Shown: positions 1 to 33,692 of the stretch, piece by piece | Position numbering within the stretch: the stretch's first letter is position 1 | Layout: each line of letters opens with the position of its first letter | From: Clostridia bacterium | Lineage (GTDB): Bacteria; Bacillota; Peptococcia; DRI-13; DTU073 | Length of the DNA: 33,692 bases | Assembly: GCA_028684195.1 (NCBI GenBank) | Contig: JAQUGH010000007.1 | Location: 1-33,692, forward strand | Reading direction: 5' to 3' | The notes under the pieces: generated by a model | Databases searched by the model: none | Told to the model about the DNA's origin: nothing | What the model saw: only the letters and a program-made list of their open reading frames with translations | Made by a program: the position numbers and the translations under genes

Positions 1-1
1 T

Positions 2-364
2 GATCTTGTTACGGTTGGTCTAGCTAAGGAAAATGAATGGTTGTTTAGAGAGGGCAATCCTGAGCCGATTATTCTTCCTCGTGATTCTCAAGGTTTGTAC
101 CTTCTGCAACGGATTCGGGATGAAGCACATCGCTTTGCTATTACATATCATAAGTTATTGAGAGGGAAAAGAAATCTTTCTTCTGTTTTGGACGATATTT
201 ATGGGTTGGGGAAGAAAAGGAAAACGGCTCTTTTACAGCATTTTCAACTCTCCTTGAAAAAAATAAGTCAGGCTTCATTAGAAGAACTTCAAGAGGTAAA
301 GGGACTTGGCAAAACAGCGGCTTTGCAGGTGTGGAATTTTTTTCACACTGGTGATGATGTCTGA
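2..364 (+). CDS. uvrC: UvrABC system protein C, C-terminal part (5' end outside window)
   Basis: UvrC makes the dual incisions around bulky DNA lesions after UvrA/UvrB recognition. The reading frame is open from base 2 and ends at TGA 362-364, so only about the last 120 residues are present. They include the conserved stretch VGLAKENEWLF, the IILPRDSQGLYLLQRIRDEA region leading into AHRFAITYH, and a C-terminal helix-hairpin-helix pair (YGLGKKRKTALL and VKGLGKTAALQVW), which in this family binds DNA near the 5' incision. The C-terminus looks complete and of normal length. Identification rests on family knowledge of these motifs and is secure. The next gene follows after about 30 bases on the same strand. 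Confidence 0.95.
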   Translation, partial: DLVTVGLAKENEWLFREGNPEPIILPRDSQGLYLLQRIRDEAHRFAITYHKLLRGKRNLSSVLDDIYGLGKKRKTALLQHFQLSLKKISQASLEELQEVKGLGKTAALQVWNFFHTGDDV

Positions 365-393
365 AAGAGAGTATTATAAAAGGGGTGGTTTTC

Positions 394-726
394 ATGATCT
401 TGCGTTGGATTTTAAACAGTGTGGCGTTACTTATAACCGCCTATGTTATCGAAGGCATCTATATAAGTGGCTTCATAGCTGCGTTGGGAGCTTCTTTGGT
501 TTTGGGTGTAGTAAATGCCGTTATACGTTCTTTGTTTTTACTTTTTACATTACCTCTAAATATCTTTACATTGTGTTTATTTACTTTTGTTATTAATGGT
601 GTAATGTTAAAGCTTGCAGCAGTTTTTGTGCCTGGGTTTCAGGTGCATGGAGTATTATCTGCTATAGTAGGGTCGATAATATTGTCCATAATTAGTTTCT
701 TCCTTACAACGATCACGGATGATTAG
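394..726 (+). CDS. small integral membrane protein, phage holin family 4 / YvlD-like
   Basis: The 110-residue protein is almost wholly hydrophobic, with four likely membrane segments: roughly residues 2-20, 24-50 (broken by the motif GVVNAVIRSLF), 52-78 and 85-105. The pattern ILNSVALLITAYVIEGI, then NAVIRSL and the LPLNIFTLCLFTFVINGVML segment, is typical of the 'phage holin family 4 superfamily' (YvlD-like) membrane proteins common in Firmicutes chromosomes. Their role is not established and the holin name is historical. I chose ATG 394 because AGGGG at 381-385 lies at a good distance; a GTG at 385 in the same frame overlaps that ribosome site. It is probably transcribed with uvrC. Confidence 0.75.
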   Translation: MILRWILNSVALLITAYVIEGIYISGFIAALGASLVLGVVNAVIRSLFLLFTLPLNIFTLCLFTFVINGVMLKLAAVFVPGFQVHGVLSAIVGSIILSIISFFLTTITDD

Positions 727-807
727 AAAATAATATTAAAGTTATAAAATTATAAAAGCCTGACCCCGATTTAACGATTTAACGCATTAAAGTACAGGAG
801 GATTAGC

Positions 808-1605
808 ATGACAGACATAAAGTTGATAGCGATAGATTTAGATGATACACTTTTGCATGATGATTTAACGATCTCTGCTAGGGCTAAAAAAGACATACAG
901 GAAGTCGTTGATAAGGGGGTAACTGTAACGCTGGCAACGGGTCGTATGTTTGCGGCAGCTTTGCCTTTTGGCAAGGAATTAGGGCTTAATGTGCCGTTGA
1001 TTACTTATCAGGGTGGGATGGTGAAGTATCTTGATGGACGAATTGTCAGTCATCAGAAAATTCCTCAAGATATGGCACAAAGTGTAATTGATTTTCTTCA
1101 TCCATATGGTTATCATATTAATGTGTATGTTAATGATGAATTATTTATGGAGCGGGATTCATCTGAAGGACGTAGATATGTTGCTATGACTAAAGTTTCT
1201 CCACATTATGTAGATAGCTTTGAGCGGCTTTGGGACGAGCCAACAAAGCTGGTTATTATTGCTGATGATAAGCAATTAGAAGAACTCACTCAACCACTTG
1301 AGCAACGATTCGGGGATAGGTTAAAAATAACAAAAACTCTTGCGCATTTATTAGAGGTGACACATCGGAAAGCTACTAAAGGGGTAGCTTTGAAGGCTTT
1401 GGCTGAAAGCTTATCTCTAGGCTTTGAAAATGTAATGGCTATTGGGGACAGCTTGAATGATATAGAAATGATTGAGTATGCCGGGTTTGGTGTAGCAATG
1501 GAAAATGCGGTACCTCAGTTAAAGGAAAAAGCTAATTATATCACATGTAGTAACAATGCTGACGGAGTGGCAGAGGTCTTGGAGAGATTTATATTAACAA
1601 AGTGA
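808..1605 (+). CDS. Cof-type HAD-superfamily hydrolase (haloacid dehalogenase-like phosphatase)
   Basis: The 265-aa protein has the HAD catalytic motifs in order: motif I DLDDTLL near residues 10-16 (nucleophile Asp and acid/base Asp), motif II in VTLATGRM (about 46-53), motif III Lys in HRKATKGVALKAL (about 187-199), and motif IV GDSLNDIEMIEYAG (about 213-226). Between motifs II and III is the large C2B cap typical of the Cof/YkrA-type IIB subfamily. Such enzymes dephosphorylate sugar phosphates or other small phosphorylated metabolites; the substrate cannot be read from sequence. ATG 808 follows a near-perfect AGGAGG at 797-802. It stands alone between short non-coding stretches. Confidence 0.88.
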   Translation: MTDIKLIAIDLDDTLLHDDLTISARAKKDIQEVVDKGVTVTLATGRMFAAALPFGKELGLNVPLITYQGGMVKYLDGRIVSHQKIPQDMAQSVIDFLHPYGYHINVYVNDELFMERDSSEGRRYVAMTKVSPHYVDSFERLWDEPTKLVIIADDKQLEELTQPLEQRFGDRLKITKTLAHLLEVTHRKATKGVALKALAESLSLGFENVMAIGDSLNDIEMIEYAGFGVAMENAVPQLKEKANYITCSNNADGVAEVLERFILTK

Positions 1606-1722
1606 GGAAATGTTTACAAAATTTATAACATTATTTTTTTAAAAAAGAAGGAAAATGATGGTTGTAGGTCGAAATAAGTCATATAAGAAAAATTTGGGGA
1701 TTCCATCGTAGGAGGGGTAGAT

Positions 1723-1902
1723 ATGGCTAATAGTAATGCGAATGTTGTTCAGGAGATGGAAAAGGTAAGAAAAGAGTTATATGTTGCAGTAAATGGAGAT
1801 TTAAAAACTTTAAAGCTACAAGAAATATATAAGGTGAGTACTGATTTGGACGAGCTTATAGTAAGGTATATGAAAAGCAGGAATAGTGAAAATGTGTCAT
1901 AG
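1723..1902 (+). CDS. Spo0E-like sporulation regulatory protein (59 aa)
   Basis: This small frame begins at ATG 1723 after a strong GGAGGGG (1711-1717) and ends at TAG 1900-1902. The product begins MANSNANVV and contains the Spo0E-family pattern: an N-terminal helix with a charged VRKELY segment, then VSTDLDELIVRYM near residues 37-49, which matches the family signature S-x-x-L-D-x-L-I-x-x-Y. Spo0E-like aspartyl phosphatases remove phosphate from Spo0A~P and delay sporulation. The assignment comes from the signature and size alone. It is monocistronic: a perfect hairpin starts at its stop codon. Its presence supports a spore-forming host. Confidence 0.78.
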   Translation: MANSNANVVQEMEKVRKELYVAVNGDLKTLKLQEIYKVSTDLDELIVRYMKSRNSENVS

Positions 1903-1944
1903 AAAGTGAAATAAGCCCCTCAGTAGGGGCTTATTTCACTTTCT
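1901..1944. terminator. intrinsic terminator after the spo0E-like gene
   Basis: There is a perfect 20-bp inverted repeat (arms 1901-1920 and 1925-1944) with a CAGT loop. The stem is GC-rich near the loop (GCCCCT/AGGGGC) and A/T-rich at its foot. No long T-run follows the stem, but the foot itself supplies T residues. Its near symmetry means it could work in both directions. It separates the Spo0E-like gene from rapZ. Confidence 0.8.
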
Positions 1945-2000
1945 GTAACTTAATAATGTGGCTAACTGCATTGGAGAGTTGAAGTTAGGGGGATAAGAAA

Positions 2001-2903
2001 ATGAATACAAAAAATAAAGAGATATCATTCTTAATAATCACAGGTTTATCAGGAGCAGGGAAGACCCATACAATAAGGAATTTAGAAGATTTGGGCTATT
2101 TTTGTGTGGATAATTTACCACCAGTTTTGTTGCCTAGATTTGCTGAGCTTTGTGTGCAAGACGATAGCGTTATTGAGAAAGTTGCTATAGTAATAGATAT
2201 TAGAGGAGGCAGGTTCTTTAACGATTTATTTGAGGCATTGGATAATCTAAGAGAGCAAGGACGACCCTACGAGATATTATTTTTAGAAGCTAGTACAGAA
2301 GTGTTGGTTAAAAGATTTAAGGAAACAAGAAGGAGACATCCTTTATCAAATCAAGGACCCCTTTTAGAGGAAATACTTCTAGAGAGAAAAAGAATGGAAA
2401 ACTTACGAGAAATAGCGAATAAAATAATTGATACGTCAGAATTATTACCAAAGGAATTGAGAACACAGATAGAGGATTTATATGGACCTAATAATGATAA
2501 GGTAAAATTGCATATTACTGTGATGTCTTTTGGATACAAATATGGTATTCCTCTTGATGCAGATTTGGTCGTTGACGTACGGTTTTTACCGAATCCCTTT
2601 TATGTGGATAGCTTACGTAATATGACTGGTTGTGATAAAGAAGTTGATGATTATGTGAAAGAATTTCCTATAACTGAAGAGTTTTTACAGAAATATTATG
2701 AACTTTTGACATTTCTATTACCCCATTATGTTAAAGAGGGAAAAACTCATCTTGTTATTGCTATTGGTTGTACAGGTGGTCGTCATCGTTCGGTAGTTTT
2801 GGCAAATCAATTAGGGGAAAGATTGCTATCACAAGAATATAGTGTCATGGTAAGACATAGAGATATTTCTAAAAAAGAAAAAAAGGAGAAGCCAAGATGG
2901 TAG
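2001..2903 (+). CDS. rapZ: RNase adapter / nucleotide-binding protein RapZ (YvcJ)
   Basis: The 300-aa protein carries a Walker A P-loop GLSGAGKT (residues 15-22), the following conserved LEDLGYFCVDNLP, the Walker B-like VIDIRGG, and the C-terminal family signature GCTGGRHRSV (about 257-266). Full length matches the RapZ/YvcJ family (UPF0042). In enteric bacteria RapZ steers RNase E to the GlmZ sRNA; in Firmicutes YvcJ hydrolyses nucleotides and affects competence, so the adapter name is by homology. ATG 2001 follows AGGGGG (1986-1991). It heads the conserved rapZ-yvcK-whiA cluster, here with a 121-bp gap before the likely yvcK start rather than tight coupling. Confidence 0.95.
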   Translation: MNTKNKEISFLIITGLSGAGKTHTIRNLEDLGYFCVDNLPPVLLPRFAELCVQDDSVIEKVAIVIDIRGGRFFNDLFEALDNLREQGRPYEILFLEASTEVLVKRFKETRRRHPLSNQGPLLEEILLERKRMENLREIANKIIDTSELLPKELRTQIEDLYGPNNDKVKLHITVMSFGYKYGIPLDADLVVDVRFLPNPFYVDSLRNMTGCDKEVDDYVKEFPITEEFLQKYYELLTFLLPHYVKEGKTHLVIAIGCTGGRHRSVVLANQLGERLLSQEYSVMVRHRDISKKEKKEKPRW

Positions 2904-2951
2904 TCTCTCCGAATAACTAATCGTCGCTAACGTTTGATAGTTCAACCAATC

Positions 2952-2980
2952 TTCAGTGGTACATGAAGAACTCCACTGAA
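2952..2980. other. hairpin in the rapZ-yvcK spacer, possible attenuator or weak terminator
   Basis: An 8-bp perfect stem (TTCAGTGG at 2952-2959 with CCACTGAA at 2973-2980) encloses a 13-nt loop. Downstream is a modest T-rich run (GTTTCGTTTTATT). The same TTCAGTGG core recurs in the left arm of the hairpin after the ferredoxin gene. It could partly terminate transcription between rapZ and yvcK; the function is inferred only from shape. Confidence 0.35.
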
Positions 2981-3024
2981 AGAAGTTTCGTTTTATTATC
3001 ATTAGTATAGTGGTGGAGAGAATT

Positions 3025-4092
3025 TTGGTATTTATTATGTATTTTCGTAAAAAGATTAATTCGCTGATAAATATAGTTTTTCAGAGTAATGCAAAAAACA
3101 ATATAAAAAATGCATACCAACGCCATAATTTGAAGAAAGGACCACGAATTGTAGTAATTGGCGGAGGAACAGGTTTGTCAATTTTATTGAGGGGAATTAA
3201 GGAATACACCTCTAATATTACAGCGATAGTAGCAGTTACCGATGATGGGGGTAGTTCAGGGAGACTTAGAGGACAATTTGGGATATTACCTCCGGGGGAT
3301 TTACGCAATTGTCTAGTGGCGCTTGCTGATACGGAACCGATAATGGAAAGGCTTTTTGATTACCGTTTCACTCAAGGAAAAGAATTAGTTGGTCACAATC
3401 TTGGAAATTTGTTGATAACAGCTATGGTTGATTTAACAGGAAGCTTTGAAACAGCAATAAATGAGTTGGGAAAAGTTTTAGCCATTAGAGGTAGAGTACT
3501 TCCTCCAACGTTTGCCGATCTCGTTCTTGCAGCTGAACTTGTAGATGGATCAATGATTAAAGGAGAATCTTATATAGCTAAGTCTAAAAAGCCTATTAAA
3601 AAAGTTTTCCTTATTCCTGGAATATGTGAGCCTTCTTCAGATGCAATTAAAGCGATTAAGGAAGCTGATGCCATAATCTTGGGACCGGGTAGTTTGTATA
3701 CAAGTATTATTCCTAATTTACTTGTACCAGGAATAGTAGAAGCAATTCAAGAGGCTAAAGCTACTAAAATGTACGTCTGTAATGTCATGACGCAACCGGG
3801 GGAAACTAAAAATTATAAGGCGAGTGAGCATTTAAAAGCGGTATACAGTCATTCTTTACCCGGATTAGTTGATTATATGATTGTTAATAACCAAAAAGCA
3901 GCTTCTTTTGTTAAAGGGGAAGATGATATAGAAGAGATAAAATATGTTGAAATTGATCAAGATAAAATAGCTAAGATGAGTGTAAAATTATTACAAGCTC
4001 CACTTATTCAGGAAAATAATTATAATTTGCACAGTTCTAAAAAATTGGCTTCGATGATTTTACAGCTTATTTTAAAGAAAAAAGGGGGGTAA
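3025..4092 (+). CDS. yvcK: gluconeogenesis factor YvcK/GlmR (CofD-like, UPF0052)
   Basis: The product of about 355 aa has the family's N-terminal Rossmann-type motif VVIGGGTGLSILLRGIKEY, then VTDDGGSSGRLR, GILPPGDLRNCLVALAD, the GHNLGNLL block and ILGPGSLYTSIIPNLLVPGI. YvcK/GlmR binds UDP-GlcNAc and links carbon state to cell-wall precursor supply; in Bacillus it is needed for growth on gluconeogenic carbon sources. Start choice: GGTGGAGAG at 3012-3020 sits at the right distance for TTG 3025. A GTG at 3010 is in frame but lies within the ribosome site, and ATG 3037 is another option. An N-terminal basic extension of about 35 residues precedes the Rossmann motif. It lies 3 bp upstream of whiA, so the two are probably co-translated. 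Confidence 0.93.
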   Translation: MVFIMYFRKKINSLINIVFQSNAKNNIKNAYQRHNLKKGPRIVVIGGGTGLSILLRGIKEYTSNITAIVAVTDDGGSSGRLRGQFGILPPGDLRNCLVALADTEPIMERLFDYRFTQGKELVGHNLGNLLITAMVDLTGSFETAINELGKVLAIRGRVLPPTFADLVLAAELVDGSMIKGESYIAKSKKPIKKVFLIPGICEPSSDAIKAIKEADAIILGPGSLYTSIIPNLLVPGIVEAIQEAKATKMYVCNVMTQPGETKNYKASEHLKAVYSHSLPGLVDYMIVNNQKAASFVKGEDDIEEIKYVEIDQDKIAKMSVKLLQAPLIQENNYNLHSSKKLASMILQLILKKKGG

Positions 4093-4095
4093 AAA

Positions 4096-5046
4096 GTGTC
4101 CTTTTCAACAAAAACTAAGGACGAGCTTGCTCATCTTTTTACAGAAAAGAACTGTTGTGAGGTTGCTGAATTGGCAGCTCTTATTCGGATGAATGGAACA
4201 ATTACTATTGGTTCACAGCAACATGTAAGCTTGATTGCGACAACAGGAAGTTCACCTGTGGCTAGAAAAATATTTAGGCTATTTAAAAAAACATATAATT
4301 TAGAACCGGAAATTAGGATTCAAAGAAGGAATAGATTTAAGAAAAGCAATTGTTATAGTGTTTATTTGAATGATACGATAGAAGTTCGCAGTATTATTAA
4401 AGAGTTAGGTGTTTTAAATGAGGATGGAAATTTAGTACAGGGAATAAGCCAAAAATTAATAAAATCAAAATGTTGTCGCCGTAGCTATCTACGTGGGGCG
4501 TTTTTGGGTGCCGGTTCTGTTAGCGATCCAGGGGGGAACTATCATTTGGAACTTGTAGCAAATAATGAAATTTATGCTTATGATTTAGCGGCACTTATGA
4601 ATACGTTTTTGGAAATTCAGGCGAAGGTTGGTATTAGAAAAAACCTATACATTGTATATTTAAAAGAAAGTGAGCAAATAGTATCTTTCCTTAGTGTAGT
4701 AGGGGCCCATACAGCTTTGCTGGATTTTGAAAATGTTAGAATAGTAAAAGGTATGCGTAATAAGGTAAATCGCTTAGTTAATTGTGATACAGCAAATCTA
4801 AAAAAATCTGTTGACGCTTCCTTGAAGCAAATTGAACATATTAAATTAATTGATAGCGTTATAGGGTTGGACAAGCTTGCTCTTCGTCTGAGGGAGGTGG
4901 CACGCTTGCGGCTTGAAAATCCTGATATTTCTCTTAAAGAATTGGGAGAAATGATGAAACCCGTTGTCGGAAAATCCGGGATCAATCATCGCTTTAGAAA
5001 AATAGAACTTATTGCTAATGATTTGCGAGGAAAAAACTTTCAATGA
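4096..5046 (+). CDS. whiA: DNA-binding protein WhiA
   Basis: WhiA joins a LAGLIDADG homing-endonuclease-like domain (here about residues 20-210, with RGAFLGAGSVSDP in place of a catalytic motif) to a C-terminal helix-turn-helix (about 225-310; LRLREVARLRLENPDISLKELGEMM and VGKSGINHRFRKI). At 316 aa it is the usual length. In actinomycetes it switches on sporulation genes; in Firmicutes it acts in cell division and chromosome segregation. GTG 4096 lies 7 nt after AAAGGGGGG. Members of the rapZ-yvcK-whiA cluster are often followed by an HPr/Crh gene; here a ferredoxin follows instead. Confidence 0.96.
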   Translation: MSFSTKTKDELAHLFTEKNCCEVAELAALIRMNGTITIGSQQHVSLIATTGSSPVARKIFRLFKKTYNLEPEIRIQRRNRFKKSNCYSVYLNDTIEVRSIIKELGVLNEDGNLVQGISQKLIKSKCCRRSYLRGAFLGAGSVSDPGGNYHLELVANNEIYAYDLAALMNTFLEIQAKVGIRKNLYIVYLKESEQIVSFLSVVGAHTALLDFENVRIVKGMRNKVNRLVNCDTANLKKSVDASLKQIEHIKLIDSVIGLDKLALRLREVARLRLENPDISLKELGEMMKPVVGKSGINHRFRKIELIANDLRGKNFQ

Positions 5047-5086
5047 GTTTTTTAAAAGGCATAGTGTTTTTTCGAGGTAATTTTAG

Positions 5087-5092
5087 TATAAT
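5087..5092 (+). promoter_or_regulatory. possible -10 box of the ferredoxin gene
   Basis: A perfect TATAAT lies 44 bp upstream of the ferredoxin start, in a short A/T-rich gap after whiA. The hexamer 17 bp upstream (GTGTTT) is a poor -35 match, so this is only a plausible promoter. A separate promoter would fit the isolated small ferredoxin transcript, which ends at its own hairpin. Confidence 0.4.
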
Positions 5093-5117
5093 TGGAAGAG
5101 GCTTAGGGAACAGCTAA

Positions 5118-5306
<189 letters not shown>

Positions 5307-5350
5307 CATTTTGTCCGAACAGCTAAACGCCGTTAAGTTACGGAAATGGG

Positions 5351-5398
5351 AAAACTAACTTTCAGTGGGGAATAAAAAACCCATTGGAAGTTAGTTTT
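5351..5398 (+). terminator. terminator after the ferredoxin gene
   Basis: Nineteen-base arms (5351-5369 and 5380-5398) pair with two mismatches or wobbles around a 10-nt A-rich loop. The 3' arm ends in TTTT and is followed by ACTTTAT. It lies 45 bp after the ferredoxin stop and just upstream of the rpoN promoter. Confidence 0.75.
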
Positions 5399-5419
5399 AC
5401 TTTATAAAAAAATATACTA

Positions 5420-5448
5420 TAGGCAAGTAGATTAAAAAAGTGTATAAT
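5420..5448 (+). promoter_or_regulatory. probable SigA promoter of rpoN
   Basis: A TAGGCA -35 box (4 of 6 consensus) is followed by a 17-bp spacer and a perfect TATAAT at 5443-5448. The rpoN ATG is 85 bp downstream. It lies just beyond the ferredoxin terminator, as expected for a new transcript. Confidence 0.6.
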
Positions 5449-5533
5449 GTAGATATATTATTGTTATCAATTACACAATTCTTTTTGGTTACAGTGTTAG
5501 TAATTATTCAACTGGTATGGGGGAGGGATTAGA

Positions 5534-6937
5534 ATGAGTTTGGGATTGGGGCTTAATCTTGAACAAAGTCAAAAATTAGTAATGACCCCTGAACTTCAAC
5601 AGGCCATAAAAATTTTGCAATTTTCATCTACTGAATTAAGAGATTATGTAAATCAAATAATTGTAGAGAACCCTTTGTTAGAAATAGAAGAAAAAATAGA
5701 AAGAGAAGAAGGAGAAATAGAAGAAGCAGCAGCACCTAGTTTGGAAAAGAAAGAAGAGAAAATTGATTGGGAAAAATATGTAGGCGGTATTAGAGATTGT
5801 TCACGAAGTACAATAAGACGGGAAATAAAAGAAGGAATGTCTTTAGAAAATTCAGTTGCTTGTGAAAAAAATCTTCAAGACTATCTTCTTGCTCAACTTG
5901 GATATTTGCAGCTTGATTGTACTGAAAAAAGAGTAGGTCAATATCTGGTTGGAAATATTAATTCAGCAGGATATCTTGTTGTTACTGTTGAGCAAACTGC
6001 TCATGATATGAAAGTGGATAAAAAACAAGTAGAAAAGATATTAAAGTTTATCCAAAATTTTGATCCAGCAGGTGTTGGGGCAAGAAGTCTCCAAGAATGT
6101 TTGACAATTCAATTAAAAAAGGAAAAGGATATTAATAAAGATTTATTATATATGGTAGAAAATCATTTAGAAAATATAGGAGCAGGAAAATTAAAGAAAA
6201 TTGCTATTGATATGAAGCTTTCTGTTCTCCAAGTTCAAAAAAATGCAGATATGATTAAGACATTTAATCCAAAACCAGGAGCCTCCTTTGGTGGTGAGGA
6301 AAGAATTAGTTATATTATACCGGATGTAATTATTGAATGTATTAAGGGTGAGTATGTTATCATTGCTAATGATGGTCAAATTCCTCAATTAAACATTAAC
6401 AAAACGTACAGAGATGTACTTAATAAGTCTTATAATGCTGATCATGATGCGAAAAAATTTGTTGAAAATAAATTAAACCAAGCTCTGTGGCTAATTCGTA
6501 GTATAGAGCGCAGACGTACTACAATCTTTCGGGTGACTGAAACTCTAATAAAGTACCAAAAGGAGTTTTTTGATAGGGGTGTTAGATATTTAAAACCATT
6601 AACTTTAAAGCAAGTTGCAGAAGTAATTGGTGTTCATGAGTCTACTGTAAGTCGGGCAACATCAAATAAATACATTCAAACTCCACAGGGTATGTATGAA
6701 TTTAAATTTTTCTTTACCGCTGGTTTAAATACGGAGGAGGGAGAAAGCGCATCTATCGAAAGTATTAAAAAAATGATGCGGGAGATAATAAACGGTGAGG
6801 AGATTAGGAAGCCTTATAGCGATCAAAAATTAACAGAGATTTTAAAAGAAAAAGGAATTTGTATTGCACGGCGAACTGTAGCTAAATATCGTGAGGAATT
6901 AAAAATATTAAGTGCAGGACAACGACGACGTTATTAG
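5534..6937 (+). CDS. rpoN: RNA polymerase sigma-54 factor (RpoN / SigL)
   Basis: Sigma-54 directs RNA polymerase to -24/-12 promoters that need an AAA+ activator. The 467-aa protein has the Gln-rich activator-interacting region I at the N-terminus (LNLEQSQKLVMTPELQQAIKIL and NPLLEIEE, residues about 5-55), an acidic Glu-rich linker (55-80), the core-binding domain (about 90-290), a helix-turn-helix (LKQVAEVIGVHESTVSRAT, about 355-373) and the RpoN box ARRTVAKYRE at 445-454. ATG 5534 follows GGGGGAGGG. It sits just upstream of cggR. No sigma-54-dependent activator gene is visible in this window, so the target genes are elsewhere. Codon and base use are strongly A/T-biased, like the neighbours. 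Confidence 0.97.
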   Translation: MSLGLGLNLEQSQKLVMTPELQQAIKILQFSSTELRDYVNQIIVENPLLEIEEKIEREEGEIEEAAAPSLEKKEEKIDWEKYVGGIRDCSRSTIRREIKEGMSLENSVACEKNLQDYLLAQLGYLQLDCTEKRVGQYLVGNINSAGYLVVTVEQTAHDMKVDKKQVEKILKFIQNFDPAGVGARSLQECLTIQLKKEKDINKDLLYMVENHLENIGAGKLKKIAIDMKLSVLQVQKNADMIKTFNPKPGASFGGEERISYIIPDVIIECIKGEYVIIANDGQIPQLNINKTYRDVLNKSYNADHDAKKFVENKLNQALWLIRSIERRRTTIFRVTETLIKYQKEFFDRGVRYLKPLTLKQVAEVIGVHESTVSRATSNKYIQTPQGMYEFKFFFTAGLNTEEGESASIESIKKMMREIINGEEIRKPYSDQKLTEILKEKGICIARRTVAKYREELKILSAGQRRRY

Positions 6938-7013
6938 TGAAAAAAGTATCATCTTGTTAAAGTGAAGTTTATTTGTTAAAGTTATTTTTGTAGTAAGTTT
7001 TTTTAACCTTAGA

Positions 7014-7030
7014 GGGACAAGATATGACCC
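7014..7030. promoter_or_regulatory. CggR operator-like element in the cggR leader
   Basis: GGGACA-N5-TGACCC is an imperfect inverted repeat directly upstream of the cggR ribosome site. It follows the GGGAC-N6-TGNC layout of the Bacillus CggR operator, which is known as a tandem pair of GGGAC-N6-TGTC units; here one base differs (TGAC) and only one unit is seen. Autoregulation of the glycolytic operon by CggR is therefore plausible. The functional call is inference. Confidence 0.45.
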
Positions 7031-7045
7031 GGAGGGGGAGTATTA

Positions 7046-8080
7046 TTGGATAATTGGGTAAGTATGCTTAAGATGATAGTTCCAGAAATAGAAGCTTTGT
7101 TAGAAAAACGTTATAGTATACTTAAAACAGTGAGTTATAATCAGCCTATTGGGAGAAGGCTTTTAGCGGAACGATTAGTATTTGGAGAGAGAGTAATACG
7201 TAGTGAGGTGGATTTTCTAAAAAGCCAACAATTATTAATATCGGATACGACAGGTGTATCACTTGCACCTGATGGTGAGATTCTAATGCTGCAGTTAGAT
7301 GGGATTCTTCATAATTTTAGGGGACTTGAATCTTTAGAAACATATTTGGCAGAGAAAGTAGGCTTGGAAAAAGTTTATATAGTAGCAGGGGATGTAGATA
7401 AGCAAAGTTCAAATATGCGTGAAATAGGGAAAAAAGCGGGGGAATTTATTAGCAAGGTAGTAAGGGATGACTGGGTTGTAGCTGTAACAGGGGGAACTAC
7501 TATGGCGGAAGTAGCCTGCCGAATTCCAATTTCAAATAGCAGTCAAAAGGTATTGGTTGTCCCGGCACGGGGAGGATTGGGAGAGGTCGTAGAGATTCAG
7601 TCAAATGCAATAGCTGCTGTAATTGCGGAAAGATTGGGTGGCACTTATAGGCTGTTATATGTGCCTGATTATATTTCAGAGGAGGTTTTGGAAAATTTAC
7701 TTCTTGATTGCAAAATTCAGGAGACGATTAGTTTAGCTAAAAATGCTAACCTGCTTCTTCATGGTATCGGTGTACCAAAGATCATGGCAGCACGGCGGGA
7801 TATTGATTGGCATATGTTACTTAAACAGGCAAAAGAACTTCCGGCAGGAGAAGCATTTGGCTATTATTTTGCCGACGATGGCACTGTAGCAGCTACCACA
7901 CCCACTGTTGGACCAAAGCTTGAGGATCTTACCAAGTTAAATATGGTTGTTGCTGTGGCAGCAGGGAAAAGTAAGGCGAGAGCCATTCTTGCTGTGTTAA
8001 GGGCGGGATTTGTTAAGGTCTTGATTACCGATCAGGGTGCTGCTGAATCTATCAAAGAAATATTGGAAGCTGAAATATAG
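7046..8080 (+). CDS. cggR: central glycolytic genes regulator CggR (SorC family repressor)
   Basis: The 344-aa protein has an N-terminal winged helix-turn-helix (about residues 15-75; QPIGRRLLAERLVFGERVIRSEVDFL) and a C-terminal sugar-phosphate-binding domain of the SorC/DeoR type (about 90-344). The latter contains VTGGTTMAEVA (about 148-158), HGIGVPKIMAARR and the FADDGTVAATTPTVGPKLEDL segment. In Bacillus, CggR represses the gapA operon and is released by fructose-1,6-bisphosphate. The start is TTG 7046, 7 bp after GGAGGGGG. It is the first gene of the cggR-gapA-pgk-tpiA-gpmI-eno run, with an 88-bp gap before gapA, where transcript processing or a secondary start may occur. Confidence 0.95.
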   Translation: MDNWVSMLKMIVPEIEALLEKRYSILKTVSYNQPIGRRLLAERLVFGERVIRSEVDFLKSQQLLISDTTGVSLAPDGEILMLQLDGILHNFRGLESLETYLAEKVGLEKVYIVAGDVDKQSSNMREIGKKAGEFISKVVRDDWVVAVTGGTTMAEVACRIPISNSSQKVLVVPARGGLGEVVEIQSNAIAAVIAERLGGTYRLLYVPDYISEEVLENLLLDCKIQETISLAKNANLLLHGIGVPKIMAARRDIDWHMLLKQAKELPAGEAFGYYFADDGTVAATTPTVGPKLEDLTKLNMVVAVAAGKSKARAILAVLRAGFVKVLITDQGAAESIKEILEAEI

Positions 8081-8150
8081 TTAAGAGAAAATCAAATTAA
8101 ACATGAAAATGTGTTATATTAGTTAATGACAGCAAGTATTATTTTACTAA

Positions 8151-9170
<1,020 letters not shown>

Positions 9171-9205
9171 AGAGAAATTTCTTTTTGTGGAGGGGTTGGT
9201 TGCTT

Positions 9206-10387
9206 GTGAATAATAAGACCATTCGTGACGTTGATGTTTCGGGGAAAAGAATTCTTGTGCGGGTGGATTTTAACGTACCTGTCAAAGAAGGAAGGATCGG
9301 GGATGATACCCGCATAGTTAAGGCGTTGCCTACGATTAAGTATTTAAAGGATGAGGGAGCTAAGATAATTTTAGTGACTCATTTGGGCAGACCTAAAGGA
9401 AAGGTTGTCCCAGAAATGAGCGTTGAACTATTAGCTTCTTATTTATCAAAGCTTTTGGGTGAAAGAGTTATGTTTGTAGCAGATTGTGGTGGGGAAGAGT
9501 CCCATAAAGTAACGGCAGAGATGAAAGCAGGACAGATCGTGCTTTTGGAAAATGTTCGTTTTTATCCTGGAGAAGAAAGAAATGATCCTGATTTTGCAAA
9601 AGGATTGGCGTCCTTAGCTGATATTTATGTAAATGATGCTTTTGGTACAGCACATAGAGCACATGCGTCTACAGAAGGAGTGGCAAAGTTTCTTCCTGCA
9701 GTAGCTGGATTTTTAATGGAAAAAGAAATATTAGCTTTATCAGAAGTGTTAGAGAAACCGGGCAATCCTTTCGTGGTTATTCTAGGAGGTGCAAAGGTTT
9801 CTGATAAGATTTCTGTCATTGAAAACCTTCTCAAAAAGGCACATTGTCTTCTAATTGGAGGTGCTATGGCAAATACTTTTCTGAAGGCACAAGGTCATAA
9901 AATGGGAACTTCTAAGATAGAAATAGATAAGCTAGAGATTGCAAATAAACTTCTTAAGAAAGCAGAAGAGTTAGGGGTTAAGGTAATATTACCTCAGGAT
10001 GTGGTAGTAGCTAAGGAGTTTTCGGCGGAGGCTCAGACTAAAATTGAGTCTGTTAATGAAATACCTGATGGGTGGATGGCACTTGATATTGGACCAAAAA
10101 CTGTACAGGCTTTTAGTAAAGCTATTGAAAAGGCACAGACTATTGTCTGGAATGGACCTTTAGGAGTGTATGAATTTGAGAAGTTTGCTATAGGTACAAA
10201 GCAGATAGCTAAAGCGGCCGCTTCGGCACAAGGGAAAACTATTATTGGCGGTGGGGATGTTGTTGCTGCCGTTGAAAAAACAGGTTTGTCTGAAAAAATA
10301 TATCATATATCTACAGGAGGAGGAGCATCTCTAGAATTTTTAGAGGGCAAGATTTTACCCGGGGTAGATGCTATTTTGAAAAAGTGA
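9206..10387 (+). CDS. pgk: phosphoglycerate kinase
   Basis: Pgk transfers the acyl phosphate of 1,3-bisphosphoglycerate to ADP. Recognisable parts are the N-terminal KTIRDVDVSGKRILVRVDFNVP, the substrate-binding THLGRPKG and ENVRFYPGEE, DAFGTAHRAHAST, the hinge region near GGAKVSDKI, the nucleotide-binding WNGPLGVYE and the C-terminal GGGDVVAAVEK with ISTGGGASLEFLEG. Start: GTG 9206 gives the family-like N-terminus MNNKTIRDVD. TTG 9200 is 4-6 nt from the GGAGGGG at 9189-9195 and is a real alternative adding two residues. A further upstream TTG (9185) overlaps the ribosome site and is unlikely. Confidence 0.97.
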   Translation: MNNKTIRDVDVSGKRILVRVDFNVPVKEGRIGDDTRIVKALPTIKYLKDEGAKIILVTHLGRPKGKVVPEMSVELLASYLSKLLGERVMFVADCGGEESHKVTAEMKAGQIVLLENVRFYPGEERNDPDFAKGLASLADIYVNDAFGTAHRAHASTEGVAKFLPAVAGFLMEKEILALSEVLEKPGNPFVVILGGAKVSDKISVIENLLKKAHCLLIGGAMANTFLKAQGHKMGTSKIEIDKLEIANKLLKKAEELGVKVILPQDVVVAKEFSAEAQTKIESVNEIPDGWMALDIGPKTVQAFSKAIEKAQTIVWNGPLGVYEFEKFAIGTKQIAKAAASAQGKTIIGGGDVVAAVEKTGLSEKIYHISTGGGASLEFLEGKILPGVDAILKK

Positions 10388-10398
10388 GGTAGGGAATC

Positions 10399-11172
10399 AT
10401 GAGAAAACCTATAATCATTGCTAATTGGAAGATGTATAAGACTGTGGAAGAAGGGAGAAAATTTATCGCAGAATTTCCTCTTGATAAGGAACTTTTTAGT
10501 GAGGTAGAGGTAGCAATATGTCCAACCTTTACGGCTCTTCAAACAGTGGGAGAGGTATTTAGAAATACAGATGTAAAATTAGGAGCCCAAAATTTATATC
10601 CTGTTGATGAAGGAGCTTTTACAGGTGAAATATCTCCTGTAATGTTGAAGGAACTGGGGTGTTCTTATGTTATATTGGGACATTCTGAGCGTAGACATAT
10701 ATTAAATGAAACAGACAGTTTTATTAATAGAAAAGTCAAATGTGCCTTTAAACATGAGCTGTTGCCGATCCTTTGCATTGGAGAGACCTTGGAGGAAAGG
10801 CAGAAAGGGAAAACAGAAGAGGTTTGTATTCATCAAATTATAGAAGGATTAGAAGACATTGATACTAAAGATTTGGCTCGGATGGTGTTGGCTTACGAAC
10901 CTGTGTGGGCTATTGGAAGTGGTATAAATGCCAGTGCGGATGAAGCGGAAGAAACAATAGCTTTGATTCGTGATGTTATTGGAGAAAATCTTGATAAAGA
11001 AGTGGCAGAAAAGATGAGGATTCAGTACGGCGGAAGTGTTAAACCCGGGAATATTAAGGAATTTATGAAAAAAGAAAATATTGACGGAGCCTTGGTTGGA
11101 GGGGCAAGTCTAAAAGCAGATTCCTTCTATGAGATAATCAAAGGTGCTAGGGGAGGAAAAGAAGAAGAATGA
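10399..11172 (+). CDS. tpiA: triosephosphate isomerase
   Basis: TpiA interconverts dihydroxyacetone phosphate and glyceraldehyde-3-phosphate. The 257-aa TIM barrel has all catalytic residues: Lys11 in ANWKM, the electrophile His95 in GHSERR and the base Glu167 in YEPVWAIG, plus the phosphate-binding loops YGGSVKPGN and DGALVGGASL. ATG 10399 lies 12 bp after pgk and follows AGGTAGGGA. Its stop codon overlaps the gpmI start (ATGA at 11169-11172), indicating translational coupling. Confidence 0.98.
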   Translation: MRKPIIIANWKMYKTVEEGRKFIAEFPLDKELFSEVEVAICPTFTALQTVGEVFRNTDVKLGAQNLYPVDEGAFTGEISPVMLKELGCSYVILGHSERRHILNETDSFINRKVKCAFKHELLPILCIGETLEERQKGKTEEVCIHQIIEGLEDIDTKDLARMVLAYEPVWAIGSGINASADEAEETIALIRDVIGENLDKEVAEKMRIQYGGSVKPGNIKEFMKKENIDGALVGGASLKADSFYEIIKGARGGKEEE

Positions 11173-12716
11173 CGTATAAACCTGTTATGCTGGTAATTCT
11201 TGATGGATGGGGCATATCACAGAGAAAAAGTGGAAATGCGATCACTTTAGCAAGAACACCATTTTATGATAATTTAATTAATAAATACCCCCATTGTAAA
11301 TTAAAATCCTTTGGTGAAGCGGTAGGATTACCGGAAGGACAGATGGGAAATTCCGAAGTTGGACATTTGAATATTGGTGCCGGAAGGGTAGTTTACCAAG
11401 AATTAACCCGTATTAATAGAGCTATTCGTCAAGGGGAACTCGTGACAAATCAGGTTTTAAAGGATGCTATGGAAAAAGCAGTGCAAGAAAAAAAGCCTGT
11501 ACATTTAATGGGGCTTTTGTCTGATGGCGGTGTCCATAGTCATATCAATCATTTGTTTGCTTTGATGGAGATGGCTAAGGCAAAGGGAGTGGGAAAGCTT
11601 TATATTCACGCTTTGTTGGATGGAAGAGATGTAGCTCCTGCCAGTGCTGAAAAATACATAACTGCTTTGGAGGGAAAGATTAGCGAGCTTGGATTGGGTC
11701 AAATAGCTACGATAGCAGGTAGATATTATACTATGGATCGTGATAAACGCTGGGATAGGGTGGAAAAAGGCTATAGGGCTATGGTAGATGGGGAAGGGCT
11801 TAAAGCACGTTTGCCCATGGAGGCTTTAGAAAAAGCTTATGAGATGAAAATTACCGATGAGTTTGTAGAACCTACCGTTATGGTGGATGATAAAGGAGAA
11901 CCCATAGGGAAGGTTTTACCCGGTGATGTCATGATTATGTATAATTTCCGTGCGGATAGAGCACGGCAGATAAGCTATGCTTTTACGGATAAGGAATTTA
12001 GCGGGTTTAAGCGGTCAGCTGGATTTCCAGATATTCATTATGTATGCTTTACCCAATATGATGTTAATATTAAAGCTCCGGTAGCATTTTCACCTCAAGA
12101 TTTAGATAATACCTTAGGAGAGGTTGTAAGTGAGGCAGGGCTTACACAATTGAGGATCGCAGAAACAGAAAAATATGCTCATGTGACGTTCTTTTTTAAT
12201 GGGGGCGTTGAGGAAGCTAATTCTAGGGAAGAGAGGATATTGGTTTCTTCGCCCAAAGTTGCGACGTATGATCTTCAACCGGAAATGAGTGCTTGTCAAG
12301 TTACTTCTAAAGTAATAGAAAAGATAAATGATAGCGAATATAGTTTGATTGTATTAAATTATGCTAATACTGACATGGTAGGTCACACAGGACAACTTGA
12401 TGCCTGTATAAAAGCGGTTGAAACAGTAGATACTTGTCTTAATCAAACGCTAGAGGCTGTATTAAATAAAGGTGGAGTTGTTCTAGTGACGGCAGATCAT
12501 GGCAATGCTGAATGTATGGTAGATTACCAAACACAGAAGCCTTTTACGGCACATACTTCTAATTTTGTGCCTTGCGTTTTAGTGGGTAATGAAATGGGAC
12601 ATGTTCTGCTTAGAGATGGCTCTTTACAGGATATAGCACCGACGCTATTGAAATTAATGGGATTAAAAAAGCCTAAAGAGATGACAGGGGAAAGTTTAAT
12701 AATCGGGGAAAAATAG
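11169..12716 (+). CDS. gpmI: 2,3-bisphosphoglycerate-independent phosphoglycerate mutase
   Basis: GpmI moves the phosphate between C3 and C2 of glycerate through a phosphoserine intermediate and needs Mn2+. The 515-aa protein belongs to the alkaline-phosphatase superfamily. It has the N-terminal metal site VILDGWG, the nucleophile Ser62 in GNSEVGHLNIGAGR, the transferase-domain blocks LLSDGGVHSH, HALLDGRD and GRYYTMDRD, and the C-terminal metal ligands in NYANTDMVGHTG and TADHGNAE. It overlaps tpiA by 4 nt. Its GGAGG-containing ribosome site lies inside the tpiA 3' end. Confidence 0.98.
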   Translation: MTYKPVMLVILDGWGISQRKSGNAITLARTPFYDNLINKYPHCKLKSFGEAVGLPEGQMGNSEVGHLNIGAGRVVYQELTRINRAIRQGELVTNQVLKDAMEKAVQEKKPVHLMGLLSDGGVHSHINHLFALMEMAKAKGVGKLYIHALLDGRDVAPASAEKYITALEGKISELGLGQIATIAGRYYTMDRDKRWDRVEKGYRAMVDGEGLKARLPMEALEKAYEMKITDEFVEPTVMVDDKGEPIGKVLPGDVMIMYNFRADRARQISYAFTDKEFSGFKRSAGFPDIHYVCFTQYDVNIKAPVAFSPQDLDNTLGEVVSEAGLTQLRIAETEKYAHVTFFFNGGVEEANSREERILVSSPKVATYDLQPEMSACQVTSKVIEKINDSEYSLIVLNYANTDMVGHTGQLDACIKAVETVDTCLNQTLEAVLNKGGVVLVTADHGNAECMVDYQTQKPFTAHTSNFVPCVLVGNEMGHVLLRDGSLQDIAPTLLKLMGLKKPKEMTGESLIIGEK

Positions 12717-12738
12717 GAAACTATTTTTAAAATAATGA

Positions 12739-14034
<1,296 letters not shown>

Positions 14035-14050
14035 GGAAAATTGAAGATAA

Positions 14051-14112
14051 TATAGATATAACAATAGCAAGAACATGACTTAAGTTGTGTTCTTGCTATT
14101 GTTGTATCTATA
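14051..14112. terminator. operon-end terminator after eno
   Basis: Arms of 25 nt (14051-14075 and 14088-14112) pair with a single wobble or mismatch around a 12-nt loop. It sits between eno on the plus strand and the DUF192 gene on the minus strand, so it may terminate both converging transcripts. Confidence 0.85.
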
Positions 14113-14175
14113 GGGGTATTAAAAACATATTAGACATAATGTTACAAATATGATAAAATAAAAAGAAGTTTTAAA

Positions 14176-14520
14176 TTAAAATACCAGCTTATCTCCAATC
14201 TTTAGTTCATGGACAGTAATTGAAGCAGAAGGGAGCTCCAGTACTTGCAGCCCTTGCTTGATAAAAGGACTTAATTTTCTTGGCTTCATTTCCGGAATTA
14301 AGTGGACAATTTGGTTGCCTTTATTTAGAAAAATAACATCTATGGGAAATGACATAAACCATGTGTGAATCTGACGGCAAGGACGTATTAAAAGACCCTC
14401 CCCTTGTTGTAAATTTTTTTTCGGGATAAGTCCAGCAAGGCGAAGCCAAAAAGTATCAGCAAGTACTATATTTTCACCGATTATCGTATTGTTCTTTGTA
14501 ATTATTAAGTTCAAGGTCAT
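14176..14520 (-). CDS. DUF192 family protein
   Basis: The 114-aa protein shows the DUF192 pattern: an early region ending in TFWLRLAGLIPKKNLQQGEGLLI, a conserved PCRQIHTWFMSFPIDVIFLNKGNQIVHL core and a C-terminal VLELPSASI (normally a VLELPAG turn). The family is widespread and its biochemical role is not settled; some members are exported, but no signal peptide is seen here. The start is taken as the ATG whose first base is 14520 (minus strand), just after GGAGAGG; an in-frame TTG at 14529 overlaps that ribosome site. A minus-strand TATAAT (14538-14543) may be its -10 box. It is the only convincing minus-strand gene in the window. Confidence 0.85.
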   Translation of the reverse strand: MTLNLIITKNNTIIGENIVLADTFWLRLAGLIPKKNLQQGEGLLIRPCRQIHTWFMSFPIDVIFLNKGNQIVHLIPEMKPRKLSPFIKQGLQVLELPSASITVHELKIGDKLVF

Positions 14521-14529
14521 CCTCTCCAA

Positions 14530-14749
14530 TTTTTCTTATTATATTTTAATTAATGATTAGTGTAGTTCTTTTCTTTCTTCTTTAATAAACTCAAAAATCC
14601 TTTGTACAAAGGTAAAATAATAATTGTGAAAAGGGAGTGTACGTTAGAATGAAGAGAGTGTATACCGATACGAGAATTGGTGGTTTATTGAATTGTGCAA
14701 TCATAAGAGGGGGTTACTTTATTTAATAAGATTATTTAAAAGGAGTTGA
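14530..14749. promoter_or_regulatory. divergent intergenic region with a 14-bp palindrome
   Basis: This gap separates the minus-strand DUF192 gene from the plus-strand 257-aa gene. It holds a perfect palindrome CCTTTGTACAAAGG at 14599-14612, a shape typical of a dimeric regulator site, and an A/T-rich stretch after it. A 25-codon frame (14649-14726) is open but shows no recognisable content. No other coding signal is seen. Confidence 0.4.
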
Positions 14750-15523
14750 ATGATCATGGATGATGGTTCGATTGTTTTTAAAAATATAATAAGAGATTTA
14801 TATAGAAAAAGTGTGAAAAGGGATAGATATAGAAACAGCAAGAAGAGTGGTGAAAGCACCAAGGGCATTGAATCTGGTGGTAATGTGCCACAAGGCAGCT
14901 ATAGTTATGTTATGTGGATTAGAAGGGGTGAAAATCCCAAAACAGTTAGGGATGTAAATTTGTATATTTATAAAGAACCTGATAGACCGCCTTTTGACGA
15001 GGCTCAGAAACAAATAGTCTTTGAAGGAGAATTAAGATTTATAATTGAAAAAGATGAGAAAATAAATCGGGAATTTGGAAAATTCGTAGGCTGGTCAGTG
15101 AAAGAGTATGCACCTGAATTAGTAGAAAAATTGCGAGATAAAAACAAAGCAGAATTGCCTCAAGAAACCATGGCAAGACTGTTATCTAGCAAAAGTGGGA
15201 TGCCCCATGTATTAATGGTTAAACCAGATAAAGATTCTTTATTTGCGGGTGACGATAAAGCAACCAAAGCTAGAAAAGAAAGAAGTTCAGAGGTTGTTGC
15301 TGCAAGGATTAGAATATTAAATATGAATCGCTCTCCATCAGGATTACAAAAAGAAGCGGAGGAGGTAATAGGGGGAGACAATAAACCAGAAAATGTAGCA
15401 CAGTTAGTTCAAGCAGGGAAGCTGCAAATAGAAAAAGCAGAGGAAAAATCAGAGGTAGCAAAGGCAAGTGCCGCAAAGGCAAGGGAAATGGCGAAAATAT
15501 TAATGAAAAGAGACGGTAGATAA
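14750..15523 (+). CDS. unrecognised protein, basic with a C-terminal Ala/Lys/Glu helix
   Basis: I do not recognise this 257-aa protein. It lacks cysteine, a signal peptide and membrane segments. Residues 1-45 are basic and low in complexity (RDLYRKSVKRDRYRNSKK). Residues about 50-150 look folded, with SYSYVMWIRRGENPKTVRDVNLYIY and FVGWSVKEYAPELVEKL. Residues about 175-257 are highly charged and rich in Ala, Lys and Glu, ending in a likely long helix or coiled coil (EKAEEKSEVAKASAAKAREMAK). ATG 14750 lies 4 nt and ATG 14756 10 nt after AGGAG (14741-14745); either may be used. It stands alone between DUF192 and secG. The clear ribosome site and sustained frame make it a real gene. Confidence 0.75.
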   Translation: MIMDDGSIVFKNIIRDLYRKSVKRDRYRNSKKSGESTKGIESGGNVPQGSYSYVMWIRRGENPKTVRDVNLYIYKEPDRPPFDEAQKQIVFEGELRFIIEKDEKINREFGKFVGWSVKEYAPELVEKLRDKNKAELPQETMARLLSSKSGMPHVLMVKPDKDSLFAGDDKATKARKERSSEVVAARIRILNMNRSPSGLQKEAEEVIGGDNKPENVAQLVQAGKLQIEKAEEKSEVAKASAAKAREMAKILMKRDGR

Positions 15524-15735
15524 AGATAATATCCATAAGAGGATAGTTATGTGGAATCAAAGTAAAATCAATTTAAGAAGAAAGCTAGCCATATGTGTGC
15601 ATACTATATAAACGTGTGTTATAATGATAAAATAAGTTAATGTTGCAGGTAAATTATAAGGGTGTATAATTAACATTGTGTACAATATTATGTTGTGTTA
15701 AAATGACAATGTTAATTTGAAGGAGGGAGGTCTAT
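15524..15735 (+). promoter_or_regulatory. secG upstream region with stacked promoter-like boxes and an inverted repeat
   Basis: Two perfect TATAAT boxes are present: 15620-15625, preceded by TG one base away (extended -10), and 15665-15670, with TTGCAG 16 bp upstream. A perfect 12-bp inverted repeat follows (AATTAACATTGT at 15668-15679 and ACAATGTTAATT at 15706-15717), its left arm overlapping the second -10 box. The secG ribosome site AGGAGGGAGG starts at 15721. The repeat could be an operator or a leader hairpin. Confidence 0.5.
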
Positions 15736-15963
15736 ATGAAAACTTTTATTCTTGTTCTTCAAGTGATTTCTAGCATCGGGCTGATTGCTACTGTATTATT
15801 ACAGTCTGGGAAAAGTGCCGGGTTGTCTGGTTCTATTGCTGGAGGAGCAGAAACATTGTTTGGTGGTAAGAAAAAGGGGTTAGATGATTTTTTAGCCAAG
15901 TTATCCACAGGGATAGCAGTTAGTTTTATGATTTTAACATTACTTTTATCAATCGTAAAATAA
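15736..15963 (+). CDS. secG: preprotein translocase subunit SecG
   Basis: SecG is the small accessory subunit of the SecYEG protein-export channel. The 75-aa protein has two membrane helices (about residues 2-22 and 52-73) linked by a loop with the family motif VLLQSGKSAGLSGSIAGGAETLFGGKKK. Length and topology match bacterial SecG. ATG 15736 is placed well after AGGAGGGAGG. hppA follows after 30 bp and probably shares the transcript. In many Firmicutes secG lies between eno and rnr; here hppA and a thioesterase are inserted in that order. Confidence 0.95.
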   Translation: MKTFILVLQVISSIGLIATVLLQSGKSAGLSGSIAGGAETLFGGKKKGLDDFLAKLSTGIAVSFMILTLLLSIVK

Positions 15964-15993
15964 TGGTTTATTAGCTGAGGAGGAAGGAAAAAA

Positions 15994-18006
15994 ATGGATT
16001 CTTTTGTTATTTGGGCTCCCCTAGCTGGGGTAGCTGCACTTTTATTTGCGTTTTATCTTTCTAATCGTGTCAACAAGGTTGAACCTGGAAATCAGACAAT
16101 GCAAGACATAGCTCAGGCAATTCATGAAGGGGCGATGGCCTTTTTGTTTCGTGAATACAAAACCTTGTCTGTTTTTGTGGCTGTTGTAGCTGTCTTGATT
16201 TTTGGGGCAGGTATGCTGACTAAGGGTGCTGATAGTATGCAACCAGAAACAGCTTTCGCATTTATTATAGGAGCTATTTGTTCCGTTACTGCTGGTTACA
16301 TAGGTATGAATGTGGCTACAAAGGCTAATGTAAGAACTGCCAATGCTGCTCAAGAAAGTGCAAACAAGGCTTTGGGAGTTGCATTTTCAGGCGGAGCAGT
16401 GATGGGAATGTCTGTTGTTGGTTTAGGACTTGTGGGACTTGGAATTGTAACTTTTTTATTTGATGATCCCAGTACGATTAATGGATTTGCATTAGGAGCT
16501 AGTTCTATTGCTCTTTTTGGTCGTGTTGGAGGAGGTATTTATACAAAGGCTGCTGATGTGGGTGCTGATTTAGTGGGCAAAGTTGAAGCAGGAATTCCTG
16601 AAGATGACCCTCGTAATCCTGCTGTTATTGCTGATAATGTAGGTGATAATGTAGGTGATGTAGCCGGTATGGGTGCTGACCTTTTTGAATCTTATGTAGG
16701 TTCAATTATTGCAGCGATAGCTTTAGCTGTGGCGTTAGGATTAGGAAGAAACGGAATTGTCCTTCCTATTTTGATTGCGGCGGCAGGGATATTAGCCTCA
16801 ATTATTGGAACATTCTTTGTTAAAACGGGTGAAGGTTCTAATCCGTCAAAGGCGTTAAATATAGGGGAAACCGTGGCAATGTTGCTTTCCTTAGTTGCTA
16901 CATATTTATTAGCGACAAAACTTCTTCCTGCAAATGGTGATTTAACAGGATTTAACGTATTTATAGCAACGGTAGCTGGACTTATTGCTGGATATGGTAT
17001 AGGGAAAATTACAGAATATTATACTTCAGCTGATTTTAATCCTGTAAAAGGAATAGCAAAAGCTTCTCAAACAGGAGCCGCTACGAACATAATCGCAGGA
17101 TTAGGCGTAGGTATGGGTAGTACAGTTTTACCTGTTTTAGTTATAGCTGTAGCCATATTGGTTGCTTTCAAGTTTGCTGGATTGTATGGAATAGCATTGG
17201 CGGCTGTGGGAATGCTTTCTACAACAGGTATGGTTGTGGCAGTTGATGCGTATGGACCTATTGCTGATAACGCTGGTGGTATTGCAGAAATGTCACATCT
17301 TGATCCTAAAGTAAGAAAAATTACTGACGAATTAGATTCAGTAGGTAATACAACAGCGGCTGTAGGAAAAGGTTTTGCAATTGGGTCTGCAGCTTTGACA
17401 GCTTTGGCACTGTTTAGTGCTTACACTAGGGTTGCAGGTATAGACACCATTGATATATTGAATCCTTCAGTTGTAGCCGGTCTCTTCATTGGAGGGATGT
17501 TACCATATATTTTCTCTTCTCTTACGATGAGTGCTGTTGGTAAAGCTGCCGGTGACATGATTGAAGAGGTGAGAAGACAGTTTAGAGAAATACCGGGCAT
17601 AATGGAAGGAACGGCTAAGCCTGAATATGCAAAATGTGTTGATATTAGTACTTCCGCTGCTATTAGAGAAATGATATTACCTGGTCTTTTGGCTATCGTT
17701 GTACCAATTATTGTTGGGGTATTCCCTGGTTTGGGTAAAGAAGCATTGGGAGGACTTTTAGCAGGAGCACTTGTTTCTGGATTCGTACTTGCTATTATGA
17801 TGGCTAACGCTGGTGGTGCTTGGGATAATGCCAAGAAATATATTGAGGGTGGAGAGTACGGCGGAAAAGGTTCAGAAGCTCATGCTGCTGCTGTTACCGG
17901 CGATACCGTAGGAGATCCTTTCAAAGATACATCTGGACCATCAATCAATATTTTAATTAAATTGATGACGATAGTATCTTTGGTATTTGCACCTCTCTTT
18001 ATGTAA
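15994..18006 (+). CDS. hppA: K+-dependent membrane pyrophosphatase (H+ and/or Na+ pump)
   Basis: This integral membrane enzyme hydrolyses pyrophosphate to pump H+ or Na+. The 670-aa protein is rich in Gly/Ala helices (about 15-16 membrane segments expected). It contains the substrate-binding motif [23 protein letters not shown] (from about residue 187 in two stretches) and [21 protein letters not shown], then [17 protein letters not shown] and the C-terminal [14 protein letters not shown]. At about 451-464, [14 protein letters not shown] has Ala where K+-independent enzymes have Lys, so it should be K+-stimulated. Whether it pumps Na+ or H+ I cannot settle. Such pumps recover energy in anaerobes. 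It ends in a perfect terminator. Confidence 0.97.
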
Positions 18007-18027
18007 AAATAGAGAATGCTTTTAAAG

Positions 18028-18055
18028 TAGACTCGGTTCTTTGGAACCGAGTCTA
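18028..18055 (+). terminator. terminator after hppA
   Basis: A perfect 12-bp stem (18028-18039 with 18044-18055) encloses a TTTG tetraloop and is followed by TTATTATAAAAT. It lies 21 bp after the hppA stop codon and closes the secG-hppA transcript. Confidence 0.85.
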
Positions 18056-18122
18056 TTATTATAAAATATTGCATTATGAATAATAAAGGCGGTAGGATAG
18101 AAATGGATAGGAGGGAATATTT

Positions 18123-18533
18123 TTGGAGCTAAACTATGACCATTTTTGTTTTGGCTGTGGTGAAAAGAATCCCAAGGGTTTGAAATTGAAGTTTAGACAA
18201 GAAGGGGACATAGTTAGGACAACCTTTGTTCCTGATGAAACTCATCAAGGGTACCCCGGAATTATCCATGGAGGTATAACCAGTACCATTTTTGATGAAG
18301 TAATGTCTACTTGTATTAATATGTTGGGGGAGTTTGCGGTAACAGCTAGATTAGAAGTGCGATTCAAAAATAAAATACATATCAAAAAACCTATAGAATT
18401 TGAAGCGAAGATAGTTAAAAGAAAAGGGCGAGTAATTGATGTTGAGGCTCGTGCTTTTTTGGAAGGTGGTAAAACGGCGGCAGAAGCAAAGGGTCGTTTC
18501 ATTATAATAAAAGAGGAGGATGTTCTAAATTAG
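18123..18533 (+). CDS. PaaI-like hotdog-fold thioesterase
   Basis: The 136-aa protein matches the acyl-CoA thioesterase / PaaI (4HBT) pattern: N-terminal [17 protein letters not shown], then the active-site helix [14 protein letters not shown] (about residues 55-68, with HGG and the helix Asp/Glu), a central strand [25 protein letters not shown] and a C-terminal [15 protein letters not shown]. Hotdog thioesterases cleave acyl-CoA or acyl-ACP esters; the substrate is unknown. The start is TTG 18123, 7 nt after AGGAGGG (18109-18115). It is alone between the hppA terminator and the rnr leader. Confidence 0.85.
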
Positions 18534-18793
18534 GACTGTAAAATAATAATGTCCAATTAGTCTACAAAATTTGCTATCTGTTAGTTTAAAATTGGTATAT
18601 TGTTAATGAAAATGAGAAAGTATAAATTCAAAAAGATACTTTTAAAATAAAACAGGAAAATTGAGTAAAAAGAGTAGGCAATTATTAGATTAGACTTGAT
18701 TAAATGCGAATTGAACGATTAAATGAATTGAGTGGCGGAGGGTGACGAGGGGGACAATACTCGTCACCGTGTCGCTCCCGAAAGGAGAAAAAA
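18534..18793 (+). promoter_or_regulatory. rnr leader region with a strong GC-rich hairpin next to the ribosome site
   Basis: Most of this 260-bp gap is A/T-rich with no coding signal. At its 3' end a perfect 9-bp stem (GGTGACGAG 18741-18749 with CTCGTCACC 18760-18768) is nested in an outer GGAG/CTCC pairing (18737-18740 with 18775-18778). It ends at the ribosome site AAAGGAG (18781-18787). There is no T-run, so it is more likely a translational or stability element of the rnr mRNA than a terminator. Confidence 0.5.
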
Positions 18794-20926
18794 ATGGTTA
18801 CAAAAGAAGAGGTATTGGAATATATGTTACATAATTCATATAAACCAATGACGGTGAAGGAATTACTTGATAGGCTGGAGATTGAGGACAAGTCAAGTTT
18901 TACCAATGTTTTAAAGGACTTAGAAGACAACGGGAAAATTGTTCTCAATCGAAAAGGACGTTATGGGTTGCCACAAAAAATGAACCTTGTAGTAGGACGT
19001 GTTCAAGGAAATGCCAAAGGATTCGCTTTTTTGATAGCTGATGATCCACAGCAAAAGGATGTTTATGTAAATGGGGAAGACCTAAATGGGGCAATGCACA
19101 ATGATAGAGTTGTCCTGCGTTTGTATAAACATTTAGGGGATGGTCAAAAGCCTGAGGGAGAAGTCATACGTATTCTGAAACATGCTAATGAAAATGTTGT
19201 AGGAACTTACGAGAGTAGTCGTAATTTTGGGTTTGTTGTACCTGATGAGAAACGTTTAAAGTATGATATTTTTATTCCTAAGAATGAAGCGAAGGGAGCA
19301 AAGACTGGAGATAAAGTAGTATTGGAAATAACTAGTTGGCCAGAACCACGTAGGAATCCGGAAGGACGAATAACTGAAGTGCTTGGAAATAAGAATGATC
19401 CAGGTACAGATATTTTATCTATTGTTAGAAAACATCAGCTTCCAGAGGATTTCCCACCAGAAGTATTAGAAGCTGCAAAAAAAATCCCTTCATCAGTAGA
19501 AAGTCAAGAGATGAATAAACGTCGTGATTTACGTGATTTACCTATGGTTACCGTTGATGGGGAAGATGCTAAGGATTTGGACGATGCGGTTACATTAGAG
19601 GTATTAGCTAATGGTAATTATTATTTAGGAGTTCATATTGCAGATGTGAGTTATTATGTTAAGGAAAATAGTCTTTTGGATCAAGAAGCTTTAAAAAGGG
19701 CGACTAGTGTTTATTTGGTGGACAGGGTTATTCCTATGCTCCCACGCAGTCTTTCCAATGGAATTTGTAGCCTTAATGCGGGCGAAGATCGTTTGGCAAT
19801 GAGTTGCTTTATGGAAATAGATTCAAAAGGAGAAGTAGTTAAGCATGAGATATTACCTACAGTTATAAAGGTAAAGGAGCGAATGACGTATACTGATGTT
19901 AATAAAATTTTAAAAGAGATGGATCCGGAATTATTAACACACTATAGTGGGTATGTAGACATCTTTAAAATGATGCAGGAATTATGTTTGGTTTTGCGAG
20001 AAAAGCGTTTGCGGCGTGGGTCAATTGATTTTGATATTCCAGAAAGCAAAGTGATATTAGATGATCAAGGGAAACCAATTGATATTGTAAAAAGAGAACG
20101 ATCTATTGCAGAGATGATTATTGAAGAATTTATGATTTCTGCTAATGAAACTGTGGCGGAGGATTTTTATTGGCAAGAAGTACCATTCCTGTACCGTGTT
20201 CATGAAAAACCTGATGTAGATGATTTAGCCGAACTCAATGATTTTCTAGGCATATTTGGTTATTATGTCAAAGCTAATAGAAAAGGAGAAGTTAGTTCCA
20301 GTGCCTTTCAGCAGGTAATAGAGAAAGTCAAAGGACGGGCAGAGGAGAAAACGATTAATATGGTGATGCTCAGAGCGATGAAGCATGCTCGCTATGCATC
20401 CGAAGCTGTGGGACATTTCGGTTTGTCTGCGGAATATTATTCACATTTCACATCTCCCATTAGGAGATATCCTGACTTAGCAATTCATCGTGTTATTAGA
20501 AAAGTTCAATCAAGCGGAATAAATGAGAAGGAATACAAAAAGTTAACTGCTCTTATGGACGAATATGCTGAACAAGCTTCTTTGCGGGAGCGGGTAGCGG
20601 AAGAAGCGGAACGAGAATCAGTGGATTTAAAGAAAGTTGAGTACATGAAGGATTTTATAGGTGAAACATATACTGGGATAATCAGTGGGGTTACATCGTT
20701 TGGATTTTTTGTTGAACTTCCCAACACAGCGGAAGGCTTGGTGCATGTATCAACGTTGACGGATGATTATTATCAATATGTAGAAAAACACCTGATGCTG
20801 ATAGGGGAACATACTAATAAGGTGTACAGAATTGGGGATGAAGTTAAAGTTATTTTGACTCGTGTAAATGTAGAAGAACGGAATATTGATTTTGAAGTAG
20901 CACCTAGAGATGAAGCAAAGGTTTAG
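18794..20926 (+). CDS. rnr: ribonuclease R
   Basis: RNase R is a 3'-5' exoribonuclease that degrades structured RNA and, with tmRNA-SmpB, the defective mRNA on stalled ribosomes. The 710-aa protein has an N-terminal winged helix (residues about 1-60), cold-shock OB folds (about 70-225), the RNB catalytic domain (about 250-580) with the metal-binding aspartates in VDGEDAKDLDDAVTLE, the conserved RRYPDLAIHR, and a C-terminal S1 domain (about 625-705; YTGIISGVTSFGFFVELPNTAEGLVHVSTL). ATG 18794 follows AAAGGAG. It precedes smpB and ssrA, its functional partners. Confidence 0.97.
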   Translation: MVTKEEVLEYMLHNSYKPMTVKELLDRLEIEDKSSFTNVLKDLEDNGKIVLNRKGRYGLPQKMNLVVGRVQGNAKGFAFLIADDPQQKDVYVNGEDLNGAMHNDRVVLRLYKHLGDGQKPEGEVIRILKHANENVVGTYESSRNFGFVVPDEKRLKYDIFIPKNEAKGAKTGDKVVLEITSWPEPRRNPEGRITEVLGNKNDPGTDILSIVRKHQLPEDFPPEVLEAAKKIPSSVESQEMNKRRDLRDLPMVTVDGEDAKDLDDAVTLEVLANGNYYLGVHIADVSYYVKENSLLDQEALKRATSVYLVDRVIPMLPRSLSNGICSLNAGEDRLAMSCFMEIDSKGEVVKHEILPTVIKVKERMTYTDVNKILKEMDPELLTHYSGYVDIFKMMQELCLVLREKRLRRGSIDFDIPESKVILDDQGKPIDIVKRERSIAEMIIEEFMISANETVAEDFYWQEVPFLYRVHEKPDVDDLAELNDFLGIFGYYVKANRKGEVSSSAFQQVIEKVKGRAEEKTINMVMLRAMKHARYASEAVGHFGLSAEYYSHFTSPIRRYPDLAIHRVIRKVQSSGINEKEYKKLTALMDEYAEQASLRERVAEEAERESVDLKKVEYMKDFIGETYTGIISGVTSFGFFVELPNTAEGLVHVSTLTDDYYQYVEKHLMLIGEHTNKVYRIGDEVKVILTRVNVEERNIDFEVAPRDEAKV

Positions 20927-20955
20927 TTATGGGTAGGTACAATTGAACGGTCTTA

Positions 20956-20985
20956 ACTTGAACTTGTACTTGAACTTGCACTTGA
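20956..20985 (+). repeat. hexanucleotide tandem repeat (ACTTGN)x5
   Basis: Five consecutive 6-bp units read ACTTG followed by A, T, A, C, A. The array lies 30 bp after the rnr stop, and its last unit runs into the -35 box of the smpB promoter. Arrays of this kind can change length by slippage; here one position per unit has diverged. Confidence 0.85.
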
Positions 20986-21010
20986 AATAAAATGTGTCTC
21001 ATGTTATAAT
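20982..21010 (+). promoter_or_regulatory. SigA-type promoter of smpB
   Basis: TTGAAA (20982-20987, 5 of 6 consensus) is separated by exactly 17 bp from a perfect TATAAT (21005-21010). The predicted start gives a leader of about 105 nt before smpB. It makes smpB, and perhaps ssrA, independent of rnr transcription. Confidence 0.75.
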
Positions 21011-21122
21011 ATGTGTCTTGGCTGATTTGAAAATTGTGCAATGCTTCTTATTTATGTTTGCAGAGATTTAGTTATAAGTAAGTTGGTTTTCGATTTTGTT
21101 AGTTGTATGGGGTTGAGTGAAT

Positions 21123-21590
21123 ATGCAGGAAAAAAACATTAAAGTGGTTACTGAAAATCGTAAAGCTCGTCATGATTATTTTATTGAAGAAGCGTTTGAA
21201 GCAGGAATAGCTTTAACGGGAACGGAAGTAAAATCATTACGTGCGAGTAAAGTGAATTTAAAGGATAGTTATGCACAAGTGGTAAATGGAGAAATGTTTC
21301 TTTTTAATATGCACATAAGTCCTTACGAACAAGGGAATCGGTATAATGTGGATCCAGTGAGATCTCGCAAGCTGTTACTGCATAAAAACGAAATTAACAA
21401 GCTTTTTGGTAAGGTGAAGCAACAAGGCTTGACGTTGGTTCCTCTAAAAGTATATTTTAAAAGGGGACGAGTGAAAGTTGAAATAGCCTTAGCTAAAGGG
21501 AAAAAGGATTATGATAAGCGGAATGTGATGGCTGAGAAGGATGCAAAACGTGAGGTTGAAAGAGGTATGCGAGAAAAGAATCGTTATTAA
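21123..21590 (+). CDS. smpB: SsrA-binding protein SmpB
   Basis: SmpB binds tmRNA and carries it into stalled ribosomes for trans-translation. The 155-aa protein has the OB-fold blocks [55 protein letters not shown] and [12 protein letters not shown], then [28 protein letters not shown] and the basic C-terminal tail [15 protein letters not shown] that enters the mRNA channel. ATG 21123 and the in-frame GTG 21117 are both possible after GGGG at 21109-21112; I prefer the ATG. The tmRNA gene follows after 84 bp. Confidence 0.96.
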
Positions 21591-21674
21591 GAACAGATTC
21601 TAATAAAGTTAATAAATGCTAATAAGGTGAAATTTACTTGGATAAATGTTTTAATTGAGTAGTTAATAATTTTT

Positions 21675-22023
21675 GGGGGTGTACTGGTTTCGACGGGGGA
21701 AGCGGTGGCAAAAGAAGCGAGCCGGGGTTGCATTAGCCCGTAAAACGGTGCAAAAATTGTAAACGCAAACGATAATTACGCTTTAGCTGCTTAATTGCAG
21801 TTTAACCTCTTACCTTCTGTGCCTGGGGTGAGGGATAAGAGGTCAATTTACCGGGCTACTCTTAAGTAAGCGTCTCATAGCTTAAGGGGAAATTAATGAG
21901 ACTGGTCTGAAGGAATCCTGCCTGTAGGAGTCTGGAAGATAAGATTTAAATTATAGGCTGCGCTCGGAGATGCTTTTGTGGTCGTTCTTTCGGACAGGGG
22001 TTCGATTCCCCTCACCTCCACCA
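21675..22023 (+). ncRNA. ssrA: transfer-messenger RNA (tmRNA)
   Basis: The 5' end GGGGGTG pairs with CACCTCC (22013-22019) to form the acceptor stem, followed by the discriminator A and an encoded CCA at 22021-22023. The conserved ACTGGTTTCGACGGGG follows the acceptor strand, and the T-arm is GGGGTTCGATTCCCC. The tag frame is GCA AAC GAT AAT TAC GCT TTA GCT GCT TAA (21765-21794), giving ANDNYALAA, which with the alanine charged on tmRNA makes a typical AANDNYALAA degradation tag. It lies directly after smpB. The 3' end is a well-known target of genomic-island integration, and relics follow it here. Confidence 0.97.
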
Positions 22024-22113
22024 TTAAAAAATCTAACTGTAATGTTAATGCCTAAATAGCTATTATCCTTACGGTTTACTATAACGTTATCAATGAATTC
22101 TTGGAGAACAAGT
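22024..22113 (-). pseudogene. possible C-terminal relic of a site-specific recombinase
   Basis: Read on the minus strand, about 30 codons are open immediately beyond the tmRNA 3' end and spell LQEFIDNVIVNRKDN followed by SYLGINITVRFF. This resembles the end of large serine recombinases (a 'FIDKIIV...I.F.F' type tail). A stop precedes the fragment and no stop closes it before the tmRNA. tmRNA 3' ends are common integration targets, so an integrase relic is plausible, but the match is short and the call is tentative. Confidence 0.3.
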
Positions 22114-22288
22114 GGCAGTCAAGGTTCAAAGACCGGGAATAGAAAAGAGTATCAATCTTGATTTAAATATTATGAAGGATATGGAAAAGCTACTTATTTT
22201 TGTGAAATGCGACGATGAAACTAAACAAACAGGCTACTGCAAATATATTGGAATTGTGTCAAATTTTTTAAAACAGTTAACACGTTGA
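22097..22288 (+). pseudogene. fragment of an ABC1/UbiB-family kinase-like gene
   Basis: After a stop at 22094-22096 the plus-strand frame reads LGEQVAVKVQRPGIEKSIN and then LDLNIMKDMEKLL. GxxVAVKVQRPGI is the ATP-binding-lysine signature of the ABC1/UbiB/AarF family and the following DLxIMxDxxxLL fits the next helix. Homology fades after about 30 residues, and the frame stops at 22286-22288. The upstream Ala-rich loop and all downstream catalytic regions are missing, so this is a decayed relic. It overlaps the trp promoter at its end. Confidence 0.6.
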
Positions 22289-22313
22289 CACATTTGGTTT
22301 AATAAGATACAAT
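22285..22313 (+). promoter_or_regulatory. SigA promoter of the trp operon
   Basis: A perfect TTGACA (22285-22290) is followed by a 17-bp spacer and TACAAT (22308-22313, 5 of 6). Transcription would start near 22320, just before the T-box leader. TTGACACA (22285-22292) is also the right arm of an 8-bp inverted repeat with TGTGTCAA at 22255-22262, which could be an operator. Confidence 0.85.
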
Positions 22314-22319
22314 ACTTTT

Positions 22320-22594
22320 TAAATAGAAAACCTTTGAGCAAGAAAAGTACGAAAAGTCGGGTGTATCCAGAGAATCGCTGGTTGGTGTGAATGCGATAGC
22401 ATAGATTTTTCCGAATGGTCTTGTGAGGGTGGCTTGAAACTGCTAGGCAGGAGTAGACGCTGACGGGGACCCCGTCCGTTATCAGTGGGGTGCATATGAT
22501 GGTATGCAAAATGAGTGGATGATTTTTATCATCAATTTGGGTGGTATCGCAGAAGTTTAAAGCTTTTGTCCCTTTTAGGGGCAGGGGCTTTTTT
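22320..22594 (+). ncRNA. tryptophan-specific T-box leader with intrinsic terminator
   Basis: The region upstream of trpE has T-box architecture: an AGAGAA element and stem I, a specifier loop reading GAA-TGG (Trp codon at 22416-22418), a central pseudoknot-like GC-rich part, the T-box sequence GGGTGGTATCGC (22539-22550) and a terminator. The terminator arms are 22562-22572 and 22578-22588, loop TTTTA, followed by six Ts. Uncharged tRNA-Trp should stabilise the antiterminator and allow transcription of trpEGDCF. The 5' end is inferred from the promoter. Confidence 0.9.
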
Positions 22595-22631
22595 GTTTTA
22601 CCTAAAACACTATCAAAATAAAAGAAAGGAG

Positions 22632-22656
22632 TTTTCATCCCATCAATTGATGAAAA
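22632..22656. repeat. inverted repeat between the T-box and trpE
   Basis: TTTTCATC (22632-22639) and GATGAAAA (22649-22656) are perfect inverted arms. Inside them is a 12-bp palindrome CATCAATTGATG (22641-22652). It lies just 5' of the trpE ribosome site AGGTGG (22658-22663), so it could affect trpE translation or bind a regulator. Confidence 0.5.
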
Positions 22657-22668
22657 TAGGTGGCTGTT

Positions 22669-24129
22669 ATGATTCGACCGAGTTGTGAAAAAATTGAGGA
22701 ATTGGCTAAGATGTTTAATACGATTCCAATTTGCAAGGAAATATACGCAGATGAGGTAACTCCAATTACACTGTTGCGTAAGCTGGCACAAATCAGCCGA
22801 AGGTATTATCTTCTGGAAAGTATTGAAGGCGGCGAAAAATGGGGACGATACTCCTTCCTCGGTTTTGACCCCATTCTCCATGTAATCTGTAAAAACAACA
22901 CAGTAACAATCGAAGGCAGTGAAACAAAAACGGTTCATACAGATAAGCCTCTTGAGATATTGAGGGGGTTGCTATCAAACTATCGGGCACCCAAACTCAG
23001 CGATATGCCTCCTTTTAGCGGGGGATTTGTGGGGTATTTCGCCTATTCCATGATTGGGTATGCCGAGCCGATATTGAAAATCAAAAGAGGTGATTTAAAT
23101 GATTTTGACCTGATGCTTTTCGACAAGGTAATTGCCTATGACCATCTGAAACAGAAGATTTGTGTAGTAGTTAATATGAATACGGAGCATATTATGGAAA
23201 ACTACGGAAAGGCAGTATCCGAAATCGAGAATATAGTACGAATCATTACCGATTCACAGCCACTTCCCAAACTGCGTACGGATGAAAAAGTAAATTTCAA
23301 ATGTAATGTATCCAAAGAAGATTATTGCTCGACAGTGGAAAAAACCAAGGAATATATCAGGGATGGTGATATTTTTCAGGCAGTTATCTCATGTCGGTTT
23401 GAGAGCGAATATTACAGCAGTCTGATTAATGCCTACCGTGTGCTTCGTACCACTAATCCTTCGCCTTATATGGTATATATGCATATGGATAATGTTGAAA
23501 TAATGAGTACCTCTCCCGAAACTCTTGTCCGTCTGCAGGATGGAAGACTTTCTACCTTCCCTGTTGCAGGCTCAAGACCTAGGGGTGCTACTACACAGGA
23601 GGATATTGCTCTTGAGAAGGAACTGCTTCAGGATGAAAAGGAGTTATCGGAACACAATATGTTGGTGGATTTGGCGAGAAATGATTTAGGAAAAATTTCA
23701 AAATTCTCTTCCGTGGAAGTAATCGACTATATGATGATTCACCGATACTCCAAAATCATGCATATCGCATCTTGCGTAGAGAGTGATATACGGCAGGATT
23801 GTGATGCTTTAACAGGGATTGAAGCAATTTTGCCTGCAGGCACTCTTTCGGGTGCACCCAAGATTCGTTCTTGCGAAATTATTGAGGAATTGGAAAGTGA
23901 GCCACGGGGTATCTATGGCGGAGCTCTCGGCTATCTGGATTTTACCGGGAATTTGGACACTTGTATTGCCATACGCATGGCTGTGAAGAAGGACGACAGG
24001 GTTGTAGTTCAGGCAGGTGGCGGCATAGTAGCTGATAGCGTCCCCGAGCTGGAGTATGCGGAAGCAGGAAATAAGGCAAGAGCCGTTATGAACGCAATTC
24101 TTAATGCAGGCGAGGTGAATGACGGATGA
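22669..24129 (+). CDS. trpE: anthranilate synthase component I
   Basis: TrpE makes anthranilate from chorismate, using ammonia from TrpG. The product of about 486 aa has the Trp feedback-site motif LLES (YYLLESIEGGEKWGRYSFLGFDP), then the chorismate-binding domain with DGDIFQAVISCRFE, PSPYMVYM, FPVAGSRPRG, DEKELSEHNMLVDLARNDLG, LPAGTLSGAPKIR and RGIYGGALGYLDFTGNLDTCIAIR. The intact LLES motif suggests feedback inhibition by tryptophan. ATG 22669 is 5 nt after AGGTGG; an in-frame GTG (22660) overlaps that site. The stop overlaps trpG by 4 nt. The trp genes look less A/T-rich than the flanking core genes. Confidence 0.97.
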   Translation: MIRPSCEKIEELAKMFNTIPICKEIYADEVTPITLLRKLAQISRRYYLLESIEGGEKWGRYSFLGFDPILHVICKNNTVTIEGSETKTVHTDKPLEILRGLLSNYRAPKLSDMPPFSGGFVGYFAYSMIGYAEPILKIKRGDLNDFDLMLFDKVIAYDHLKQKICVVVNMNTEHIMENYGKAVSEIENIVRIITDSQPLPKLRTDEKVNFKCNVSKEDYCSTVEKTKEYIRDGDIFQAVISCRFESEYYSSLINAYRVLRTTNPSPYMVYMHMDNVEIMSTSPETLVRLQDGRLSTFPVAGSRPRGATTQEDIALEKELLQDEKELSEHNMLVDLARNDLGKISKFSSVEVIDYMMIHRYSKIMHIASCVESDIRQDCDALTGIEAILPAGTLSGAPKIRSCEIIEELESEPRGIYGGALGYLDFTGNLDTCIAIRMAVKKDDRVVVQAGGGIVADSVPELEYAEAGNKARAVMNAILNAGEVNDG

Positions 24130-24710
24130 TTTTGTTAATTGATAACTATGATAGCTTTTCATATAATCTTGTACAGCTTGCCGGAAGTTTTAACACCAAT
24201 ATTCAAGTTATCCGTAACGATGAACTGACATTGGAGGAGATACGCATTCTGGAGCCTTCACATATTATCCTTTCACCCGGACCGGGCTATCCGAGAGATG
24301 CCGGTGTGTGTGAAGAAGTGATTGCAAGATTCAAGGGGGAAGTTCCGATTTTGGGTGTTTGTCTTGGACATCAGGCAATATGTGAGGTTTTTGGTGCCAC
24401 AATTACCTATGCGGTTCAGCTAATGCACGGAAAAAAGAGCAATATTAATATCGACAGCGTCTGCCCGATTTTTGAGGGGCTTCCCACAGAAATAGAAGCA
24501 GCTCGTTACCATTCGCTTATTGCCAAGAGGGAGACTATTACGAGTGAATTAGAGGTTATTGCAGAAGATGACATTGGCGAAGTCATGGCGGTACGGCACA
24601 AAAATTACAATATCTATGGGTTACAGTTTCATCCGGAATCTATTTTAACGCCTAAGGGCTATGTGATAATGAAAAATTTTTTAAGTTTGGATGGTGGTAA
24701 AAATGATTAG
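24126..24710 (+). CDS. trpG: anthranilate synthase component II (glutamine amidotransferase)
   Basis: TrpG releases ammonia from glutamine for TrpE. The 194-aa class I amidotransferase has the N-terminal LLIDNYDSFSYNL, the oxyanion region SPGPGYPRDAG, the nucleophile Cys in GVCLGHQAICE (about residues 78-88) and the catalytic His/Glu pair in QFHPESIL. It is a stand-alone subunit, not fused to TrpD. It is coupled to trpE through ATGA (24126-24129) and overlaps trpD by 8 nt. Confidence 0.97.
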   Translation: MILLIDNYDSFSYNLVQLAGSFNTNIQVIRNDELTLEEIRILEPSHIILSPGPGYPRDAGVCEEVIARFKGEVPILGVCLGHQAICEVFGATITYAVQLMHGKKSNINIDSVCPIFEGLPTEIEAARYHSLIAKRETITSELEVIAEDDIGEVMAVRHKNYNIYGLQFHPESILTPKGYVIMKNFLSLDGGKND

Positions 24711-25719
24711 AGAAGCAATACGCAGTGTTGTTGAGAAAAAGAACCTCCCGTTTGAAATGGCGAGGCTGGTAATGGAGGAAATTATGCAGGGGCAGGCGAC
24801 CAATGCACAGATAGCAGCTTTTTTAACGGCTATGCGGATGAAGGGCGAAACCATTGACGAAATCACTGCTTGTGCGACTGTTATGAGGGATCATTGCACA
24901 AAGCTACGGCATAAGGGAGACGTGTTGGAGATTGTGGGTACTGGCGGAGATGAAGCATATACCTTTAATATTTCTACCGTTGCTGCCTTTGTAGCGGCAG
25001 CAGCGGGCGTCCCTGTGGCGAAGCACGGTAACCGTAGTGTTTCCAGTAAGTGTGGAGCGGCAGATCTTCTTGAGGCTCTTGGTGTCAGACTGGATTTAAC
25101 TGCGGAACAAAGTGGGCGGGTCTTGGAGCAGACAGGGATGTGTTTTATGTTTGCACCGATTTACCATGCGTCCATGAAGTATGCGGCTCCCATCCGAAAA
25201 GAAATGGGCACGCGAACTATCTTTAATATATTGGGACCTCTGGCAAATCCGGCAAGTGCCTCAATTCAGTTGCTGGGCGTATATAATGAAAATTTAGTTA
25301 AACCTCTGGCTCAGGTGTTGTCAAATCTAGGCGTAAAACGTGCCATGGTGGTTCACGGAAACGATGGATTGGATGAAATCTCGCTGAGTACCACAACAAC
25401 AGTCTGCGAAGTTAATTGTGGAGAGTTAAGCAGTTATATCTTGGATCCCTGTGAATTTGGGTTCGAGCTCTGTCAGCCCGATGATTTGGTTGGCGGTGAT
25501 GCCGCGGAAAATGCCAAGATCGCACTCAGCATTCTTCGGGGAGAAAAAGGGTCAAAGCGTGATGTCGTTCTTCTTAATGCGACGGTGTGCTTGTATATGG
25601 CAGGAAAAACTGAAAAAATTTCCGACGGTATTGCTCTTGCGGCGGAAATCATCGAAAGTGGCAAGGCCTATGAGCAGATGAAAAGGTTTGTTAGAGCAAC
25701 TAATGAGGTGTCCCAATGA
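24703..25719 (+). CDS. trpD: anthranilate phosphoribosyltransferase
   Basis: TrpD joins anthranilate to PRPP. The 338-aa protein has an N-terminal helical domain (IREAIRSVVEKKNLPFEMARLVMEEIM), the PRPP/Mg motif GTGGDEAYTFNISTVAAFVAAAAG, the anthranilate-site KHGNRSVSSKCGAADLLEALG, and NILGPLANPA with HGNDGLDEIS. I chose ATG 24703, 5 nt after GGTGG, because it gives the family-typical N-terminus MIREAI; ATG 24691 in the same frame is possible. Its stop overlaps the trpC start (ATGA at 25716-25719). Confidence 0.96.
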   Translation: MIREAIRSVVEKKNLPFEMARLVMEEIMQGQATNAQIAAFLTAMRMKGETIDEITACATVMRDHCTKLRHKGDVLEIVGTGGDEAYTFNISTVAAFVAAAAGVPVAKHGNRSVSSKCGAADLLEALGVRLDLTAEQSGRVLEQTGMCFMFAPIYHASMKYAAPIRKEMGTRTIFNILGPLANPASASIQLLGVYNENLVKPLAQVLSNLGVKRAMVVHGNDGLDEISLSTTTTVCEVNCGELSSYILDPCEFGFELCQPDDLVGGDAAENAKIALSILRGEKGSKRDVVLLNATVCLYMAGKTEKISDGIALAAEIIESGKAYEQMKRFVRATNEVSQ

Positions 25720-26510
25720 TGCTTGACGACATTTATGCGTCGGCAATAAAAAGGGTAGCCACTGCCAAAAAAACGATCTCTTTAGCAGAAATGCGGCACA
25801 GAGCATTTGAAATGCAGATAGGACATTTTCGATTTGAAACCGCTTTGCGTGAACCGGATATTTCTTTTATTTGCGAAGTAAAAAAAGCATCTCCGTCCAA
25901 AGGGGTGATAGCGGAGGATTTTCCGTATCTTGATATTGCCCGTGAATATGAGGCGGCTGGTGCTTCTGCTATCTCCGTTTTAACGGAACCCGATTTTTTT
26001 CGTGGAAGTAACAGTTATTTAAGTGAAATAAGAGAGCAGGTAAAAATACCGCTGTTACGTAAGGATTTTACAGTTGACGAGTACCAGCTGTACGAGGCGA
26101 AGGTTATAGGTGCCGATGCGGTACTTTTGATATGTGCCCTGTTGGATATTGAAACCATACGTCAATATCTTGAAATCTGTGATAGGCTTGGAATTTCTGC
26201 GTTAGTTGAGGCACATACCAAGCAGGAAGTGGAATCCGCTGTTGCAATTGGGGCGAGAATCATCGGGGTAAACAATCGAAATCTGAAAACCTTTGAGGTT
26301 AATCTTGAAACATGTGCCAAACTTCGTCCCTTTGTGCCGGAGGAAACCCTGTTTGTCGCTGAAAGTGGGATTAAAACCTCCGATAATATCGCAATTCTTT
26401 GTCAAGCCGGGGTTGACGCTGTACTGATAGGAGAAACATTAATGCGCAGCAATAACAAAAGGGCAGCACTCAAAAATCTAAGGGAGGGGGTACACTGTGA
26501 CAAAAATTAA
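25716..26510 (+). CDS. trpC: indole-3-glycerol phosphate synthase
   Basis: TrpC closes the indole ring of CdRP, giving indole-3-glycerol phosphate. The 264-aa TIM barrel has CEVKKASPSKGVI (catalytic Lys), LTEPDFFRGS, LRKDFTVDEYQLYEAKVIGADAVLL (second catalytic Lys), ALVEAHTKQE (Glu), GVNNRNLKTFEV and the phosphate-binding VAESGI and LIGETLMRS. ATG 25716 follows GAGGTG and overlaps trpD by 4 nt. It overlaps trpF by 14 nt. Confidence 0.96.
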   Translation: MMLDDIYASAIKRVATAKKTISLAEMRHRAFEMQIGHFRFETALREPDISFICEVKKASPSKGVIAEDFPYLDIAREYEAAGASAISVLTEPDFFRGSNSYLSEIREQVKIPLLRKDFTVDEYQLYEAKVIGADAVLLICALLDIETIRQYLEICDRLGISALVEAHTKQEVESAVAIGARIIGVNNRNLKTFEVNLETCAKLRPFVPEETLFVAESGIKTSDNIAILCQAGVDAVLIGETLMRSNNKRAALKNLREGVHCDKN

Positions 26511-27123
26511 AATTTGCGGATTAAGCAGATTGCCGGATATTGAGGTTGTCAATGAAGTATTGCCAGATTATATTGGCTTTGTCTTTGCAGAAAGCAGTCG
26601 GAAAGTGAGCCGCCAACTGGCAGAGAAGATGAAAAAAGCATTGGATAGGAGAATCTTGACGGTAGGAGTATTTGTGAATACTGAACCAAGTGAAATTGTA
26701 CAGTTGTGTAAGGATAATATTATTGAAATGATACAATTGCACGGAGATGAGGATCTCTCATATATTACCGTACTTAAAAATGAGGTTTCTAACCCGATTA
26801 TAAAGGCGGTGCGAGTGCAAAGCTCACGTCAGCTTTTAGAGGCACAGTCGTTGCCCTGTGATTACCTGTTGCTTGACACATATCGGAAGGATGTATATGG
26901 AGGAAGCGGAAAAAACTTTGAATGGTCGCTGATTCCGAAACTGGAAAAGCCTTTTTTCCTTGCAGGTGGTTTGAACGCAAGAAATATTGAAGCCGCAGCT
27001 GTAGCTTGTCGTCCGTACTGTCTTGATGTCAGCAGCGGCGTGGAAACTGACGGGCTCAAGGATCAAGATAAAATCAGAGAGATTATAAGGATTGTTAGGG
27101 GTAGGAGTTACTCTTGCAATTAA
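26497..27123 (+). CDS. trpF: phosphoribosylanthranilate isomerase
   Basis: TrpF isomerises PRA to CdRP, the step before TrpC. The 208-aa barrel starts with KICGLSR (catalytic Cys in KICG), followed by DYIGFVFAESSRKVS, VGVFVN, IQLHGDEDLSYI, the catalytic Asp in LLLDTYRKDVYGGSGKNFEW, and the phosphate site LAGGLNARNI with VSSGVETDGLKD. GTG 26497 follows GGGAGGGGG. It is the last gene of the operon: trpB and trpA (tryptophan synthase) do not follow, and a tRNA gene comes next. Confidence 0.96.
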   Translation: MTKIKICGLSRLPDIEVVNEVLPDYIGFVFAESSRKVSRQLAEKMKKALDRRILTVGVFVNTEPSEIVQLCKDNIIEMIQLHGDEDLSYITVLKNEVSNPIIKAVRVQSSRQLLEAQSLPCDYLLLDTYRKDVYGGSGKNFEWSLIPKLEKPFFLAGGLNARNIEAAAVACRPYCLDVSSGVETDGLKDQDKIREIIRIVRGRSYSCN

Positions 27124-27162
27124 GTAAAAAAATTTGTTGTAGATAAAATTATAGTTTAGGTG

Positions 27163-27168
27163 TATAAT
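27163..27168 (+). promoter_or_regulatory. -10 box of the tRNA-Glu gene
   Basis: A perfect TATAAT lies 19 bp before the tRNA 5' end, within GGTGTATAATT. The same 11-mer occurs at the second secG -10 box (15660-15671). The -35 region (TAGATA at 27140-27145) is weak. Confidence 0.5.
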
Positions 27169-27186
27169 TTATATTGTGTGTGATAT

Positions 27187-27261
27187 GGTCCATTGGTCAA
27201 GCGGTTAAGACGCCACCCTCTCACGGTGGAATCAGGGGTTCGATTCCCCTATGGATCACCA
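27187..27261 (+). tRNA. tRNA-Glu (anticodon CTC)
   Basis: The cloverleaf is complete: acceptor GGTCCAT pairs with ATGGATC (one G-U), the D-loop holds GGTCAAGCGGTTAAGA, the anticodon stem CCACC/GGTGG encloses loop CTCTCAC with anticodon CTC at 27220-27222, and the T-arm is GGGGTTCGATTCCCC. CCA is encoded at the end. It reads GAG codons. It is followed by a GluRS-like gene, and its 18-nt T-arm stretch (27233-27250) is identical to that of the tmRNA (21995-22012). Confidence 0.97.
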
Positions 27262-27287
27262 AAGAAAAAAAGATGGTTCTTTGTTTT
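27260..27287 (+). terminator. possible weak terminator after tRNA-Glu
   Basis: CAAAGAA (27260-27266) pairs with TTCTTTG (27277-27283) around a 10-nt A-rich loop, followed by TTTT. The left arm uses the last bases of the tRNA CCA end. It is weak and A/T-rich, so read-through into the GluRS gene is likely. Confidence 0.35.
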
Positions 27288-27342
27288 AATTGACAAGGTG
27301 AGCTGTCTTTAATTTTAATTACAATGAAAATGAGGAAAAATG

Positions 27343-28983
27343 ATGGATTATAAGAAGTTGGCTGATATACTTTTCCCGGACATAACGAAATCAATATCTT
27401 ATTATGAAGAAACTGCATTTCCAAAGAGAGATTTAAGTGAGGGAGCAAAGGTTACCAGATTGGCACCAAGCCCTACAGGCTTTATTCACCTGGGTAATCT
27501 TTATGGAGCCTTCGTAGATGAACGTTTAGCTCATCAAAGCAAAGGGGTATTTATGCTTCGTATAGAAGATACAGATGATAAACGCAAGGTAGAGGGAGCG
27601 ATAAAAGCCATTATATCTTCCTTGGAATACTTTGACTTAAAGTTTGACGAGGGAGCAAGCATTGATGGGGCAGTAGGAAATTATGGACCGTATTTTCAAA
27701 GTAATCGTGGAGAAATTTATCAGACTGTAGCAAAATATTTAGTTGAGGTTGGTAGAGCCTACCCTTGCTTTTGCACTGAGGAGGAATTAGGAGAAATAAG
27801 GGAACGGCAAGTGTCTGTTAATGTCAATACTGGATACTATGGAAAATGGGCTAGAGATAGAGAGTTATCCTTAGAAGATATAGAGAAACATTTAAAAAAT
27901 AATATAAGCTTTGTCATTCGATTGAAATCAAGGGGTAATCAGGAAGATACATTTGAAATCAGTGACGCTATTAGAGGCTGTCTTTCATTACCTGCGAATT
28001 ATCAGGATGTAGTTATTTTGAAAGCGAATGGAATACCTACCTATCATTTTGCCCATGTGGTAGATGATCACTTGATGAGAATAACCCATGTAGTAAGAGG
28101 AGAAGAATGGCTTTCAACCTTACCTATACATTTCGAATTATTTAGAACATTAGGCTGGGAGTTGCCGGTATACTGTCATACAGCTCACCTGATGAAGATA
28201 GACAACGGGGTAAAGAGAAAACTATCAAAAAGGAAAGACCCAGAATTGGGATTAGAGTATTACATGAAATTAGGATATCACCCAGAAGCAGTTAGGGAAT
28301 ATCTGTTGACAATTTTAAATTCTAATTTTGAAGAATGGAGAAATGAAAGCCCAGATAGCGATATAGATAATTTTCAATTCACATTAAATAAAATGAGTAA
28401 CTCCGGTGCTTTGTTTGACTTAAATAAGCTAAATGATATTAGCCAAAATGTTCTGGTGAAAATTCCGGTGAAAGAAATTTATGATTTCCTGCTCAGATGG
28501 GCGAAGGACTATAAAAGAGAAATAGTTGATTCCTTAATTGATTATAAGGATGCTGTATTAAAAATGTTGTCTATCGGCAGAGATTCTGATAAGCCACGTA
28601 AGGATTTAATATATTGCCAACAAATATTTGAACATATCAGCTATTTCTTTGACGATTATTTTAAAGTTGTCGATAAATATCCTGAAAATATAGAGGATGC
28701 AGAGGCTCGCAAGTTGCTGAAAGCGTACTTGGAGACCTATAATCACGGTGATGATCAAAGCCAATGGTTTGATAAAATAAGAGTAATAGCAACAGAAAAT
28801 GGCTACGCAGCAAAGCCAAAGGAATTTAAGAAGAATCCCCAGATGTACAAGGGTCATGTTGGGGATGTTAGTGTCGTAATTAGAATAGCAATTGTAGGTC
28901 GCAGTTCTTCACCGGATATTTGGGAGCTTCAGCAAATTATGGGTGAAAAAAAAGTAAGGGAAAGAGTTCAAAGTTTGATATAG
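27343..28983 (+). CDS. gltX: atypical glutamyl-tRNA synthetase (class I, GluRS/GlnRS type)
   Basis: GluRS charges tRNA-Glu with glutamate. The product of about 546 aa is longer than usual bacterial GluRS (around 470-490). The N-terminal Rossmann domain has RLAPSPTGFIHLGNLYGAF (HIGH motif as HLGN, near residue 50) and FMLRIEDTDDKRKVEGA. The KMSKS motif is KLSKR in VKRKLSKRKDPE. There is a CFCTEEEL pair of cysteines, but the usual second half of that zinc site (a Cys after a Tyr) is replaced by YYGKWARD, so zinc binding is probably lost. About 40 extra residues precede the HIGH domain. ATG 27343 is 6 nt after GAGGA; ATG 27340 is also possible. It sits right behind tRNA-Glu(CUC). It could be a second GluRS alongside a canonical one elsewhere. 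Confidence 0.85.
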   Translation: MDYKKLADILFPDITKSISYYEETAFPKRDLSEGAKVTRLAPSPTGFIHLGNLYGAFVDERLAHQSKGVFMLRIEDTDDKRKVEGAIKAIISSLEYFDLKFDEGASIDGAVGNYGPYFQSNRGEIYQTVAKYLVEVGRAYPCFCTEEELGEIRERQVSVNVNTGYYGKWARDRELSLEDIEKHLKNNISFVIRLKSRGNQEDTFEISDAIRGCLSLPANYQDVVILKANGIPTYHFAHVVDDHLMRITHVVRGEEWLSTLPIHFELFRTLGWELPVYCHTAHLMKIDNGVKRKLSKRKDPELGLEYYMKLGYHPEAVREYLLTILNSNFEEWRNESPDSDIDNFQFTLNKMSNSGALFDLNKLNDISQNVLVKIPVKEIYDFLLRWAKDYKREIVDSLIDYKDAVLKMLSIGRDSDKPRKDLIYCQQIFEHISYFFDDYFKVVDKYPENIEDAEARKLLKAYLETYNHGDDQSQWFDKIRVIATENGYAAKPKEFKKNPQMYKGHVGDVSVVIRIAIVGRSSSPDIWELQQIMGEKKVRERVQSLI

Positions 28984-29022
28984 CGAATTTCAAGAAGGTA
29001 ATATGTTCAACTAATGCTAGTA

Positions 29023-29049
29023 CCCCACGCCCAAAGGCATGGGGTTTTT
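29023..29049 (+). terminator. terminator after the GluRS gene
   Basis: CCCCACGCC (29023-29031) and GGCATGGGG (29036-29044) form a stem with one C-A mismatch and a CAAA loop, followed directly by five Ts. It lies 40 bp after the gltX stop. Confidence 0.88.
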
Positions 29050-29374
29050 GGCTTTTTGTATGTCTTAATTTCTTTTAGGAATAAAATCATAAAAGGCTGA
29101 CTGCGTTTTTCCTGTTTTATCTCGATTGAGTACTATTTGGGAGCATATTATATGATTAGTAAGTATTATTTGTTTAATTCCCCTTTATTCCAATTCAGTA
29201 TAGAATATGCATGATTAACGCCATTTAGCAAAACTGACTAATTTTAATTTTCAATATACGATTAAAATAATATTTTGTTGCAAAACCATTCTATGTTGGC
29301 TTTCATGATTGCGGAATAGTTATATTACTAATAAGGAAAAGTAAATGGAATAATTAATAAGGGGGAGTTATTAA
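29050..29374. other. A/T-rich non-coding spacer
   Basis: This 325-bp gap has no convincing frame on either strand and no RNA gene. It must contain the promoter of the old transporter operon; TTGGCT at 29296 and TATATT at 29321 are only weak, widely spaced candidates. A good ribosome site (GGGGGAG at 29361-29367) lies at its end. Confidence 0.4.
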
Positions 29375-29828
29375 ATGAATTTTAGAAAATCAGGTATTAT
29401 GTTGGGAGTTTTATTGTCGTTATCCTTACTGTTTACAGCGTGTGCAGGTGATCAAGACAATCAGAGTGTTGGCAGTGAAGATAGTTTGCAGAGAGTTTTA
29501 GATGCAGGTAAACTTACCGTTGTCGGAAGCGGAGGTTATCCTCCTTTTAATCATATTGATGATAATGGCGATGTAATTGGGTTCGATGTTGAGGTAGGCG
29601 AAGAAATTGCGGAAAGACTTGGTGTTGAGCTTAATTATGTAACTGGAGAATGGTCTGGTTTAGTTGAAGGACTTCGTAACAGTCGTTACGATGCAATTTT
29701 GGGAAGTATGGCTATTACAGACGAAAGGTTACAGTCAGTTAATTTTTCAATTCCTTATTATTATTCAGGTGCACAGCTTGTTGTTCGCGGTGATTCCGGT
29801 ATAACCGGTCCGAGTGAAATGGAAGGTA
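29375..29828 (+). pseudogene. truncated amino-acid ABC transporter substrate-binding lipoprotein
   Basis: The frame begins with a lipoprotein signal (KSGIMLGVLLSLSLLFTAC, lipobox LFTAC at about residues 19-23), then the SBP_bac_3 fold: LQRVLDAGKLTVVGSGGYPPF, IGFDVEVGEEIAERLGVELNYV, EWSGLVEGLRNSRYDAILGSMAITDERL and FSIPYYYSGAQLVV. Homology stops near residue 150, about 60% of the normal length, and runs out of frame into permease sequence; the frame itself ends at 29860. ATG 29375 follows GGGGGAG. The protein lacks its second lobe and cannot bind substrate normally. It is the front half of a deletion product. Confidence 0.88.
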
Positions 29829-30035
29829 ATGCATCGCATTATACTTCCGCAAGCCTTTAAGCAAGCCATACCCTCCTTGAGCAATCAATTTATTATTGCA
29901 TTGAAGGATTCTTCCCTTGTCAGTTCAATAGCGGTTCCGGAACTGTTGTTGAAAGCAAAGCAGATTGGTTTATCTAATTTCAGATTGATGGAGATGCTCA
30001 CGGTGGCAGCTGTTTTTCTGAGTCGAATATTATAA
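29829..30035 (+). pseudogene. C-terminal fragment of a polar amino-acid ABC transporter permease
   Basis: In another frame from the binding-protein piece, the sequence reads HRIILPQAFKQAIPSLSNQF then IIALKDSSLVSSIAVPELLLKAKQIG and NFRLMEMLTVAAVF. This matches the end of His/Glu/Gln-type ABC permeases just after the EAA loop. The N-terminal two-thirds of the permease are gone, and the last membrane helix is cut short after VAAVF by a stop. With the preceding feature it shows an internal deletion that removed the binding protein's C-lobe and most of the permease. No ATPase gene follows. Confidence 0.88.
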
Positions 30036-30101
30036 AAATTGATTTACAGTTACTATTTCAAACTTTCGACGTAAAAAATGTATAGAAATGCCTAAATATC
30101 G

Positions 30102-30146
30102 TTGTAATTTTAGTTAAAATGGGATATACTCACCTTGTGAGGTGAG
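30102..30146 (+). promoter_or_regulatory. promoter and operator-like repeat of the first AAA/DUF4143 gene
   Basis: TTGTAA (30102-30107) and TATACT (30125-30130) are spaced by exactly 17 bp. A perfect inverted repeat CTCACCT-TGTG-AGGTGAG (30129-30146) covers the end of the -10 box, the likely start site and the ribosome site AGGTGAG. It could be an operator, or a hairpin hiding the ribosome site. Confidence 0.65.
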
Positions 30147-30151
30147 CTATT

Positions 30152-31462
30152 ATGTATAGAACAGCGATAGAGGACTTGTATAAATGGAAAGCGAAGCGGA
30201 ATAAAAAGCCGCTCATTATTCGTGGTGCAAGGCAAGTCGGGAAGACCTGGCTGATGAAGGAGTTTGGTAGAGATTCCTTTGAAAAAACCGTTTATATCAG
30301 CTTTGACAATAACCAGCGTATGAAGGATTTGTTTTCATCTGATTTGGATGTGAAACGCATTGTGATAGGGTTGGAGCTTTATTCCGGACAGAAAATTGAT
30401 CCCGTAAATACCTTGCTCATCTTCGATGAAATACAGGAAGTACCAAAAGCATTAACCGCACTGAAATACTTTAATGAGAATGTTCCCGAGTATCAAATTG
30501 TATGTGCCGGTTCACTCTTGGGTGTTGCTTTGCATCAAGGAACATCGTTTCCTGTAGGTAAGGTAGAGTTTTTAGATTTATATCCTCTTAGCTTTACGGA
30601 GTTTTTGACTGCGATGGGCAACGGGCAGTACGTGGAGTTGTTACAAAAAGGTGACTTTGAGATGGTGACCACATTCAAGCAGACGTACATCGACATGCTC
30701 AAATACTATTACTATTTAGGTGGGATGCCGGAGGTTGTGCAGAGCTTTTCTGAGAACAGAGATTTCACTGAGGCACGGGAAATACAACAGCGTATTCTTG
30801 ATGCCTACGAGCAGGATTTTTCCAAGCATGCTCCAAATGACGTTGTGCCAAAAATCAGAATGCTTTGGAACAGTATTCCTGCACAACTTACCAAAGAAAA
30901 CAAGAAATTCATCTATGGACTTATCAAGGAAGGTGCACGGGCGAAGGAATATGAACAGGCTATGCTTTGGCTGGTTGATTGTGGGCTTGTTCATAAGGTT
31001 CAGCGGGTAAATACACCTAGTCTCCCACTCAAAGCCTATGAGGATTTAAAAGCCTTTAAACTGTTTTTGGTTGACGTTGGTTTGCTTTCCTGTATGGTGC
31101 GTCTGAATCAAAGCACGCTTTTGGATGGTAATGAGCTTTTTAAGGAATTCAAAGGTGCGTTGACTGAACAATATGTATTGCAGCAGTTAAAGACCTTTAA
31201 GGAAATAGAGACTTATTATTGGACAAATGATCGTGGTGGTGCAGAAATAGACTTTATTGTGGATGACGGCAGCTCAGTCGTTCCAATTGAAGTTAAGGCA
31301 GAAACGAATTTAAAGGCAAAAAGCTTGAAAACATATCATGAAAAGTTTCAGCCTAAGCTATCCATTCGTACATCTATGGCGGATTATAAACGTGAAAAAT
31401 GGCTGCTAAATTTGCCACTGTATGCAATTAAAGTGATAACCGATACTATAGATGAACTTTGA
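30152..31462 (+). CDS. AAA family ATPase with C-terminal DUF4143 domain (copy 1)
   Basis: The 436-aa protein has an AAA_14 ATPase domain (residues about 15-150): Walker A RGARQVGKTW (near 24-33), Walker B LLIFDEIQEV, and the sensor-like CAGSLLGVALHQ. A DUF4143 region (about 200-400) follows. It ends in AEIDFIVDDG...PIEVKAE, where Asp367 and Glu380-x-Lys382 fit the PD-(D/E)XK nuclease-like pattern. The family is widespread and patchily distributed in bacteria and its role is not established. ATG 30152 lies 5 nt after AGGTGAG. A paralogue follows in tandem with its own promoter. The gene looks less A/T-rich than the core genes at the left of the window. Confidence 0.9.
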   Translation: MYRTAIEDLYKWKAKRNKKPLIIRGARQVGKTWLMKEFGRDSFEKTVYISFDNNQRMKDLFSSDLDVKRIVIGLELYSGQKIDPVNTLLIFDEIQEVPKALTALKYFNENVPEYQIVCAGSLLGVALHQGTSFPVGKVEFLDLYPLSFTEFLTAMGNGQYVELLQKGDFEMVTTFKQTYIDMLKYYYYLGGMPEVVQSFSENRDFTEAREIQQRILDAYEQDFSKHAPNDVVPKIRMLWNSIPAQLTKENKKFIYGLIKEGARAKEYEQAMLWLVDCGLVHKVQRVNTPSLPLKAYEDLKAFKLFLVDVGLLSCMVRLNQSTLLDGNELFKEFKGALTEQYVLQQLKTFKEIETYYWTNDRGGAEIDFIVDDGSSVVPIEVKAETNLKAKSLKTYHEKFQPKLSIRTSMADYKREKWLLNLPLYAIKVITDTIDEL

Positions 31463-31507
31463 GCGGAGAGGTCAATTAGAAACAATAAGAAAATTTGAAT
31501 AAAAGTG

Positions 31508-31536
31508 TTGATAATTGCATATATTATCGGTATAAT
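31508..31536 (+). promoter_or_regulatory. SigA promoter of the second AAA/DUF4143 gene
   Basis: TTGATA (31508-31513, 5 of 6) and a perfect TATAAT (31531-31536) are spaced by 17 bp. The inverted arms AAAGTGTT (31502-31509) and AACACTTT (31551-31558) bracket the promoter, with the second arm between the ribosome site GAGGTGAT and ATG 31559. The predicted leader is only about 15-17 nt. Confidence 0.8.
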
Positions 31537-31558
31537 AAATGCGAGGTGATAACACTTT

Positions 31559-32857
31559 ATGGAACGTAAAATAGTTAAACAACTAATTAAATGGAAACAC
31601 AATCCTAAAAAAATGCCACTTCTCATTTATGGTGCAAGACAAGTTGGTAAAACTTACACTGCTTTGACTTTTGGTAAGCAATACTATAAAAATACGGTTT
31701 ATTTCAACATGGAGGGTTCCAATGAAATTGCGGCTATTTTTGAGCGCGACTTAAATCCAGAACGCATTATTAAAGAACTTGCGACAAAATGTGGACAGTC
31801 GATATTTAAGGGTGATACCCTCATCATCTTTGATGAAATACAAGCTTGTGAACGTGCGTTGACATCCCTCAAATATTTTTGTGAAGAGGCACCGGAATAT
31901 CATATTATTGCGGCGGGAAGTTTGCTCGGCGTTGCACTAAACCGTGAAAAATATTCTTTTCCTGTTGGCAAGATAGATATGATGACCTTGTATCCGCTGG
32001 ATTTTGAGGAGTTTTTGTGGGCAACAGAAAACGAAAAAATCTGTGCCTTAATTAGAGAATGCTACGAAAGCTTTTTGCCGTTTGCATTACATGAAACGGC
32101 AATGGACTTGTACAAAACCTATTTGGTTGTCGGAGGGATGCCGAGAGCCGTTTCTGAATATGTTGAAACCAAGGATTTTAATTTTGTCATGGCTACGCAA
32201 AAATCTTTAAACGATGCCTATATTGCTGATATGGCGAAATATGCTACGCCACAGGAAACTACGAAAATCATGGCTGCATGGACGAGTGTTCCGGCACAGT
32301 TTGCAAAAGAAAACCATAAGTTTCAATACAAGGTTATTAAATCCGGTGCTCGAGCATATGAGTATGAAACACCATTAGACTGGCTGAAAACCGCAGGAAT
32401 AATTAACAAATGTATCCGCATTAAAGAAGGAAAAATACCGCTTCTTGCATATGTCGATAACAATTCATTCAAGGTCTATATGGTGGATACAGGACTTTTA
32501 TGCTCCAAGTTTAATATTTCCGCCAATGTTGTGCTTAATAGCCCAATTAGTTTCAATGGCTTTAAGGGTGCACTGACAGAAAACTATATTATGCAGGTAC
32601 TTGTTTTAAATGAAATCAATCCCTTTTATTGGAGTTCTCCCGGTAAAGCAGAATTGGACTTTGTATTTCAAGATCGTGATGGAAACATCATTCCTCTGGA
32701 AGGAAAATCGGCAGATAATGTAAGGGCAAAAAGCTTGAAAACATTTATTTCGTTGTATAAACCGCCCTATGCCATTCAAGTATCTGCTAAAAACTTTGGA
32801 TTTGAAAACAATATTAAGAGTATTCCGTTGTATGCGTTGTTTTGCTTGAAGTTATAA
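31559..32857 (+). CDS. AAA family ATPase with C-terminal DUF4143 domain (copy 2)
   Basis: This 432-aa paralogue of the preceding gene has Walker A YGARQVGKTY, Walker B LIIFDEIQAC, AAGSLLGVALN and the shared FPVGKI...LYPLDFEEFL block, then the GGMPRAV motif and the DUF4143 region. Its C-terminal nuclease-like motif is AELDFVFQ...PLEGKSA, so Asp and ExK are kept, and RAKSLKTF matches copy 1 (KAKSLKTY). The two copies are clearly related but diverged throughout, so the duplication, or the acquisition of two homologues, is not recent. ATG 31559 follows GAGGTGAT at 31543-31550. The stop lies about 25 bp before a methyltransferase relic. Confidence 0.9.
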   Translation: MERKIVKQLIKWKHNPKKMPLLIYGARQVGKTYTALTFGKQYYKNTVYFNMEGSNEIAAIFERDLNPERIIKELATKCGQSIFKGDTLIIFDEIQACERALTSLKYFCEEAPEYHIIAAGSLLGVALNREKYSFPVGKIDMMTLYPLDFEEFLWATENEKICALIRECYESFLPFALHETAMDLYKTYLVVGGMPRAVSEYVETKDFNFVMATQKSLNDAYIADMAKYATPQETTKIMAAWTSVPAQFAKENHKFQYKVIKSGARAYEYETPLDWLKTAGIINKCIRIKEGKIPLLAYVDNNSFKVYMVDTGLLCSKFNISANVVLNSPISFNGFKGALTENYIMQVLVLNEINPFYWSSPGKAELDFVFQDRDGNIIPLEGKSADNVRAKSLKTFISLYKPPYAIQVSAKNFGFENNIKSIPLYALFCLKL

Positions 32858-32881
32858 GAATAAGGAAGGACAAGGGGACAG

Positions 32882-33109
32882 GTTACAAAAAAAGTATGGC
32901 AAGTATTGCAAACCATACCTTATGGACATACAAGCAAATTTCAAATGAGATCGGGAACCCTAAAGCCGTTCGTGTCGTGGGTATGGTGAATAACAAAAAC
33001 CCCTTGCCAATCTTTCTCCCTTGTCATCGGATAATTGGTGCAAATGGTAGTTTGACGGGGTATGGGGAGGTTTGTCATAAAGCAGGTTTTGCTTGATTTG
33101 GAAAAATAA
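32882..33109 (+). pseudogene. frameshifted O6-methylguanine-DNA methyltransferase fragment
   Basis: Three frames must be joined to read the family's C-terminal domain. The first, from 32882, gives TKKVWQVLQTIPYG. The second, from 32926, gives TYKQISNEIGNPKAVR, then VVGMVNNKNPLPIFLPCHRIIGANG and LTGYG. The third, from about 33068, gives VIKQVLLDLEK and stops at TAA 33107-33109. The active-site PCHRIIG is intact, but the breaks near 32926 and 33068 and the missing N-terminal region make it non-functional. A single open frame (32842-33096) covers only the middle part. It lies just downstream of the second DUF4143 gene. Confidence 0.88.
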
Positions 33110-33168
33110 TATGCCATAGGTTGTGAAAAGTAGCAATATAAAATCTCTATTTATGAAGGAAAATTAAT

Positions 33169-33692
33169 ATGGATAGCAATATGTCGGATTCGTATAAAGT
33201 AGAATTTATTGTAGGTTCAGGGGAAGGAGATAGATACCTTCGTACATACCTTAAAAGCACAAAAAAATTATCAATAAAAGCGTTGAGAAGATTAAAAATT
33301 CATGACGCTGTATTTGTTAATGGGAAAACTGCTCTATTAAAAAGTATTATTCAGGAAGGGGACAGAGTTGTACTGGAATATCCTCCTGAAAAAGTAAGCC
33401 CCTATATTGTAGCGGAGGATATTCCTATTAATGTGGTTTACGAGGACGAAGATATAATGGTATTAGATAAACAAGCAGGTTTATGTGTTCATCCTAATCG
33501 AAGGTATCCCCGAGGTACTTTAGCTAATGGGGTTCTTTTTTATTGGGGAAAATCGCAAAAAAAAATTAACCCTCATTTTGTTAATCGTTTAGATAAGGAT
33601 ACATCAGGATTAATTCTTGTGGCAAAAAGCAGATATGGAGCTCAACAGTTTTTTGAGCAACAAAGAGAAAGGAATATATCACGTTCTTATCA
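33169..33692 (+). CDS. RluA family pseudouridine synthase (3' end outside window)
   Basis: The frame opens at ATG 33169 and is still open at the window end, giving about 174 residues. An N-terminal S4-type RNA-binding part (about 20-75; YLRTYLKSTKKLSIKALRRLKIHDAVFVNG) is followed by the catalytic domain with VYEDEDIMVLDKQAG, VHPNRRYPRGTLANGV and HFVNRLDKDTSGLILVAKS, where the Asp of RLDKDTSG is the catalytic residue. Such enzymes make pseudouridine in 23S rRNA or tRNA; the exact target (RluD/RluC/RluA type) is not resolved. A GAAGGA ribosome site lies at about 33155-33160. Confidence 0.93.
   Translation, partial: MDSNMSDSYKVEFIVGSGEGDRYLRTYLKSTKKLSIKALRRLKIHDAVFVNGKTALLKSIIQEGDRVVLEYPPEKVSPYIVAEDIPINVVYEDEDIMVLDKQAGLCVHPNRRYPRGTLANGVLFYWGKSQKKINPHFVNRLDKDTSGLILVAKSRYGAQQFFEQQRERNISRSY

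Follow-up and report, generated by a model that had tools for sequence, protein, structure and literature searches.

Displacement of aminoacyl-tRNA synthetases by horizontal transfer is well known, and a newly acquired synthetase must recognise the tRNAs of its host. In the literature searched, no description was found of such a displacement in which the enzyme was accompanied by a tRNA gene, a promoter and a hairpin. Among the glutamyl-tRNA synthetases (GluRS), the zinc motif is given as CxCx20-21Yx3C, and 105 of 212 bacterial enzymes are reported to have a long domain without this motif, with the conclusion that zinc is not essential (PMC4381286). Pairs of GluRS1 and GluRS2 have been described in Helicobacter, Acidithiobacillus and Thermotoga, and a functional GluRS2 is stated to glutamylate only tRNA-Gln (PMC3927822).

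The window examined here is the whole 33,692-nt stretch of contig JAQUGH010000007.1 from a Clostridia bacterium, and it carries a tRNA-Glu(CUC) gene directly ahead of a long GluRS gene (gltX). We consider it probable (about 0.75) that a promoter-tRNA-hairpin-gltX unit of ~1.9 kb was gained by horizontal transfer and that the resident GluRS was displaced. As in other synthetase displacements a foreign enzyme would have replaced the resident one, but here the cognate tRNA gene, the promoter and the leader hairpin would have come along.

Organization of the tRNA-Glu(CUC)-gltX unit

The first-pass annotation had reported a tRNA-Glu(CUC) beside a long GluRS, and this arrangement is real (ARAGORN, Rfam RF00005, ORF and TIGR00464), with 78 nt rather than the 82 bp given there between the 3' end of the tRNA and the start of gltX. 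The features are as follows.

27128-27186, + strand, promoter region with TAGATA-17-TATAAT at 27140-27168 (sigma-70-like consensus match; predicted)
27187-27261, + strand, tRNA-Glu, anticodon CUC, CCA encoded (ARAGORN; Rfam RF00005, 63.3 bits)
27269-27310, + strand, hairpin and then a U-rich stretch, UUUAAUUUU, between tRNA and gltX; likely a leaky terminator or leader hairpin
27340-28983, + strand, gltX, long-type GluRS of 547 aa (ORF)
28984-28999, + strand, end of the DNA identity with the unit of Candidatus Formimonas warabiya, just 3' of the stop codon
29031-29061, + strand, terminator-like stem-loop and T-rich tail 3' of gltX (consensus match; 2 found versus 1.2 expected)

The hairpin was missed by a simple terminator scan, and folds in all eight leaders examined from the window's branch. 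Two of its 12 consensus pairs show compensatory double changes, and most of the others are kept via one-sided changes. A TGTATAAT-like promoter box is visible in the leaders of L065 (TGTATGAT), L063, L064 and L066. In two of these loci, L063 and L064, the tRNA is absent while the promoter and hairpin are kept and abut one another, and because both survive there without the tRNA, the promoter probably serves gltX through the hairpin. The tRNA and gltX are likely to form one transcription unit. We infer from this layout both co-transcription and attenuation: the tRNA would be processed out of a joint tRNA-gltX transcript, and the hairpin would let through to gltX no more than a fraction of the polymerases. 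T-box control of gltX was rejected, as Rfam at gathering score gave no T-box ahead of gltX; the only T-box of the window (22325-22576) lies before trpE.

Upstream of the unit, the region 22325-27123 holds this T-box leader followed by trpE, trpG, trpD, trpC and trpF-like genes (Pfam check for trpE only). The genes trpB and trpA are absent after the trpF-like gene, and the tRNA-gltX unit occupies their place. Downstream, at 29375-30035, there is a remnant of an amino-acid ABC transporter that looks like a deletion, consisting of an N-terminal part of a solute-binding protein (SBP_bac_3) and, in another frame, a permease-like C-terminal fragment. Two AAA_14/DUF4143 ATPase genes lie in tandem at 30152-32857.

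The long-type GluRS

The window GluRS scores 312 bits with gltX_bact (TIGR00464), above the cut-off of 289.95, and the same model was matched at 1e-50 or better by all 21 proteins compared. Assignment of the gene as a GluQRS was discarded, since all GluQRS models scored below cut-off and an anticodon domain is present. Pfam recognised the catalytic tRNA-synt_1c and Anticodon_2 (1.2e-6), and the protein divides into an N-terminal extension (about residues 1-37), a catalytic domain (38-365) and a helical anticodon-binding domain reaching to 547. An AlphaFold model, with the window protein and 20 relatives as input, had a mean pLDDT of 87.7 and aligned with the bacterial GluRS structures 4gri and 1j09 over both domains, to residue 547 (TM 0.85-0.86 by target length; Z 36.9 and 33.7). 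Both Anticodon_2 and the alignment of the predicted model place the anticodon-binding domain with the bacterial helical type.

The class I motifs are present as HLGN from residue 50 (HIGH-like) and KLSKR from residue 294. The zinc region reads C143xC145x20Y166x3W170 (CxCx20Yx3W) and does not match the four-ligand motif CxCx20-21Yx3C, as Trp170 stands in place of the third Cys, the last ligand. The earlier observation that HLGN and KLSKR are kept while the zinc site is partly lost is thus borne out by the alignment. The estimate of about 60 residues above the usual length was also a fair one: the 547 aa compare with canonical GluRS open frames of mostly 482-537 codons among those fetched, some of which begin upstream of the true start. 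In the alignment the extra residues are most of 1-33, 413-418 and 472-485, so that the additional length lies at the N-terminus, as an extension, and in short insertions within the anticodon domain.

An alignment of 92 proteins, 42 of the long type and 50 canonical, was used to compare zinc sites and length. None of the 42 long-type proteins has Cys at the last ligand position, which is taken by Trp, Tyr or Phe, and CxC is kept in 28. Read from the aligned rows, all 50 canonical proteins have CxC, and their zinc stretch ends in Cys in 49 and in His in one (G105). The loss of the final Cys to Trp in the window GluRS is the same as that given in PMC4381286 for the zinc-less group III enzymes such as that of Burkholderia thailandensis (CxMx20Yx3W); unlike these, most long-type members retain the first CxC. 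That the zinc change or the length, which had been put forward as signs of an unusual enzyme, marks the window protein as special is not supported, both being clade-wide. Its zinc-site state is an ordinary feature, because zinc-less bacterial GluRS are common and zinc is not essential according to the same source (PMC4381286), and we discarded zinc loss as a sign of special function on these grounds.

The motif RKD at 420-422 is present in all 42 long-type proteins. Its Arg, R420, is profile-aligned with Arg358 of Thermus thermophilus, a residue described as a determinant in that species, while in H. pylori GluRS1 no such effect followed from the same change (PMC3927822). The conservation of R420 suggests that long-type GluRS may discriminate against tRNA-Gln. 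The long type therefore resembles other bacterial GluRS (TIGR00464; tRNA-synt_1c and Anticodon_2) in passing the cut-off, in its HIGH-like and KLSKR motifs and in its two-domain predicted fold, and differs from them in its own deep clade, an N-terminal extension of about 37 residues, the insert at 472-485, and RKD together with the absent third zinc Cys, each in 42/42.

Distribution of the long type

A search with a profile of 12 members (E 1e-150) detected long-type GluRS in 10 genomes out of 38 from the class and in 16 out of 398 from the phylum. As a protein family the long type is not new, since genes of Lachnospira eligens and Monoglobus already carry the plain annotation gltX. When 38 long-type genomes were searched with TIGR00464, the long gene was the sole match in 34. 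A canonical GluRS stood alongside it in three, namely Ca. Formimonas warabiya (G428), G337 and G356, and the remaining genome (G323) had an additional GluQRS-sized match of 340 codons. Ca. Formimonas, which retains both enzymes, has the tRNA-linked long unit, and is the one such case among the 38. One long-type locus with a broken frame of 151 codons (L081) was excluded from the alignments and tree.

Large replicons with long-type GluRS were seen in Monoglobus, Lachnospira eligens and Ruminococcus albus (pRUMAL02). On pRUMAL02 of R. albus 7, which is typed as conjugative, the long-type gene is accompanied by another class I tRNA ligase (L204:131-1789). A long GluRS-like gene with 37% identity lies on a Streptomyces plasmid (L205:3001-4668) among transporter, flavin reductase and LuxR-type genes, where a role in self-resistance or in tRNA-using biosynthesis is conceivable. 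Carriage of the exact tRNA-gltX unit by a plasmid or phage was rejected: the long type occurs on replicons, but ARAGORN detected no whole tRNA in the eight stretches scanned. A match on a Clostridioides 'plasmid' was set aside as a canonical gltX between proS and cysS, probably in chromosomal DNA.

Synthetases and tRNAs of the host

The host genome (2.37 Mb in 236 contigs, completeness score 100%) contains two PF00749 genes, the window GluRS and one GlnRS that passes the glnS cut-off. The other gltX that the first-pass annotation had proposed to look for was not found in these 236 contigs, where a gap could hide one, and a second GluRS in the host was rejected on the PF00749 result. The UUC tRNA-Glu that it had also proposed to look for is present as two genes. 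Since the genome has a single GluRS and a single GlnRS besides the two tRNA-Glu(UUC) genes, the window GluRS should charge all tRNA-Glu, and its suggested role as a second enzyme alongside a canonical one falls away. No other candidate enzyme for charging tRNA-Glu(UUC) was found in the genome. The 19 genes of the window use GAA 394 times versus 186 for GAG, so charging of the UUC tRNA is indispensable, and the window GluRS, given its sole-copy status, would have to carry it out unless another GluRS sits in an assembly gap.

Two types of GluRS per genome, as in the GluRS1/GluRS2 pairs, also occur in Ca. Formimonas, G337 and G356; unlike the pairs described in PMC3927822, the host has one detectable GluRS together with GlnRS. 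Possible signs of discrimination between tRNA-Glu and tRNA-Gln in the host are this GlnRS gene and R420 at the Arg358 position, a residue that is not decisive in all species. GatB was also found. The single PF00152 gene is an AspRS, and because no AsnRS was found by this search, GatCAB is probably kept and needed for Asn-tRNA.

Phylogeny and the shared DNA segment

In the tree, the 42 long-type rows all fall into a single branch (support 100) that excludes the 50 canonical rows; these were partly chosen for tRNA linkage, and clustering of that label is not an unbiased test. The phylogeny suggested in the first-pass annotation thus yielded a separate long-type clade, in which the window gltX groups with Ca. 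Formimonas (96) and, within that group, with two Desulfoscipio MAGs (87), many of its neighbours being MAGs. Five members of the host family (G001-G005) have a canonical gltX in a family-consistent tree position. The window GluRS is 84% identical to that of Ca. Formimonas and 85% to that of a Desulfoscipio MAG (G426), versus 62% to that of G020, a member of the same order as the host. The canonical GluRS of Ca. Formimonas shares 57-62% with six canonical GluRS from the host family and order.

At the DNA level, 27128-28999, i.e., promoter, tRNA, hairpin and gltX, is 82% identical to the unit of Ca. Formimonas warabiya, the identity starting at 27128, and nothing beyond is shared. Because DNA identity to another genus is limited to the tRNA and the gene, their adjacency is not due to chance. 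Comparison with 30 other long-type loci revealed no shared flanking genes around gltX other than shadow frames of gltX; one 38% match links a gene near gltX in L080 to a window frame at 4093-5043, 22 kb from the window gltX. A larger transferred island was rejected, no shared flanks having been found. The contig is native to the host, because its RNase R is closest to the host's own family and order (G003 75%, G005 74%, G014 73%, G007 72%), and for the same reason a contaminating contig is unlikely.

The tRNAs fall out along similar lines. The CUC tRNA of the window shares 94% identity with its counterparts in Ca. Formimonas and G027, 88% with that of G020 and 81-83% with those of the host family (G001-G003). 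The reverse applies to the UUC tRNAs of the host, which share 90-94% with G001-G003 and 76-80% with Ca. Formimonas and G027. In G026, G027 and Ca. Formimonas, the D arm of the UUC tRNAs differs from that of the CUC tRNA beside the long gltX. By these comparisons gltX and the CUC tRNA look foreign, whereas RNase R and the UUC tRNAs appear to belong to the host. Transfer of a tRNA-synthetase unit should leave tRNA and enzyme with the same foreign affinity, and the shared segment with clear ends and no flanks in common; both were found.

A second type of tRNA-Glu, with the D arm GGAGAAG..CTTAACTC and an apparently reversed 11-24 pair, was seen in L178-L182, L184, L185, L134 and L096-L099. In some genomes with this second D arm the long-type GluRS is the sole GluRS, and must therefore accept both D-arm types. 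A strict tRNA-Glu pattern was unmatched in 10 of 44 genomes, which is not proof that tRNA-Glu is absent from them.

Vertical inheritance would account for the locus if both GluRS types and the tRNA-linked unit were already present when the order arose, and one type or the other was then lost from lineage to lineage. The long-type GluRS does occur in family f8, which belongs to the host's order, with a linked tRNA in G020 and G023. We regard this history as unlikely, given that both the window gene and the CUC tRNA are closer to Ca. Formimonas than to G020 (84-85%, with the Desulfoscipio MAG, versus 62% for the protein; 94% versus 88% for the tRNA) and that the gene nests with the former. Transfer of the unit into the host remains the preferred reading.

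Linkage of tRNA-Glu(CUC) and gltX across genomes

Linkage to a CUC tRNA is patchy among long-type loci. A tRNA-Glu(CUC) gene lies within 1 kb of gltX in 13 of 42, being upstream on the same strand in eight, divergent in one and downstream in four (family f32), and 29 have none within that distance. The f32 CUC tRNAs match the UUC type of their own genome (92-99%), and because of this resemblance the linkage in f32 seems to be of separate origin. Tentatively read from the leaders, tRNA fragments seem to remain in L066 and L067, and L068 and L070 are without a tRNA or a recognisable hairpin directly upstream; the unit is not whole everywhere. In an IMG/VR contig (L201:2880-3000, L209:1-10000) whose GluRS is 75% identical, a long-type gltX directly follows the 3' half of a tRNA-Glu(CUC), and a region resembling a prophage, its frames reading as tail, holin-like and amidase-like, comes to an end at that half tRNA; the prophage seems to use this tRNA as its integration site. 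The CUC tRNA is dispensable, given its loss from some relatives and the prophage lying within it in one.

These counts bear on the proposal of the first-pass annotation that enzyme and tRNA are a dedicated pair, in which the long GluRS would serve mainly the CUC tRNA next to it and so add a second system for reading GAG to that of a canonical GluRS. Some relatives do keep the adjacency, most often with the tRNA upstream on the same strand, and Ca. Formimonas has a canonical GluRS in addition to its tRNA-linked long unit. Against this stand the 29 of 42 long loci without a nearby CUC tRNA, the 34 of 38 genomes in which the long GluRS is alone, and a host in which no other GluRS was found and two UUC tRNA-Glu genes need charging, so that such a pair is very improbable. 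Of the original idea, enzyme and tRNA travelling together is upheld by the adjacency in some relatives and the foreign look of both, and the second system is not. The outcome named in advance as refuting the idea, a sole GluRS in the genome and relatives lacking the adjacency, was found in its first half alone.

Canonical loci show linkage of their own. A tRNA-Glu(CUC) lies downstream on the same strand in 18 of the 43 canonical loci fetched, which were partly selected for linkage, and seven of the 18 also have tRNA-Gln(CUG). In L138, L145, L147, L152, L153, L159 and L176, canonical gltX is followed by tRNA-Gln(CUG) and tRNA-Glu(CUC) on the same strand. When 199 genomes were drawn evenly, a CUC match was present in 59, and in at least 15 of these it lay within 1 kb of a GluRS gene (at least 11 canonical and at least 4 long), the linkage counts being lower bounds counted by hand from coordinates. 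With one CUC gene per 2.5 Mb, the chance expectation is estimated at well under one linked case. Genomes with two GluRS (G001, G002, G003, G010 and G012) have the tRNA at one of the two copies. Adjacency is thus no marker of the long type, and GluRS-tRNA-Glu(CUC) linkage recurs in two GluRS lineages; no account of it was found in the literature searched.

It is possible, if somewhat doubtful as the whole explanation, that this reflects a general regulatory habit in which either GluRS type is kept together with C34 tRNAs to match the supply of enzyme and tRNA, adjacency by itself then saying nothing about transfer. The frequency of linkage at canonical loci, in part with tRNA-Gln(CUG), and in the even draw argues for such a habit, which would alone leave unexplained why the CUC tRNA of the window follows the affinity of gltX and goes against that of the host. 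The habit and the transfer can hold together.

Discussion

The case for transfer of the unit draws on its parts, the one GluRS of the assembly, the clade, the foreign affinity of gltX and tRNA and the ends of the shared segment, all read from sequence; from these we infer the direction of transfer, the displacement and the tRNA specificity. In outline, a unit with a long-type GluRS would have entered the host genome from another lineage, and the incoming enzyme would have displaced the resident GluRS. The displacing enzyme would make Glu-tRNA for both the CUC and the UUC tRNA-Glu and would probably discriminate tRNA-Glu from tRNA-Gln, with GlnRS supplying Gln-tRNA and GatCAB probably retained for Asn-tRNA.

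More broadly, and tentatively, two deep GluRS lineages may be repeatedly linked to the accessory C34 tRNAs of their substrates, tRNA-Glu(CUC) and at times tRNA-Gln(CUG) as well, travel as small modules made up of the enzyme and a tRNA that it would charge well, enter genomes as a second system and be able to displace the native GluRS, the tRNA then decaying or becoming a prophage site. We hold this wider picture to be less than an even prospect.

A unit that brings its own tRNA into a genome keeping its native UUC tRNAs would be a natural test of how the recognition barrier is crossed. Related genomes show intermediates, with both enzymes in Ca. Formimonas and tRNA remnants elsewhere. The recurrence of the GluRS-tRNA-Glu(CUC) linkage in both enzyme lineages may also be a lead to enzyme-tRNA pairs that can be put to use.
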